Shown in pieces: positions 1 through 64,000 of a DNA stretch of 64,000 bases. The stretch covers positions 124,001 to 188,000 of the forward strand of contig JACRHL010000003.1 of assembly GCA_016212085.1 (NCBI GenBank), given 5' to 3'. The stretch's first letter is position 1; every line of letters starts with the position of its first letter. This DNA comes from Nitrospirota bacterium. GTDB lineage: Bacteria > Nitrospirota > JACRHL01. The notes below the pieces were generated by a model that was not told where the DNA came from, did no database searches, and was given only the letters and a program-made list of their open reading frames with translations. A program made the translations under genes and the position numbers.

Positions 1-521
1 GTGCCGGACCAGCGGCCGCCGGCCACCTGCACCATCAGCACCCGACCGGGGCGGACATCCAGCAGGAGCATGGGCTCCGCGCGCCCGGCGCCCACCGCGC
101 GGGCAAAGTAATACAGGGCCACCGCCTCGGGCAGGATCACCTGCGGCCGGTCGCCGCCGCCGTGGGCGGCGATGGTCTGGGCAATGCGCTCTTCGGGGGC
201 CACCGCCGCCAGGAACCGCGAGCCGTCGCGGGTGGTGGCCAGCAGTTCATGGCTGACCACCGAGCCGTCCACGTCATACGGGGTCTTGCCGTCCAGCTCG
301 AAGGACACCACCTGGGCCGCCTTCCTGGGGTCGGCGAACGGCAGGCTGACCTCGCGCACGGCGGCCGTGCAGGTGACCGCCAGGGTGGCGTCGGCCGGCT
401 CCGGCACATCGTCCACGCCCAGCAGGACGTTGCCCTTCAGCCCCACGCGGAAGGCGGCACGGCGCCGCACGGGCGCGCCGTCGGCCCCCGCGTATTCGTG
501 GATTCCCAAGACTGCGCGCAC
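1..521 (-). CDS. gspL: GspL/PilM-like type II secretion assembly protein (partial)
   Basis: This looks like the cytoplasmic actin-like domain of GspL (PilM superfamily), which recruits the GspE ATPase to the inner-membrane platform of the type II secretion system. The visible 173 residues include the PilM/GspL-type segment FELDGKTPYDVDG, a hallmark of this fold, followed by alternating hydrophobic strands. A GTG start is chosen because it lies one base past the TGA stop of gspN, in line with the packing of the rest of the operon. The gene runs off the left window edge, so its membrane segment and periplasmic domain are not visible. In most gsp operons gspK precedes gspL; here gspN does. A PilM-type protein of other function is a less likely alternative. 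Confidence 0.7.
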   Translation of the reverse strand, partial: MRAVLGIHEYAGADGAPVRRRAAFRVGLKGNVLLGVDDVPEPADATLAVTCTAAVREVSLPFADPRKAAQVVSFELDGKTPYDVDGSVVSHELLATTRDGSRFLAAVAPEERIAQTIAAHGGGDRPQVILPEAVALYYFARAVGAGRAEPMLLLDVRPGRVLMVQVAGGRWSG

Positions 522-522
522 G

Positions 523-1458
523 TCAGCTTCCCATCATGAAGCGGCTCAGCGGCCGCCCGTTGACATACATGACCGGGTTGGCCAGGGTTCCCTTGACGCC
601 GATGGCCACCGGCTTGTCGGCACCGCCGACCATCCCGGCAACGATATCGCGCATGGGAAACCCGGCGCCCAGCTCGGCGTTGAAACGCAGGTCGATCCGG
701 GTGGTCTGGGCGGTGGTGCCCATCAGGATCCGCCCGGAACCCTCGGCGTGGCCCAGTTCGCCGTTGACGGTCAGCCCGGTCAGGTCCACCCGGCCGCGCT
801 GCCACTTCGCCTCGCCGCTCACCTCGCCCAGGGGCAGCTCCAGCACGCCCAGGGCGGTGGTCGGCAGGTTCACGGACAGGCCGGTCACCTGGAGCGTGGC
901 CTCGCCGTTACCGCGCAGGAACTGGTTCGCGCGCCAGCCGGCGGCGCCTTCCAGCGCCATGCGACCGGCCATGGTCATCCCCGCGGCCCAGGGGGCCATG
1001 GGCACGCCCGGCGGCGGCAGCGGCATGCGCGCCAGGTCCAGGCCCTTCACCGCCCCCTTCCACTCGAAGCCGGGCTCGGCCTGGGGGCCGCGCACCTCCA
1101 GGTGGCCGGTCGCCGTGGCGCCGTAACCCTTCACCACATGGTCCAGCGCCAGCACGCCGGACTTGAGCCGCATCGGGTCCACCTGGAGCGCCACCCGGTC
1201 CAGGCGCAATGCCGGTCCGCCCGGCGGCGTGCCGGTGAGCGCCCCCAGGCGCAGGCCGGTGGGCGGCTGCCAGCGGGCGGAGCCCAGGGCCACCCGCCAG
1301 CCGGTCTGGGCGGACACCTGGGCGGTGAGCTGCCCCAGCACCCGCTCCAGCGGGAAGGTAACCACCAGCCCCACGGCGAACATGGCCACGCCGAACAGCA
1401 CATAGCCCGCCAGGGCGCCCCAACGCACGCGGCCCGCCCTCTGGATGCGGATCGCCAT
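523..1458 (-). CDS. gspN: Type II secretion system protein N
   Basis: GspN is an inner-membrane-anchored periplasmic accessory subunit found in some type II secretion systems. The predicted 311-residue protein has a short basic N-terminus, one membrane anchor (about residues 10-32, GYVLFGVAMFAVGLVVTF) and a long beta-rich, AsmA-like periplasmic part. It ends in a conserved-looking segment, NPVMYVNGRPL, near the C-terminus. The ATG start lies two bases after the gspJ stop, so upstream extensions of the frame, which overlap gspJ, were dropped. Its place directly after gspJ is unusual, because gspK, L and M normally separate J from N. The length is longer than the classical enterobacterial GspN of about 250 residues but typical of the deltaproteobacterial type. 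Confidence 0.75.
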   Translation of the reverse strand: MAIRIQRAGRVRWGALAGYVLFGVAMFAVGLVVTFPLERVLGQLTAQVSAQTGWRVALGSARWQPPTGLRLGALTGTPPGGPALRLDRVALQVDPMRLKSGVLALDHVVKGYGATATGHLEVRGPQAEPGFEWKGAVKGLDLARMPLPPPGVPMAPWAAGMTMAGRMALEGAAGWRANQFLRGNGEATLQVTGLSVNLPTTALGVLELPLGEVSGEAKWQRGRVDLTGLTVNGELGHAEGSGRILMGTTAQTTRIDLRFNAELGAGFPMRDIVAGMVGGADKPVAIGVKGTLANPVMYVNGRPLSRFMMGS

Positions 1459-1460
1459 GC

Positions 1461-2105
1461 TCAACCCTCGCCCATGGGCACGCGGATCACCGTCGACAGG
1501 GGCAGCAGGCGGCGCTCCGCAGGCGGCAGGTCCTGGGCGCCTTCCGAGGTGTCGGGGAACAGCAGCGTCACCTCCACGGCGCTGGGCAGGCCGGTATTGG
1601 CCTCCCAGGTGTCCACCCACTCCTCGCCCTTGGGGGGAAGGTAGCGCAGGCGGAAGCCGGCAAGGCCCTCGACGAGCGGGAAGGACTGCACGTTTTCGGG
1701 AGCGGTTCCCAGCATGTTGAGGGTTTCCGTGTACATCAGGGTGTCGCCGGTCAGGCGGTACTCAAGGCCGTGATGGTAGGACGCCGGAACATCGCCGGCA
1801 AACCCGCGCGACATGCTGGTGAAGGAGAGGGCGTCGGCGTCGAAGCCGTCTCCCCCCACGCCGTCGGACCCCTCGAAGCGGGTTTCCGGGTCGTCCTTGT
1901 AGTAAAAGGCGCTCTGGATCTCGTCGGAAAATTTGGAAAGCACCAGGCGCGCCTCGCGGTAGTCGTCCGAAACCTGGTCCACGTGGCGGCTGAGGGCGGC
2001 GGTCTGGTCGAACGAGGCGTAGATCATGCCCACGATCACCGCCAGGATGGCGGTGGCCAGCAGCACCTCGATGAGGGTGAAGCCGTCCTGGCGGCGCGGG
2101 TTCAC
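1461..2105 (-). CDS. gspJ: Type II secretion minor pseudopilin GspJ
   Basis: GspJ is a minor pseudopilin that forms, with GspI and GspK, the tip complex of the type II pseudopilus. The 214-residue product begins with a short leader and the prepilin peptidase site DG/FTLIEVLLATAIL, with Glu at position +5 of the mature protein. The globular C-terminal domain has the family's usual length. The start is a GTG that overlaps the gspI stop in a GTGA arrangement. The gene sits in a string of four pseudopilin genes (G, H, I, J), which supports the assignment. No gspK follows it. Confidence 0.88.
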   Translation of the reverse strand: MNPRRQDGFTLIEVLLATAILAVIVGMIYASFDQTAALSRHVDQVSDDYREARLVLSKFSDEIQSAFYYKDDPETRFEGSDGVGGDGFDADALSFTSMSRGFAGDVPASYHHGLEYRLTGDTLMYTETLNMLGTAPENVQSFPLVEGLAGFRLRYLPPKGEEWVDTWEANTGLPSAVEVTLLFPDTSEGAQDLPPAERRLLPLSTVIRVPMGEG

Positions 2106-2470
2106 AGCGGCGCCTCGATGAAGCGGGTGACCGCCACCCGCTCCGACTCGCCCCAGGTGACCGCCACGTCCACCTGCCAGACGCGCTCGATCAGAAAGGT
2201 GTTCACCTGCTTCTGCCAGCCGAAGCCGGGGTACGCGTCGCCGAAATTCCCCTCCAGGTACCCCAGTTCCGAGCCGCCGGGCAGGCCCGCCTCGAACACC
2301 AGGTCGCGCGCCAGCAGGGTGGCCTGGGTCAGGTTGCGGGCGTGGGACTGCAACTGCACGTCGCGGTTGCGCAGGCCCAGCAGCGCCACCAGGGCGGTGG
2401 CCAGGATGCCGATGGCGATCATCACCTCCAGCAGGGTGAAGCCGCGCGCGTCCGACAGGGGGCGGATCAT
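2102..2470 (-). CDS. gspI: Type II secretion minor pseudopilin GspI
   Basis: GspI is the minor pseudopilin that nucleates the pseudopilus tip. The 122-residue protein has a nine-residue leader, the cleavage site RG/FTLLEVMIAIGIL and the compact globular domain expected for this subunit (family usually 120-130 residues). Its ATG overlaps the gspH stop by four bases (ATGA), and its own stop overlaps the gspJ GTG, so translation of H, I and J is probably coupled. Confidence 0.88.
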   Translation of the reverse strand: MIRPLSDARGFTLLEVMIAIGILATALVALLGLRNRDVQLQSHARNLTQATLLARDLVFEAGLPGGSELGYLEGNFGDAYPGFGWQKQVNTFLIERVWQVDVAVTWGESERVAVTRFIEAPL

Positions 2471-3033
2471 CCCGTGAACTCCTCGCGGTAGCCGTCGTCC
2501 AGCGTCACCCTGCCGCTCACCGGGTTCACCCGCAGGGTGACCTGCCGGTCGTCCCCCTGGCTCAGGTGGATGACGGTGAAATCCGTCCGCCCCAGGGGGT
2601 AAAAATAGGTGTAGGCGGTGCCGTCGGAACGCTTGCCGCGGCCGGCGGCGGTCACGTCGGTCAGTTCCACGTCCCGGGGCAGCCGCACCGGCCTGAGGAA
2701 GGTGGTCACCACCGGCGCGAACGCCTGGGTCTTTTCCGGGCCCGTTTCGCCTTCCGTCTCGGTGACGTTCGCCACCTCGGCCCAGTAGCGGTTGCCGTCC
2801 AGATCGAACACCAGCCGGTGGGTGCGACGGGTGAAGGTGGCCTCGCTGTACAGCCCCTGGATGTGGCCGATCAGGGTGCGCGTCTCGGAATCCAGGTCGC
2901 CGCCCCCCAGGTTGCGGAAACGCGGGAACGCCACCGCCACCACCATGCCGATGACGAACAGCACCAGCACCAGCTCAATGAGGGTGAACCCCCCCTGGCC
3001 GGCGGCGCGCCACTGTCGGAACGGTCTCCGCAT
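2467..3033 (-). CDS. gspH: Type II secretion minor pseudopilin GspH
   Basis: GspH is a minor pseudopilin that links the GspG rod to the I-J-K tip. The 188-residue product carries a basic leader and the prepilin cleavage site GG/FTLIELVLVLFVIG with Glu+5, followed by a C-terminal beta domain. The ATG start lies seven bases after the gspG stop. It could also be named a general GspH/FimT pseudopilin, but its position between gspG and gspI makes GspH the best call. Confidence 0.85.
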   Translation of the reverse strand: MRRPFRQWRAAGQGGFTLIELVLVLFVIGMVVAVAFPRFRNLGGGDLDSETRTLIGHIQGLYSEATFTRRTHRLVFDLDGNRYWAEVANVTETEGETGPEKTQAFAPVVTTFLRPVRLPRDVELTDVTAAGRGKRSDGTAYTYFYPLGRTDFTVIHLSQGDDRQVTLRVNPVSGRVTLDDGYREEFTG

Positions 3034-3039
3034 CGGCCG

Positions 3040-3516
3040 TCAGCCCAGCTCGTGGGCGTGGATGTCGGCGTTGACGTCCTCGCCCCCCTCCTCGCCGTCG
3101 GCGCCGTAGGACATCAGTTCGTAGGGGGCGCTGCTGCCGGGGCTGATGTACTGGTACTCGTTGCCCCACGGGTCGGAAGGCACCTTGCTCAGATATCCGC
3201 CCGCCTTCCAGTTGCGCGGGATCTCGCCGATGGTGGGCTTGCTCACCAGCGCGTCGAGCCCCTGCTCGGTGCTGGGGAAGATGCCGCTGTCGAGCTTGTA
3301 GAGGGACAGCCCCTCCTCGATGTTCTTGATCTGCACCTTGGTGGCGGTGATCCGCGCGTCGTCCGTGCGGCCCAGCAGCTTGGGCATCACCACCACCGCC
3401 AGGATGGACAGGATGGCGATCACCACCATGATCTCGATGAGGGTGAAACCGCCCTGGCCCAACACCGGGCGGCGCCGTTCCGGGCGGCCGGTGGCGTGGA
3501 TGGAATGTGCGGTCAT
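3040..3516 (-). CDS. gspG: Type II secretion major pseudopilin GspG
   Basis: GspG is the major pseudopilin that polymerises into the periplasmic piston of the secretion system. The 158-residue product has a leader ending GG, the cleavage site [15 protein letters not shown] with Glu+5, the GspG signature [19 protein letters not shown], and an acidic C-terminal region ([11 protein letters not shown]) that would bind calcium. I chose the ATG at 3516 over an upstream in-frame start because GGAAGGAG lies about eight bases in front of it. The gene is separated by about 50 bases from gspF and followed closely by gspH. Confidence 0.93.
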
Positions 3517-3567
3517 GACGTGGCTCCTTCCGAGCGCCGCCGGGGCGGCATTGCAAACCAAGCTGTG

Positions 3568-4779
3568 CTAACCCACCACCCCGGACAGCTCCACGATGGG
3601 CAGCAGGATGGCCATGACGATGGCGAACACGGCACCGCCCATGACCAGGATCATGATGGGGGACAGGATGGAGGTGAGGCTGCCGATGGTGGTTTCCACC
3701 TCGCGGTCATAGCTCTCCGACACCTTCACCAGCATGGCCTCCAGCTCGCCGGTGGCCTCGCCCACGGCGATCATGTGCGTCACCATGGGCGGGAACACAC
3801 CGCTGGCGGCCAGGGGCTTGGCGATGGACTCGCCCTCCTTGATGTTCTCGCGGGCGTTCTCGATGGCATCCTCCAGCACCTTGTTGAGCACCACCTGCTG
3901 GGTGATGGCCATGGCCTCCAGAAGTGGAATGCCGCCCGCCAGCAGGGTGCTCAGGGTGCGGGTGAAGCGGCTGATGGCCACCATGCGCACCAGCTTGCCC
4001 GCCACCGGCAGGCCCAGCACGAAGCGGTCGAAGCGGCGCCCGCCCTCCTCGGTGGCCGCCCAGCGCCGCACCCACAGCCAGGCGCCCACGCACGCCATGG
4101 CCATCAGCCACCAGTAGCCGCGCACCGCGTCGCTGGCGGCGATGAGCACCACCGTGGGGGTGGGCAGCGCCTGGTGCATGCCCTCGAACACCTGGGTGAC
4201 GCGCGGCACCACGAAGGTCATCAGCAGGCCCAGGATGAGCCCGCCCATCACCACCATCAGGATGGGGTAGGTCATGGTGGCCATCACCGTGCCCTGCAAC
4301 GCCACCTGGCGCTCGGAGAACTCCGCCAGCCGCACCAGCATGGGGCCCAGGGTGCCCGACGCCTCGCCGGCGCGCACCATGCTCACGTACAGGTGGCTGA
4401 ACACCTTGGGGTGGGCGGTGAGGGCGTCGGACAGGGGGGAGCCCTCCTTCACCTGCTCGCGCACGTCGGCCACCACCGACTTGAGGCGCGGGTTCTCCAC
4501 CTGGTCGACCAGGGCCGTGAGGCTCTCCAGCATGGGCAGGCCGGCGCCCACCAGCGTGGCCAGCTGGCGGGTGAGCAGGGCCACCTCCATGGGGCGGATG
4601 CGGGCGAAGGTGATCGCGCGCGATCCCCGGCTGGCCCGGTCCTTGCCCGCCACCAGCTCGGTGGCGTAGATGCCATCCTCCTTCAGGCGCTGGCGGGCGA
4701 TGCGCACCGTGTCGGCATCGATCATGCCCGACAGGGCCTTGCCGCGGGTGTCGAGCCCCTTGTACTCGAATACCGGCAC
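3568..4779 (-). CDS. gspF: Type II secretion inner-membrane platform protein GspF
   Basis: GspF is the polytopic inner-membrane platform protein that couples the GspE ATPase to pseudopilus assembly. The 403-residue protein has the expected length, the N-terminal signature FEYKGLDTRGKALSG, two repeated cytoplasmic helical domains (around residues 70-195 and 270-390), and three membrane segments. The terminal membrane segment ends near VMAILLPIVELSGVVG. It starts with a GTG three bases after the gspE stop. Confidence 0.93.
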   Translation of the reverse strand: MPVFEYKGLDTRGKALSGMIDADTVRIARQRLKEDGIYATELVAGKDRASRGSRAITFARIRPMEVALLTRQLATLVGAGLPMLESLTALVDQVENPRLKSVVADVREQVKEGSPLSDALTAHPKVFSHLYVSMVRAGEASGTLGPMLVRLAEFSERQVALQGTVMATMTYPILMVVMGGLILGLLMTFVVPRVTQVFEGMHQALPTPTVVLIAASDAVRGYWWLMAMACVGAWLWVRRWAATEEGGRRFDRFVLGLPVAGKLVRMVAISRFTRTLSTLLAGGIPLLEAMAITQQVVLNKVLEDAIENARENIKEGESIAKPLAASGVFPPMVTHMIAVGEATGELEAMLVKVSESYDREVETTIGSLTSILSPIMILVMGGAVFAIVMAILLPIVELSGVVG

Positions 4780-4782
4780 GGC

Positions 4783-6486
4783 CTATTCGTACTCCTCCTG
4801 GCAGACGCGCAACACCTCGCCGGTGGTGGTGAGCCCGGCCATCACCTTGGCGGCGCCGTCCTCGCGCAGGTTGCGCATGCCGTGCCGCTCCGCATACTCG
4901 CGGATGGTGGTGGCGTCCGGGTGGGTGAGGATCAGGGAGCGCAGGGGGTCGTCCAGGATCAGCATCTCGAAGATGCCCAGCCGGCCGCGGTAGCCGGTCT
5001 GCGTGCACTCGGCGCAGCCGGCGCCCTGGTAAAAGGTGTAGGCGCCGGGTTTCAGGCCCAGCTTGGCCACCTCGGCGGCGGGCGGCGCGTAGGGCGCGCG
5101 GCAGTGCTGGCAGATGCGGCGCACCAGCCGCTGGGCCAGGATGGCCGACACGGAGGACGACACCAGAAACGGCTCCACCCCCATGTCCACCAGGCGGGTG
5201 ACGGCCGAGGCCGAGTCGTTGGTGTGCAGGGTCGAGAACACCAGGTGGCCGGTGAGGGCCGCCTGCACGGCGATCTCCGCCGTCTCCCCGTCGCGGATCT
5301 CGCCCACCAGGATCACGTCCGGGTCCTGGCGCAGGATGCTGCGCAGGCCGGAGGCGAAGGTGAGCTCGATCTTGGGGTTCACCTGCATCTGGCCGATGCC
5401 CTTGAGCTGGTACTCGATCGGGTCCTCGATGGTGATGATGTTCTTGTCCGGCGAGTTGATGGACGAGATGGCGCCGTACAGGGTGGTGGTCTTGCCGGCG
5501 CCGGTGGGGCCGGTCACCAGCACCACGCCGTGGGGCAGGGCGAGGATGCGCCGGAGCTGCTCGAGCTGCGCCGGGTCGAAACCCATCGTGGCCAGGTCCA
5601 GGTTCACGGCGCCCTTCTCCAGCAGGCGCAGCACCAGGCGCTCGCCGTGCACGGTGGGGATGCAGCTCACGCGCACGTCGATGTCGCGCCCGGCGATGCG
5701 CAGGCCGATGCGGCCGTCCTGCGGCAGGCGCCGCTCGGCGATGTTGAGGTGCGCCATGATCTTGATGCGGCTGGTGACGGACGCCTGCAACCGGCGCGGC
5801 GGGGTGAGCACGTTGTAGAGCACGCCGTCGATGCGGTAGCGCACCGCGAACTCGCGCTCGTAGGGCTCGAAGTGAATGTCGGAGGCGCGCTCCTTCACCG
5901 CCTGGAACAGCACCGAGTTCACCAGCCGGATGATGGGCGCCTCGTCGTCCGCGTCCAGCAGGTCCACCGGCTCCTCGAGCAGGCCGCCGGGCAGCACCGC
6001 CTCGGAGTCGAGGTTCTCGATCACCTGTTCGGCGGTGCCCGAGGCACGGTCATAGGCGGTGTTCAGGCCGTGCAGGATCACGTTGCTGGGCGCCACCGCC
6101 AGGGCGATGGGGCCGAGCAGCCCCGCCAGGTCGTCCAGCGGCGCCCCCAGCAGCGGGTCGGCCACCGCCACCTGGGTGATGGTCCCCTCGGACAGGGGCA
6201 GCAACCGGTTGGCCTTGGCGAAGGTGATGGGCAGCAGTTGCAGCCAGCGCCCCTCCAGCACCGGCGGCAGGGACTCCACGTAGGGCAGCCCCCACTGTTC
6301 CGCCAGGGCGCGGGCGAGCTGCTCCTCGGTGATCAGGCCGATGCGCATCAGCACCTCGCCGATGCGGCCACCCTTGGCCTGCTGGGCGGCCAGGCCCTTG
6401 TCGAGCCCGGCGGCATCCAGCCAGCCGTTGGCGACCAGGATCTCGCCCAGTTTCTTGGGTGCGAAGCTCGTCACGATGCCGGTCAC
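4783..6486 (-). CDS. gspE: Type II secretion ATPase GspE
   Basis: GspE is the cytoplasmic hexameric ATPase that powers pseudopilus assembly. The 567-residue product has the N1E domain (LGEILVANGWLD through about residue 150). Its catalytic domain has Walker A GPTGAGKTTTL (about residue 325), the Asp box/Walker B run ILVGEIRDGETAEIA and a His box STLHTND. It also has the four-cysteine zinc element, CQHC near residue 460 and CAEC near residue 492, typical of GspE. The frame stays open far upstream because of base composition. The GTG at 6486 is chosen because it overlaps the gspD stop as GTGA; a second GTG at 6474 is possible. Confidence 0.93.
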   Translation of the reverse strand: MTGIVTSFAPKKLGEILVANGWLDAAGLDKGLAAQQAKGGRIGEVLMRIGLITEEQLARALAEQWGLPYVESLPPVLEGRWLQLLPITFAKANRLLPLSEGTITQVAVADPLLGAPLDDLAGLLGPIALAVAPSNVILHGLNTAYDRASGTAEQVIENLDSEAVLPGGLLEEPVDLLDADDEAPIIRLVNSVLFQAVKERASDIHFEPYEREFAVRYRIDGVLYNVLTPPRRLQASVTSRIKIMAHLNIAERRLPQDGRIGLRIAGRDIDVRVSCIPTVHGERLVLRLLEKGAVNLDLATMGFDPAQLEQLRRILALPHGVVLVTGPTGAGKTTTLYGAISSINSPDKNIITIEDPIEYQLKGIGQMQVNPKIELTFASGLRSILRQDPDVILVGEIRDGETAEIAVQAALTGHLVFSTLHTNDSASAVTRLVDMGVEPFLVSSSVSAILAQRLVRRICQHCRAPYAPPAAEVAKLGLKPGAYTFYQGAGCAECTQTGYRGRLGIFEMLILDDPLRSLILTHPDATTIREYAERHGMRNLREDGAAKVMAGLTTTGEVLRVCQEEYE

Positions 6487-8222
6487 GGTGTGTTGATGGC
6501 CTGTTCCAGGAATTTCAGGCGCGATGCCTTGTCCTTCACGTGCTGCTGGTTGATGAAGCCGATCATCTCGGAGGACTTGGCCTGTTGCAAGGCGAACAGC
6601 TCGTCCGGGTCGCGGATCAGGTGCGGGGTGAGGAAGATGAGCAGGTTGCGCTTTTCCGTGGCCTGGGAGCGCGACTTGAACAGCCAGCCCAGCACTGGGA
6701 TGTCGCCCAGCAGGGGCACCTTCTTGATCGTGTTGCGGGTGCTCTCGCTCATCAGGCCGCCCACCACCACCGTCTGCTTGTCCTTGACGATCACCGTGGT
6801 GGTCGCGCTCTTCTTGCTGGTGATGACGCCCTGGGTGTTGATGTCGAACCCGCTCGGGGCGTCGGTGCGGACGTTGGATATCTCCTGGAACAGGTCCAGC
6901 TTCACCAGGTTGCTTTCCAGGATCTGCGGGGTCAGGCGCAGGGTGATGCCGATGTCCTGGCGCTCGATGGTGTTGCTGACGTTGCCGCCCGAGGACAGGC
7001 CCTGGCTGGTGATGATGGGCACGTTGTCGCCCACCACGATCTCGGCCTTCTGGTTGTCGGAGGTGAGGATCTGCGGGGTGGACAGCACGTTGACGTCCGA
7101 ATTGCCGGCCACCGCCTGGATCAGGCCGCCGACGCTGAAGAAGTCCTGCCCGCCGATGGTGAACTGGCGCACGGCGCCGAACGACAGGCCGGAAAAGGAG
7201 CTGACCCGCTTGGCCAGCGCGTCCGGGGTGAGCAGGCCGCCGGCGTTGCCGGAGGTGATGCTGCCGCCGAACACGGTGTAGCGGTTGGCATCGAACGGCT
7301 CGATGGCGAAGGCCTCCACCCCCACGTCGGCGGAGTTGCCCACCGAAACCTCCATCACCACCGCCTCGACGTAGACCTGGCGGCGCTTGATGTCGAGCTT
7401 GTCGATCACCTCGCGCAGCATCTTGTAGTCCTTGGGCGACGCGGTGATGATCAGCGCGTTGGTGGCCGGGTCGGCGAGCACCTGCACCACCCCCTCGAAC
7501 TCCTGCCCGCCGGTGGCGGCGCCGGTGCGGGGCCGCCGCACCGCCGATTGCACCGAGCGCGACACGATGCCGGTGAGCACCTTGGACATCTCGTCGGCGT
7601 TGGCGTTCTGCAGGTAGTAGACCTGGATGTCGCGGATGGGTGGCATGTCGGTGAGGGGCAGCACCTGCACCACGTTCTCCGACTCCACCAGGCCGAAGCC
7701 CTTCAGCTCCAGCACCTGCTCGAACACCGAGTAGACGTGGCTGACCGGAATGCGCTTGGGCGCGTAGATGGTGACCTTGCCCTTCACCCGCTCGTCGATG
7801 GCGAAGTTCTGCTTGGTCAGCTCGGACACGAACTTGACGAAGGTCGGCAGGTCCACCTGGTTGAAGTCCATGGTGACCATCTGCTCGGTCGGCTCCCCGG
7901 CGCGGATCGGCTTGGGCAGGTCCGCACGGACCGGCTGGGGCGGCTCCGCGGATTGGACCGGCTTGGGCAGTTCCGCGCCACGGACCGGCTGGGGCGGCTC
8001 CGCGGATTGGACCGGCTTGGGCAGTTCCGCGCCACGGACCGGCTGAGGCGGCTCCGCGGGTTGGACCGGCTTGGGCAATTCCGCGCCACGGACCGGCTGG
8101 GGCGGCTCCGCGGATTGGACCGGCTGGGCCGCCAGGGCGGTCAGCGCCACTCCCAGCGCCGCCGCCAGCAGCCATCCACGGCGCCCCGCGCCCCGTTTTG
8201 CCAAGGTGTTAGCTGTTGTCAT
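6483..8222 (-). CDS. gspD: Type II secretion outer-membrane secretin GspD
   Basis: GspD forms the multimeric outer-membrane channel. The 579-residue precursor has a signal peptide, then an unusual Pro/Glu-rich segment (about residues 30-100) made of tandem 18-residue repeats. An N0 domain follows (MDFNQVDLPTFVKFVSELT onward), then a single N1-type domain ending NALIITASPKDYKMLREVID. The secretin domain contains VPLLGDIPVLGWLF and the lipid-facing end NLLIFLTPHLI. It is shorter than typical GspD (about 650 residues) because it appears to lack further N domains. Its ATG overlaps the gspC stop (ATGA). No lipobox was seen. Confidence 0.92.
   Translation of the reverse strand: MTTANTLAKRGAGRRGWLLAAALGVALTALAAQPVQSAEPPQPVRGAELPKPVQPAEPPQPVRGAELPKPVQSAEPPQPVRGAELPKPVQSAEPPQPVRADLPKPIRAGEPTEQMVTMDFNQVDLPTFVKFVSELTKQNFAIDERVKGKVTIYAPKRIPVSHVYSVFEQVLELKGFGLVESENVVQVLPLTDMPPIRDIQVYYLQNANADEMSKVLTGIVSRSVQSAVRRPRTGAATGGQEFEGVVQVLADPATNALIITASPKDYKMLREVIDKLDIKRRQVYVEAVVMEVSVGNSADVGVEAFAIEPFDANRYTVFGGSITSGNAGGLLTPDALAKRVSSFSGLSFGAVRQFTIGGQDFFSVGGLIQAVAGNSDVNVLSTPQILTSDNQKAEIVVGDNVPIITSQGLSSGGNVSNTIERQDIGITLRLTPQILESNLVKLDLFQEISNVRTDAPSGFDINTQGVITSKKSATTTVIVKDKQTVVVGGLMSESTRNTIKKVPLLGDIPVLGWLFKSRSQATEKRNLLIFLTPHLIRDPDELFALQQAKSSEMIGFINQQHVKDKASRLKFLEQAINTP
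7927..8130 (-). repeat. 54-bp in-frame tandem repeat in gspD
   Basis: The secretin gene holds about 3.8 copies of a 54-bp unit (units start at 7927, 7981, 8035 and 8089, the last one partial). Copies one and two are identical and the others differ at a few bases. Each unit encodes 18 residues of the form AEPPQPVRGAELPKPVQS, and 54 is a multiple of three, so copy-number change would keep the reading frame. It lies just after the signal peptide and before the N0 domain. Confidence 0.9.
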
Positions 8223-9115
8223 CGGATCTCGTACTCGATTGTCTTGCGGTCCTTGCCCCGGACCAGGTCCAGGGTGATGCTTGATGCGTCGCGAAGGTCG
8301 TTGAAGACCTCCATGAACTTGGTGGGGTCCTTGATCTCGACGTCGTTGATGCGGTGCAGCACGTCGCCATTCTGGAGGCCGATCTTGGCGAACAGGCTGT
8401 CGGGCACGATGTTGAAGATGCGGAAGCCGTCGGTGACGCCGGCGCGGAAATTGGGCAGCAGGCGCGCCTGGGTGAGCAGCTTCGGAATGTCCGTCAGGGC
8501 CTCCTCCACCTCGCCCCGGTCGATCTGGTACACGCCGACGTCCACCGCCCCCACCGCCGACGGGACCGCGCTCACCGCCACCGGCTCCGGTTCCGCCTCC
8601 GCCGCGAACATGCGCAGGATCTGCTCGGCGCCGCCGCGCACCAGGCGCACCTCGTCGCGCCCGATGGAGGCCACCACCGCCTCGGCCAGTATCCGGTCAC
8701 CCACCTTGTACAGGGATTCGTCGCGCTTGGCCACGTCGAGGATGAAGGCGTAGGACTGGTCGGCGGTCACCCCCACCACGGTGCCGGTGAGGCGCACGTT
8801 CAGGTTGAGCGGGGCGATCACCGGCGCCACGGGGCCGGCATCCGTGGGCATCGGGCGGGCCGGCTCGCCGGGCCGGGGGGGGCTGGAGTCGAAGATGTTG
8901 CGGTGCGTCACCTGGGGATAGTTGGCCATCGGCTTGGGCGGCTGGCCGGCGGCCGGCGCCGTGGCGGTGGAGGCCGCCTGCGACGCGCCGACGCGCCACG
9001 ACCCCACCAGCCACTGGTTCACCCCATCGGCGGCGATAAAGGCCCCCGCACCGATCAGCAACAGCCGGACCAGCACCATCCATCCCTGGGGGCGGATCAT
9101 CCGGGCAACGTTCAA
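8219..9115 (-). CDS. gspC: Type II secretion inner-membrane protein GspC
   Basis: GspC spans the inner membrane and connects the platform to the secretin through its periplasmic homology region. The 298-residue product has one N-terminal membrane segment (about residues 13-32, MVLVRLLLIGAGAFIAADG) and a homology region around residues 95-170 (LNLNVRLTGTVVG). A C-terminal PDZ domain follows (about residues 210-298, including FAKIGLQNGDVLHRINDVEI). It is the first gene of the operon and lies downstream of a strong promoter and a palindrome. Confidence 0.92.
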   Translation of the reverse strand: MNVARMIRPQGWMVLVRLLLIGAGAFIAADGVNQWLVGSWRVGASQAASTATAPAAGQPPKPMANYPQVTHRNIFDSSPPRPGEPARPMPTDAGPVAPVIAPLNLNVRLTGTVVGVTADQSYAFILDVAKRDESLYKVGDRILAEAVVASIGRDEVRLVRGGAEQILRMFAAEAEPEPVAVSAVPSAVGAVDVGVYQIDRGEVEEALTDIPKLLTQARLLPNFRAGVTDGFRIFNIVPDSLFAKIGLQNGDVLHRINDVEIKDPTKFMEVFNDLRDASSITLDLVRGKDRKTIEYEIR

Positions 9116-9125
9116 ACGGCCCTCG

Positions 9126-9140
9126 AAAACATCATGTTTT
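9126..9140. promoter_or_regulatory. Palindrome in gsp leader
   Basis: A perfect inverted repeat AAAACAT-C-ATGTTTT lies 10 bases upstream of the gspC start codon, in an AT-rich leader that contrasts with the GC-rich surroundings. It lies downstream of the predicted transcription start, so it could be a roadblock operator or an RNA hairpin near the ribosome-binding region. No known regulator was matched to it. Confidence 0.5.
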
Positions 9141-9185
9141 GATTAAAAAGTTTATTTTTTTTCAGCAAGTTAGGTACAGCCGAGG

Positions 9186-9213
9186 ATTATAACCGCTGGG
9201 CCCATCCTGTCAA
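9186..9213 (-). promoter_or_regulatory. Consensus sigma70 promoter of the gsp operon
   Basis: On the minus strand a TTGACA -35 box (9208-9213) and a TATAAT -10 box (9186-9191) are separated by 16 bases. Both hexamers match the sigma70 consensus exactly. The -35 box overlaps the stop codon of the upstream co-directional rsmE. The predicted transcript would have a leader of roughly 60 bases before gspC. Confidence 0.8.
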
Positions 9214-9959
9214 GGCCGATCCACCCGCGACAGCGCCGCGGCGGCCACGGCGAGCGCCGCCAGGCACGCGGTTTCGGTGCGCAGGGTGAACGGCCCCAAC
9301 GTGGCCACCCGATAGCCGGACGCGGCCAGCATGGCCACCTCCCGTTCCGCCAGGCCGCCCTCCGGCCCGATCACGAGGGTGGCGTCCCGGCGGCCCGGGT
9401 GAATGCAATCCTCGTGCCGATCCATCAAAACGTCCAGCAGGGGCGGCCCCTCCGCCCGCTCCCACAGCACCACGCCGCACCCCGCCGGGGCCTTCGCGGC
9501 GAAGGCGGCGAGCGGCTCCGGCGCCGCCACCTGCGGCACCTGGGCGCGGCCGCTCTGCTGGGCCGCCTCCAGGGCGATCAGGTCCATCCGCTCACCCCGG
9601 CCTCCGCCGTCGCGGCCGCGCGCCACGCTGCGTTCCGTGACGATGGGCAGCACCCGCCCCACCCCCAGCTCCACCGCGTGGCGGACGATCTCCTCCAGCT
9701 TTTTTCCCTTGGGCAGGCCGATGGCCAGGGTGAGCCCGAACGGCTCCGCCGGGAGCGCCTCCACCCGCTCCACGGCCACCACCAACTCGCGCCGGTCCAC
9801 CCCGATCACCCGGCCGTGCAGGCGCTCGGCGCCGTCCACCAGGGTGAGCGGCTCGTCAACGCGGAGACGCAGGGCGCCGGCCAGATGGCGCTGCAACGGG
9901 CCGTCGATCACCACCCGCCGGTCCTGGCGCATGCGGGGCTCAATAAAATAATGGGGCAC
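9210..9959 (-). CDS. rsmE: 16S rRNA (uracil-1498-N3)-methyltransferase RsmE
   Basis: RsmE methylates N3 of U1498 in 16S rRNA using S-adenosylmethionine. The 249-residue product has an N-terminal PUA-like domain and a SPOUT methyltransferase domain with the knot motifs [17 protein letters not shown] and [16 protein letters not shown], which are diagnostic of this family. A GTG start is used (PHYFIEP follows); an internal ATG ten codons on is possible but would trim the PUA domain. The gene runs towards gspC, whose promoter overlaps its 3' end, and is divergent from the lipoprotein gene. Confidence 0.92.
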
Positions 9960-10105
9960 GGTGCGGTTCCAGGGCTCCTGTCTTGCATAATGAATCGGGC
10001 GGCCGCCCGGCGGCGGGCCGGGGGCGTTGCCGGAAGGGCCGCCGCCACCCGGAGCACGGCGGCGGCCACGCCGGAAATGCTAGTATTTTACAGAAATTCG
10101 ACACC

Positions 10106-13021
10106 ATGCCCCGGTTGATCCCCATCACAATCCTGCTCGCCACCCTCGCGGGCTGCGTGAATCCCGCGCCGCCGCCGGAGTCCACCGGGCTCGACCTGAC
10201 CAAGCCGGCGCAGACCCTCACCACCAGCCTGAACGCCCAGGCGCCCCTGGCCGAGGTGGGGCCGGACGGCACCGTGCAGGCCATGTGGGTGGACCAGAAC
10301 ATCCTGTACCGGCGCGTGTCGGTGAACGGCGGCGCCACCTTCGGGCCGGTGCAGGCGGTGCTCGACCTGAACCCCCTGGGCAACGTCACCACCGGCGCCG
10401 ACTTCCCGCAGCCGTTCACCCTGCGGCTGGACGCCTTCGGCGAGCGCCACGTCGTGGCGCAGGTGGGCGCGCCGGACTCCAACACCAGCGTCCTGCCCCT
10501 GGCCGACATCTACTACACCCACGTGGAGGAATACGCCACGCCCACGGCCCTGGCCCTGGTGACCGGCGGCACCGACGGCGTGGGCCGCCCGCGCAACGTG
10601 GCCACCGCCTACGACCCGCGCACCCAGCAGTGGGAGCCCATCGCGCGGCCGTCGTTCGTGTCGGCCCTGACCTGCGACACGAGCATGCTCGACACCGATG
10701 GCGACGGCGTCGTGAACGCCAACGACAACTGCCCGAACGCCGCCAACACCACCCAGACCGACGCGGACTCGGACGGGGTGGGCGACGCCTGCGACAACTG
10801 CCCGAACACCCCCAACACCGGCCAGTGGGATTCCGACGCCGACGGCCTCGGCAACGCCTGCGACAACTGCCCCATGACCGCCAACCCGGACCAGTCGGAC
10901 ATGGGCGCCCCCGGCGGCCAGCCGGGCATCGCGAACGACGGCATCGGCGACGCCTGCTCCCCCGCCGATCCCGCCCTGTTCGACGACGATCAGGGCGACG
11001 CGGACGGCGTGGCGGACGCCACCGACAACTGCCCGGCCACCCCCAACGGCCCCCTGGCCGCCGCCACCCTGGGCGACAACCAGACCGACAGCGACAGCGA
11101 CGGCAAGGGCAACGCCTGCGACAGCTTTACCGACATCCAGCGCACCGCCCGCTGGGACCACGCCACCGCCCCGCTCACCACCGGCGGCACGGACCGGGTG
11201 TACAAGACCGGCGGGCGCGACCAGGGCGGCGTGCTGGACCAGGTGCAGTTCTACGACCTGACCCGGGGCGCCTGGCTGGAGGACTCCCCCCTCCAGACGC
11301 CGCGCGCCGGCCACGGCATGGTGACGGACGGCACCCGCCTGTACGTGCTGGGGGGCACGGACGGCGCGCAGGACATGGATTCCATCGAGCGCCTGGGCGC
11401 CAGCACCACCTTCTACACCCTGGACGGTTTCGCCGTCACCGCCTGCTACGTGTCGCCCAACTCCCCCTGGCAGACGCTGCCCACCACCCTCAGCCGCCCC
11501 CGCGTGAACGCCGCCGCCGTGGGGGTGACGCGCCCGAACGGCGCCTTCGATATCTACGTGGCGGGCGGCGAGAACGCGGGAACCCTGTTGAACACGGTGG
11601 AGGCGTTCCGGGTGGACCCGGCCACGGGCGACCTGACCGCCCTGCCCGCGCCCCCCAGCCTGCCCTTCGGCATCACCCGCCACGCCCTGGCGGCCATCGG
11701 CCAGACCCTGTATGTGCTGGGCGGCACCGAGAACGGCAGCGACCCGGTGGACACGGTCTACACCCTCGACCTGGACAACGCCGCCAGCGGCTGGCAGCAA
11801 GGCGTGCCGCCCATGCCGCGCCCGCGGCTGGACCCGGCGGCGGCGGTCATCGACGGGCAGGTCTACGTGTTCGGCGGCACGCCCCCGGCGGACCCGCAGA
11901 ACAACCAGGTGGGCCCCACCCCGCTGGTGGACATCTACGACCCCGCCCCGGGGGCTTCCGGCTGGCGCACGGACCCGGAGTCGCCCTTCGACTTTCCGGG
12001 GGCGGACAGCGCGGTGACGGTGATCGCCGACGCGTCGCAGCCGCGCAACCTGTCGCGCCAGGGGGCCAACGCCACCCAGCCGCGCATGGCGCTCGACCGG
12101 GCCAGCGGCGACATCTGGGTGGCGTGGCGCAACGAGCGCCAGGTGAGCAACGGGCCGGGCCAGACCAGCACCGCGTCCGACGTGTACCTGGCACGCTCCG
12201 CGGATGGCGGGCTGACCTTCACCAACCCGCCGGTGCGCCTGTCGGCCCTGGGCTCCCTGGCGGCCCACGAGAACAACCACTCCAAGTCGATGGCCATGGC
12301 CATCGGCCCCGACCACCGGCTGCACCTGAGCTGGATCGAGACCGGTGAGCCCGGCTCCCTGTCGGCGGCGGACGTGATCTACAGCTATTGCGACCCCGCC
12401 AGTGCGACGGCCAACGGCATCGCCTGCCTGGAGGCCCTGATCCCCACCTTTCCCTCCGCCGAGGCCCGCGCCCCCGGCGCCGCCCCCGGCGCCATGCGCA
12501 ACCCGGCGCTGACGGTGGACGCGGCGGGCACCGTGTACCTGGCGTGGGTGGACTACGCGGGCACCAAGCCCATCGGCACCGGCCAGGCGGGCAATATGGT
12601 GGTGCGCGACGTGTACTTCACCCGGCGCCCGGCGGGGGGCAACTTTACCACCCCGGTCACCCTCACCACCGACCTGGACACCCGCGAGGACCTGTTCCTG
12701 GCCGGTTCCCCCGTGGACCCGCAAGAGGTGATCACCGAGCTGGCGGGCAACATCGACCTGCCCGCCCTGGTCAGCGACGGCTCCGGCAAGGTGACCGTCC
12801 TGTGGACCAACGACGGCGAGGTGCGCATGCGCCGCCTGCTCGCCTCCGGCGCCACGCGGCTGGACGAGATCGGCCCGTCGGGCCTGCTGGTGGGCGGCTG
12901 GTCGCGGGTGAACCCGCGGCTGGTGGTGCTGGGCGACGGCCAGACCATCCTGACCCTGTGGCAGACGCTGCGCAGCGGCGAGGCGCAGGTGGAGGCGCGG
13001 CCGGTCACCATCCTGCGCTAG
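10106..13021 (+). CDS. Lipoprotein with thrombospondin type-3 and kelch repeats
   Basis: This 971-residue protein is a predicted lipoprotein of unknown function. Residues 1-17 form a lipoprotein signal ending in the lipobox LAGC (Cys17). Residues about 195-340 contain at least five thrombospondin type-3 calcium-binding repeats ([30 protein letters not shown] and similar), rich in Asp with paired Cys. Residues about 345-630 contain kelch-type propeller repeats ([28 protein letters not shown]). The rest resembles sialidase/BNR-type sheets ([26 protein letters not shown]). It stands alone, divergent from rsmE, and ends at a strong terminator. The TSP3 block appears to sit between two propeller-like regions. 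Confidence 0.8.
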
Positions 13022-13040
13022 GGCCTGCCGGGCGGCGGAC

Positions 13041-13080
13041 ACAAAAAGGGGGGGCGCCCGCCGGGCGCCCCCCCTTTTGT
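13041..13080. terminator. Bidirectional terminator between lipoprotein gene and eno
   Basis: A near-perfect hairpin, ACAAAAAGGGGGGGCGCCCG followed by its mirror ending CCCCCCCTTTTGT, lies between two convergent genes. It has an A run on the left and a T run on the right, so it can act as an intrinsic terminator in both directions. Confidence 0.85.
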
Positions 13081-13096
13081 TGGCGGCGCAGGGTGC

Positions 13097-14449
<1,353 letters not shown>

Positions 14450-16192
14450 CTATTCCACCTTCAGGCGACTGCCACGCCGGATGGCGGCGTCGGCCTCTTC
14501 CTGGTTTCCCAGCTCGGCGTACACCTCGCCCAGACGCATGTACACCTCCGGGTCGTCGTGCGCCAGTTCGCGGGCCTGGAGATAGACATCCAGCGCCTTG
14601 CGCGTGTCCCCGGCCTGCTGCAACGCCCGCCCCAGGTTGTAATAGGCCCTGGCCAGCTGCGGGTCGGCCTGCATGGCCTGCCGCGCCGCGTCCGCCGCCG
14701 GCTCCAACTGGCCCAGCCCGAAGTGCGCGGCGGAAATGGCCGTGAGCACCTGGGCGCGCTCCCCCTGATCGTCCGGGCCAAGCCGCGCCAGCAACGCCTG
14801 CCCCGCGTGCAGGGCCCCCTCGAAGCGCCCCAGCCGCAGCATCACCTGGATGCGATTATAGTACCCATCCCGATGCTCCGGGTCGATCTCCACCGCCTTG
14901 TCGCACGCCAGCAAGGCGTCGTCCAGCCGGTTCCGCGCCAGATGGACCACGCACAGGTTGTTATGGGCCACCGGGTCGTCGGGCCACAGCTCGGTGGCGC
15001 GGCTGAAGTATTTTTCGGCCTGGGAGTACACGCCCACGCCGAAGAAGTTGCCGCCCTGGTTGTTGTGCACCCCCGGATAGCGCTCGTTCAGGGCCAGCAC
15101 CTGGCGGTAGGCGTCGATGGACAGGTCGACGTTGCCCAGCTCCGCCTCCACCACCCCCATGTTGAAGTGATAGTCCGGCTGGTCCGTGTCCAGCGCCACG
15201 GCGCGGCCGTATGCCTCCGCCGCCTCGTCCAGGCGCCCCAGGGCGCGCAGCGCCACGCCGCGGTTGTTGTGGATCTTGGCCTGGTCCTGGTCGCGCTCCA
15301 GGGCGCGGTCGTAATAGGACAGGGCCTCCTTGGGGTGGCCCATGCGCAGGTAGGCGGTGCCGATGTTGTAGTAGGTGACCGTGTTGTCGGGATCGAGGGC
15401 GATGGCCTTGTTGTACTGGGCCACCGCCAGCTCGCCCTGGCCGTCGCGGAGCAGGGCCACGCCGTGGTTGACGTAGCCGGGGGCGTAGGCGGGGTGTTCG
15501 GCCAGCAGCTCCTCGTAGAGCCGCTCCGCCTCCCCGTAGCGGCCCATCTCGGTGAGCGCCACGCCCAGGTTGTTGCGCACCTCCAGCCCCTTGGGGTCCA
15601 ACGCCAGGCCGCGCTCCAGCAGCTCCAGCGCCTCCTGGTCGCGCCCCAGCTCGCGCAGCACGTCCGCCAGCTTGACGTGCAGCGACACCGCGTCGGGCGC
15701 CTGGCCGAGGGCCTTGCGGTACGCCGATTCCGCCTCGGCGTACATGCCGTGGCGCACGTAATAGTCGCCAAAGTCGCGGTACACGTCCGGCGCCGCCTGA
15801 TGACCGCCCGGGTCCGTTTCCCCGTCGGCGGCGTCTCCCCCCGACGGGGCCCCCGCGGCGCCGGAACCAGCCCCATCCGCCATGCCGGCATCCACCGCGT
15901 GGTCGGCAGGCGCGTCGGATTCCGCGTCCGGCGTCGCGCCACCCACCCCGGCAGCGGCATCGGCGCCATCGGCCGGGGGCGGATCGGCCACGTCCGCCCG
16001 CTCCGCCGCGCTGTCGGCGGGTGGCGCCACCGTGGCCGCCGAAGCATCGGCGGTGGCCTTTTGGGCGTCGCCGGCGGGGGCCGCCTCCGGCGCGTCCTGT
16101 CCCCAGGCGGGGGCCGCGCACAGCCACGCGGCCAGGGCGGCCACGCGGCCCCAGCGGAGCAGATTGATGGACATGCCCGGCGCGTTGGTCAT
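14450..16192 (-). CDS. Exported tetratricopeptide-repeat protein
   Basis: This is a 580-residue secreted or periplasmic scaffold of unknown partner. A signal peptide (about residues 1-31, ending APAWGQD) is followed by about 110 residues of Ala/Asp/Gly-rich low-complexity linker. About a dozen tandem TPR units then fill most of the rest (for example YNIGTAYLRMGHPKEALSYYDRAL and NNLGVALTEMGRYGEAERLYEELL). The ATG at 16192 follows GGTGAG; starts at 16210 and 16174 are alternatives. It lies directly behind the JAMM protease gene and may be translated with it. Confidence 0.8.
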   Translation of the reverse strand: MTNAPGMSINLLRWGRVAALAAWLCAAPAWGQDAPEAAPAGDAQKATADASAATVAPPADSAAERADVADPPPADGADAAAGVGGATPDAESDAPADHAVDAGMADGAGSGAAGAPSGGDAADGETDPGGHQAAPDVYRDFGDYYVRHGMYAEAESAYRKALGQAPDAVSLHVKLADVLRELGRDQEALELLERGLALDPKGLEVRNNLGVALTEMGRYGEAERLYEELLAEHPAYAPGYVNHGVALLRDGQGELAVAQYNKAIALDPDNTVTYYNIGTAYLRMGHPKEALSYYDRALERDQDQAKIHNNRGVALRALGRLDEAAEAYGRAVALDTDQPDYHFNMGVVEAELGNVDLSIDAYRQVLALNERYPGVHNNQGGNFFGVGVYSQAEKYFSRATELWPDDPVAHNNLCVVHLARNRLDDALLACDKAVEIDPEHRDGYYNRIQVMLRLGRFEGALHAGQALLARLGPDDQGERAQVLTAISAAHFGLGQLEPAADAARQAMQADPQLARAYYNLGRALQQAGDTRKALDVYLQARELAHDDPEVYMRLGEVYAELGNQEEADAAIRRGSRLKVE

Positions 16193-16196
16193 CGGC

Positions 16197-16793
16197 TCAC
16201 CCGTCTCCATTGCCGTCCGTCAGCGCGATCGCGGTGTAGCCCCGCGCCGCGTCGTCCCAGAAAAAGCCGCGCCAGCCCCGGGCCCGGCCGCGGGTCACGT
16301 CCACCACCAGGTACACCAGCTCCGGATAGGTGGGCATGCGGGCGCTCACCTTGTCCACCGCCAGGTCCCCATCCAGGGTGCCGGCGGCGACGCGCGCCCG
16401 CACATCCGCCTCCGGCAGCCCCTCGCCCCGGGCGAAGGCGGGGATGGACAGGGTCAGGCGGGGGGCCGCCTGGCGCTGGTCCTCGTCGGAAAAATAGGCC
16501 CCCACGTCCGCATGGGAGTGGAAGATGGCCTTGAACACCCGGCCGTCGCCACGGATGGCGCGGGTGACGGCGAACAGGTCGGCGGGATCGACGCGGTAGG
16601 CGGTGCGGGCGTCGCGCGGGTGCTGGGCGGGGTCGGCCGCGTGCAGGGCGTTCTGGATGTTGGCGCACGGGAACACCGCGTCCGGCGCGCCCATCTCGGG
16701 CCCCACCAGGATGCCGCACGCCTCCTCCGGATAGGCGGACTCGCAGTGGGCGAACACCCGGGCCCTGATCGCCTCCGGCACGGGGAACGTCAT
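16197..16793 (-). CDS. JAMM/MPN-family metalloprotease
   Basis: The 198-residue product has the JAMM zinc-protease signature: a glutamate in EEACGILVG near residue 24, then FHSHADVGAYFSDED with the HxH and downstream Asp ligands. Bacterial members of this M67 group cut the C-terminal ends of sulfur-carrier or ubiquitin-like proteins, for instance in cysteine and cofactor sulfur metabolism. No such carrier or activating enzyme is adjacent here, so the substrate is unknown. A GTG three bases earlier is an alternative start. The gene overlaps the end of ispH upstream and abuts the TPR gene downstream. Confidence 0.82.
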   Translation of the reverse strand: MTFPVPEAIRARVFAHCESAYPEEACGILVGPEMGAPDAVFPCANIQNALHAADPAQHPRDARTAYRVDPADLFAVTRAIRGDGRVFKAIFHSHADVGAYFSDEDQRQAAPRLTLSIPAFARGEGLPEADVRARVAAGTLDGDLAVDKVSARMPTYPELVYLVVDVTRGRARGWRGFFWDDAARGYTAIALTDGNGDG

Positions 16794-16796
16794 CAC

Positions 16797-17765
16797 CTAG
16801 CGGGCCAGCGCGTCGGGCAGGGAGAACGCGATCGTCTCCTCGGGCCCGTCGAGCACGCGCACCGGCCCGGCGCCCTGCCCGGCGAGACGGGCCACCACCT
16901 CCTCCACCAGCACCTCCGGGGCGCTGGCGCCGGCGGTGATGCCGATGCGCGCGCCGGGAGCAAACCAGGCGGGGTCGATGTCACTGGCGCGCTCGATCAG
17001 GTGCGCCGGACGCCCCTGCCCCTCGGCCACCTCGCGCAGGCGGTTGGAGTTGGACGAGTTGGGGGCGCCGATCACCAGCACCACGTCGGCCTGGCCGGCG
17101 AGGCGCTTGACCGCCTCCTGGCGGTTGGTGGTGGCATAGCAGATGTCCTCCCGCGCGGGCCCCACGATGGCGGGGAAGCGGGCGCGCAGGGCCGCCACCA
17201 CCTGGGCGGTGTCGTCCACGCTCAGGGTGGTCTGGGTGACGAAGGCGAGCCGCCCGGGGTGGCCCACCTCCAGTCGCGCCACGTCGTCCGGGGTGGCCAC
17301 CAGCCATACGCCGCCCGCCACCTGGCCCATGGTGCCCAGCACCTCCGGGTGGCCGGCGTGGCCGATGAGGATCACCTCGCGCCCGGCGCGGTGGTGGCGC
17401 AGCACCTCCAGGTGCACCTTGGTCACCAGGGGACAGGTGGCGTCGATCACCGTCAGGCCGCGCCGCGCCGCCTCGCCCGTCACCTGGCGCGGCACGCCGT
17501 GGGCGGAAAAGATCACCGTGGCGCCGTCGGGCACCTCGTCCAGCTCCTCCACGAACACGGCGCCCTGGGCACGCAGGCCGTCCACCACGTAGCGGTTGTG
17601 GACGATCTCGTGGCGCACGTAGATGGGCTTGGGGAACAGGGCCAGCGCCCGCTCGACGATCTCGATGGCGCGCTCCACCCCGGCGCAGAAGCCGCGCGGG
17701 CTGGCCAGCAGCACATCGCCCACCGCAATGGGAATCGGGTTCGCCTCCATCATCCGCTGCCGCAT
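16797..17765 (-). CDS. ispH: 4-hydroxy-3-methylbut-2-enyl diphosphate reductase
   Basis: IspH is the [4Fe-4S] enzyme that makes IPP and DMAPP from HMBPP, the last step of the non-mevalonate pathway. The 322-residue product has the three cluster cysteines in [23 protein letters not shown] and [10 protein letters not shown]. It also has the substrate-binding [22 protein letters not shown] and SSNSNRL. The ATG at 17765 follows AAGGGG; two further ATGs are close by. The same window also encodes dxs and ispA, but at a separate locus. Confidence 0.96.
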
Positions 17766-17859
17766 GCGCTGCCCCTTGGATCGGCCCGGCCACCGGGCGT
17801 TCACGAATCCCGAATATTGTACCAGCCGCCCCGCCCGGCCGCGCACCGGCCAGGGCCGG

Positions 17860-18492
17860 TCAGAGCTTGAGCAGGTCCGCCTCGGTGAGCCCGCCGCCGC
17901 CCCGGTAGCCCTTCAGCAGCCGGGCCACGTATTTGCCGATCAGGTCCGCCTCCAGGTTCACCCCCGCCCCCGCCGCAAGGCCCAGCAGGGTGGTGTGGAC
18001 GCCCGTGTGGGGGATGATCATCACCGAAAAACCCGTTCCGTCGATGGCGTTGATGGTCAGGCTCACCCCCTCGATGGCGATGGAGCCCTTGGGGACCGAC
18101 AGGTCCAGCACGTTCGCCGGGGCGTCGAACCACATCTCCACCGCCTTGCCCGCCGTGCGGGCCCCGCGGAGGGTGCCGACGCCGTCCACGTGGCCGCTCA
18201 CCAGGTGGCCGCCCAGGCGCCCGCCCAGGGCCACGGCCCGCTCCAGGTTTACCGCGTCGCCCGCCTTCAGGCGCCCCAGGGTGGTGACCGCCAGGGTCTC
18301 CGGCGACACGTCGGCCTTGAACGCCCCCCCCGTCAGCTCGGTGGCGGTGAGGCAGGCGCCATTGACCATGATGGAGTCCCCCGGCCGGGTGCCCTCCAGC
18401 ACGACCTTGCACGCCACCTGGATGGTGCCGCCACCGGCGCCGGGGCGCGCCTGGGTTACCCTGCCCACTTCCTCGACGATGCCCGTGAACAC
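17860..18492 (-). CDS. ribE: Riboflavin synthase alpha chain
   Basis: Riboflavin synthase dismutates two molecules of 6,7-dimethyl-8-ribityllumazine to riboflavin. The 210-residue product contains two lumazine-binding repeats: [12 protein letters not shown] with VNGACLTAT, and VSGHVDGVG with IEGVSLTIN. It starts at a GTG because the family begins (M)FTGIVEE. GGAAAGGA lies just upstream. I saw no FMN riboswitch in front of it. The gene sits alone among rib genes, between tsaC and ispH. Confidence 0.95.
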
Positions 18493-18511
18493 GCTGTGGT
18501 CCTTTCCCAAG

Positions 18512-19153
18512 TCAGAGGTCCGCGATGGGCCCGAAGGCCGCGAGCGCCGCCGCCGGCGCCATGCCCGCGCGCCGGATGCGCCAGGGGGTCCGGGTCACGT
18601 CCAGCAGGGTGGAATGGCCGCCCGCCGGCAGCGGCCCCGCATCCAGGACCAGGTCCACGCCGGGCAGATCCCGGATCACCCGTTCCGGGTCGCCGCTGGC
18701 CGGCCGGCCGCTGGGGTTGGCGCTGGTGGCGGTGAGCACCCCGCCGCAGGCGCGCAGGATGGCGGCCGCCGGCGCATCCCGGATCAGGCGGATGCCCACC
18801 GTGCCCGCCCCGGAGCGGATGCCGGGCGGCACCGATGGCGCCGCCGGGAACAGGATCGTGAGCCCCCCCGGCCAGACGGCCACCAGTTTTTCCGCCCCCG
18901 CCGGCACGCTGGCGATCAGCCCCGCCAGGGCCTCGCGCGTGGCGATGGCGAGCAGCGCCGGCTTGTCCATCCGGCGCCCCTTGAGGGTGAACAGGCGCGC
19001 CACGGCGGCCCGGTTGGCGGGGTCGCACCCCAGCGCGTAGAAATGCTCCGTGGGCCAGGCGATCACGCCCCCCGCTGCCACCACCCGCGCCGCCTCCGCG
19101 AGGGCGGCGGGGCTTGGCGCGGCCGGGTCGATGGCGACGCGCGCGGGTGTCAC
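18512..19153 (-). CDS. tsaC: Threonylcarbamoyl-AMP synthase (TsaC/Sua5 family)
   Basis: This enzyme makes threonylcarbamoyl-AMP from threonine, bicarbonate and ATP for the t6A37 modification of tRNA. The 213-residue product has the YrdC-fold motifs PTEHFYALGCDP, FTLKGRRMDKP and TATSANPSG. It has the short TsaC length rather than the two-domain Sua5 form. The GTG start overlaps the purE stop as GTGA. Long in-frame sequence upstream overlaps purE and was rejected. Confidence 0.92.
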   Translation of the reverse strand: MTPARVAIDPAAPSPAALAEAARVVAAGGVIAWPTEHFYALGCDPANRAAVARLFTLKGRRMDKPALLAIATREALAGLIASVPAGAEKLVAVWPGGLTILFPAAPSVPPGIRSGAGTVGIRLIRDAPAAAILRACGGVLTATSANPSGRPASGDPERVIRDLPGVDLVLDAGPLPAGGHSTLLDVTRTPWRIRRAGMAPAAALAAFGPIADL

Positions 19154-19668
19154 TCGCCCTTGGCGATGCGGGCCTCCAGGGCCTGGGCCTTCTGCTCCAC
19201 CTCGGCCACCATCTCCGCCCGGTATCTGGCCAGCCGGTCCGCCACCGCGCGGTCGGCGGTGGCGATGATCTGGGCGGCGAACACCCCGGCGTTCCGGGCG
19301 CCCGCCTTGCCCACGGCCATGCACGCCACCGGGATGCCGCCGGGCATCTGCACGATGGACAGCAGGGCGTCCAGGCCGTTCAGGGGGGTGGCGTCGATGG
19401 GCACGCCGATCACCGGGATGTTCACCTCGGCGGCGATCACGCCCCCCAGGTGGGCGGCGGCACCGGCGCCGACGATGATGGCCGCGTAACCCTTGCGCTG
19501 AGCCGCCTCGGCCCAGGCGCGGGCGCGGGCCGGGGTGCGGTGGGCGGAGGCCACGGTGGCCTCCCACGCAATGCCCAGCTGGCTGAGCACACTGCCCGCC
19601 TCGGACATGATGGGCCAGTCGGAATCGGAACCCATGACGATGCCGACCCGGGGATGCGCGCTGGTCAT
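19150..19668 (-). CDS. purE: N5-carboxyaminoimidazole ribonucleotide mutase
   Basis: PurE rearranges N5-CAIR to CAIR in de novo purine synthesis. The 172-residue product shows the class I motifs MGSDSDWPIM, SAHRTPAR, GAGAAAHLGGV and PIDATPLNGLDALLSI. It lies 25 bases after purD on the same strand, so the two purine genes form a transcription unit with tsaC. No purK is present in the window. Confidence 0.96.
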   Translation of the reverse strand: MTSAHPRVGIVMGSDSDWPIMSEAGSVLSQLGIAWEATVASAHRTPARARAWAEAAQRKGYAAIIVGAGAAAHLGGVIAAEVNIPVIGVPIDATPLNGLDALLSIVQMPGGIPVACMAVGKAGARNAGVFAAQIIATADRAVADRLARYRAEMVAEVEQKAQALEARIAKGE

Positions 19669-19693
19669 GACGAACGTTCCTTCCTGCCTTGGA

Positions 19694-20983
19694 TCAATGG
19701 CCGTGGCGCGCCGCCTTGGCGCCGATGTCGCGCCGGTAGTGCATGCCCTCGCAGTGGATCTGCCCCACCGCGTTGTAGGCCCGGTCGATGGCGCCCTGGA
19801 TGTCGGCGGCGCGGGCGGTCACCCCCAGCACGCGGCCGCCGGCGGTGACGATGTTCTTGCCGTCCCTGGCGGTGCCCGCGTGGAACACGGTCACCCCCTC
19901 GTAGGCGGCGGCCTTGTCCAGCCCGGTGATGACGCACCCCTTGCTGGCGGTTTCCGGGTAGCCGGCGGAGGCCAACACCACGCACACGGCGGCGGCGTCC
20001 GACCAGCGCACCAGGTCGGGGGTCAGGCGGCCGTGGGCGGCGGCGTCGAAGATGGCCAGCAGGTCCGAGTCGAGGCGCATCAGGATGGGCTGGGTCTCCG
20101 GGTCGCCAAAGCGGGCGTTGAACTCCAGCACCTTGAAGGCGCCGTCCTTGATCATCAGCCCGGCGTAGAGGATGCCCTGGAACGGCATGCCGTCCGCCCG
20201 CATGCCGTCGACCACCGGACGCATGGCCTGCTCCAGGGCCCGCTTTTCCAGCTCCGGGGTCATCACCGGGGCCGGCGAGTAGGCGCCCATGCCGCCGGTG
20301 TTGGGGCCGCGGTCGCCGTCGAACACGCGCTTGTGGTCCTGGGCGGAGACCATGGGCACGATGGTCTCGCCGTCGGTGAACACCAGGAACGAGGCCTCCT
20401 CCCCGTCCAGGAACTCCTCGATCACCACCTTGCCGCCGGCGTCGCCGAACACCCTTTCAACCATCATGTCGTCGATGGCCTGATTGGCCTCGTCGAGGGT
20501 CTCGGCGATGACCACGCCCTTGCCCGCCGCCAGGCCGTCGGCCTTGATGACATAGGGCGGGGACAGCCGGGCCAGGCGCGCCTTGGCCTGGTCCGGGTCG
20601 GTAAAGGCCCAGGCGCCGGCGGTGGGCACGCCGTAGCGGGTCATGATCTCCTTGGAGAAGGCCTTGCTGCCCTCGATCCGCGCCGCCCTGGCGCTGGGGC
20701 CGAAGATGGCCAGCCCGGCCGCCTGGAAACGGTCGGCGATGCCCTTCATGAGCGGCACCTCGGGGCCGACCACCGTCAGGTCGATGCGCTCCCTGGTAGC
20801 GAAGGCCAGCAGCGCGTCCACGTTGTCGGCGGCGATGTCCACGCAGGTGGCCACCTGGGCGATGCCGGCGTTGCCGGGCGCCACGTAGAGCTTTTCCAGG
20901 TTGGGGCTCTGGGCGAGCTTCCAGGCCATGGCGTGCTCGCGGCCGCCGGAGCCCACCAACAGTACCTTCATGTGCTGCTTCAT
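19694..20983 (-). CDS. purD: Phosphoribosylamine-glycine ligase
   Basis: PurD joins glycine to phosphoribosylamine with ATP in purine synthesis. The 429-residue product is a full-length ATP-grasp enzyme with N-terminal VLLVGSGGREHAMAW, the ATP-binding VIKADGLAAGKGV, and GFNARFGDPETQ-like metal ligands (here EFNARFGDPETQPIL). An ATG four codons downstream of the first one is an equally good start. A TATAAC -10-like hexamer lies in the gap upstream, but no clear -35 box was seen. Confidence 0.96.
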   Translation of the reverse strand: MKQHMKVLLVGSGGREHAMAWKLAQSPNLEKLYVAPGNAGIAQVATCVDIAADNVDALLAFATRERIDLTVVGPEVPLMKGIADRFQAAGLAIFGPSARAARIEGSKAFSKEIMTRYGVPTAGAWAFTDPDQAKARLARLSPPYVIKADGLAAGKGVVIAETLDEANQAIDDMMVERVFGDAGGKVVIEEFLDGEEASFLVFTDGETIVPMVSAQDHKRVFDGDRGPNTGGMGAYSPAPVMTPELEKRALEQAMRPVVDGMRADGMPFQGILYAGLMIKDGAFKVLEFNARFGDPETQPILMRLDSDLLAIFDAAAHGRLTPDLVRWSDAAAVCVVLASAGYPETASKGCVITGLDKAAAYEGVTVFHAGTARDGKNIVTAGGRVLGVTARAADIQGAIDRAYNAVGQIHCEGMHYRRDIGAKAARHGH

Positions 20984-21153
20984 GCCGTGGGGGAATCCCT
21001 CAAATACGCGTCGTCGCGGTTATACACTAAAAAAACACCGGCGCGGTTCGCACGGGGTGGCGGATAGTGTAACCGAATTCCGCACGCCCGGCCGAGGGGC
21101 CTCCCGATAACCGCCGCGAGGGGCCGCGGGCGGCGGGCGGACGATTTCCCGCA

Positions 21154-21183
21154 TTGACCGGCATGGGAGGCCGCAACTACAAT
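21154..21183 (+). promoter_or_regulatory. Candidate sigma70 promoter of panD
   Basis: TTGACC (21154-21159) and TACAAT (21178-21183) are spaced by 18 bases, about 75 bases upstream of the panD start. Each hexamer matches the sigma70 consensus at five of six positions. Confidence 0.6.
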
Positions 21184-21258
21184 AGCGTGTTTCCAGATAG
21201 TTACCGACGCCGCGATCCCGACGGCCGCGCGTCCTTAATTGGGGTGGAAGGCGAAACG

Positions 21259-21654
21259 ATGCGACTCACCATGCTCAAATCCAAGGTTCACCGCCTCACG
21301 GTGACCGAGGCCTGCCTGCACTACGAGGGCAGCTTCACCCTGGACGAGTCCCTCATGGAGGCGGCCGACCTGGTGCCCTACGAGCGCATCGAGATCTACA
21401 ACATCAACAACGGCAACCGCTTCGCCACCTACGTCATCCCCGGCCCGCGCGGGCGGGGCGACGCGTGCATCAACGGCGCCGCCGCGCGCCTGGGCGACAA
21501 GGGCGACCTGATCATCGTCGCCGCCTACTGCGACCTGGACAGGCACGAGTTGGCCGACTTCTCGCCCATCAACGTCTACGTGCACGCCGACAACTCCATC
21601 CGCGCGGTGGTCACCGGCGTGGTGACGGCGCCGTTCCACCCCTTCCCCACCGCC
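21259..21654 (+). CDS. panD: Aspartate 1-decarboxylase proenzyme
   Basis: PanD makes beta-alanine from aspartate for pantothenate and coenzyme A. The product is about 132 residues and begins [18 protein letters not shown]. It carries the Gly-Ser self-cleavage site in [10 protein letters not shown], where Ser25 becomes the pyruvoyl group, and the conserved INGAAARL block. Its C-terminus is slightly longer than in E. coli. The start is chosen because the family begins at this Met. It is a single gene followed by a terminator, and no other pan gene is near. Confidence 0.95.
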
Positions 21655-21678
21655 TGATCCGGGATAGAATGCGCCCAC

Positions 21679-21702
21679 GGGCCCGCCCCGCGCGGGCCCT
21701 TT
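21679..21702 (+). terminator. Intrinsic terminator after panD
   Basis: A GGGCCCG stem (21679-21685) pairs with CGGGCCC (21693-21699) across a short loop, followed directly by TTT. It starts about 20 bases beyond the panD stop codon. Confidence 0.6.
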
Positions 21703-21869
21703 CATAAGTGCCCCGCCAGGCCACCTGGAGCGTCCATGTCCCCCGCCGCCACGCCGGAGGCGGACCAATCCTTTTTTCCGGAGACCGCCTTCCACCCCGC
21801 TCGCGCCCGTCTAAGATAAAAAGACGCGCTATCCGCGCATCCGGCAGGACCCACCCGAAGGAGCACGAC

Positions 21870-22550
21870 GTGGTCGTCATCCCCTATCAGTTCAAAGGCA
21901 AGGACGAGCTGCGCAAGTGGCTGTGGAAGTACCTGAGCGACTACCACCTGACCATGGTCCCGCGCCCCTGCTTCGCCCGCGTGCCCAGCTTCAAGGCCAC
22001 CCACGTGGCCACCGCCCGGCTGACCGCCCGGCCCGAATGGCAGGCGGCGGACACGGTGGTGATCGCCCCGGACGACGTGACCACCGAGGCCCGCCGCGAG
22101 GCCATCCGCCAGAACAAGCGCCTGTTCGTGCCGCTGCCCAAGAGCGAGCGCGCCGTGCTGCTGGAAAAGGTGGATCCGGGCCAGGCCACCCCCGCCTCGC
22201 TCATGAAGGAGATCGGCCGTTTCGGCCGCGAGGTGCCGCTGGCGGAGCTGAAGGGGGCGCCATTGCTGATCACCGGCGCCGTGTCCGTGGACCGCTTCGG
22301 CAACTGGCTGGGGCAGGGGGAGATCTTTGGCGAGCTGCACCCCTCCCTGGTCCGCGCCGACGGCATCCTGGCCGGCGCGTTCCGGGTGGCGGTGGTGGAC
22401 GACATGCAGATCTTCGAGGATTTCGAGTATCTCATGGACCCGGCGGACGCCAAGCTGGACCTGGCGGTCACCAAGACCAAGGCCGTGGCGCCCGAGCCCC
22501 GCACCGGGCCGCCCACCGCCCCCCACACCGGCCCCATCCTGATCCGCTGA
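21870..22550 (+). CDS. 5-formyltetrahydrofolate cyclo-ligase family protein (MTHFSD-like)
   Basis: The 226-residue product looks like the 5-FCL/MTHFSD superfamily, whose best known member converts 5-formyl-THF to 5,10-methenyl-THF with ATP. Supporting segments are RVPSFKATHVATARL near the N-terminus, IRQNKRLFVPLPK, and the nucleotide-loop-like DRFGNWLGQGEIFGEL, which resembles the MTHFSD version rather than the canonical YgfA loop ending YDR. The GTG start at 21870 is preceded by AAGGAG at eight bases. The substrate may differ from that of true FCL. It stands alone between panD and the HspQ-like gene. Confidence 0.65.
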   Translation: MVVIPYQFKGKDELRKWLWKYLSDYHLTMVPRPCFARVPSFKATHVATARLTARPEWQAADTVVIAPDDVTTEARREAIRQNKRLFVPLPKSERAVLLEKVDPGQATPASLMKEIGRFGREVPLAELKGAPLLITGAVSVDRFGNWLGQGEIFGELHPSLVRADGILAGAFRVAVVDDMQIFEDFEYLMDPADAKLDLAVTKTKAVAPEPRTGPPTAPHTGPILIR

Positions 22551-22672
22551 CCCGATCGTGACCGGGCATCATGGCGCCCCACCCGCCGACCGAAAAGGGG
22601 GCATGCGCGCTTTCCGGGCACTCCCAGCCACCCGCCGGGCCGCCGGCCAGGCCGCGCGCTATGCTTGAACCA

Positions 22673-22687
22673 TGGGGTGATTCCCCA
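22673..22687. promoter_or_regulatory. Inverted repeat upstream of HspQ-like gene
   Basis: TGGGG-TGATT-CCCCA forms a five-base-pair inverted repeat ending 25 bases before the start codon, just downstream of a TATGCT -10-like hexamer. It could be an operator or a leader hairpin, and function is not shown. Confidence 0.3.
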
Positions 22688-22712
22688 CCCGGCCGCAACG
22701 GAAGGTGACCAC

Positions 22713-23237
22713 ATGACCGCAACCGCCCTCGCCAGCGACCAACTGCCCTACCTGATCCAGCTACTGGACGACGACACCCCCGCGGTGCGCCAGGCGGTGC
22801 TGGACGCGTTGATGGCGTTCGGGCCGGAACTGGACGGGGCACTGTGCTCCCTGACGCCGCCCCCCACGGCGGAGCAGTGGCGCCTGCTGCGCGACCTGGT
22901 GGCGTTGTGCCGGAGCGACTTGCGGCCGGCGGCGGCGTTCGCCCCCGGCGACGTGGTGTGCCACGCGCGCTACGGCTACCGGGGCGTGGTGGTGCACGCC
23001 ACCCCCTGCTTCGACGGCGACGAGGAGTGGTACCGGCGCGCCCAGACCCAGCCCGACAAGAACCAGCCGTGGTACCACGTGCTGGTGCACAACACCGGCC
23101 AGGTGACCTACGCCGCCCAGACCAGCCTGGAGGCGGACGGCTCCGGGGAGGCGGTGAGCCATCCCTACATCCCGTTCTTTTTTGCCGATTTCGCCGACGG
23201 CCGCTACCTCCGCAACGAGCGGCCCTGGCCGGAATAG
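22713..23237 (+). CDS. HspQ/YccV-domain protein with N-terminal helical repeat
   Basis: The C-terminal 100 residues match the HspQ (YccV, hemimethylated-DNA-binding) fold: GDVVCHARYGYRGVVV, EEWYRRAQTQPDKNQPWYHVLV and GSGEAVSHPYI correspond to the conserved blocks of E. coli HspQ. HspQ modulates Lon protease specificity and DnaA levels. Unlike the roughly 105-residue HspQ, this 174-residue protein has about 70 extra N-terminal residues that look like a HEAT-type helical repeat (LPYLIQLLDDDTPAVRQAVLDAL). The ATG follows GGAAGGTG. It converges on rho with only ten bases between stop codons. Confidence 0.78.
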   Translation: MTATALASDQLPYLIQLLDDDTPAVRQAVLDALMAFGPELDGALCSLTPPPTAEQWRLLRDLVALCRSDLRPAAAFAPGDVVCHARYGYRGVVVHATPCFDGDEEWYRRAQTQPDKNQPWYHVLVHNTGQVTYAAQTSLEADGSGEAVSHPYIPFFFADFADGRYLRNERPWPE

Positions 23238-23247
23238 GTAACGGGCG

Positions 23248-24351
23248 TCACCGCCCGGGCAGCGGCACCGAGGCCAGGAACGCCGCGTTGTCCGGGTGCT
23301 TCTCGAGGGCCTTGACCAGGGCGGTCACGGCATCCTCGGCGCGGCGCTCCGCCAGGGTCTTGCGGATCATGGCGATGCGCTCCGCGTCGTCCGGTGAGAA
23401 CAGCTCCGCCTCGCGGCGGGTGCCGCTGGCGGCGATGTCGATGGCGGGGAACACGCGCTGCTCCGCCAGGCGCCGGTCGAGCACGATCTCGCTGTTGCCG
23501 GTGCCCTTGAACTCCTCGAAAATCAGGTCGTCCATGCGGCTGCCGGTGTCGATCAGGGCGGTGGCGATGATGGTCACTGAGCCGCCCCCCTCGATGTTGC
23601 GCGCCAGGCCGAAGAAGCGCCGGGGCACCTCCAGCGCCCCCGCGTCCACCCCGCCGCTCATGGTGCGGCCGCTGCCGGAACCCTTCAGGTTGAAGGCGCG
23701 CCCCATGCGGGTGAGGGAGTCCACCAGCAGCACCACGTCGTGCCCGCACTCCAGCTCGCAGCGCACGTGGGCCAGGGTCAACTCCGCCAGTTCCACGTGC
23801 TCCCTGGGGCTCTGGTCGCTGGACGAGGACAGCACCTCCGCGTCCACGGCGCGGCGGAACATGGTCACCTCCTCGGGCCGCTCGTCGATGAGCAGCACGA
23901 TGATGCGCGTGTCCGGGTGGCCGGCGCGGATGCCCTGGGCCATGCCCTTGATGATCTCGGTCTTGCCCGCCTTGGGAGGGGAGGCGATCAGCCCGCGGGT
24001 GCCCTTGCCGATGGGGGCCACGATGTCCACCACGCGCATGGACATGTCGCCCGCGGCGCCCAGATTGAAGCGCGCCGTGGGGCTGATGGCCACCAGGTCC
24101 GCATAGCCGGTGCGGCGCTTGAAGTCACCCGGGGCCAGGCCGCACACCATGTCCACCCCGGTCAGCTCCGGTCCGCGGCCGCCCCAGCGGCAGGGGCCGG
24201 ACACGCGCGCCCCCTCCACCAGGGCGAAGCGGTCGATGAGCGGGCGGGGCACCACCGGGTCGCTCGGGTCCGGGCGGAACGAGCGCCGGGGGTCGCGCAG
24301 CACGCCGGCCTTCTTGGTGAGTTGCAGGATGCCCTGGACAATGTCGGTCAT
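23248..24351 (-). CDS. rho: Short Rho-type transcription termination factor
   Basis: Rho is a hexameric RNA-dependent ATPase that releases RNA from RNA polymerase. This version is only 367 residues against 419 in E. coli. It starts directly at the RNA-binding region (IVQGILQLTKKAGVLRD) and lacks the N-terminal helical bundle. The motor domain is intact: P-loop SPPKAGKTE (about 124-132), LLIDERPEEVT, the Q-loop region MSGGVDAGALE, IATALIDTGSRMDD and FKGTGNSE. The sequence upstream of the chosen ATG reads as low-complexity noncoding DNA. It may be the main Rho or a paralogue of a longer one encoded elsewhere. Confidence 0.9.
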   Translation of the reverse strand: MTDIVQGILQLTKKAGVLRDPRRSFRPDPSDPVVPRPLIDRFALVEGARVSGPCRWGGRGPELTGVDMVCGLAPGDFKRRTGYADLVAISPTARFNLGAAGDMSMRVVDIVAPIGKGTRGLIASPPKAGKTEIIKGMAQGIRAGHPDTRIIVLLIDERPEEVTMFRRAVDAEVLSSSSDQSPREHVELAELTLAHVRCELECGHDVVLLVDSLTRMGRAFNLKGSGSGRTMSGGVDAGALEVPRRFFGLARNIEGGGSVTIIATALIDTGSRMDDLIFEEFKGTGNSEIVLDRRLAEQRVFPAIDIAASGTRREAELFSPDDAERIAMIRKTLAERRAEDAVTALVKALEKHPDNAAFLASVPLPGR

Positions 24352-24620
24352 GGTGATTCCGCGTTGGGGTGGCGGCACCCGGAGGCGCGGGCGCGAGGCC
24401 CGGGTCTCCGGCGGCCGGGCAGGAGGCACGCCACTGGGCGGCCCGCGCAAGGATAACAGACCCGGCCGCGCGGCGTAACCGCCTTGCACCCGGCGGCGGT
24501 TATGCCACCGGCGCCGCATTTGGCACATGGGGAGCGCGTGGTTTATCCTGGGTCTCGCAACCGGGCCGTGCCCACGGGGCAGCATCCCCCCCCAACCCCG
24601 CCGCGTGGGCGGCATCAGTG

Positions 24621-25991
24621 ATGAGCCAGATCCAAACCGACCCGCCCCCCGCGCCGGCCGTTCACGAGCCGGCCCCGCCCCCCCGCATCGTCATCGTCGG
24701 CGGCGGCGCCGGCGGCCTGGAGCTGGCCACCCGCCTGGGCCACCGCCTGGGAAGGCGCGGCCATGCGGAGGTCACCCTGGTGGACGCCTCCCTCACCCAC
24801 CTGTGGAAGCCGCTCCTGCACGAGGTCGCCTCCGGCACCCTGGACTCGCAGGACGACGAGGTGTCGTTCCTGGCCCATGCCAAGCGCCACCACTTCCGCT
24901 TCCAGCTGGGCACCATGGCCGGGCTGGACCGGGCGCGGCGCACGCTGCTCCTGGCCGCCATCGACGACGAGGACGGCCACATCATGATCCCCGGCCGGGA
25001 GCTGCCGTACGACAAGCTGATCGTCGCCATCGGCAGCGTGTCCAACGATTTTGGCGTGGAGGGGGTGCGCGAGCACTGCCTGTTCCTGGACAGCCGTGAG
25101 CAGGCGGACCGCTTCCAGCACATCTTCCTGACCCACTTCATCAAGGCCCAGACCCAGGCGGTGCCGCCCGGCGAAGGGCAGATGAAGGTGGCCCTCATCG
25201 GCGGCGGCGCCACGGGCGTGGAGCTGGCCGCCGAGCTGCACCACGTGAGCCGCCTCCTGGTGGCCTACGGCTTCGACCGCATCGTGCCGGAGCGCGACCT
25301 GAAGCTGGTGCTCATCGAGGCGGCGGAGCGGCTGGTGCCCGCCGTTCCCGAGCGCATCAGCCAGATCGCCGAGCGCGAGCTGAGGCGCATCGGTGTCGAG
25401 GTCCACACGGGCACCCTGGTCACCCGCATCACCCGCGAGGGGGTGGAGACCCGGAACGGGGTGTGCTTCCCCGCCCGCTTCAAGGTGTGGACGGCGGGCA
25501 TCAGGGCGCCGTGCTTCCTGTCCACCCTGGGGCTGCAAACCAACCGCAGCGGCCAGCTGATGGTGCGCCCCACCCTGCAAAGCGTGGACGACGACGACGT
25601 TTTCGCCATCGGCGACTGCGCCGCCTGCCCCAGCGGCGTGGGCACGACCATCCTGCCCCCCACCGCGCAGGCCGCCCACCAGCAGGCGCTGCTGCTGGCG
25701 CGCAGCCTCGCCGGCCAGGTCCGCAAGGGCAGGCCGCTGGAGGCGTTCCAGTTCGTCAACCTGGGGGGGTTCGTCTCCCTGGGCGGGCACACGGCCACCG
25801 GCACCCTCATGGGCAACCTGCTGGGCAAGGTGGCGGCCACCCTGATCATCGAGGGGTGGCTGGCGCGCTTCACCTACCGGCTGCTGTACCGCAAACACCA
25901 GTGGGCGATCCACGGCGGCGTCCGCACCGTGCTCATGGTCCTGACCGACTGGGCCACGCGCCGCGGCCGCGCGCGCCTGAAGCTGCACTAG
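24621..25991 (+). CDS. ndh: Type II NADH:quinone oxidoreductase
   Basis: NDH-2 is a membrane-surface flavoprotein that passes electrons from NADH to quinone without pumping protons. The 456-residue product has an FAD motif VIVGGGAGGLELATRL, a second dinucleotide motif ALIGGGATGVELAAEL for NADH, and the FAD-contacting VFAIGDCAA. The C-terminus (KVAATLIIEGWLARFTYRLLYRKH) is an amphipathic membrane-anchoring region typical of the family. The ATG at 24621 sits next to a GTG at 24618. It diverges from rho. Confidence 0.9.
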   Translation: MSQIQTDPPPAPAVHEPAPPPRIVIVGGGAGGLELATRLGHRLGRRGHAEVTLVDASLTHLWKPLLHEVASGTLDSQDDEVSFLAHAKRHHFRFQLGTMAGLDRARRTLLLAAIDDEDGHIMIPGRELPYDKLIVAIGSVSNDFGVEGVREHCLFLDSREQADRFQHIFLTHFIKAQTQAVPPGEGQMKVALIGGGATGVELAAELHHVSRLLVAYGFDRIVPERDLKLVLIEAAERLVPAVPERISQIAERELRRIGVEVHTGTLVTRITREGVETRNGVCFPARFKVWTAGIRAPCFLSTLGLQTNRSGQLMVRPTLQSVDDDDVFAIGDCAACPSGVGTTILPPTAQAAHQQALLLARSLAGQVRKGRPLEAFQFVNLGGFVSLGGHTATGTLMGNLLGKVAATLIIEGWLARFTYRLLYRKHQWAIHGGVRTVLMVLTDWATRRGRARLKLH

Positions 25992-26099
25992 GGCCTGTCA
26001 ACACCAAGGCAAGGGCGCCATTCCCGCCGGGCCCGGCTGCTGGTATATTGGTACCCCTGCCGGTCCCGTGACGGGATGCCGGCAACAAGGGGGGAAACC

Positions 26100-26618
26100 A
26101 TGCGCTTGCTGGCGCGGCTGCTGCGGGTGCTCAACTCCGAAACCGATCCGGCGCAGATCAGCCTGGCCCTGTGCCTGGCCCTGATCTCCGGCCTGACACC
26201 GCTCCTCTCCCCGCACAACCTGGTGGTGCTGCTGCTGACGTTGGTGCTGCGGGTCAACCTGTCCACCTTCATCGCCGCCACCCTGGCCCTGTCGGGCATC
26301 GCCTATCTGCTGGACCCGTTGTTCCACCTGATCGGCCGCGCCGTCCTCACGCTCGACCTGCTTCAGGGAACCTGGACGGCCCTCTACAACACCACCTGGT
26401 TCCGCCTGGCGCACCTCAACAACACGGTGGTGATGGGCAGCCTGCTCAGCGCGCTGGCGCTGTTCGTGCCGGCGTTCTTCCTGGGCAACGCCCTCATCGT
26501 CCGCTACCGCCTGCACGTGCTGGCCTGGGTGCAGCGCCTGCACGTGGTGCGCCTGCTCAAGGCGAGCCGCCTGTACCAGGCCTACCGCGCCGCCGCCAAC
26601 CTGAGGGGCGCGCCATGA
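26100..26618 (+). CDS. TIGR03546-family membrane protein
   Basis: This 172-residue protein belongs to an uncharacterised family that is nearly always encoded next to a TIGR03545 member, as here. It starts LARLLRVLNSETDPAQISL and has about three hydrophobic segments (around residues 25-50, 58-82 and 115-140), so it is an inner-membrane protein. The conserved-looking ISGLTPLLSPHNL motif lies in the first. The ATG follows GGGGAAACC. Its stop overlaps the start of the next gene as ATGA, implying coupled translation. No enzymatic motif was seen. Confidence 0.8.
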   Translation: MRLLARLLRVLNSETDPAQISLALCLALISGLTPLLSPHNLVVLLLTLVLRVNLSTFIAATLALSGIAYLLDPLFHLIGRAVLTLDLLQGTWTALYNTTWFRLAHLNNTVVMGSLLSALALFVPAFFLGNALIVRYRLHVLAWVQRLHVVRLLKASRLYQAYRAAANLRGAP

Positions 26619-28318
26619 ACCGGTTGGGCCGCTTCATCCGCTGGCGCGGCCTGGCCGCCTTCGTCGTGCTGGTGACGGCCCTGACGCTGGGCTGGCTGCT
26701 GCTGGTGGACCGCATGGTCAAGGCGGGCTTCGAGGCCGCCGGCACCCGCGCCGTGGGCGCGCGGGTGGACGTGGGCGGGGCGGACCTGTCCCTGTTCCCG
26801 GCGGGGCTGACCCTCACCCGCATCCAGGTCACCGACCCGGACGCGCCCATGACCAACGCCGTCGAGATCGCGCGGGTGGCCATGACCATGGACGGCGCCT
26901 TGCTGCTGCGGCGCAAGGTGATCGTGGAGGAGATGGCCGTGGAGGGGGTGCGCCTGCACACCCCACGCAGCCGTTCCGGCGCCATCCACAAAGCCCCGAA
27001 GCCCGCCAGGGAGGCGGATCACGCCCTGTTCGGCCTGGCCCTCCCCGATCCGGACGCCCTGCTGCGCGAGGCGCGCCTGGAGGCCCTCCAGGCGGCGGAC
27101 GCCCTCAAGGCGGACCTGGCTGCGTTCCGGGCATCGTGGGAGAAGCAGATCGCGGAACTGCCGGACGACGACGACCTGAAGGCCTACCGGGAACGGATCA
27201 AGGCCTTGCAGCAGGCCAGGAAGGGCGGCATCGGCGCCGTTCTTGGCGCCGTCAAGGAGGTCAAGGCGCTCCAGGACGACATCCGGGCCGACGCCAAGGC
27301 GGTCCGGGATGCCCGGCAGCGTTTCCACGCCGAGCTGGCCCAACTGCAAGCCCGCCGCAAGGCGTTGCAGGACGCGCCGGCGGCGGAGGCGCGGCGCCTG
27401 GTGACGCGATTCGCCCACGACGCGGGGCTGGAGGGGACGCTCACCACCCTGGCGTTCACGGAGCGCGTCAGCGGCTGGGTGACCACCACCCACGGCTGGT
27501 ACCAGCGCCTGCGGCCATACATCGACCGCGCGCGCGCGGTGCACGATGCGGACGGGGCCCCCGCGCGGGGCACCGGCCAGGACATCCGCTTCCCCGAAAC
27601 CCACCCCCTGCCCGACCTGCTGGTGCGGCGGGCCAGCGTGTCGGTGCAACTGGCCGCGGGCGATCTGGCGGGAACGGTCACGAACCTTACTCCCGACCCG
27701 TCCACCCTGGGCCGGCCGCTGGTTTTCCGCTTCACCGGCGACCGGCTGAGGGGCATCGACCGGGTGGCCGTGGAAGGCACCCTGGACCACGTGCGGCCCG
27801 ACGCCCCCCGCGACCGGCTGGCCATCACCGTCAACGGCTACCGGGCCGACGGGCTGGCGCTGGTGCCGGGCGGGCCGCTGCCGCTCACCCTGGCGCGCGG
27901 ACGGGTGGATTTGGCGGTGCACGCCACCGTCGCGGGCGGCGACCGGCTTGCCGGCAGGCTCGCCCTCGGCCTGCGCGACGCCCGCCTGGAGGCGGAAGGT
28001 TCCCCGGCGGTCGCCAGGGCCCTGCAAGGGGTGAAGGCCGTGAACGCCCAGGCCACCCTGGGCGGCACCCTGGCACACCCCACGGTGGACGTCAGCACCA
28101 ATCTGGACGATCTGCTGCGCGCCGCCGCCGCCGAGGTGGCGCGGCAACGCCTGGAGACGCTGGAGGCGGACGTGCGGCAACGCCTCGCCCAGCGCCTCCG
28201 GGAGCGGCTGGGCGACGCGGACCCGGACGGTCTGGCCAAGGCCATCGGGGACCACCTGGCGGCCCGCGCCGGCGGCCTGGATGAGATATTGGCCGGCGTC
28301 CTGACGGGGAGGCCGTAG
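26615..28318 (+). CDS. TIGR03545-family AsmA-like envelope protein
   Basis: This 567-residue partner of the preceding gene has one N-terminal membrane anchor (about residues 14-35) and an AsmA-like beta start (VDVGGADLSLFPAGLTLTRIQV). A long charged, Ala/Arg-rich coiled-coil region follows (about residues 140-290), then a beta-rich C-terminal half (GYRADGLALVPGGPLPLTLARG, VDVSTNLDDLL). The family is known only as a rare two-gene pair in bacteria with outer membranes. The architecture suggests a periplasmic protein that reaches from the inner membrane toward the outer membrane; a role in lipid traffic is a guess. Confidence 0.78.
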   Translation: MNRLGRFIRWRGLAAFVVLVTALTLGWLLLVDRMVKAGFEAAGTRAVGARVDVGGADLSLFPAGLTLTRIQVTDPDAPMTNAVEIARVAMTMDGALLLRRKVIVEEMAVEGVRLHTPRSRSGAIHKAPKPAREADHALFGLALPDPDALLREARLEALQAADALKADLAAFRASWEKQIAELPDDDDLKAYRERIKALQQARKGGIGAVLGAVKEVKALQDDIRADAKAVRDARQRFHAELAQLQARRKALQDAPAAEARRLVTRFAHDAGLEGTLTTLAFTERVSGWVTTTHGWYQRLRPYIDRARAVHDADGAPARGTGQDIRFPETHPLPDLLVRRASVSVQLAAGDLAGTVTNLTPDPSTLGRPLVFRFTGDRLRGIDRVAVEGTLDHVRPDAPRDRLAITVNGYRADGLALVPGGPLPLTLARGRVDLAVHATVAGGDRLAGRLALGLRDARLEAEGSPAVARALQGVKAVNAQATLGGTLAHPTVDVSTNLDDLLRAAAAEVARQRLETLEADVRQRLAQRLRERLGDADPDGLAKAIGDHLAARAGGLDEILAGVLTGRP

Positions 28319-28331
28319 CCCCCCGTCCGGA

Positions 28332-28365
28332 CACCCCTCGAAACCGTCGCGGTCCGGGTGCAGGC
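28332..28365 (+). repeat. Possible degenerate fragment of the 143-bp repeat
   Basis: This stretch aligns with the first 40 bases of the 143-bp element found at 42702 and 46088, sharing CACC-CTC-AAACCGTCGC and GGTCCGNGTGCA with small gaps. The rest of the element is not recognisable here. It lies between two convergent genes. Confidence 0.4.
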
Positions 28366-28442
28366 CCCCCGCCTTCACGCCCAGCCGGGTGCCCTTCGGG
28401 AACGGGTAACCGGCGTCACGATGCCACGTCCCGACCCGGCGC

Positions 28443-28476
28443 GGGGCCGGCTATCCGGGGCCGGCTATCCGGGGCC
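28443..28476. repeat. 14-bp tandem repeat across the RND pump stop codon
   Basis: The unit GGGGCCGGCTATCC is present 2.4 times (28443, 28457 and a partial copy at 28471). The TAG stop of the RND transporter (28465-28467) lies in the second unit, so a copy-number change would duplicate the stop rather than extend the protein. Confidence 0.8.
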
Positions 28477-31400
28477 GTCCTCCGCGTGGGTACGCGCATG
28501 GCCGGGGAAGAGGCGCCTCACCACCACATAGAACACCGGCACCAGGAAGACGGCGAACGCCGTGGCCGCGAACATGCCGCCGATGACGCCGGTGCCGATG
28601 GCGTGGCGACTCTCGGCGCCGGCGCCGGTGGAGATGGCCAGCGGCGTGACCCCCGCCATGAAGGCGATGGAGGTCATCAGGATCGGCCGCAGCCGCAGCC
28701 TACAGGCCTCCAGCACCGCAGCGATGCGCTCGCGCCCCTCGTCCTCCAGGCGGCGGGCGAATTCGACGATCAGGATGGCGTTCTTGGCCGCAAGGCCGAT
28801 GATGGCAATGAGCCCCACCTTGAAATAGACGTCGTTGGGCAGCCCCCGCAGCTCCACCGCCACCAGCGCGCCAAAGGCGCCCAGGGGAACCGCCAGCATC
28901 ACCGCCAGCGGAACGGACCAGCTCTCATACAGGGCCGCCAGCACCAGGAACACCACCAACAGCGAGACGCCGAACAGCAGCGGCGCCTGCTGGCCGGAGA
29001 GTTTTTCCTCGAAGGACACGCCCGACCATTCGAAGCCGATGCCCGGCGGCAGTTGCCGGGCGATGCCCTCCATGGCGGCGATGGCCTCGCCGCTCGATAC
29101 CCCCGGCGCGGTGGCGCCGGAGATCTTCATGGCCGGCCGGCCGTTGTAGCGGTCCAGCTTGGCCGAGCCCGCCACCCACTGCACCCGGGTGAACTCCGAC
29201 AGCCGCACCATCTTGCCGGCGCCGTTGCGCACGCTCACCCGCAGCAAGGCCGCCTGATCCACACGGGTGTCGGCGGTGGCCTGCATCTGCACCCGCAGCA
29301 CCCGCCCCTGGCGCACGAAGTCGTTGATGTAGGCGGCGCCGAACAGCGCCTGGAGCGTCTCGTTGAGGTCGGCGGTGGCGACGCCCAGCGTTTCCGCCTT
29401 TTCCCGGTCGATGTCCAGGAACAGCTGCGGCGCGGGCTCCTGCCCCTCGGGGCGCACGGCGGTCAGGCGCGGGTCGGCCATGGCCATGCCCAGCACCTGG
29501 TTGCGCGCCTCGATCAGCTTTTCCCGGCCGACACCACCCCGGTCCTGGAGGCGGAAGTCGAACCCGCCGGCGGAGGCCAGCTCGGGAATGGGCGGCGGAT
29601 TGATGGCGAACAGCATCGCCTGCTTCATGCGGAAGAACAGCATGTTGGCGCGCTGGGCGAGGGCCGGGGACGAGTTTTCCTCGCCCGGGCGCACAGCCCA
29701 GTCCTTGAGCGGGACGAAGGAGATCGCCATGTTCTGGCCACGGCCGAAGAAGGAGAAGCCCAGCACCCCCACCACCCTGTCCACCTGCGGCTGCTCGGTG
29801 AAGAACCGCTCGACCTCCTCCAGCACCGCCAGGGTCCGCTCCTGGGTGGCGGCGGGCGGCAGCTGGATGGCGGTGACCAGGTAGCCCTGGTCCTCCTCCG
29901 GCAGGAAGCTGCCGGGCAGCCTCTGGTAGGTCCACGCCGCCACCGCGACGATGATGACATAGAGCACCAGCGAGCGCCCCACCCGGCGGGTGAAGCGGCC
30001 CACCCCGCCGACGTAGGCCCCCGCCGTGCGGTCGAAGCGGCGGTTGAACCAGCCGTGGAAGCCCTTTTCCAGGCCCTCCGGATCGTGGCGCAGCAGGTTG
30101 GCGCACAGGGCCGGCGTCAACGACAGGGCCAGGAACGCCGAAAAGACCATGGTCACCACCAGGGTGACCGCGAACTGGCGGTAGATCGCCCCCACCGAGC
30201 CGCCAAAGAAGGCCATCGGCACGAACACCGCCGAGAGCACCAGCGAGATGGCGATGATGGCGCCGGTGATCTCGCCCATGGCCCGGCGCGTGGCCTCGCG
30301 CGGGGGCAGGTGGTGGGTGCGCATGTTGCGCTCGACGTTCTCCACCACCACGATGGCGTCGTCCACCACGATGCCGATGGCCAGCACCATCGCGAACAGC
30401 GTCAGCACGTTGATGGAGAAGCCGAACACATAGAGCCCGAGCAGCCCGCCCATCAGCGACACGGGCACCACGATGGCGGGAATCAGCGTCACCCGCCAGC
30501 TGCCGAGGAACACGAACATCACCAGGACCACCAGGGCGGCGGCCTCGGCCAGGGTCTTGGCCACCTCGCGGATGGACAGTTCGATGAAGCGCGTGGTGTC
30601 GTAGGGGACCAGCCAGTCCATGCCCGCCGGGAAGTAGCGCGCCAGCTCCTCCATCCGGGCGCGCACGCCGTGCGCGGTCTCCAGGGCGTTGGCGCCGGGG
30701 GTGACGCGCACCGCCATGCCGGCCACCGGCTTGCCGTCCATGCGCGCGGTGCGGGTGTAGTCCTGCGCCCCCAGCTCCACCCGGGCGATGTCCTTCAGGC
30801 GCACCGTGGAGCCGTCGGGATTGGCGCGCACGATGACATCGCCGAACTCCTCCGGCGTGGCGAGCCGCCCGCGCGTGGCGATGACGGCGTTGACCTCCTG
30901 CCCGGCGGGCATGGGCAGCTGGCCCACCTCGCCCAGCGGCACCAGGGCGCTCTGCGCCCGCACCGCGCGCGCCACGTCGGCGGGCGAGAGGGCATAGGAC
31001 TCCAGCCGCTCCGGCTTCAGCCAGATGCGCATGGAATACTCGGTGCCGAACAGCAGCACCTCGCCCACGCCGGGCACCCGCAGCAGGGGATCGAGCAGGT
31101 TGGCGGCGGCATAGCTGCCAAGGTCGATGGCGTTGTGACTGCCGTCGGGCGAGGCCAGCGCGACCACCATGATGAAGTTGCGCCCGGCGCGGGTCACCGT
31201 CACCCCCAGGCGGCGCACGTCGTCCGGCAGGCGCGCCTCCACCCGCTTGATGCGGTTCTGCGCCTCCACGGACGCGAGCTGGATGTCGGTGCCCGGGTGG
31301 AAGGTGAGCGTGACCTGGCCGGAGCCGACCTGGGAGCTCGATTCCATGTAGAGCAGGTTGTCGATGCCGTTCATCTCCTGCTCGACGAGCTGCACCGCGC

Positions 31401-31578
31401 TCTGCTCCACCACCTGGGCCGAGGCGCCGGGGTAGTTGACGGCGATGTCGAGCGCGGGCGGCGCCACGGAGGGGTACTGCGTCACCGGCAGGGCGCTGAG
31501 CGCGAGCAGTCCGGCAAAGGTGATGAGGATGGCGATCACCCAGGCGAATACCGGGCGATCGATGAAGAAGCGGGCCAT
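28465..31578 (-). CDS. RND multidrug efflux transporter (HAE-1 type)
   Basis: This 1037-residue inner-membrane pump is an AcrB/MexB-like proton antiporter that exports drugs or hydrophobic compounds from the periplasm. It starts MARFFIDRPVFAWVIAI, has two large periplasmic loops and 12 membrane segments. In segment 4 it carries the proton-relay aspartates VVDDAIVVVEN (near residue 407). HAE-1 motifs NYPGASAQVVE and GLAAKNAILIVEFA are clear. Its start lies three bases after the adaptor stop. No outer-membrane factor gene is present nearby, so a TolC-like partner must come from elsewhere. Confidence 0.95.
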   Translation of the reverse strand: MARFFIDRPVFAWVIAILITFAGLLALSALPVTQYPSVAPPALDIAVNYPGASAQVVEQSAVQLVEQEMNGIDNLLYMESSSQVGSGQVTLTFHPGTDIQLASVEAQNRIKRVEARLPDDVRRLGVTVTRAGRNFIMVVALASPDGSHNAIDLGSYAAANLLDPLLRVPGVGEVLLFGTEYSMRIWLKPERLESYALSPADVARAVRAQSALVPLGEVGQLPMPAGQEVNAVIATRGRLATPEEFGDVIVRANPDGSTVRLKDIARVELGAQDYTRTARMDGKPVAGMAVRVTPGANALETAHGVRARMEELARYFPAGMDWLVPYDTTRFIELSIREVAKTLAEAAALVVLVMFVFLGSWRVTLIPAIVVPVSLMGGLLGLYVFGFSINVLTLFAMVLAIGIVVDDAIVVVENVERNMRTHHLPPREATRRAMGEITGAIIAISLVLSAVFVPMAFFGGSVGAIYRQFAVTLVVTMVFSAFLALSLTPALCANLLRHDPEGLEKGFHGWFNRRFDRTAGAYVGGVGRFTRRVGRSLVLYVIIVAVAAWTYQRLPGSFLPEEDQGYLVTAIQLPPAATQERTLAVLEEVERFFTEQPQVDRVVGVLGFSFFGRGQNMAISFVPLKDWAVRPGEENSSPALAQRANMLFFRMKQAMLFAINPPPIPELASAGGFDFRLQDRGGVGREKLIEARNQVLGMAMADPRLTAVRPEGQEPAPQLFLDIDREKAETLGVATADLNETLQALFGAAYINDFVRQGRVLRVQMQATADTRVDQAALLRVSVRNGAGKMVRLSEFTRVQWVAGSAKLDRYNGRPAMKISGATAPGVSSGEAIAAMEGIARQLPPGIGFEWSGVSFEEKLSGQQAPLLFGVSLLVVFLVLAALYESWSVPLAVMLAVPLGAFGALVAVELRGLPNDVYFKVGLIAIIGLAAKNAILIVEFARRLEDEGRERIAAVLEACRLRLRPILMTSIAFMAGVTPLAISTGAGAESRHAIGTGVIGGMFAATAFAVFLVPVFYVVVRRLFPGHARTHAEDGPG

Positions 31579-31581
31579 GCG

Positions 31582-32718
31582 CTAGCCCTCTTTCCGCGCG
31601 GCGGGCGCGGCGCCGTCGGCGGCGAGGGGCTTGACGGTCACCGGCGTGCCCGGACGCGCCTTCTGCAAGCCGTTCACGATCACCTGCTCCCCCCCCTTCA
31701 GCCCCTCGGTCACGATGAAATCCGCCCCCGCCATGCCGCCGGTCTTGATGGGCACGGGCACGGCGGTGCCGTCGGCGGCGACCCCCATCACGAACTGGCC
31801 CTGCGGCCCCGCCTGCACGGCGCGCTGCGGCACGCGCACGGCGGCCGGCATCACCGCCTGGGGAAAGATGACGCGCACGAACATGCCGGGCAGCAGCCGG
31901 TGCCCGGGGTTGGGGAACTCGGCGCGCAGGCTCACCGCGCCGGTGGACGGATCGACCGCCAGGTCCGAGAACAGGATGCGCCCCGCCAGCGAATAGGCGC
32001 TGCCATCCTCGAGCCGCAGCTCCACCTTGGCCGATTCGTTGCGTTTCAGGCTGCCGGAACTCACGGCGGCCCGCAGCCGCAGCAGGTCGGCGCCGGGCTG
32101 GGTGAAGTTGGCGTAGATGGGGTCGATCTGCTCGATGGTGGCCAGGTGCGTCGCGTCGCCCCTGCCCACCAGCGCCCCCTCCGTGACCAGCGCGCGGCCG
32201 ATGCGGCCGGAGATCGGCGCCGGGACGCGAGCGTTCTCCAGATCCAGCTCGGCCCGCGCCAGGGTGGCTTCCGTCTGCTTGAGGCGCGCCACCGCCGCAT
32301 CGAGGCCCTGCTGGGTCACCGCCTGGATTTCGAGCAGGTGCCGGTCGCGCTCGACCACCAGGCGCGCCGCGTCCACGTCGGCGCGGGCGGCGTCCACCGC
32401 GGTCCGGTAGGTGCGCGCGTCGATCTGGAACAGGGTATCGCCTTCCGTCACGTCCCCGCCCTCCGTGAACAGCCGCTTCTCGACGATGCCTTCCACCCGT
32501 GCCCGCACCTGGGCGGTGCGCCAGGCCTGCAAACGCCCCGGCAGTTCCTGGGTGAGCGTCGTCCGCGCCGTGGTGACGGTGATGACCTCGACCTCCGGCG
32601 GCGGCATGGCACCCCCGGCGGCGGGGCCCTGGCCGGGGCCGCCGGCGGGCGGGTTGCCGCAGCCGGCGAGCAGCGCCAGGAGAAGCAGGACGGGGGCGGA
32701 ATATCGGGTTGCGTTCAT
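31582..32718 (-). CDS. RND efflux periplasmic adaptor lipoprotein
   Basis: This 378-residue membrane-fusion protein links the RND pump to an outer-membrane channel. It has a lipoprotein signal (LLLLALLAGC, Cys20) and a biotinyl-lipoyl-like domain split by a helical hairpin (RARVEGIVEKRLFTEGGDV, then APISGRIGRALVTEGALV). A beta-barrel part follows (YANFTQPGADLL onward) and the membrane-proximal end VPQRAVQ. The ATG at 32718 follows the tetR stop by 11 bases, and the gene order is regulator, adaptor, pump. Confidence 0.94.
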   Translation of the reverse strand: MNATRYSAPVLLLLALLAGCGNPPAGGPGQGPAAGGAMPPPEVEVITVTTARTTLTQELPGRLQAWRTAQVRARVEGIVEKRLFTEGGDVTEGDTLFQIDARTYRTAVDAARADVDAARLVVERDRHLLEIQAVTQQGLDAAVARLKQTEATLARAELDLENARVPAPISGRIGRALVTEGALVGRGDATHLATIEQIDPIYANFTQPGADLLRLRAAVSSGSLKRNESAKVELRLEDGSAYSLAGRILFSDLAVDPSTGAVSLRAEFPNPGHRLLPGMFVRVIFPQAVMPAAVRVPQRAVQAGPQGQFVMGVAADGTAVPVPIKTGGMAGADFIVTEGLKGGEQVIVNGLQKARPGTPVTVKPLAADGAAPAARKEG

Positions 32719-32729
32719 GGGGGGTTCTC

Positions 32730-33335
32730 TCAATGTTCCGGGGCGTATGCCCGGAGGAACGAATCAACGATGCGCGTCACCCGGTCCCGTTCCGGGCCGG
32801 GGGGGAGCCCCGGCGCGCCGAACAGGCGGCGGGTACGGTCGAAGCCCTCCAGCATGGAGAGCAGCATCTCGGCGGCGAACAGCGGATCGTCGCGCCGCAG
32901 GGTGCCCGCGTCCATGGCGTGGGCGAGGAAGTCCGCAAGGCGCCGCACCGTCCGCCCCGGCCCCTTGTCGAAAAACGCCCGGCCCAGCTCGGGGAAGCGC
33001 GACACCTCGGCGGCGAGGGTGCGGAACATGGCCAACCCCTCGTCACCGATCACCCGCTGCCGCAACGCGGTGCCGAAGCGCAGCAGGCTGTCGCGCAGCG
33101 CCTCCCCCTCGCCGTCCAGGGAGACCAGGATGGCGCCGGCGGCCAGGTGCGCCACCTCGCTGAACAGGTCGTCCTTGCTGGAGAAGTGGTTGTAAACGGT
33201 CTGCCGCGCCACGCCGGCCCGCGCCGCGATGCGGTCGATGCTGGCGCGGTAGCCTTCCTCCATGAAGGCCTCGGCGGCGGCCTGGATCAGGCGCTGGCGG
33301 CTGTCGGAGGGCTCTGTGTCGACGGGGTGGCTCAT
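32730..33335 (-). CDS. TetR-family repressor of the efflux operon
   Basis: The 201-residue product has the TetR N-terminal helix-turn-helix (RLIQAAAEAFMEEGYRASIDRIAARAGVARQTVYNHFSSK, split here as residues about 15-55) and a helical ligand-binding domain. As the first gene of the regulator-adaptor-pump transcription unit it most likely represses its own operon in the absence of an inducer. The palindrome over its -10 box supports autoregulation. The ATG at 33335 was chosen because upstream in-frame codons overlap that promoter. Confidence 0.93.
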   Translation of the reverse strand: MSHPVDTEPSDSRQRLIQAAAEAFMEEGYRASIDRIAARAGVARQTVYNHFSSKDDLFSEVAHLAAGAILVSLDGEGEALRDSLLRFGTALRQRVIGDEGLAMFRTLAAEVSRFPELGRAFFDKGPGRTVRRLADFLAHAMDAGTLRRDDPLFAAEMLLSMLEGFDRTRRLFGAPGLPPGPERDRVTRIVDSFLRAYAPEH

Positions 33336-33359
33336 GGGTTCTTCCGGCCCGGCATGTAC

Positions 33360-33375
33360 TGGACAGTATAGTCCA
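33360..33375 (-). promoter_or_regulatory. Promoter-operator of the tetR-efflux operon
   Basis: TGGAC-AGTATA-GTCCA is a perfect inverted repeat whose central six bases read TATACT on the minus strand, a good -10 hexamer. A repressor bound here would block RNA polymerase directly. It lies about 25 bases upstream of the tetR start codon. The -35 region is weak. Confidence 0.65.
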
Positions 33376-33480
33376 CCCATCGGCACGCAAGAAAGCCGGA
33401 AGGTGAGGTCCGGTCCGTTCCCCCGAAGCTACCCCCGCCCACCCCCGCATGTAAAGGCCCCCCGGCCCGCCCCGGACACG

Positions 33481-33515
33481 AAAAAACCCACCCCCCATGC
33501 GGGAAGCGGGCTTTC
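33481..33515 (-). terminator. Candidate terminator after tRNA-Ala
   Basis: On the minus strand an imperfect stem (CCCGCTTCCC with GGGGGGTGGG) is followed by TTTTTT. It lies about 35 bases beyond the end of the tRNA gene. Confidence 0.45.
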
Positions 33516-33547
33516 TGGATTTTCCCGGACTGTTTTGGATCGGAAAA

Positions 33548-33623
<76 letters not shown>

Positions 33624-33647
33624 ATGTCCCGAATTTTCAGGCTGCGA

Positions 33648-33677
33648 ACTATACCAGAGGCGGGCGCCCCCGGGCAA
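33648..33677 (-). promoter_or_regulatory. Promoter of tRNA-Ala
   Basis: On the minus strand TTGCCC (33672-33677) and TATAGT (33648-33653) are spaced by 18 bases and lie about 25 bases in front of the mature tRNA 5' end. Confidence 0.6.
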
Positions 33678-33680
33678 TCA

Positions 33681-34436
33681 CTATCCGCCCGGCGGGGCGG
33701 ACTGGGCCGCCGGGGCGGCCGGCGCCGGGGCCGGTGCCGCCTCCGATGCGGCCGCATCGCCGGGCACGGTGCCGCCCAGCACGCGGATGCGGTTCTTGGC
33801 ATCCTCCGCCTGGGGGGAGTTGGAATAGGCGGTGACGATCTTCTGATAGTGGTCGATGGCCACGGCGGCGGCGCCGGTTTGCTCCGCCAGCCGCGCCATC
33901 TCCAGCGCCGCCTGCGGGGCCAGCCCCGGGTAGCCGCCCACCACCCGGCCAAAGGCCTCGGTGGCGGCCGCGCTGTCGCCGGCGGCGGCGCTTGCGTAGG
34001 CCAGGCGCATGGTGGCCACGCCGGCCAGGGCCGGGGGGCCCGCGGCCGCCGCGCGGTAGGCCGCCTGGGCCGCCGCCGTGTCGCCCAGGTCCTCGTGGGC
34101 CCGGCCCAGGTTGAGCCGGGCGATGTGGGCGGCCGCGCCGGGCGGGTTCCCCTTCAGGAAGGCCTGATACTTTTCCACCGCCTGGCGGATGGTGTCCGGC
34201 GGCACCGGTCCGCCCTGGCCGGGATAGACGGCGGCGATGACGGCCAACTGATGCTGCGCGGTGGTTTCCTTGGCGGCGCGGGACTTGTCGAACACCACCC
34301 AGCCGACGGCGGCCAGGACCATCACGCCGACCACCGCCAGGATGGTCTTCAGGTGGTCCTCGAAAAAGCCGGTGGCCTCCTCGCCGATCATGACGAAGCG
34401 GTCCGATCCGGGGGGTGGCATGTGCGGACTGGTCAA
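33681..34436 (-). CDS. YfgM-like membrane-anchored TPR protein
   Basis: The 251-residue product has a short cytoplasmic start, one membrane segment (about residues 30-50, ILAVVGVMVLAAVGWVVF) and a periplasmic part with TPR-type repeats (KYQAFLKGNPPGAAAHIARLNLG, AIDHYQKIVTAYSNSP). It ends in an Ala/Pro tail. This layout matches the YfgM/TPR_21 family, an ancillary subunit at the SecYEG translocon and periplasmic chaperone network. I chose a TTG start because GGAGG lies five bases in front of it; the ATG five codons later is too far from that site. Confidence 0.65.
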   Translation of the reverse strand: MTSPHMPPPGSDRFVMIGEEATGFFEDHLKTILAVVGVMVLAAVGWVVFDKSRAAKETTAQHQLAVIAAVYPGQGGPVPPDTIRQAVEKYQAFLKGNPPGAAAHIARLNLGRAHEDLGDTAAAQAAYRAAAAGPPALAGVATMRLAYASAAAGDSAAATEAFGRVVGGYPGLAPQAALEMARLAEQTGAAAVAIDHYQKIVTAYSNSPQAEDAKNRIRVLGGTVPGDAAASEAAPAPAPAAPAAQSAPPGG

Positions 34437-34463
34437 GGCAACCTCCAAACTTCCGTGTCGGTG

Positions 34464-34484
34464 GGACCGGCCGTGGGCCGGTCC
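34464..34484. promoter_or_regulatory. Perfect inverted repeat in divergent promoter region
   Basis: GGACCGGCC-GTG-GGCCGGTCC is a nine-base-pair perfect hairpin in the 142-base gap between the divergent TPR and deacetylase genes. It has no T run, so it is more likely an operator or a leader structure of the TPR gene than a terminator. Confidence 0.45.
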
Positions 34485-34578
34485 GGGAAAGACTGGGTAC
34501 GCTACCGGAAACCGGTGGCGAGCGCAAGCGCATCCGCCCGCCGGCCACGCCGTGCGGGCAAATGCTATCATCCGGGTC

Positions 34579-35688
34579 ATGTGGGCCCGTCCGCGCGTCT
34601 CCCTTATCGGTTTGTTCGCCACGCTGCTGATGGCCATCCTGCCACCATCGGCGCGCGGCGCGGATGATGGCACGATCCCGGAACACGCGGTGGTGCTCAT
34701 GTACCACCAGTTCGGCCAGGCGGACACGCCCAGCACCAACATCCGCCTGAAGCAGTTCGACGCCCACCTGGACCACCTGGCCGCCGGCGGCTACCAGGTC
34801 TGGCCGCTGCAACGGGTGGTGGAGCACCTCACCGGCGGCGCCCCGCTGCCCGACCGGGTGGTGGCCATCACCATGGACGACGCCTACGCCTCCATCCACA
34901 CCCACGCCTACCCGCGCCTGAAGGCGCGGGGCTGGCCGTTCACCGTGTTCGTCGCCACGGACGGGGTGGACCAGGAGTTCCCCGCCTACCTGGACTGGGG
35001 GCGCATTCGCGAGATGGCCGCCCACGGCGCCACCTTCGCCAACCACACCGCCAGCCACGACCACCTGGCCGAACGCCTGCCCGGCGAGGACAGCGCCGCC
35101 TGGCGCGCCCGGGTGACCGCCGACATCCGGCGCGGCCAGGAGCGGCTGACGGCGGAGCTGGGCACCGCCCCCATGCTGTTCGCCTACCCGTATGGGGAGT
35201 TCGACACGGAACTGGCCAACCTGGTGGCCAGGATGGGCTACACGGCCTTCGGCCAGCAATCGGGCCCCATCGGCCGCCATTCGGACCGGCGCGCCCTGCC
35301 GCGTTTTCCCATGGCCGAGGCGTTCGGCGACGCGGCGGAGTTCGCCGCCAAGGTGGCCACCCTGCCGTTTCCGCTGGCGGCGGTGAGCCCGTGGGACCCG
35401 ACGGCGGCCCTCGCCACCAACCCGCCCACGCTGGCGGTGACGCTGCATCCGGGACCGGCGCGGCTGGACGCCCTGACCTGCTACGCCAGCGGCCAGGGCG
35501 CCGCCACCGTCACCTGGCCCGACCGGGAGGGGCGGCGCTTCGCCGTGCGGGCCGCCTTGCCCCTGACCGGGCCCCGGGGGCGTTACAACTGCACCGCCCC
35601 GTCGCCGGTGGCGGGCCGCTATTTCTGGTACAGCCACCCGTGGCTGGTGGGGAGGGCCCCCGCGAACCGGGCCGGAAAGGTCGAATAG
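34579..35688 (+). CDS. Exported polysaccharide deacetylase (NodB/CE4)
   Basis: The 369-residue product has a signal peptide (about residues 1-28, ending PSARGADD) and a carbohydrate esterase 4 domain. The catalytic Asp and metal Asp are in ITMDDAY, the metal histidines in HTASHDHL, and a third motif is AYPYGEFD. Such enzymes remove N-acetyl groups from exopolysaccharide or peptidoglycan. A C-terminal beta domain of about 110 residues follows. A TATCAT -10-like box ends eight bases before the ATG and no ribosome-binding site is visible, so the transcript may be leaderless. Confidence 0.85.
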   Translation: MWARPRVSLIGLFATLLMAILPPSARGADDGTIPEHAVVLMYHQFGQADTPSTNIRLKQFDAHLDHLAAGGYQVWPLQRVVEHLTGGAPLPDRVVAITMDDAYASIHTHAYPRLKARGWPFTVFVATDGVDQEFPAYLDWGRIREMAAHGATFANHTASHDHLAERLPGEDSAAWRARVTADIRRGQERLTAELGTAPMLFAYPYGEFDTELANLVARMGYTAFGQQSGPIGRHSDRRALPRFPMAEAFGDAAEFAAKVATLPFPLAAVSPWDPTAALATNPPTLAVTLHPGPARLDALTCYASGQGAATVTWPDREGRRFAVRAALPLTGPRGRYNCTAPSPVAGRYFWYSHPWLVGRAPANRAGKVE

Positions 35689-35754
35689 CGGGCCCAAACC
35701 GGTTATACTTTGCAGCCTGTATCTTTTTGAGTATCGTCCGCTCCAAGGGTGTCC

Positions 35755-35991
35755 GTGGCCAAGCGCGAGGTGACAACCGGCTTCGAGCCATCGCTCCAGC
35801 GACTCGAGGAGATCGTGCGTCTGCTCGAGGAGGGGGCGCTGCCCCTGGAGCAGTCCCTCACCCTGTTCGAGGAGGGGGTGGGCCTGTCGCGCCGCTGCCT
35901 GGACATCCTGGGCGACGCGGAGCGCAAGGTCGAGGTGCTGATGGTCGCCAAGGGGCAGACCGCGCCGTTCGAGCCGGAGGCGGAGCCGTGA
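35755..35991 (+). CDS. xseB: Exodeoxyribonuclease VII small subunit
   Basis: XseB is the small regulatory subunit of exonuclease VII. The product is about 78 residues with the family's helical core [32 protein letters not shown], quoted here in part: [22 protein letters not shown] at 35755 is preferred over one two codons earlier because AAGGG lies five bases before it. The stop overlaps the ispA start (GTGA), giving the widespread xseB-ispA-dxs order. xseA is not in the window. Confidence 0.92.
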
Positions 35992-36884
35992 CGCGCGCCG
36001 CCCTGTTCGACCTGAAGGCCTACACCGCCGCCGCCCGGCAGCGGGTGGACATCGCCCTGGAAAAGCGCCTGGCCGACCTGGCCAGCACCCCGCCGCGCCT
36101 GGCGGAGGCCATGGCCTATGCGGTGCTGGGCGACGGCAAGCGGGTGCGGCCGATCCTGGCCATGGCCAGCTTCGAGGCGGTGGGCGGCCATGGCGACGCC
36201 ATCCTGCCGGTGGCCGGCGCCTTGGAGCTGATCCACGCCTACTCCCTGGTGCACGACGATCTGCCGGCCATGGACGACGACGACTACCGGCGTGGCCGCC
36301 CCACCTGCCACAAGGCCTACGACGAGGCCACCGCCGTGCTGGTGGGCGACGGCCTGCAAACCCTGGCCTTCAGCTGGCTGGCGGAGGCGCCGCTGGGCGC
36401 CGACACGCGCGTCGCCCTGGTGCGCGAGCTGGCCGGCGCCTCCGGGCCGTGGGGCATGGTGGGCGGCCAGATGGCCGACATGGCCGCCGCCTCCGGCCCG
36501 CGCGACCTGGACCACCTGCGCTTCATCCACGCCCACAAGACCGGCGCCCTGCTCACCGCCTCGGCGCGCATGGGCGCCATCGCCGGCGGCGCCGACGGCG
36601 CGGCGCTGGCCGCCCTCACGGAATACGGCCGCCACGTGGGCCTGGCGTTCCAGGTGGTGGACGACATCCTCGACGTCACCGCCGACTCCGCCACCCTGGG
36701 CAAGACCGCCGGCAAGGACCAGGACCAGAACAAGCTCACCTACCCGGCGCTGATCGGGCTGGAGCGGGCGCGGGAAATGGCCGCCGGGCTGGCCGCCGCC
36801 GCCCACCAAAGCCTGGCGGCGTTCGGCGACAGGGCGGAGCCGCTGCGCGCCCTGGCCAGCTATGTCGTGGAGCGTGGCAAATGA
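35988..36884 (+). CDS. ispA: Farnesyl diphosphate synthase (geranyltranstransferase)
   Basis: IspA condenses IPP with DMAPP and then GPP to make farnesyl diphosphate. The 298-residue product has the first Asp-rich motif [15 protein letters not shown], the second motif [10 protein letters not shown], and GKRVRPIL for pyrophosphate binding. The insert of two residues in the first Asp motif is typical of bacterial type II FPP synthases. It starts at a GTG overlapping the xseB stop and its stop overlaps the dxs ATG, so all three are co-translated. Confidence 0.95.
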
Positions 36885-38806
36885 CCGGCGGCCCCTTTCC
36901 CCTGCTCGACAAGGTCAACTCCCCGGAGGACATCAAGACCCTCTCCCGCAAGGAGCTGAAGGCCCTGTGCGCGGAGATCCGCGAGCTGCTCATCGACGTG
37001 GTGTCCACCACCGGCGGTCACCTGGCCCCCAACCTGGGGGTGGTGGAGCTGAGCGTGGCCCTGCACAAGGTGTTCCAGTCCCCCCGAGACAAGATCATCT
37101 GGGACGTGAGCCACCAGTCCTACGTGCACAAGCTGCTCACCGGCCGGCGCGACCGCATCCATACCCTGCGCCAATACCAGGGCCTGTCCGGCTTCCAGAA
37201 GCGCGAGGAGAGCATCCACGACCCGTTTGGCGCGGGCCACGCGGGCACCTCCATCTCCGCCGCCCTGGGCATGGCCACCGCCCGCGACCTGAACGGCACC
37301 GACGAGCGGGTGATCGCCGTCATCGGCGACGGCTCGATGACCGCCGGCATGGCCTTCGAGGCCCTCAACCACGGCGGCGGCACCAAGCGCGGCATGCTGG
37401 TGGTGCTGAACGACAACGAGATGTCGATCTCGCGCAACGTGGGGGCCGTCGCCTCGTACCTGAGCCGCATCCTCACCGACGAATTCTACGTGCGGGTGCG
37501 GGAGGAGACGGAAAACATCCTCACCCACATCCCGCGCGTGGGCGAGCGCATGCTGAAGGTGGCCAAGAAGGCCGAGGAGGCGGTGAAGGGCTTCATCACC
37601 CCCGGCCTGGTGTTCGAGGAACTGGGCTTCCAGTACCTGGGGCCCATCGACGGGCACAACCTGGATCACCTGATCCCCATGCTCGAGAACATCCGCCACC
37701 TTAAAGGGCCGGTGCTGCTGCACGTGGTCACCAAGAAGGGCAAGGGCTACACCCCGGCGGAGGACAACCCGGTCGGCTACCACGGCACCCCCAAGTTCGA
37801 CAAGGAGGTGGGCGTGCAGAACACCCCCTCCCCGCTGCCCGCCTACACCCAGGTGTTCGGCGACGCGCTGGTGGAGCTGGCCGCCGCCGACGACGACCTG
37901 CTGGCCATCACCGCCGCCATGCCCACGGGCACCGGCCTGGTGCCGTTCTCCAAGGCCTACCCCAAGCGCTTCTTCGACGTGGGCATCGCCGAGCAGCACG
38001 CGGTCACCTTCGCCGCCGGGCTGGCCACCCAGGGCAAGCGGCCGGTGGTCACCATCTATTCCACCTTCCTGCAACGCGCCTACGACCAGCTGATCCACGA
38101 CGTGGCCCTGCAAAACCTGCCGGTGGTCTTCGCCATGGACCGGGCCGGGCTGGTGGGCGACGACGGCCCCACCCACCACGGCGTGTTCGACATCTCCTAC
38201 CTGCGCAGCATCCCCGGCCTGGTGGTGATGGCCCCGCGTGACGGCCGCTCCCTGCGCGACATGCTGCACACCGCCACCCGGCAAAGCGGCCCGGTGGCCC
38301 TGCGCTACCCGCGCGGCAGCATCCCCGCCGAGGAGAACCTCGAGGGCTTCCACATGGTGGCCATCGGCAAGGCCGAACTGCTGCGCGACGGGGCCGACGC
38401 CACCGTCATCGCCCTGGGCACCATGGTGCAGCCCGCCCTCGAGGCGGCGGAGAACCTGGCGCGGGACGAGGGCCTGAGCATACGGGTGATCGACGCCCGC
38501 TTCGTGAAGCCCCTGGACCGGGAGATGATCCTGGCCGCCGCCCGCGAGACCGGCGCCCTGGTCACCGTGGAGGAGAACGCCCTGGCCGGCGGCTTCGGCA
38601 GCGCCGTGCTCGAGTGCCTGGAGGAGGCGGGGCTTGCCGTGCCGGTGCGGCGCCTGGGCATCCCCGACCGCTTCATCGAGCAGGGCCCGCAAGCGCGCCT
38701 GCGCGCCGACCTGGGGCTGGACTGGGCGGGCATCGCCGAGGCGGTCAAGGCCGTGGCCGGCCGCGCCGCCGACAACCCCCTGCGCGTGATGGCCGTTGAG
38801 GCGTAA
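36881..38806 (+). CDS. dxs: 1-deoxy-D-xylulose-5-phosphate synthase
   Basis: DXS condenses pyruvate and glyceraldehyde 3-phosphate, the first and rate-controlling step of the non-mevalonate isoprenoid pathway. The 641-residue product has the thiamine diphosphate motif [16 protein letters not shown] with NDNEMSIS, the transketolase-like central domain ([15 protein letters not shown]), and the C-terminal transketolase domain ([12 protein letters not shown]). Its length is normal. The ATG overlaps the ispA stop (ATGA). Confidence 0.97.
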
Positions 38807-38878
38807 CGGCGCCGTTTCCGCCCGGCCGCGCCGGGCGGCCTTGTCGATCGCCCGTCCGTTCCGTCCCCCGTGCGGCCC

Positions 38879-39649
38879 ATGACGCCGGTCACCCGGAAAA
38901 TCCGCCTGGACCAGTTGCTGGTCAGCCGCGGCCTGGCGGAAAGCCACGCCCACGCCCTGGCCCTCATCATGGCCGGCCAGGTGCGGGTGGACGGCGAGGT
39001 GGTGAGCAAGGCGGGCACCCCGGTGGCGGCGGACGCCCAGGTCACACGCGGCCCGCGCCAGCCCTTCGTGAGCCGGGGCGGCCAGAAACTGGCGGGGGCG
39101 CTGGACGCCTTCGGCATCGACGCCACCGGCGTGGTGGCGCTGGACGCGGGCGCCTCCACCGGCGGCTTTACCGACTGCCTGCTGCAAAAGGGCGCCGCCC
39201 ACGTATTCGCCGCCGACGTGGGCCACGGCCAGCTCGACACCAGGATCGCGGGCGACCCCCGGGTGACGGTGATGGACCGCACCAACGTGCGCCACCTGAC
39301 CCCAGCCAACCTGCCCCAGGCCATGGACATGGTGGTGGGCGACCTGTCGTTCATCTCCCTGGCCCTGGTGCTGCCGGCGCTGGCGGCGCTGGTGCGCCCC
39401 GGCGGCACGCTGGTGCTGCTGGTGAAGCCCCAGTTCGAGGTGGACCGGCGGAACGTGGGCAAGGGCGGCATCGTGCGCGACCCGGACACGCGCGACGCGG
39501 CGGTGGATTCGGTCATCGCCGCCGCCCGGGGCTGCGGGCTGGAATTCCTGGGGCGGGCCACATCGCCCATCACCGGCGCCAAGGGCAACGTGGAATTTTT
39601 GATCCACCTGCGCCGCCCGGCGGACACGAACAAAGGGGACACACCATGA
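38879..39649 (+). CDS. tlyA: TlyA-family rRNA 2'-O-methyltransferase
   Basis: TlyA-type enzymes 2'-O-methylate rRNA and in some bacteria have hemolysin-like activity. The product of about 256 residues has an N-terminal S4 RNA-binding domain (RLDQLLVSRGLAESHAHALAL) and an FtsJ-like methyltransferase domain with the SAM motif DAGASTGGFTDCLLQ. Catalytic-type residues lie in DLSFISLAL and VKPQFEV. A GTG three codons earlier is an alternative start. It follows dxs by about 70 GC-rich bases and overlaps the next gene by ATGA. Confidence 0.9.
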   Translation: MTPVTRKIRLDQLLVSRGLAESHAHALALIMAGQVRVDGEVVSKAGTPVAADAQVTRGPRQPFVSRGGQKLAGALDAFGIDATGVVALDAGASTGGFTDCLLQKGAAHVFAADVGHGQLDTRIAGDPRVTVMDRTNVRHLTPANLPQAMDMVVGDLSFISLALVLPALAALVRPGGTLVLLVKPQFEVDRRNVGKGGIVRDPDTRDAAVDSVIAAARGCGLEFLGRATSPITGAKGNVEFLIHLRRPADTNKGDTP

Positions 39650-40599
39650 GCACCGTCCTGGTCACCGGCGCCGCCGGCTTCATTGGCTCCCACCTGTGCG
39701 AGGCGCTGGTGGCGCGCGGCCAGCGCGTGGTGGGGTACGACAACTTCGACCCGTTCTACCCGCGCCCGGCGAAGGAGCGCAACCTGGCGGCCCTGTCCGG
39801 CAACCGCCACTTTGCCCTGGTGGAGGGCGACATCCGCGACCGGGACAAGCTGGCGCACACCTTCCGCGACCACGGCATCACCCAGGTGGTGCACCTGGCG
39901 GCGCTGGCGGGGGTGCGGCCGTCCATCGCCGAGCCGTACCGCTACCAGGAGGTGAACGTGGCGGGCACGGCGGCCATTTTGGAGTGCGTGCGCGATTTCG
40001 GCACGGAGAACTTCGTGTTCGCCTCGTCCTCCAGCGTGTACGGCAACAACGACAAGGTGCCGTTCGCGGAGTCGGACCGGGTGGACCACCCCATCTCCCC
40101 CTACGCGGCCACCAAGAAGGCGGGGGAGCTGATCTGCCACGCCTACCACCACCTGTACGGCTTTCCGGTCACCTGCCTGCGCTTCTTCACCGTGTACGGC
40201 CCGCGCCAGCGGCCCGACCTGGCCATCGCCAAGTTCACCCGGCTGATCGACAACGGCGTGCCCATCCCGTTCTTCGGCGACGGCGCCACCCGGCGCGACT
40301 ATACCTACATCGACGACATCATCCAGGGGGTGCTGGCCGCCCTGGACAAGCGCGCCCCCTACGCCATCTACAACCTGGGCGAATCGCAGACCACCACCCT
40401 GCTGGAACTGGTGCGGCTGATTCAGGAGGCCCTGGGCCGGGAGGCCCTCATCGACCGCCAGCCCCACCAGCCCGGCGACGTGCCGGTGACCTATGCGGAC
40501 ATTTCACTGGCGCGGAAGGAGCTGGGCTACAACCCGCACACGCTCATCGCGGAAGGGATTCCGAAGTACGTGGAGTGGTATCGGGGGCAGGGAGTCTGA
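39646..40599 (+). CDS. NAD-dependent nucleotide-sugar epimerase
   Basis: The 317-residue product is an extended short-chain dehydrogenase: GAAGFIGSHL binds NAD, SSSSVYG supplies the catalytic Ser/Thr, and SPYAATKKAGE supplies Tyr and Lys. The segment DNFDPFYPRPAKERNL resembles UDP-glucuronate 4-epimerases and related UDP-sugar epimerases more than dTDP-glucose dehydratases. It would act in the cytoplasm on precursors of capsule or lipopolysaccharide. Translation is coupled to tlyA by an ATGA overlap, though no functional link is evident. The exact substrate cannot be told from sequence. Confidence 0.82.
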   Translation: MSTVLVTGAAGFIGSHLCEALVARGQRVVGYDNFDPFYPRPAKERNLAALSGNRHFALVEGDIRDRDKLAHTFRDHGITQVVHLAALAGVRPSIAEPYRYQEVNVAGTAAILECVRDFGTENFVFASSSSVYGNNDKVPFAESDRVDHPISPYAATKKAGELICHAYHHLYGFPVTCLRFFTVYGPRQRPDLAIAKFTRLIDNGVPIPFFGDGATRRDYTYIDDIIQGVLAALDKRAPYAIYNLGESQTTTLLELVRLIQEALGREALIDRQPHQPGDVPVTYADISLARKELGYNPHTLIAEGIPKYVEWYRGQGV

Positions 40600-40608
40600 A
40601 TCCATGGG

Positions 40609-40968
40609 CTAACGCTCATACGGATTCCAATCGGGTGTAGAAATGGGGGGGTCGTTCCAATCTGGGTTTTCCCAACGTTTTGCGCAAGCAGGGCAAGTCC
40701 ATCCCCATTCATGCTCCTGCAAAGGGGTTTGGCGACCCGACTGGGTAAAGAAACAGCTTGAGCACAGTCGGCTCAGTCCTTCTAGACCAACAATGGTCGC
40801 ACTCTTACTTTCAAACTGGTAGCCCTCAGGTAACTGGGGTTGTATGCCGTTAGCTTCAAGATTAGCCACCCGCTTTTCGAGTTGAGCAAACCGTTCCGGC
40901 AAACTCCTCAATTGCCTCCAAATGGGAATTTTTTCGAGTAATTCCCCGATATCCCTCAGAGACACCAT
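40609..40968 (-). CDS. Small coiled-coil and zinc-ribbon protein in a low-GC patch
   Basis: This 119-residue protein has an N-terminal helix and coiled coil (IGELLEKIPIWRQLRSLPERF and QLEKRVANLEANG) and a C-terminal zinc-ribbon pair CSSC and CPAC. Similar short proteins of unknown function occur in genomic islands and phage-like regions, but I cannot name a family. The base composition here is much lower in GC than the flanks and codon use differs, suggesting recent acquisition. The start follows GGGAG at nine bases. It converges on the epimerase gene with nine bases between stops. Confidence 0.7.
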   Translation of the reverse strand: MVSLRDIGELLEKIPIWRQLRSLPERFAQLEKRVANLEANGIQPQLPEGYQFESKSATIVGLEGLSRLCSSCFFTQSGRQTPLQEHEWGWTCPACAKRWENPDWNDPPISTPDWNPYER

Positions 40969-40985
40969 TTGCTCGCTCCCGTCGT

Positions 40986-41020
40986 AAAAAAAGGCCCCGT
41001 CATCATTATAGCGGGGCCTT
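40986..41020 (-). terminator. Terminator of the aldolase gene with embedded promoter
   Basis: On the minus strand AAGGCCCCG (41012-41020) pairs with CGGGGCCTT (40991-40999), followed by a run of T. This makes a good intrinsic terminator for the upstream aldolase gene. Its loop contains TATAAT (41005-41010), a consensus -10 box placed properly for the zinc-ribbon gene that starts at 40968; the matching -35 box is weak. Confidence 0.75.
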
Positions 41021-41197
41021 TCCTTTTATCCCACATTACCCCGGCGGAGCAAAACGCCAATCCCCGGGGTAGGCGCCGGATTTTGCCGCAGACCCTAGGC
41101 GGGTGAAGGCGCGACCCCGCAGGCGTGGCGGCGCCACGTCGAGGACGGCGCGACGAGCCCAACGACGGAGATGCGGCAAAAGCCGGCGCCGGTGCCT

Positions 41198-42589
41198 TTA
41201 CGCCGAGGCGATCTCCGTCTTCAGGTCCGGCCGCACGTTCACCAGCTTCACGTGCTTGTCGATGGCGGCCTTGGAGTTCTTCACGCCGAGCTGCCCGAAC
41301 AGGAAGTGGAACTTGTCCTCCAGCTCCTGGCCGATGGCGGCGCGGGTGGCATCGGGGAGGGTCCAGAAGCGCTCGCGGAAGGGGCCGAAACCCTTCTTGC
41401 GGGTCTTGTACAGGAACTGGGCCTCGGTCTGGCCGGGCTTCTGCTCGTCGGCGCAGTTCTGGCGCAGCCAGTCGTACACGTCGTTCAGCAGGTCCTGGGG
41501 CAGGTGCCTGCTGTCGTAGATCATGTTCTGGAAGCCGGTGGCCAGGTGCACCTCCGAGGCGTCGTTGGCCACGAACCGGTGGAAGCAGTCGTCCGGCAGG
41601 GTGGAGGCGCCGTGCTGCACGGTGCCGGAGATGCCGAACTTCCCACGGGCCACCGCCGAGATGTCCTTGAGCACGGCGAAGTCGAGCGCCACCTCGGCCA
41701 CGGAGCCGTCGGCGTTGGGGGTGCCGCCGTGGGAGGTGCCGGTCTGCACGCTCACCTTGCTGATGCCGGCCATGCCCTTGGGCAGCAGCTCGTTGTACCC
41801 CTGCTGGTAGGCCTCGTACTCCTCCACGGTGGAGTTCTGCTCGCCCACCTCGCCGATCTCGCCCCCCACCGACACGGTGACGCCGGCCGGCTCCAGCCCG
41901 CGCACCAGGGCGGTCAGCTCGGCGGCGTGGCGGTAGTTGCGCTCCTGCTGCTGCTTGACCGTGGGGCGCGACAGGTCCACCAGGGTGGAGGTGTCGATGT
42001 CGATGTTGTAGAAGCCGACGGGCACCGACTCGCGGATCAGGGCGCGCACCTCCTCCAGGGCCGCCTCCGGGTCCTTGGCGTACTTCTTGGCGTTCACCTG
42101 GTAGTGGTCGCCCTGGATGAACACCGGGCCGGTGTGCCCCTCGCGGATGCAGGCGGCCAGCATCACCACGGCATATTCCGCCGGGCGCTGGAAGGTGTAG
42201 GCGATCTCGCTCTTGGCGATCTCGAACACGAAGGCGCCGGAGTTCAGCTTCTGCGAGGCGCGCACGATGGCGCGGGCGGTGTCATACGAGATGCCACGGA
42301 TGTTGATGGCGGGCACCGTCATGGGGGCCACCTCGCCCCGGCCCATGGCCATGTAGAAATCGTGGATGGAGGCGGGCACGCAGCCGGTGGCGATGCCGAT
42401 CTGGCGGATCAGGTGGCGGGCGGTGCCGCGCACCTCCGCCGTGGCGGCGAACACGGCGTTGTAGACGAGCGGGTCCATCAGGGTGGCGCGCAGGCGGTCG
42501 GCGTCCAGCACCTTCACCCCGTCCCCCTGGCGGGCCACGATGCCGTCGAGCGCGGCGTTGAGTTCGGCGACGCTAGCGAATTTTTTCAA
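41198..42589 (-). CDS. fba: Class II fructose-bisphosphate aldolase (long form)
   Basis: The 463-residue product is a zinc-dependent class II aldolase that splits or forms fructose 1,6-bisphosphate. Supporting motifs are PVFIQGDHYQVN (catalytic Asp and metal His), NIDIDTSTL, the Glu-rich GGEIGEVGEQNSTVEE and VSVQTGTSHGGTP for metal and phosphate binding. It is about 100 residues longer than the E. coli enzyme because of a C-terminal extension. I chose a TTG start because GAGGAG lies five bases upstream, and the next Met is far inside the conserved region. A related tagatose-bisphosphate aldolase activity is possible. Confidence 0.85.
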   Translation of the reverse strand: MKKFASVAELNAALDGIVARQGDGVKVLDADRLRATLMDPLVYNAVFAATAEVRGTARHLIRQIGIATGCVPASIHDFYMAMGRGEVAPMTVPAINIRGISYDTARAIVRASQKLNSGAFVFEIAKSEIAYTFQRPAEYAVVMLAACIREGHTGPVFIQGDHYQVNAKKYAKDPEAALEEVRALIRESVPVGFYNIDIDTSTLVDLSRPTVKQQQERNYRHAAELTALVRGLEPAGVTVSVGGEIGEVGEQNSTVEEYEAYQQGYNELLPKGMAGISKVSVQTGTSHGGTPNADGSVAEVALDFAVLKDISAVARGKFGISGTVQHGASTLPDDCFHRFVANDASEVHLATGFQNMIYDSRHLPQDLLNDVYDWLRQNCADEQKPGQTEAQFLYKTRKKGFGPFRERFWTLPDATRAAIGQELEDKFHFLFGQLGVKNSKAAIDKHVKLVNVRPDLKTEIASA

Positions 42590-42644
42590 CGGAACTCCTC
42601 CCCCCGCTTGGGTGGTCGAAAAATAACAGGCCCCAGTTCCGCCA

Positions 42645-42673
42645 ATTATAGGCCCCCGCTCCGCCCGCTTAAA
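42645..42673 (-). promoter_or_regulatory. Candidate promoter of the aldolase gene
   Basis: On the minus strand TTTAAG (42668-42673) and a consensus TATAAT (42645-42650) are spaced by 17 bases, about 55 bases in front of the TTG start. Confidence 0.55.
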
Positions 42674-42701
42674 GGGGGCCGCCGGGGGGAGGTGAACATC
42701 A

Positions 42702-42844
42702 GGGCACCTCTCAAAACCGTCGCGAGCGGTCCGAGTGCAAGGCGGACGGAGCGGAGAACCCGAGACATATCCGGGTGATAGGCGAGGGCTCGAGCACCGC
42801 CCAACGCAGCAATCGGGCCGCGCAGCAGGTTTTGAGAGGTGCCC
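42702..42844. repeat. 143-bp repeat with terminal inverted repeats, copy A
   Basis: The element begins GGGCACCTCTCAAAACC and ends with its exact reverse complement GGTTTTGAGAGGTGCCC. Its 143-base body is about 90% identical to the copy at 46088-46230. It abuts the stop codon of the HAD phosphatase gene. No transposase or open frame lies inside, so it looks like a miniature inverted-repeat or REP-type element. Confidence 0.88.
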
Positions 42845-42845
42845 A

Positions 42846-43544
42846 TTACCCGCCGGCGAGGGCGCGCACCAGCTCCGGGGTGAACTGGTCCATCCTGTCG
42901 ATGATCCGGTCCGCCCGGCCCAGCTCGGACGCGGTGTAGGAGTGGGTGATGGCCACGCAGTGCATGCCGGCGGCCTTGGCGGCGGCCACCCCGGCAACGG
43001 AATCCTCGATCACCACGCACCGGGACGGGCCGATGCGGCGGCCGTGCTCCGCCAGGAACAGGTTGAACAGGGCCAGCGCCTTGAGATACCCCTCCGGGTG
43101 CGGCTTGCAGGCCTGGGTGTCCTCCGCCGACACCACCAGGGCGAACGCCTCCCAGATGTCGGCCCGCTTGCAGATGGCCTCGATCTCCTTGGCCAGCGCG
43201 CCGGACACGATGCCCGTGGGAAACACGGCGGACATGGCCCGCACGCATTCCTGGGCGCCGGGGAACAGCAGCAGGTGGTCGGCAATGTGGGCGTCGTAAC
43301 AGGCGCTCTTGCGGTGGATCAGGTCGGCCAGGGCCTCCTCGGACAGGTGGCGCTGGGCACGCTGGAAGGCCTCGGCAAAGCAGCCCTTGTCGTCGAACCC
43401 CAGGTACACGTCGTGGTACTCGACGTCGGTGACGGTGATCCCCTCCTCCGCCAGCACCTTCTGCAACATCGCCTGGTGCACCGGCTCGTCGTCGGCGATG
43501 ACGCCGTTGAAGTCGAACAGCACGAGCATCTCCGAACCGGACAC
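42846..43544 (-). CDS. HAD-superfamily phosphatase (beta-phosphoglucomutase-like)
   Basis: The 232-residue product has the HAD nucleophile motif LFDFNGVIADDEPVH, a helical cap (KGCFAEAFQRAQ onward), the Thr/Ser motif GIVSGAL, the Lys motif KPHPEGYLKAL and the acidic motif VIEDSVAGVAAAKAAG. This matches the beta-phosphoglucomutase/phosphoglycolate phosphatase branch. The first Asp is followed by DFN rather than DxD, so the catalytic Asp pair reads D-x-N and the second, acid-base Asp may be missing. A GTG start with GGGGG five bases upstream is chosen over an ATG five codons later. Confidence 0.72.
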   Translation of the reverse strand: MSGSEMLVLFDFNGVIADDEPVHQAMLQKVLAEEGITVTDVEYHDVYLGFDDKGCFAEAFQRAQRHLSEEALADLIHRKSACYDAHIADHLLLFPGAQECVRAMSAVFPTGIVSGALAKEIEAICKRADIWEAFALVVSAEDTQACKPHPEGYLKALALFNLFLAEHGRRIGPSRCVVIEDSVAGVAAAKAAGMHCVAITHSYTASELGRADRIIDRMDQFTPELVRALAGG

Positions 43545-43681
43545 GGGCACCCCCTTGATTGGCGAGCAGCACAAGCGGGGCGTCACTATACCACACCGGT
43601 GCAACGGGCCCGCCGGGGTGGGCAATGTGGCGCGGATGGGGCTAGAATGGAAGCAGCAGGCATGGGATAAGGAGGCGCACC

Positions 43682-44242
43682 ATGAAACGGGCACGAGTTC
43701 TGGTTCCGCTGGCGGAGGGCTTCGAGGAGATCGAGGCGGTCACCGTGGTGGACATCCTGCGCCGCGCCGGCGTCGAGGTGACCACCGCCGGGTTGACCGA
43801 GGGGCCCATCAAGGGCTCGCGCGGCGTCATCATCACCCCGGACACGGCGCTGCACCGCATCATGGAGGATGAGTTCGACATGGTGGTGCTGCCGGGCGGC
43901 CTGCCCGGTACCACCAACCTGCGCCTGGACAAGCGCATCCACGACATCGTGCGCCGCATCCACGCACGCAAGGGCTACGTGACCGCCATCTGCGCCGCCC
44001 CCTCCATCTACGCGGAGTTGGGCTTCCTGGAGGGGCGCAAGGCCACCAGCCACCCGTCGGTGGCGGAGGAGCCGCACTTCAAGGGGGTGGATTACTCCGA
44101 CGAGCGGGTGGTGGTGGACGGCCACTTCATCACCAGCCGCGCCCCCGGCACCGCCATGGAGTTCGCCATGACGCTGGTGGAGGCGCTGGCCGGCCCGGAG
44201 ATGCGGGACAAGGTCAACAAGGGCGTGATGGCGCGCCTGTAA
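43682..44242 (+). CDS. DJ-1/PfpI-family protein
   Basis: The 186-residue product belongs to the DJ-1 clade: the nucleophile-elbow cysteine is in AICAAPSI, the conserved Glu is in PLAEGFEEIEA, and the glycine motif is VLPGGLPGTTNL. Members act as glyoxalases or protein deglycases or as oxidative-stress sensors. The exact activity is not predictable. A very strong ribosome-binding site AAGGAGG precedes the ATG, and TAGAAT lies about 30 bases upstream as a possible -10 box. The gene ends at a strong terminator and stands alone. Confidence 0.88.
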   Translation: MKRARVLVPLAEGFEEIEAVTVVDILRRAGVEVTTAGLTEGPIKGSRGVIITPDTALHRIMEDEFDMVVLPGGLPGTTNLRLDKRIHDIVRRIHARKGYVTAICAAPSIYAELGFLEGRKATSHPSVAEEPHFKGVDYSDERVVVDGHFITSRAPGTAMEFAMTLVEALAGPEMRDKVNKGVMARL

Positions 44243-44257
44243 GCCGTCGCGCCGACA

Positions 44258-44297
44258 AAAAAAGGCCCCCGGCCGTACGTGGCCGGGGGCCTTTTTT
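44258..44297. terminator. Bidirectional terminator after the DJ-1 gene
   Basis: A 17-base-pair stem AAAAAAGGCCCCCGGCC pairs with GGCCGGGGGCCTTTTTT around a short loop, with an A run on one side and a T run on the other. It separates the convergent DJ-1 and small zinc-ribbon genes. Confidence 0.88.
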
Positions 44298-44317
44298 ACG
44301 TTCGGGCCTGGTTTCTA

Positions 44318-44488
44318 TCAGACTCGCGGGGTGTGACCGGCCTTTTCCACGCGCTGCTTCTCGTCCAGCAGCTCGCCACGGATCCTGGCCTCGCACTGCT
44401 CGCAGATGGTGGACGTGGACGGCTTGGCGCACAGGCTGCACACGCCCAACTTCCTGCCTTCCCGCTCGGGTTGCACGGCACTTCCCAT
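44318..44488 (-). CDS. 56-residue zinc-ribbon-like protein
   Basis: A small open frame, preceded by the strong ribosome site GGGAGG six bases before the ATG, encodes 56 residues with two CxxC pairs (CSLC and CEQC, residues 17-20 and 29-32) and a charged helical tail (IRGELLDEKQRVEKAG). The CxxC-x8-CxxC spacing suggests one structural zinc. Similar tiny proteins with a CEXC-A-x-I/V-x-GE pattern occur in sulfate- and metal-reducing bacteria, but I know of no function. It ends 20 bases before a terminator, in the expected place for a real gene. Confidence 0.72.
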   Translation of the reverse strand: MGSAVQPEREGRKLGVCSLCAKPSTSTICEQCEARIRGELLDEKQRVEKAGHTPRV

Positions 44489-44565
44489 GGTCACCTCCCG
44501 GCTGTCCAGGTTAAGGGATCCTACGGATCAAGAATAGCACACGGCCGCGGGCCGGACGCGGCGCG

Positions 44566-45102
44566 TCAGGTGCCCCGCAGGGCCTTCACGTCGGCGATGA
44601 TCTCCCCCGCGTGCTCCGTGGGGCTCACGTCCGGATAGACCTTGCGGATCACCCCCGTTCCGTCCACCAGATAGCTCACCCGGCGGGCCACGCCGGGCAG
44701 GATCGAGCGGGCATGGTAACGGGCCACCACCTCGCCGGATGGGTCCGCCAGCAGGTCGAAGGTGAGGTGGTATTTCCCGGCGAACGCCTTGTGGGACGCC
44801 ACGTCGTCGAAGCTCACCCCCAGCACGCGCACCCCCAGCGCCTGCAACTCGCCCAGCCGGTCGCGGAAGGCGCAGGCCTCCTTGGTGCAGCCGGGGGTGT
44901 CGTCCCTGGGATAGAAGTAGAGCACGAACCAGGTTCCCGCCAGGGTGGCGCTGTCCACCCGTTCGCCGTCCTGGTTGGGCAGGGCGAAGCCGGGGGCCAC
45001 GCTGCCCGCCGTCAGCAGCTCGGCGCCGCGGGCGCGGCCGCCAAGGAACAGCAACACGGCCAGAACGGCCAGCAGGGCCACCACGCCGACTGTCATGCTC
45101 AT
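44566..45102 (-). CDS. bcp: Membrane-anchored PrxQ/Bcp-type peroxiredoxin
   Basis: PrxQ reduces hydrogen and organic peroxides with thiol electrons. The 178-residue product has the active-site segment YPRDDTPGCTKEACAFRD, with peroxidatic and resolving cysteines five residues apart, the PrxQ pattern. Unlike cytoplasmic Bcp it begins with a hydrophobic segment (MTVGVVALLAVLAVLLFLGG), so it is probably anchored in the membrane facing the periplasm. The ATG at 45102 has GGAGG close upstream; a longer start at 45132 overlaps the previous stop. It follows the exported UPF0173 hydrolase on the same strand. Confidence 0.87.
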   Translation of the reverse strand: MSMTVGVVALLAVLAVLLFLGGRARGAELLTAGSVAPGFALPNQDGERVDSATLAGTWFVLYFYPRDDTPGCTKEACAFRDRLGELQALGVRVLGVSFDDVASHKAFAGKYHLTFDLLADPSGEVVARYHARSILPGVARRVSYLVDGTGVIRKVYPDVSPTEHAGEIIADVKALRGT

Positions 45103-45128
45103 GCCCCTCCCCGTTTCCAGCCGCCCGC

Positions 45129-45974
45129 TCATCGCGCCAGCTTGTCGCCGTGGAAGACGACGCGCTCGCCCGGCGCCATCACCATCACCCGCGCCCGGCC
45201 GCCCACCGCCTTGGTGAACCCCTCCGCGTCCGGCGCGAGCACCGGGAAGGTGCCAAAGTGGTGCGGCACCACGTAACGCGGTTTCACGGCGCGCACCGCC
45301 TGCGCCGCCATGTCCGGCTCCATGCCGAAGTGGCCGCCGATGTTGACCAGCGCCACGGTCACGTCGAATTGCCGGCCGATCACACTCATGTCGTCGAAAT
45401 AGGCGGTGTCGCCCGTGTCGTAGAGGGTGGGGCCGCCGTCGATCTGGATCACGAAGCCGCCCGGGTTGCCGCCGTAGACGATGTCCGGGTCGGTCTCGTC
45501 CGCGAAGGGGTTGTTCAGGCCGCTGGAGTGCACGGCGGGGGTCATGGTCACCGTCACCTCGCCGTCCGCCAGGGTGATCCGGCCGCCGATGTTGAACAGG
45601 GTGTCGAGCCCCATCTGCTCCTTGGGGTAGCCGTGCAGTTTGGCCAGGTTGCTGCCCAGCTCGAAGTTGGCCACCAGCCGCGCGCCGGTGCGCTTGGCCA
45701 GCGCCGCCGCGTCGGCCACGTGGTCGAAGTGGCCGTGGGTGATCAGGATATAGTCCACCTTTCCCACCGCCGCCAGCGGGTCGCCATCCTTGGCGGCGGG
45801 GTTCGCCGGGTTGTTCAGCCACGGGTCGAGCATCAACACCGCCCCCCTGGGGGTGACGATCTGGAACGCCGCGTGGCCGTGCCAGGTGATCACCGTGTCG
45901 CCCGCCCAGGCCGGGGTGGCGAACACCACCAGCGCGAACAGTCCGGCCACGCGGGCCGCCAGCCGACTTGCCAT
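45129..45974 (-). CDS. Exported UPF0173 metallo-beta-lactamase-fold hydrolase
   Basis: The 281-residue product is a metal-dependent hydrolase of the UPF0173 group (metallo-beta-lactamase fold) with TWHGHAAFQI, the metal motif ITHGHFDHVADA, DTGDTAYFDDM and PHHFGTFPVL. Family members are normally cytoplasmic and about 230 residues. This one carries a clear signal peptide (residues 1-24, ending ATPAWA) and GGAGG in front of its ATG. The substrate is unknown. It is followed within 30 bases by the membrane-anchored peroxiredoxin. Confidence 0.85.
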   Translation of the reverse strand: MASRLAARVAGLFALVVFATPAWAGDTVITWHGHAAFQIVTPRGAVLMLDPWLNNPANPAAKDGDPLAAVGKVDYILITHGHFDHVADAAALAKRTGARLVANFELGSNLAKLHGYPKEQMGLDTLFNIGGRITLADGEVTVTMTPAVHSSGLNNPFADETDPDIVYGGNPGGFVIQIDGGPTLYDTGDTAYFDDMSVIGRQFDVTVALVNIGGHFGMEPDMAAQAVRAVKPRYVVPHHFGTFPVLAPDAEGFTKAVGGRARVMVMAPGERVVFHGDKLAR

Positions 45975-46438
45975 GATCCGCCTCCCCTTGCGCGCGGCGC
46001 GGCCGGCCCCAAAAAACGGAACCGCTCCCGGAACACGCCGCCATGCCGATGGTTCCAACTATTCCACGCCATCGCTCCAGACACAAGGGGCACCTCTATT
46101 AACCGTCGCGAGCGCCTCGAGTGCAAGGCGGACGGAGCGGAGAACCCGAGACATATCATGGTGATAGGCGAGGGTTCGAGCACCGCCCAACGCAGCAATC
46201 GCGGCGCGCAGCAGGTTATTAGAGGTGCCCAAGGGTGCCCGCCACGATCACACGGACAACAACTGCCACGCACGCCTTGACCAATGCCGCGATCTGAAGG
46301 AAAATTCCCCTCACCACGCCGCGTGACTGACGGTAACCAAGGTGGATCACCACCGGGGAGCGCGGCAGTGGAGCTCGCCGACCGTCTGGGCATCCTGCAC
46401 ATTTTCTGACGTTCGCCGATTGTCGGAGCAAGGAGCCC
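45975..46438. other. Gene-free intergenic region with repeat copy B
   Basis: This 464-base gap holds the upstream region of the UPF0173 gene, the 143-bp repeat (46088-46230) and about 200 bases in front of the formate dehydrogenase operon. The last part has a weak promoter candidate on the plus strand (TTGACC at 46277-46282 and AAAATT at 46301-46306, 18 bases apart). No convincing gene was found in it. Confidence 0.6.
46088..46230. repeat. 143-bp repeat with terminal inverted repeats, copy B
   Basis: This copy has the same length as the one at 42702. Its ends are GGGCACCTCTATTAACC and GGTTATTAGAGGTGCCC, and the body matches copy A at roughly nine of ten positions. The trinucleotide AAG flanks both ends, a possible short target duplication. 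Near the ends the two copies differ in the same part of both arms. Confidence 0.88.
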
Positions 46439-47023
46439 GTGCCGCACCCCATGCGCACCTATCGATCCACACTGGGCCCGCGCCCCCACGCCGTCGCCCA
46501 GGTGGAGCCGGACCCGAAGCGCGCCGCCAGGCTGGACAAGCTGATCCAGCGCTTCGTGCACCGGCCCACCGCCCTGCACGGCCGCGCGCCGGGGGCGGTG
46601 GACCTGATGGGCCTGCTCGGCGCCGTGCACGACATGTACGGCTGCCTCACCCGCCCCATGGTGGAGCACCTGGCCCACGTGTGCGAGCTGTACACCGGCC
46701 AGGTGTACGCCACCGCCAGCTTCTACCCGGACATCTACCTGGACCCCAAGGGCCGCCACCTCGTGAAGGTGTGCACCGGCACCGCCTGCCACGTGAAGGG
46801 GGCCGACCGGCTGGCGCGCCGCTGCGCCCGCGCCCTGGGGGTGGAACCGGGCGGGACGGACGCGGACGGCGAGTTCACCTTCCTCACCACCGCCTGCGTG
46901 GGGGCCTGCTCGCTGGCGCCGGTGCTGATGGTGGGCACCGACATCCACGGCAATCCGGACCCGGCCACCCTGCCCGATCTGTTCGCGCGCCACCGGGAGA
47001 GCGATGCAACGGCCGCCGGATAA
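46439..47023 (+). CDS. fdsG: NAD-dependent formate dehydrogenase gamma subunit (NuoE-like)
   Basis: This 194-residue thioredoxin-fold subunit carries one [2Fe-2S] cluster and passes electrons between the NADH site and the formate site. The cluster ligands are in CTGTACHVKG and CVGACSLAP, the C-x4-C and C-x3-C spacing of NuoE/HoxE/FdsG. A GTG start with AGGAG close upstream is chosen; an ATG four codons later is possible. It heads the fdsGBA-type operon and overlaps the next gene by 20 bases. A hydrogenase or complex I subunit is unlikely because formate dehydrogenase genes follow. Confidence 0.85.
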   Translation: MPHPMRTYRSTLGPRPHAVAQVEPDPKRAARLDKLIQRFVHRPTALHGRAPGAVDLMGLLGAVHDMYGCLTRPMVEHLAHVCELYTGQVYATASFYPDIYLDPKGRHLVKVCTGTACHVKGADRLARRCARALGVEPGGTDADGEFTFLTTACVGACSLAPVLMVGTDIHGNPDPATLPDLFARHRESDATAAG

Positions 47024-48650
47024 CTACCCGCGCATCTTCGTCGGCACCGGCTCGTGCGGGCTGGCGGCGGGGGCCGACGCGGTGTTCGAGGCCGCCAAGC
47101 GCTTCGTGCGCGGCGCCGGACAGGACATCCACCTGATCCGCACCGGCTGCCTGGGCATGTGCCACCGGGAACCGGTGGTGGAGGTGCTCATCCCCGGACG
47201 GCCACGGGTGATCTATGGCGACGTGACGGCGGACGGCGTGGCCGAACTGCTCGGCCGCCATTTCAGCCCGGTGGGGCCGGAAGCCGCGGGCCACACCGTG
47301 GGGCAGCGGACGGCGGACGCCGAGTCGCTCCCCTACCCGGACATCCTGCCCATCGCCCTGCACCCCTTCTTTGCCGGCCAGGCGCCGCTGCTGCTGGCCC
47401 GCTGCGGCGTGGTGGACCCCCACTCGCTGGTGGACTACGAGGCCAGCGGCGGCTACTCCGCCATCCGCCGCGCCCTCGGGATGCACCCCAAGGAGGTGAT
47501 CGCGCGGGTGCGCCGCTCGGGTCTGGCCGGCCGCGGCGGCGGCGGCATGCTCACCGGCGACAAGTGGGCCCTGGCCGCCGCCCAGCGCGACACGGAGCGC
47601 TACGTGATCGCCAACGGCGACGAGGGCGATCCGGGGGCGTTCTCGGACCGCACCCTCATGGAGGGCGACCCGCACGCCGTCATCGAGGGGCTCATGATCG
47701 CCGCCTACGCCACCGGCGCCCACCGGGGCTACATCTACACCCGCGCCGCCTACGCCACGGCGCTGCACCGGCTGGAGGTGGCCATCGCCTTCTGCCGCAA
47801 GCGCGGCTACCTGGGAGAGGGCATCTTCGGCACCGGCTACGACCTGAACCTGCACATCCGCAAGGGCTCCGGCGCCTACATCTGCGGCGAGGAGACGGCG
47901 CTCATCGCCACCCTGGAGGGGCGCGGCCCCATGCCCGAGGAAAAGCCGCCGCTGCCGGCGGTGAAAGGCTACCTGGGCCACCCCACGGTGGTGAACAACG
48001 TGGAAACCCTGGTGGCCGTGTCGCACATCGTGGGCACCGAGGACGACGCCCTGGCGGCGCTGGCCGCCAAGACCAAGCTGCTGTCCCTGTCCGGCGCCAT
48101 CGCGCGGCCGGGGGCGGTGGAGGTGCCCATGGGCACCTCGCTGCGCGAGGTGATCTTCGGCATCGGCGGCGGCGTGGCCGGTGACCGGCGTTTCAAGGCG
48201 GTGCTGGTGGGCGGGCCGGACGGCGGCTTCCTGCCCGAGCACCTGCTCGACACGCCGGTGTCGTTCGCGGCCTTGAGCCGCATCGGCTCCACCCTCGGCT
48301 CCGGCGCCCTGGTGGTGGTGGACGACAGCACCTGCATGGTGGCCCTGGCCCGCTACTTCGAGCAGTTCGAGGCGGACGCCAGTTGCGGCAAGTGCACCCC
48401 CTGCCGGGTGGGCACCGTGCGCCTGGTGGAGCGCCTCGACCGCATCATCGCCGGCCACGCCACGGCGGCGGAGCTGGATACCCTGCGCGACCTGTGCGGC
48501 GTGGTTCGGGAGGGCTCCCTGTGCGGCCTGGGCCGCGCCGCGCCCAACCCGGTGACCAGCGCGCTCAGGCACTTCGGCGACGACTTCAAGGCACACCTGG
48601 AGGGGTACTGCCCCACCGGCGCCTGCACCACGGGGGAGGACGCGCCATGA
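47004..48650 (+). CDS. fdsB: NAD-dependent formate dehydrogenase beta subunit (NuoF-like)
   Basis: This 548-residue flavoprotein binds FMN and NAD and reduces NAD with electrons from formate oxidation. An N-terminal thioredoxin-like domain (GTGSCGLAAGAD, TGCLGMCHREP) precedes the NuoF core: the FMN loop GRGGGGMLTGDKW, the NAD-binding GDEGDPGAFSDR and GSGAYICGEETALI. The N3-type [4Fe-4S] motif is SCGKCTPCRVGT with a later Cys. The start ATG follows GGGAGAG. Its stop overlaps the alpha-subunit ATG (ATGA). Confidence 0.9.
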   Translation: MQRPPDNYPRIFVGTGSCGLAAGADAVFEAAKRFVRGAGQDIHLIRTGCLGMCHREPVVEVLIPGRPRVIYGDVTADGVAELLGRHFSPVGPEAAGHTVGQRTADAESLPYPDILPIALHPFFAGQAPLLLARCGVVDPHSLVDYEASGGYSAIRRALGMHPKEVIARVRRSGLAGRGGGGMLTGDKWALAAAQRDTERYVIANGDEGDPGAFSDRTLMEGDPHAVIEGLMIAAYATGAHRGYIYTRAAYATALHRLEVAIAFCRKRGYLGEGIFGTGYDLNLHIRKGSGAYICGEETALIATLEGRGPMPEEKPPLPAVKGYLGHPTVVNNVETLVAVSHIVGTEDDALAALAAKTKLLSLSGAIARPGAVEVPMGTSLREVIFGIGGGVAGDRRFKAVLVGGPDGGFLPEHLLDTPVSFAALSRIGSTLGSGALVVVDDSTCMVALARYFEQFEADASCGKCTPCRVGTVRLVERLDRIIAGHATAAELDTLRDLCGVVREGSLCGLGRAAPNPVTSALRHFGDDFKAHLEGYCPTGACTTGEDAP

Positions 48651-51370
48651 CCGTCACCCTCTCCATCGACGGCGTCAGCGTGCGGGTGCCCGCCGGCAGC
48701 ACGCTGCTCGCCGCCGCGCGGGCGGCGGGCCGCCACGTGCCCACCCTGTGCCACGACCCCAAGACGAAACCGTTCGGCGGCTGCCGCGCCTGCCTGGTGC
48801 GGGTGGAGGGGGAAGCCCGCCCGGTGGCCGCCTGCACCCGTCCGGTGGCGGGCGGCATGGTGGTCCGCACGGACGATGCGGCGGTGCGGGCGCTGGTGAC
48901 GGGCATCGTCCAGCTCCAGCTCTCCGACCACCCGGAACATTGCACCGCCTGCGCCGCCTCCGGCCACACCGAGTTGCACGACCTGGCGGCCGCCCTGGGC
49001 ATCGGCGCCGACAACCCCTTTGCCGGGCGCCGCCGGGAGCAGCCCACGGAGGACACCAACCCCTTCATCATCCGCGACTTTTCCGCCTGCATCGCCTGCG
49101 GCAAGTGCATCCGCATCTGCGACGAGGTGCGCGGCGTGATGGCCATCAACTGGCAGGGGCGCGGCTTCGGCCTGAAGGTGGCCGCCCCGTTCGACGACGT
49201 GCTCGACTGCGAGTTCTGCGGCCACTGCGTGGACATCTGCCCCACCGGCGCCCTGCGCGAGAAGCTGGCGGAGGGGCTGCCCGCCCCGGACCGCGCGGTG
49301 AAGACCATCTGCGGCTATTGCGGCGTGGGCTGCGGCATGCTGGTGCAGGTCGCCGGCAACCGGGTGGTGCGCGTCACCGCCGAGCACGGCAACCCGTCCA
49401 ACGACGGCGCCCTGTGCGTGAAGGGTAAGTTCGGCTACGACTTTGGCGACCACCCGGACCGCCTGGGCGGCACCGGCCTGAAGCTGGGGGCGACCACGGG
49501 CGAGCGGGTGGCCGCGCCGCTGGTGAGGGACGGCGACGGCTTCCGCCCCGTGAGCTGGGACGAGGCCCTGGACCGGGTGGCCCAGGGGCTGCTGGGCATC
49601 AAGCGCGCCCACGGCCCGCGCGCCCTGGCCGGCTTCCCCTCCGCCAAGTGCACCAACGAGGAGAACTACCTGTTCCAGAAGCTGCTGCGCGCGGGGCTGG
49701 AAACCAACCACATCGACCACTGCACGCGCCTGTGCCACGCCGCCTCCACCAAGGGCCTGCAAATGGCCTTCGGCACCGGCGCCATGACCAACGCCACCGA
49801 CGACTTTGCCCTGGCGGACGTGGTCTTCGCCGTGGGCACCAACACCATCGAGAACCACCCGGTGTCGGCCCTCAAGCTCAAGGAGGCCATCCGCAAGGGC
49901 ACCAGACTCATCGTCGCCGACCCCCGGCGCATCGAGATGGTGGAGTGGGCGGACATCTGGCTCGACCTGCAACCGGGCACCAACGCCGCCCTGCTCCTGG
50001 GCATGCTGCACGTGATCCTGGCGGAGGGGCTGGCGGACCAGGCCTTCATCGCGGCGCGCACCGAGGGCTTTGACGACGCGGCACGGGCGGCGGCGCGCTA
50101 CACCCCCGAGTTCGCGGCGCGGATCACCGGCGTGGACCCGCAAAAGATCATCGACGCCGCCCGCCTTTACGGCCGCGCCGGCAACGCGGCCATCTACAAC
50201 GGCATGGGCATCACCCAGCACACCTCCGGCACCGACAACATGCTGTGCCTCACCAACCTGGCCCTGGCCACGGGCAACGTGGGGCGCCCCGGCACCGGCG
50301 TGAACCCCCTGAGGGGCCAGAACAACGTGCAGGGCTCGTGCGACATGGCCGGCGTGCCCGCCGAGCTGCCCGGCTACCAGCCCATCCTCGACCCGGCGGT
50401 GCGCGCCAAGTTCACGGGGGTGTGGCACGCGGGCATCCCGGACTGGATCGGCAAGACCCTCACCGAGATCACCGACGCGGCCCTGGCCGGGGAGATCAAG
50501 GGGCTGTACGTGCTGGGCGAGAACCCGGTGCTGTCGGACCCGGACGTGACCAAGACCACCGCCGCCCTGGGGAACCTGGATTTCCTGGTGGTGCAGGACA
50601 TCTTCCTCACCGAGACGGCCAAACTCGCCCACGTGGTGCTGCCCGGCACCACCTTTCTGGAGAAGGACGGCACCTTCACCAACACCGACCGCCGGGTGCA
50701 GCGGGTGCGGGCGGCGCTGGCGCCGCCGGAAGGGGCCCTGCGCGACCTGGACATCATCCAGGCGGTGGCGCGCCGCGTCGGCCTGCCCATGGACTATGAC
50801 GGCCCGGAGGCGGTGTGGAACGAGATCCGCCAGGTGTGGCCCGACGTGGCCGGCATCGGCTACCGCCGGCTGGAGGAGGGTGGCATCCAGTGGCCGTGCC
50901 CGGCGGAGGACCACCCGGGCACCCCGTTCCTGTACGCGGACACCTTCCCCATCGGCCGGGGCCGCTTCCACCCGGTGGAATTCATCCCGCCCAGGGAGCT
51001 ACCGGACACGGACTACCCGTACATGCTCACCACCGGGCGCTGGCTGCTGCACTACCACACGGGCAGCATGACGCGCCGCTCCAGGGGCATCGGCGAGGCC
51101 CTGCCGGAGGGGTTCGTGGAGATCCACCCGGACGACGCGGCGGCCCTCGGCCTGGCCCCGGACCAGCCGGTGACGGTGCGCTCCCGGCGCGGTACAATCA
51201 CGGTGCGGGCCCTCATCTCGCCCCGCTCCCGGCCGGGGGTGGTGTTCATCCCGTTCCATTTCGCCGAGGCTGCCGCCAACGCCCTCACCAACACGGCGCT
51301 GGATGAAAAGTGCAAGATCCCGGAGTTGAAGGTGTGCGCGGTGCACATCGCACCCGCCCCCGAACCTTGA
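48647..51370 (+). CDS. fdsA: NAD-dependent formate dehydrogenase catalytic alpha subunit
   Basis: This 907-residue molybdenum or tungsten enzyme oxidises formate to CO2. In order it has an N-terminal [2Fe-2S] domain (CHDPKTKPFGGCRAC), a His-Cys cluster region (HPEHCTAC), and two ferredoxin-type clusters (CIACGKCIRIC, CEFCGHCVDICP). A proximal [4Fe-4S] (CGYCGVGC) and the bis-pterin catalytic domain follow. The metal ligand is Cys363 in HCTRLCHAAS, so it does not use selenocysteine. The third cysteine expected in the His-Cys cluster is replaced (Thr108 at that place, His107 beside it). No fdhD or cofactor gene is adjacent. Confidence 0.93.
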   Translation: MTVTLSIDGVSVRVPAGSTLLAAARAAGRHVPTLCHDPKTKPFGGCRACLVRVEGEARPVAACTRPVAGGMVVRTDDAAVRALVTGIVQLQLSDHPEHCTACAASGHTELHDLAAALGIGADNPFAGRRREQPTEDTNPFIIRDFSACIACGKCIRICDEVRGVMAINWQGRGFGLKVAAPFDDVLDCEFCGHCVDICPTGALREKLAEGLPAPDRAVKTICGYCGVGCGMLVQVAGNRVVRVTAEHGNPSNDGALCVKGKFGYDFGDHPDRLGGTGLKLGATTGERVAAPLVRDGDGFRPVSWDEALDRVAQGLLGIKRAHGPRALAGFPSAKCTNEENYLFQKLLRAGLETNHIDHCTRLCHAASTKGLQMAFGTGAMTNATDDFALADVVFAVGTNTIENHPVSALKLKEAIRKGTRLIVADPRRIEMVEWADIWLDLQPGTNAALLLGMLHVILAEGLADQAFIAARTEGFDDAARAAARYTPEFAARITGVDPQKIIDAARLYGRAGNAAIYNGMGITQHTSGTDNMLCLTNLALATGNVGRPGTGVNPLRGQNNVQGSCDMAGVPAELPGYQPILDPAVRAKFTGVWHAGIPDWIGKTLTEITDAALAGEIKGLYVLGENPVLSDPDVTKTTAALGNLDFLVVQDIFLTETAKLAHVVLPGTTFLEKDGTFTNTDRRVQRVRAALAPPEGALRDLDIIQAVARRVGLPMDYDGPEAVWNEIRQVWPDVAGIGYRRLEEGGIQWPCPAEDHPGTPFLYADTFPIGRGRFHPVEFIPPRELPDTDYPYMLTTGRWLLHYHTGSMTRRSRGIGEALPEGFVEIHPDDAAALGLAPDQPVTVRSRRGTITVRALISPRSRPGVVFIPFHFAEAAANALTNTALDEKCKIPELKVCAVHIAPAPEP

Positions 51371-51380
51371 AGACGAGAGC

Positions 51381-52526
51381 ATGAAGGACATCCTGATCTA
51401 CACCACCGCCGCCTGCCCTTACTGCATCGTGGCCAAGCGCGCCCTGGACAACGCGCGCATCCCGTACCGCGAGATCGACATCACCCGCACCCCCCTCGTG
51501 CGCGACGAGCTGCACGCCAAAACCGGCGAGCGCACCGTGCCCCAGGTGTTCGTGGACGGTGTCTACATCGGCCAGGACGACGAGCTGGTGGCCATGGTGC
51601 AATCCGGCGAGTTGACGGCCAAGGGCGCCGATGCACCCGCCGATGCACCCGCCGATGCACCCGCCGATGCGGACGACGGGGACGACGTCTACGACGTGGC
51701 CATCGTGGGCGGCGGGCGCGGCGGGCTGACCCTGGCGCGCCACCTGCCCCCATCGCTCAAGGTGGTGGTGCTGGACCGCATGCCCCACGTGGACGGCCTG
51801 CGCCCGGCGCGCGACACCCTGCGCCAGGCGGTGCTGGCGCGGGGGGTGACGTTCGTGGAGCGCGAGGTGTTCGGCGTGGAGCCGGGGGGGGTGCAAACCC
51901 TGGTCACCCTCGACGGCCCGCTCACGGCGCGCGCGGTGGTGATCGCCACCGGCGCCCGCGGGCGCCGGCCCGACATCGCCGGCGAGGCGGCCCTGGCGGG
52001 CAAGGGGGTGAGCTATTGCGCCGAGTGCGACGGCGCCTTCTTTTCCGGCATGGCGGTGGCGGTGGCGGGGGTGGACGAACGCGCCTGCAAGACCGCCCTG
52101 CTGCTGGCGGACCAGGTCCGGCACGTGCACCTGCTGTGCCCGGAGGTGTCGCTGTTCGCCGCGCCGGCAACCCTTGCAAGGCTGGCCGCGCGCGGCAACG
52201 TGACCGTCCGCACCGGTGCGCGGGTGACCGCCATCCACGGCGCTTCGCAGGTGACCGGCATCGCCGTCGCCGACGGGCAGGGGGGCGAGGAGCTGGCGGT
52301 GGGGGGGGTGTTCCTGTACCTGTACGGCCGGCGCCCGGACACGGAATTCCTCAAGGGCCTGGTGGCGTGCCGGAACGACGGCGCCGTGGCGGTGTCCGGC
52401 CCCGGCCGCACCTCCCGCGAGGGGATCTACGCCGTGGGGCCGGTGGCCGCCGAGGTGGGCGGCGCCCCGCCCTATGGCGCCCTGGCCGAGAGCATCACCC
52501 GGCGGCTTGCGGCGCGGCCCGCCTGA
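51381..52526 (+). CDS. Glutaredoxin - thioredoxin reductase-like fusion
   Basis: This 381-residue protein joins two redox modules. Residues 1-82 are a glutaredoxin with active site CPYC (12-15) and TVPQVFVDG. Residues 83-103 are an Ala-Asp-Pro linker. Residues 104-381 resemble the thioredoxin reductase flavoprotein: FAD motif VAIVGGGRGG, redox pair CAEC (213-216), and C-terminal FAD-contacting IYAVGPVA. The usual NADPH motifs are degenerate: GGGDSA reads AGVDERA and the HRR loop is absent. It follows the formate dehydrogenase alpha gene by ten bases, so it is probably co-transcribed. Electron donor and target are unknown. Confidence 0.82.
   Translation: MKDILIYTTAACPYCIVAKRALDNARIPYREIDITRTPLVRDELHAKTGERTVPQVFVDGVYIGQDDELVAMVQSGELTAKGADAPADAPADAPADADDGDDVYDVAIVGGGRGGLTLARHLPPSLKVVVLDRMPHVDGLRPARDTLRQAVLARGVTFVEREVFGVEPGGVQTLVTLDGPLTARAVVIATGARGRRPDIAGEAALAGKGVSYCAECDGAFFSGMAVAVAGVDERACKTALLLADQVRHVHLLCPEVSLFAAPATLARLAARGNVTVRTGARVTAIHGASQVTGIAVADGQGGEELAVGGVFLYLYGRRPDTEFLKGLVACRNDGAVAVSGPGRTSREGIYAVGPVAAEVGGAPPYGALAESITRRLAARPA
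51627..51671 (+). repeat. 12-bp coding repeat in the fusion linker
   Basis: GCCGATGCACCC is repeated three times in tandem with a fourth partial copy, encoding Ala-Asp-Ala-Pro units in the linker between the glutaredoxin and flavoprotein domains. The unit length keeps the frame, so linker length could vary. Confidence 0.85.
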
Positions 52527-52549
52527 AGCCCCCCTGGGGCCTACAGGCC

Positions 52550-53323
52550 CTAACGCACCTTCAACATCGCCATCAGCGGCTCGAACAGCGCGCCGTTGCT
52601 GGAAACAACCCCCTTCACCAGCGGGTTCGGCTGGTTGAATTTTTGCGGGTGGCCGCCCAGCACCTGGATGCGCCCGCCCGCCTCCTCGATGAGCAGGGCG
52701 CCGGCGGCAAAGTCCCACTCGGTCTTGGGGGTGAGGGTGAAGGTGAGGTCCGCCTGGCCACCGGCCACCAGCGCCAGCTTGTAGGCGATGCTGCCGATGG
52801 GGGTGATGGTGTAGGCGTCCACGAACTGGTCGAACTCGCCGCGCTTCACCTCGGAGCGGCTGGCCAGGATGTTGGCGGTTTTCAGGTCGGTGAGGGGGGT
52901 GACGAAGATGGGGACGCCGTTGAGGGTGGCACCCTTGCCGCGCTCGGCGGAGAACAGCTCGTTCCTGGCCGGGTTGTACACCACGCCCACGGCGATGTCG
53001 CCATCCACCGCCAGGGCGATGGAGATGGCGAACTGGGGGATGCCCTGGATGAACTCCTTGGTGCCGTCGATGGGGTCCACGATCCACACCCGGCGCTTGC
53101 TCAGGCGTTCCGTCGAGTCCACCGTCTCCTCCGACAGCCAGCCGTCGTCCGGCCGGGCGCCGAGCAGGATGCCCTTGAGCACCTTGTCGGCCTCCAGGTC
53201 GGCGGTGGTGACCGGGTTGCCCTCGCCCTTGTGCCGGATCTCGTACTCGTCCCGGAAATACGACATGACCACGGTACCGGCCTGGCGCGCCGCGTCTTGG
53301 GCCAACTGTAGATCCGGGTTCAT
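52550..53323 (-). CDS. cysQ: 3'(2'),5'-bisphosphate nucleotidase
   Basis: CysQ removes the 3'-phosphate of PAP, a by-product of sulfate assimilation. The 257-residue product is in the lithium-sensitive inositol monophosphatase superfamily with the metal-binding motifs WLSEETVDS, VDPIDGTKEFI and EWDFAAGALLIEEAGG. The ATG at 53323 follows AAGGA and upstream in-frame sequence overlaps the neighbouring gene. It may be co-transcribed with the MarR-type gene 36 bases upstream. Confidence 0.93.
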   Translation of the reverse strand: MNPDLQLAQDAARQAGTVVMSYFRDEYEIRHKGEGNPVTTADLEADKVLKGILLGARPDDGWLSEETVDSTERLSKRRVWIVDPIDGTKEFIQGIPQFAISIALAVDGDIAVGVVYNPARNELFSAERGKGATLNGVPIFVTPLTDLKTANILASRSEVKRGEFDQFVDAYTITPIGSIAYKLALVAGGQADLTFTLTPKTEWDFAAGALLIEEAGGRIQVLGGHPQKFNQPNPLVKGVVSSNGALFEPLMAMLKVR

Positions 53324-53360
53324 GCCTGTCCTTTCGGGGTGGGCGCCACACACGGCGGAA

Positions 53361-53990
53361 TCATTGTACCGGCACCTGCGGCCGCCCCGCATCCAATAAC
53401 AGCCGGGCCAGATCGTCGATGCGCTCCGGCACATGGCCGCGGGCATCGAGGGCCGCGCGCCAGCGGGCGTCGTCTCCCTCCACGGCAAACAGCACCCGGT
53501 CCACGGCGGCGGGGTCGATCTCGTCCAACGGCCGCACCGGATGCCCCAGAAAGAGCTGCCCGTCCCCGACCACCGCCACCAGTTGCAGGCCCAGCTCGTG
53601 CAAGGTGAGGAACGCCGCCTCGGCCAACGGCCCCTCCCCCACCAGCAGCACCCGCTTCACCCCCTGCCCGCGCAACGCGGCCAGGTGGTGCAGGAACACG
53701 CCACGGGCATTGCGGTACATGGCGAAGGAGTCGGTCAGATAGCGCGCGCTCAGCCGCCCCTTTTCGGCCATGCCGACGGGGGTGAGCAGGTAGACCACGC
53801 GCCGCGCGGAGAGGCGCCGGACCTTGACCAGCTCCTGGCGCATCAGCCGCTTGAGGGACAGGTTGACCAGCCCCAGGGCGATGTCGAGCCGCCGCGACAG
53901 CTCGCGCTGGGTCAACATGCCGTTCTGGTGGATGAGTTCCAGGAGTCGGAAGGTGCGGCCCGCGTCCTGGTCGTTTACCGGTTCGTTCAC
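53361..53990 (-). CDS. MarR-type (EPS-associated) regulator with Rossmann domain
   Basis: The N-terminal 85 residues form a winged helix similar to the EPS-associated MarR family: LTQRELSRRLDIALGLVNLSLKRL followed by a wing VYLLTPVGMAEKGRLSARYL, quoted in parts. Residues about 108-195 form a nucleotide-binding-like fold starting VKRVLLVGEGPLAEAAFLTL, reminiscent of the NAD-sensing part of Rex-type regulators. It may sense a nucleotide or sugar-nucleotide and control envelope or polysaccharide genes. A GTG start lies only about eight bases after a predicted -10 box, so the mRNA may be leaderless. Confidence 0.7.
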   Translation of the reverse strand: MNEPVNDQDAGRTFRLLELIHQNGMLTQRELSRRLDIALGLVNLSLKRLMRQELVKVRRLSARRVVYLLTPVGMAEKGRLSARYLTDSFAMYRNARGVFLHHLAALRGQGVKRVLLVGEGPLAEAAFLTLHELGLQLVAVVGDGQLFLGHPVRPLDEIDPAAVDRVLFAVEGDDARWRAALDARGHVPERIDDLARLLLDAGRPQVPVQ

Positions 53991-53997
53991 AGGATGA

Positions 53998-54026
53998 ACT
54001 TAAACCGATGGGGCGAAACCTGTCAA
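53998..54026 (-). promoter_or_regulatory. Promoter of the MarR-type gene
   Basis: On the minus strand a consensus TTGACA (54021-54026) and TTAAGT (53998-54003) are spaced by 17 bases. The predicted transcription start would fall at or within a base or two of the GTG start codon. Confidence 0.6.
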
Positions 54027-54079
54027 ACGGACGGCCGCCCGGTCCGCACCGCAACCGGCGGACCGGACGGCCCTGTGCC

Positions 54080-54598
54080 CTACATTTCCAGCAGGTCGAG
54101 CTGGTCCTCGGCGATTTTCGAGAAAAATTCCATCTGGGCGTTGTCCTCGGTGAGGTGGTAGACCTCGTTCCGGAACTCCTTGACGGCCCACTCCGCGTTG
54201 TCGCGGCCGAAGGGAACCTTGCGGTAGCCCTCGCCGGCCACCATGGCGTCGATGGCCGAGCCCGGCGCCGTGCCGCACTTGACGCCGAAGGCGGTGGCCA
54301 GGAACTTGTCGGCGCTGTAGGAGATGCCGTACCAGCAGACGGTATCGCCGTGGTACGAGAAGGTCCAGCCGTAGTAGCCGTTCCAGTCCACCTTGCGCTT
54401 GATGGCGATGTCGAAGAAGCGCGCGATCTCGCCGATCATGGTGCTCATCAGCTTGCCGAAGTTCTCCTTGACCAGGATGCGGTACTCCTCGGCGATCTTC
54501 GGGTCGATATGGCCCGGATCCTTCGCCACGGCGGCCTCGTAGACCTTGACCGTTTCGTGGTCGGTGGGGGTGAAGGCGGCAAACCGGATCATCGCCAT
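54080..54598 (-). CDS. Uncharacterised cytoplasmic protein
   Basis: I do not recognise this 172-residue protein. It has no signal peptide or membrane segment. It is mixed alpha/beta in appearance and rich in aromatic residues around its centre (WNGYYGWTFSYHGDTVCWYG). The ATG at 54598 has AAGGAG seven bases upstream, and its codon use is like its neighbours, so it is a real gene. It lies between the MarR-type regulator gene and the DUF4388 gene, all on the same strand. A functional link to either is not shown. Confidence 0.7.
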   Translation of the reverse strand: MAMIRFAAFTPTDHETVKVYEAAVAKDPGHIDPKIAEEYRILVKENFGKLMSTMIGEIARFFDIAIKRKVDWNGYYGWTFSYHGDTVCWYGISYSADKFLATAFGVKCGTAPGSAIDAMVAGEGYRKVPFGRDNAEWAVKEFRNEVYHLTEDNAQMEFFSKIAEDQLDLLEM

Positions 54599-54697
54599 GG
54601 CAACAACTCCTTGTAAACGGGCTCCGTGTGCGGACTCGTATGTTCGACGAACGCCGCCCACCATGGTGGCGTTTCGGTTGGATGCAATCCGGGTATT

Positions 54698-55756
54698 TTA
54701 GACGCCCCCGCGGTCGGCGTGAAGGGAATATCCGTCCCCATCGCGTGAATAACGCATTTCGGCGAAGGGGCGCGCGCCCGAGACCAGCCCGGCATCGGTG
54801 AGACGGGCCAGGGAATCCGGGTACCGGCCATGGACCATGCGGTACAGGTCGAGGGCCTGGCGCACCTTGTGGTCGCGGTAGGACCAGGTGGCCTCCAGGA
54901 AACCCGCTCCCGCCCCGCCGCCGCCCTTGGGAGTGGCCAGGAACAGCCACCCGCACAGGCCCACCAGCCCCACGCACAGCGCCGCGACGGATGCGGCCGC
55001 CAGGCGCCGCCGGTCGGGGCGCGCCCGGCCGCGCCGTGCCCCGGCCCTGTCCGCGCCGCGCCCGGCCCCCGCCACCCGCGCCCGGATCATGCCCCGTTCC
55101 GCCAGCCCGGCCAGGGCCGCGCACACCTGGAACAGGCCGTCCGGCCCCGCATCCGCGATGGCCTGCACGTCGCGCCGGCCATCCACCATGGCCAGTATCC
55201 GCGCGTCCCGTTCCGGCAGGGCGCCGGCGGGCTCCCCGCGCACGAACACCGTGTCCAGGCCGCCCACGTGCTCCTTCTGCTCCGGCCAATCGGCGCCCTC
55301 GGAGGCGCAGTCCATGAGCAGCAGGTCCGTATCGATGGGTGCGAACGGGTGAGCGAGGTGGTCCGGGGGCGGCGCGTCCACGTCGAAGGTGTATTCGCCG
55401 TCGTTCCAGGCGAACAGGGACAGCACGGTGGCGCGCACGTAGGCCTCGACCAGGACCACGGTGGCGGCTGCCAGCGTTTCGCCCAGCACCACGTCGACCG
55501 GCTCGCGCCGCGCCTTGGAGACGACCCGCTGGAATGCCTGTTCCGGCAGCCGGCCGTCGGCGACCAGGGCGCGCCCCACCACCTCCGCCAGCGGCAGGTC
55601 GGAGCGTTCGGCCATGACCACGTTGCCGGCGGCGAACCAGATGCACACCCGCCGCCGGTGGGTGTGCATGCGCAACGCCCCGCCCTTGCGCTGCAAACGG
55701 ATGAGTTGCAGGATGTCGGACACGGAAAAGTCGACGAGGGAACCGGTCAGCGCCAC
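54698..55756 (-). CDS. DUF4388 protein with membrane anchor and pseudopilin-like domain
   Basis: The 352-residue product begins with a DUF4388 (PATAN-type) domain, LVDFSVSDILQLIRLQRKGGAL, a regulatory fold common in two-component and gliding-type systems. A helical middle part and an Arg-rich stretch lead to one membrane segment (about residues 255-275). The C-terminal about 65 residues (ALDLYRMVHGRYPDSLARL, then YSRDGDGYSLHA) look like the globular end of GspG-type pseudopilins. It would sit in the inner membrane with the DUF4388 part in the cytoplasm. It starts five bases after the membrane TPR gene ends. Confidence 0.72.
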   Translation of the reverse strand: MALTGSLVDFSVSDILQLIRLQRKGGALRMHTHRRRVCIWFAAGNVVMAERSDLPLAEVVGRALVADGRLPEQAFQRVVSKARREPVDVVLGETLAAATVVLVEAYVRATVLSLFAWNDGEYTFDVDAPPPDHLAHPFAPIDTDLLLMDCASEGADWPEQKEHVGGLDTVFVRGEPAGALPERDARILAMVDGRRDVQAIADAGPDGLFQVCAALAGLAERGMIRARVAGAGRGADRAGARRGRARPDRRRLAAASVAALCVGLVGLCGWLFLATPKGGGGAGAGFLEATWSYRDHKVRQALDLYRMVHGRYPDSLARLTDAGLVSGARPFAEMRYSRDGDGYSLHADRGGV

Positions 55757-55760
55757 GGCA

Positions 55761-57584
55761 TCAGTCTCCGCCCGCGGTCCGGGGCCGCGTCAGGTAGGCA
55801 ATGGCCACGTACAGGGCCAGCAGGGTGCCCGCCACGGCGCGCGCCGCCGGCCAGCCGTCCAGGGAGACCCCCACCGCCCACGCCGGCACGGTGCCGAGCA
55901 GGGCCATCCACCACACCCCGAACGCCAGCACGAACAACTGCATGGCCGCCACGCCGTAATTCCCGCGCCACATGGCCGGCACGCCCGGAATCATCCGCGC
56001 CAGCGCCCGCAGCGGCAGCACGCGGCGGAACCCGTAGCGGTCGCGGCGCATGCGCACCTCCACCTCGCCGGCCCGGGCGTGCATCAGGTCGTCGCCGCAG
56101 GCGGGGCACAGGTGCATGCCGCCGACGAAGCGCATGCACGCCGGACACACGGTGGTGGCGCAAACGGCGCAGACGCCCACCCGCACCCGCCGCGCCAGGC
56201 GCGGCAGCAGCCAGAACAGGCCGGCGGCGGCAAAAATCACCAACGGCGCGAGGAACACGGGGATGCCGCCGAACAGCACCTCCCACAGGGACGCCGCGAA
56301 ACGCTCCCAGCCGTGGGACTGGGACAGCAGCAGGGCGCGGGCGTCCCCCTGGGTCACCGGGAACGGGATCACGCCCCCCCCCTCGCCCCCCACCATCATC
56401 ACCTTCAGGTAGGCGTCCGGGTCCGTCTGCCGGGCGCGGTCGAACGCGGCGCGGGCGGATTCGAAGTCGAGCCGGTGGGAGCGGGCCTGGCCCAGGTTGA
56501 ACAGGGTCAGCACGTTGGCGCCGGGGCCCTCGGCCAGTTGCGCGAACATGCGCTCCCCCTGCTCGGTGCGGCCGGCCTTGAAGTGGGCGGTGGCGATGTT
56601 GTGCTCCAGGCGCGTCACGTCGCCACCCAGGGCCAGGGCGCGGGTATACCAGGCCACGGCGGTGTCGAACCCGCCGTCGCGCAGGGCGGCGTTGCCCAGG
56701 GCGAAGGCCATGCGCCAGTCGCCGGTGGCGGTGGCCTCCGGCGCCGGCACCGGGCCGGTGGCCAAGACGCCCCCGCCGCCCTCGGCCATGGCCAGCCTGA
56801 GGGGGCCCATGGCGGGCTCCCGCACGGCCAGGAACGGCGCGCACAGCCACGGCCCCATGAGCACGGCGAGCAGCAGCACCAGTTGCACCCGGCGGCTGCG
56901 CGAGGCGTCGCCCAGCCAGGCCAGGATCACCCAGCACAGCACCACCCAGCCAACCCCCGCCCCCGCCGCCAGCGGCATGGCCGCCACCGCCAGCGCGGCG
57001 CCGCCGGTCAGCCATGCGGGAACGCCGAACCGGCCCATCTCGCGCAGCAGGTGGTGGCCGGCGCGCACCCCCGCCCACACACCGGGAATCAACAGGATCG
57101 CAAAGGCGCTGGCCGCCGCCAGCCAGGTGATGATGGCCATGTAGCCCAGCCAGGCGGTGCCCACCCAGTAGTGGCCAAGGCCCACCCGGGCGGCCGTCAG
57201 CCCCGTGCCGATGGCGTCGCCAAAGGCGCCGGCGCGCCACTGGGCCAGGGAGGCCACCAGGTAACCCTCCGGGCTGTCCGGCGCCACCGTCATCGCCGCC
57301 TTGGCCAGGCGCCCGGCCTGTTCCGTGGCACCGCCGCGCAGGGCCAGGGCGCCCATGCGGGCCAGGGCGATCCCCGCCGGTTCCAGGCTGGCAAGGCCCG
57401 CGCCGTCGCGGGCGGCGATCAGGTTGTCGAGGGAGGCGTCAAGGGTGGCGGCGTCCGCTTCCCCGGCCGCCGTCAGCGTGGCGTCCAGGGCGGCGTGGAT
57501 GGTGTCCCCCGCGCGGGCCGGGCCGGCCGGCAGCACCCCGGCCGCCAGCAGGCAGGCGAGGAGCATGGCGCGAAGGAGGAGCAT
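55761..57584 (-). CDS. Polytopic membrane protein with TPR and zinc-ribbon
   Basis: This 607-residue protein of unknown function has a signal peptide (residues 1-26) and a helical TPR-like stretch (26-120). Three or four membrane segments lie between about 145 and 260. A second TPR block follows (about 290-390, NAALRDGGFDTAVAWYTRAL and EHNIATAHFKAGRTEQGERM), then a membrane segment around 430-455. A treble CxxC zinc-ribbon comes next (CAVC, CPAC, CPAC near 465-500), and finally two more membrane segments. It lies four bases upstream of the DUF4388 gene and three bases after plsY, so these probably share a transcript. The best guess is a membrane scaffold or sensor. Confidence 0.7.
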   Translation of the reverse strand: MLLLRAMLLACLLAAGVLPAGPARAGDTIHAALDATLTAAGEADAATLDASLDNLIAARDGAGLASLEPAGIALARMGALALRGGATEQAGRLAKAAMTVAPDSPEGYLVASLAQWRAGAFGDAIGTGLTAARVGLGHYWVGTAWLGYMAIITWLAAASAFAILLIPGVWAGVRAGHHLLREMGRFGVPAWLTGGAALAVAAMPLAAGAGVGWVVLCWVILAWLGDASRSRRVQLVLLLAVLMGPWLCAPFLAVREPAMGPLRLAMAEGGGGVLATGPVPAPEATATGDWRMAFALGNAALRDGGFDTAVAWYTRALALGGDVTRLEHNIATAHFKAGRTEQGERMFAQLAEGPGANVLTLFNLGQARSHRLDFESARAAFDRARQTDPDAYLKVMMVGGEGGGVIPFPVTQGDARALLLSQSHGWERFAASLWEVLFGGIPVFLAPLVIFAAAGLFWLLPRLARRVRVGVCAVCATTVCPACMRFVGGMHLCPACGDDLMHARAGEVEVRMRRDRYGFRRVLPLRALARMIPGVPAMWRGNYGVAAMQLFVLAFGVWWMALLGTVPAWAVGVSLDGWPAARAVAGTLLALYVAIAYLTRPRTAGGD

Positions 57585-57587
57585 GGG

Positions 57588-58163
57588 CTATCGTCGTCTT
57601 TCCGCGATCAACTTCCGGACGTTGTCCCTGTGGCGCGCGAGCACCAGCACCGAAATCAGGCAGGTCAGCACGAAGAACGGCCGATCCGGCCCCAGCCACC
57701 ACGCCACCAGCGGCAGCGTGATGTAGGCGCTCAACGCCCCCACCGCGGACACCCTGCTCAGCTTGGCCGCCGCGACCCAGATCACGAAGGCGGTCAGCGC
57801 CGTGGGAAAGTGCAGCGCCATGAGCACCCCGAACCCGGTGGCCACCCCCTTGCCGCCCCGGAATCCCAGGTAGACGGGAAACACGTGGCCGGCCACGGCG
57901 GCCCCCGCCGCCCACAGCCCCACTCCCGGAGTCCCCTGGGCGACGGCCAGCCAAACGGGCAGGAAGCCCTTCATCACATCGCCCAGCAGCGTCAGCGCCC
58001 CGGCGCCCTTGCCCAGCACGCGGGTGGCGTTGGTGGCCCCGATGTTGCCGCTGCCGGCCGCGCGCAGGTCCGTTCCCCCATACACCCGCGCCACCAGCAG
58101 CCCGAACGGCACCGCGCCCACCAGATAGGCAAGCGCCACCAGGCTGATATCCAACAGACTCAT
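57588..58163 (-). CDS. plsY: Glycerol-3-phosphate acyltransferase PlsY
   Basis: PlsY transfers an acyl group from acyl-phosphate to glycerol 3-phosphate to make lysophosphatidate, the first step of phospholipid synthesis. The 191-residue inner-membrane protein has five or so membrane segments and the three PlsY motifs: GSGNIGATNATRVLGK, FPVYLGFRGGKGVAT and the final segment ending ARHRDNVRKL. The ATG at 58163 is preferred over a GTG three codons earlier. Its stop lies three bases before the membrane TPR gene. Confidence 0.94.
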   Translation of the reverse strand: MSLLDISLVALAYLVGAVPFGLLVARVYGGTDLRAAGSGNIGATNATRVLGKGAGALTLLGDVMKGFLPVWLAVAQGTPGVGLWAAGAAVAGHVFPVYLGFRGGKGVATGFGVLMALHFPTALTAFVIWVAAAKLSRVSAVGALSAYITLPLVAWWLGPDRPFFVLTCLISVLVLARHRDNVRKLIAERRR

Positions 58164-58266
58164 CGGCGTCACTCACGCAAAGGTTGATGCAATTGTGCGG
58201 CGCGTGAAGGGGGGCGGCCCGGTGCCCGGCGCGGCCGGGAGCGTCCCGTGTGACCCATGGGGGCGC

Positions 58267-58821
58267 TCAGCTCCCCTGGCGCTCCCGGACGGCGTTCAGG
58301 TAGGCGACGCCATAGCGCGCGCCGGAGTAGACCGCGAGCACGGTGGACACCCACAGCACCCAGGTGCCGATCACGCCCACGTCGAAGATCCAGAACCGCC
58401 AGCCCAGGATGAGCATGATGATGGCGGTGATCTGGGTGACCGTCTTCCACTTGCCCCACTCGTCGGCGGGCATGACCAGCCCCTCGGCGGCGGCAATGGC
58501 GCGCAGGCCGGTGATCGCCACCTCGCGCCCGAGGATGATGATGACGATCCAGGCGGCGGCCAGCCCCTGGTCCACCAGCATCACGAAGCCGGCCAGGGTG
58601 AGCAGCTTGTCCGCCACCGGGTCGAGCAGCTTGCCCAGGGCGGTCACCTGGTTGTGCTTGCGCGCCAGGTAGCCGTCGAGCAGGTCCGTGAGGGCGGCGA
58701 TCAGGAACACCACGGCGGCCCAGAAGGAGCGCCACGGGCCCGGCTCGTAGGCCAGAAAGACGAACAGGGGGATGAGCAGGATGCGCCCCAGGGTGATGGT
58801 GTTGGGCAGGTTCAGGTTCAC
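58267..58821 (-). CDS. pgsA: CDP-diacylglycerol-glycerol-3-phosphate 3-phosphatidyltransferase
   Basis: PgsA makes phosphatidylglycerophosphate, the precursor of phosphatidylglycerol and cardiolipin. The 184-residue membrane protein has the CDP-alcohol phosphotransferase signature in LLDGYLARKHNQVTALGK and LLDPVADK (D-G-x2-A-R-x8-G-x3-D-x3-D). The N-terminal NLPNTITLGRILLIPLF is typical of PgsA. The GTG start overlaps the kdsC stop (GTGA), so it is translated with the Kdo genes. Confidence 0.94.
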   Translation of the reverse strand: MNLNLPNTITLGRILLIPLFVFLAYEPGPWRSFWAAVVFLIAALTDLLDGYLARKHNQVTALGKLLDPVADKLLTLAGFVMLVDQGLAAAWIVIIILGREVAITGLRAIAAAEGLVMPADEWGKWKTVTQITAIIMLILGWRFWIFDVGVIGTWVLWVSTVLAVYSGARYGVAYLNAVRERQGS

Positions 58822-59330
58822 CGGTACGGCTCCAGAACCTTGTCCCACTGCCCCTGGGCCTTGAGGATCAGCTCGCAGATCTCGCGCACGGCGCCGCGCC
58901 CGCCGGGGGTGCGGGTCACGTGGTGGGCGGCCGCCTTCGCCTCGGCGGCGCCGTTGGCCACGGACAGGGCCAGGCCCACGGCGCCCATCAGGCGCAGGTC
59001 GATCAGGTCGTCACCGGCAAAGGCCAGCTCGTCCATGGCCAGGCCGTGCGCCTCGGCGATCTGGCGGCCGGCGGCGAGCTTGTCGGAACACCCCTGCACC
59101 ACCACGCCGATGCCCAGCTCCCGCGCCCGGTGCGCCACCACCGCCGAGTGCCGGCCGGTGATGATGCCGATGCCGATGCCGGCGCGGCGCAGCAGGTTCA
59201 GCCCCAGGCCGTCCATGATGTTGAAGCCCTTGGCCTCGATGCCGTTGTTGTCCAGGTAGATGGTGCCGTCGGTGAGCACGCCGTCCACGTCCAGCAGCAG
59301 CATCCGCACCTTGCGGGCGCGCGCGTTCAC
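58818..59330 (-). CDS. kdsC: 3-deoxy-D-manno-octulosonate 8-phosphate phosphatase
   Basis: KdsC removes the phosphate from Kdo 8-phosphate. The 170-residue HAD enzyme of the capless C0 type has the nucleophile motif LLDVDGVLTDG, ITGRHSAVV and the acidic motif AFAGDDLIDL. The GTG start follows GGAGG at five bases; the longer open frame overlaps kdsD. It lies between kdsD and pgsA in a continuous operon. Confidence 0.94.
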   Translation of the reverse strand: MNARARKVRMLLLDVDGVLTDGTIYLDNNGIEAKGFNIMDGLGLNLLRRAGIGIGIITGRHSAVVAHRARELGIGVVVQGCSDKLAAGRQIAEAHGLAMDELAFAGDDLIDLRLMGAVGLALSVANGAAEAKAAAHHVTRTPGGRGAVREICELILKAQGQWDKVLEPYR

Positions 59331-59355
59331 ATGGCCCTCCGGCCTCGGCACGGGC

Positions 59356-60326
59356 CTAGCCCAGGCCCATCTTGAGCAGATCGTGCAGGTGCACCAGGCC
59401 CGCAAGCCGGCCGCCATCCATCACCACCAGGCAGGTGATGGCGTGGCGCTCCATGAGCACCACCGCCTCGGCGGCCAGGGCGTCCTGGCTGATGGATTTG
59501 GGGTTGGCGGTCATCACCGCCCTGGCGGGCTGGTTCATGAAATCGGTGCCCTCCTCCAGGCGGCGGCGCAGGTCGCCATCGGAGATCACCCCCAGCAGGT
59601 TGCCGGCCGCGTCCACCACGGTGGTGATGCCCAGGCGCTTGCGGGTGATCTCGACGATGGCCTCGCGCATGGGGGTGTCGGGCCCCACGGCGGGAATCTC
59701 GGCGCCGCTGTGCATGCCGTCCTTCACGCGCATGAGCAGGCGCCGGCCCAGGGCCCCGCCCGGGTGCGACAGGGCAAAATCCTCCTCGCGGAAGCCCTTG
59801 CGGTCGAGCAGCGCCACCGCCAGGGCGTCACCCATGGCCAGGGTGGCGGTGGTGCTGGCGGTGGGGGCCAGGCCCAGGGGGCAGGCCTCCTCCGCCACGC
59901 TGATGTCGAGCACCACCTCGGCGGCGCGGCCCAGGGTGGAGCCGGCCCTGCCGGTGAGGGCGATGATGGGCACCGCCAGGCGCTTGAGCGACGGCAGGAT
60001 GGACAACAACTCGGCGGTCTCGCCGCTGTTGGAGATGGCGATCACCAGGTCGTCGCGGGTGATGATGCCCAGGTCGCCGTGCAGCCCATCCGCCGGGTGC
60101 AGGAAGATGGCCGGGGTACCGGTGCTGGCCATGGTGGCGGCGATCTTCTGGCCGATCAGCCCGCTCTTGCCCATGCCGGTCACCACCACCTTGCCGGTGG
60201 TCTCCTGGAGCAGGTCGACGGCGGTGGCGAAGGTGTCGTCGATGCGGCCGATCAGGGCGGTGACGGCCGCCGTCTCGATGCGCAGGGTGCGCATCCCCTG
60301 CTCGATGGCGGCCTTGCGCGGATCGG

Positions 60327-60330
<4 letters not shown>
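59356..60330 (-). CDS. kdsD: Arabinose-5-phosphate isomerase
   Basis: KdsD (KpsF/GutQ family) converts ribulose 5-phosphate to arabinose 5-phosphate, the first step of Kdo synthesis. The 324-residue product has an SIS sugar-isomerase domain (VVVTGMGKSGLIGQKIA, AISNSGETAELL, SHPGGALGRRLL) and a C-terminal pair of CBS domains (about residues 205-320, GVISDGDLRR). It starts at a GTG overlapping the kdsA stop (GTGA). Confidence 0.95.
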
Positions 60331-63593
<3,263 letters not shown>

Positions 63594-63597
<4 letters not shown>

Positions 63598-64000
63598 CGG
63601 ATCAGGTCGCCGATGCGGTCGAACCGCACGCCGTGGGTGTTCTGCGCCCAGGACCAGTAGATGACGACCGCCTTGCCGAGAATCTTCTCCTCGCGCACGA
63701 AGCCCCAGAAGCGCGAGTCGAGGCTGTGGTCGCGGTTGTCGCCCATCACGAAATAGGAACCCGGCGGCACCGTGACCGGCCCCAGGTTGTCGCGCGGTTG
63801 CAGCTCGGCGGGGTAGATCAGCGGGTCCAGGTGCTGTTCGGTGGGGATCTGGAACGGCGCGCCGTTCAGGTACACCACCTTGTTGATCACCTCGATGGTG
63901 TCGCCGGGCAGGCCGATGACGCGCTTGATGAAGTCCTTCGACTCGTCCTCCGGATACTTGAACACGACCACGTCGCCCCGCTGCGGCGGGCGCATCTGAA
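63594..64000 (-). CDS. lepB: Signal peptidase I (partial, N-terminus outside window)
   Basis: Signal peptidase I cleaves signal peptides of exported proteins at the outer face of the inner membrane. The visible 135 or so residues include the catalytic Lys region FIKRVIGLPGD, the substrate-pocket strand RGDVVVFKYP and the conserved box GDNRDHSLDSRFWGFV. The catalytic Ser and membrane segments lie beyond the right edge. Its stop overlaps the kdsB start, so the Kdo operon is translated behind it. Confidence 0.93.

Follow-up and report, generated by a model that had tools for sequence, protein, structure and literature searches.

A glutaredoxin–thioredoxin reductase fusion behind formate dehydrogenase genes in one Nitrospirota class: a possible thiol relay

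Results

The fusion gene lies directly behind a formate dehydrogenase operon

The window analyzed here, a 64,000-nucleotide stretch of a 2.7-Mb Nitrospirota genome (G000), carries a set of formate dehydrogenase genes on its forward strand. These comprise an fdsG-like gene for an NADH-dehydrogenase-type [2Fe-2S] subunit (46439..47023, start codon unsure), an fdsB-like gene for an NADH-dehydrogenase-type FMN subunit (47004..48650), and an fdsA-like gene for a Mo/W-bisPGD formate dehydrogenase with an N-terminal NuoG-type Fe-S domain (48647..51370). The first product matched two NCBIfam families below their equivalog cut-offs, NuoE at 115 bits and formate dehydrogenase gamma at 89 bits, and the second matched NCBIfam NuoF (417 bits). 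With an alpha subunit above the TIGR01591 cut-off (796.6 bits, cut-off 666) and NuoE- and NuoF-like partners, the enzyme classifies as an NAD-dependent Mo/W formate dehydrogenase (FdsGBA). The next forward-strand frame follows fdsA at the ten-base distance given in the initial annotation (fdsA stop 51370, ORF start 51381). It runs uninterrupted from an ATG at 51381 to a stop codon at 52524-52526 (51381..52526) and encodes a protein of 381 aa. A CysQ/inositol-monophosphatase-like gene on the reverse strand (52550..53488) is the conserved convergent downstream neighbor.

The encoded protein does combine, as first described, a CPYC glutaredoxin and a CAEC reductase-like half in a single chain, since one open frame holds both Pfam domains and both dithiols (residues 12-15 and 213-216). 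The Glutaredoxin match (PF00462; 69.7 bits, cut-off 22.9) spans residues 4-63, and the Pyr_redox_2 match (85.8 bits, cut-off 26.1) spans residues 104-356. The glutaredoxin (Grx) domain (aa 1-80, 51381..51620, forward strand) has the features of the Grx fold, namely the dithiol CPYC and a TVP loop (aa 52-54). It is joined to the thioredoxin reductase-like (TR) half by an Ala/Pro/Asp-rich linker with DAPA repeats (51621..51683, forward strand), which is predicted to be disordered (pLDDT <50 at aa 81-100) and is only 11 to 33% identical among the three complete orthologues. Within it, the DNA at 51635-51672 consists of copies of the 12-bp unit gatgcacccgcc, encoding DAPA, and its length varies among orthologues.

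The fusion is confined to one family among the Nitrospirota surveyed

The host class is represented here by four genomes (G000, G001, G002, and G003), all of one family, and an orthologue was found in 4/4. Orthologues at 48 to 54% identity in three other genera of the host family rule out a chance ORF, a frameshift, or an assembly chimera. Two of them show the same fusion at the same position behind fdsA; the G001 orthologue begins at a contig end within the linker, which places its Grx part outside the sequence. Among the other ~392 of 396 Nitrospirota genomes surveyed, no match with Grx joined to TR was found outside the host family, and the best matches were standalone TRs of ~310 to 330 aa at 34 to 41% identity. 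Fusions in other phyla are under-sampled, the search there consisting of one contig scan with the window protein as the sole query; a Prevotella plasmid match was rejected as an AhpF-type protein.

The survey also returned two observations on the separate domains. A TR match at E 1e-25 occurred in ~150 of the 396 genomes, and 21/21 of those inspected closely (L033-L057 and other loci) resembled ferredoxin-dependent flavin thioredoxin reductases (FFTRs). FFTR-type reductases are thus common in Nitrospirota, extending their range beyond the cyanobacteria and Clostridia described in the papers cited here. The closest standalone match to the fused Grx domain, at 61% identity, was a Grx of another genome (G298, L058 3736-4029) that adjoins NUDIX-like and pyrE-like genes (by eye), not fds.

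FFTRs are the favored kin of the reductase half

The best PDB sequence match of the whole chain was the Gloeobacter protein 5j60/6xtf (E 1.4e-32), an FFTR that receives electrons from a [2Fe-2S] ferredoxin and whose W315 stacks on the flavin (PMC12796991). FFTRs are NADPH-independent (PMC9025218, PMC12796991). When one standalone Nitrospirota TR was compared with the PDB, it matched the Gloeobacter FFTR at 260 bits, ~50 bits above the next chain. The standalone Nitrospirota TRs have neither GGGxxA nor HRR, and a Trp near the C-terminus was present in 21/21 compared. The best tree placed the fused proteins on the FFTR side of the split from NADPH reductases (100/97), where their stem measures 1.7 changes per site, but the AU test did not reject their grouping with NADPH reductases (p 0.28). 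An FFTR-type, low-Mr thioredoxin reductase is the favored ancestor of the reductase half.

Motifs for NADPH and for the flavin ring are missing, and those for thiol chemistry are kept

Motifs were counted in the fused family (n = 4), in an FFTR set (n = 22; 21 Nitrospirota proteins and Gloeobacter), and in an NADPH-type (NTR) set (n = 17). GxGxxG and ATG were universal (each 4/4 fused, 22/22 FFTR, and 17/17 NADPH-type), the former retained in the window protein as GGGRGG (aa 110-115), within the initial piece of what was once the FAD domain (51684..51968, forward strand). An acidic residue also ends strand 2 (L[DE]R in 4/4 orthologues by eye, the automatic test having missed three). The N[YFW]xG flavin loop, present in 22/22 FFTRs and 17/17 NADPH-type reductases, was found in 0/4 fused proteins. 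At the corresponding site (51795..51812, forward strand) the GAL...ENYPG... segment of FFTRs is missing, leaving an alignment gap of ~18 aa (18 columns); the deletion is larger in G002, whose structure model also lacks the following helix. GxFxxGD was likewise found in 0/4 fused proteins, against 21/22 FFTRs and 16/17 NADPH-type reductases; its GD binds the FAD ribityl (PMC2936869, PMC5627308), and G353-P354 takes its place in the window protein (52437..52442, forward strand; GP/GT/GS/GP across the four orthologues). The RQ after GD (0/4 fused, 22/22 FFTR, 13/17 NADPH-type) and the C-terminal Trp (0/4 fused; 21/22 FFTR, the Gloeobacter row being a fragment that ends before the tail; 1/17 NADPH-type) were absent as well.

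The motifs that serve thiol exchange showed the opposite pattern. G[RK]G was present in 4/4 fused proteins, 22/22 FFTRs, and 8/17 NADPH-type reductases, CxxC in 4/4 fused orthologues, and FF or FY after CxxC in 4/4, 22/22, and 17/17, respectively. In the window protein these are GKG (aa 207-209), CAEC (aa 213-216, nt 52017-52028), and FF (aa 220-221), together at 51999..52043 on the forward strand and retained in 4/4 orthologues. GKG and FF are thioredoxin-docking motifs, and the roles of CxxC have been described along with them (PMC5627308, PMC9025218).

The initial annotation had read the pyridine-nucleotide site as AGVDERA in place of GGGDSA, with the HRR loop gone, and the wider comparison agrees. 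Both GGGxxA and HRR were absent from 4/4 orthologues and 0/22 FFTRs carried either (each 10/17 in the NADPH-type set); the HRR position aligns with LLCPE. New invariant residues stand at these sites in the four orthologues, D232-E233-R234 within AGVDERA (52065..52085, forward strand) and Cys253 at the position of the HRR histidine (52137..52139, forward strand), where most FFTRs have Ser. Judged by motifs, then, the fused family has lost the signs of both the NADPH site and the flavin-ring pocket; the degradation extends to the signatures of the flavin site, besides the NADPH motifs noticed earlier.

Conservation is inverted relative to FFTRs

Pairwise identity among FFTRs is 63 to 68% and 54 to 68% for the two pieces of the FAD domain and 44 to 55% for the CxxC domain. 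The corresponding values in the fused family are 40 to 56% and 26 to 49% for the FAD-domain pieces and 40 to 55% for the CxxC domain, and the Grx domain is 78 to 84% identical among three orthologues. This inverted order fits flavin binding that is no longer under selection. GC3 is 0.93 to 0.98 in every segment of the frame, and nearly all comparisons show stronger conservation at codon positions 1 and 2 than at position 3, most weakly in the last segment, which indicates that coding constraint still acts on the TR half. Together with the missing flavin motifs, the inversion makes it doubtful, at the level of sequence, that the fusion is a working flavoprotein.

AlphaFold2 models, which were ligand-free and included no cofactor, were similar for the window protein (pLDDT 80, pTM 0.54) and the G002 orthologue (pLDDT 80, pTM 0.57). 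Both retained a Grx fold and a Rossmann-like start, and the CxxC domain was modeled with confidence; confidence was low in the linker and at the deletion junction. Foldseek searches with both models returned AhpF first (4o5q, 4xvg, 1hyu) and then the Gloeobacter FFTR.

Thiol systems of the host family

A canonical NADPH thioredoxin reductase is encoded in 4/4 family genomes, and hence the fusion is not the sole reductase of these cells. No other Grx was found in G000 at E 1e-3. The Glu-Cys ligase families PF04262 and PF04107 were not found in 4/4 genomes, in searches that detected the controls, and the GSH-synthetase-like matches of G000 and G003 look RimK-like by sequence; for PF08886 the controls themselves gave no signal, and the apparent lack of glutathione synthesis reaches no further than these families. 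A glutathione-fed Grx was rejected on these grounds, and a glutathione-independent reduction of the fused Grx is likely needed. A normal gene for the sulfurtransferase FdhD is present elsewhere in 4/4 genomes, and the fusion as a replacement for FdhD was rejected accordingly.

Linkage to a Cys-type formate dehydrogenase

The order fdsG-fdsB-fdsA-GrxTR recurs in G000, G003, and G002, with gaps behind fdsA of 10, ~12, and ~43 bp, respectively. Linkage was testable in three of the four family genomes, the G001 locus being split between contigs. The linkage to formate dehydrogenase genes first noted for this gene recurs within the family (3/3 testable genomes) and stops there: a Grx or TR neighbor was found at 0/33 other Nitrospirota fds loci, in the sequence examined (26 Sec-type loci with 1.5-kb flanks, less at contig ends, and 7 mostly Cys-type loci read over 9 to 15 kb). 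Gene order farther downstream is largely conserved too, and the linkage is thus partly plain synteny of close relatives. In G002 only, an Abi_2-like gene (by eye; L031 6514-7521) lies between Grx-TR and cysQ.

FdsA (48647-51370) has Cys363 at a position that most Nitrospirota relatives encode by an in-frame TGA (Sec, DHCARL*HSA). SelB scored above its cut-off in G023 and G039 but in none of the four family genomes, so that this lineage appears to have replaced Sec by Cys and given up Sec decoding. Two further cysteines, Cys534 and Cys565, occur in 4/4 family members and are replaced by Ser, Ala, or Thr in 12/12 and 11/12 relatives compared; both are candidate thiol targets.

Discussion

With its flavin site degraded along with the NADPH site, the fusion is more likely to act as a thiol carrier than as a reductase fed by another donor. 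From the pattern of retained and missing motifs, electrons probably move between thiols in the fusion protein and do not come from NADPH. We propose, tentatively, that the reductase-like half is a dithiol-disulfide relay that feeds the fused Grx and whose most plausible client is the Cys-type formate dehydrogenase. Thioredoxin, kept reduced by the cell's ordinary NADPH thioredoxin reductase, would dock at GKG/FF and reduce CAEC. CAEC would in turn reduce the tethered CPYC glutaredoxin, which would act on protein disulfides, most plausibly in the formate dehydrogenase of the same operon. Such a relay would let Grx work where no glutathione-synthesis gene was detected. In its fullest form, a thioredoxin reductase fold devoid of pyridine-nucleotide or flavin function that acts as a cofactor-free dithiol relay and replaces glutathione for a tethered Grx, in the service of the Cys-type enzyme and in one Nitrospirota class, the proposal is held with greater reserve.

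Several lines of evidence speak for the relay. In 4/4 proteins the flavin loop, GD, RQ, Trp, GGGxxA, and HRR are absent, and GxGxxG, ATG, G[KR]G, CxxC, and FF are present; the inversion of conservation, in a TR half on which coding constraint still acts, points the same way. So do the canonical thioredoxin reductase in 4/4 genomes, the lack of a second Grx in G000 and of the Glu-Cys ligase families searched, and the fdsGBA-GrxTR order with short gaps in G000, G002, and G003. Against the relay, a carrier reduced by thioredoxin has no need of a 280-residue domain. We infer the loss of flavin, the electron flow, and the target. The first is read from missing motifs rather than from binding, with cofactor-free AlphaFold models of low confidence at the loop; formate dehydrogenase is possibly the target, on the basis of operon linkage in one family of four genomes.

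The main rival, in our view less likely, holds that the fusion is still a flavoenzyme, binding FAD through GxGxxG and ATG and passing electrons from ferredoxin or the [2Fe-2S] centers of FdsG/FdsB through FAD and CAEC to Grx. It draws on the [2Fe-2S] ferredoxin-fed Gloeobacter FFTR as the best PDB sequence relative, on the conserved position behind fdsA, and on the retained ADP-binding half of the FAD site; with GxGxxG, the strand-2 acidic residue, and ATG in place, the protein could still bind FAD through its ADP portion or in a different pose. Nevertheless, 4/4 have lost the N[YF]PG loop, GD, RQ, and Trp, which the compared Nitrospirota FFTRs keep; the FAD-domain pieces do not exceed the CxxC domain in conservation, contrary to what FFTRs show; and G002 is also without the helix after the loop. 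The initial annotation had regarded the protein as a flavoprotein with another donor. That part of it which concerns NADPH stands, as the site is lost and the nearest kin, FFTRs, are NADPH-independent; an ordinary flavoprotein is hard to reconcile with the four missing flavin features. Nor is its suggestion of electrons arriving directly from ferredoxin or formate dehydrogenase favored, given features absent in 4/4 and present in 21 to 22 of 22 FFTRs.

Somewhat less probable again is that only the Grx matters, the reductase half being a slowly decaying remnant that persists as a folded tail or dimerization scaffold and whose CAEC has no redox role. The gulf in identity between Grx (78 to 84%) and the three TR segments (26 to 56%) would suit such decay, as would the larger deletion already seen in one organism (G002), yet CAEC, GKG, and FF persist in 4/4, DER and Cys253 have arisen as new invariant residues, and four genera keep the frame open and under constraint.

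A role as a maturation or activation factor of formate dehydrogenase, as opposed to general thiol repair, seems improbable; here the thiols would move sulfur or reduce a disulfide or persulfide while the Mo cofactor is inserted or sulfurated. Operon position, the Cys363-for-Sec exchange, and the conservation of Cys534 and Cys565 (4/4, mostly absent in relatives) agree with it, but each of the 4/4 genomes has its normal FdhD gene elsewhere, and no Grx/TR neighbor accompanies the other FdsGBA operons examined in the phylum, whether Cys- or Sec-type. That the protein is simply an NADPH-dependent reductase of thioredoxin or glutaredoxin whose motifs have diverged is, in our view, very unlikely: Ilyobacter does have a canonical Grx-TrxR fusion, complete in its NADPH and FAD motifs, and the AU test leaves room for grouping with NADPH reductases, but GGGxxA and HRR are absent in 4/4 and each genome has a separate canonical NADPH thioredoxin reductase.

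If the relay is real, a reductase would have turned into a thiol carrier, its flavin pocket gone and its dithiol and docking surface kept in a conserved family, and it would offer a way of running glutaredoxin without glutathione.

Comparison with known systems

Thioredoxin reductase relatives with a changed electron donor (ferredoxin, F420, or a second flavin), as described in the papers cited here, remain flavoproteins. The fusion resembles FFTRs in having no GGGxxA or HRR, in retaining G[RK]G, CxxC, and FF, and in a one-residue-longer xYLxGxxP segment common to both, compared with xI-GxxP; it differs in its N-terminal Grx and in the absence of the N[YF]PG loop, GD, RQ, and C-terminal Trp. 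With AhpF, whose structures were the top Foldseek matches, it shares an N-terminal thioredoxin-fold dithiol module joined to a thioredoxin reductase-like module. However, it has one Grx domain in place of the AhpF N-terminal domain, is without the NADPH and flavin-pocket motifs, and scored 123.7 bits against the cut-off of 502.9 for the AhpF equivalog TIGR03140.

The architecture itself is not new. Ilyobacter polytropus trxB (WP_013388892.1, plasmid pILYOP01) has the same domain order, with a CPYC Grx before a low-Mr thioredoxin reductase-like half. It retains intact ENFPG, GGGDTA, HRRD, and GD, lies in another operon, and represents a separate fusion with an NADPH-type reductase. This gene (L120 2995-4200) is a natural control for the Grx-TrxR architecture. 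The Desulfovibrio NAD(P)H-independent TR (DvTRi) has likewise lost the NADPH motifs and retained CxxC and thioredoxin docking, but it binds FAD via GxGxxG, ATG, and GxFAAGD (PMC5627308), the last of which is missing from the fusion. The diflavin-linked disulfide oxidoreductase (DDOR) is also a thioredoxin reductase relative with CxxC and no NADPH site; it has two flavins and no GR/KG or FF thioredoxin motifs (PMC9025218), whereas both motifs are present in 4/4 fusions.
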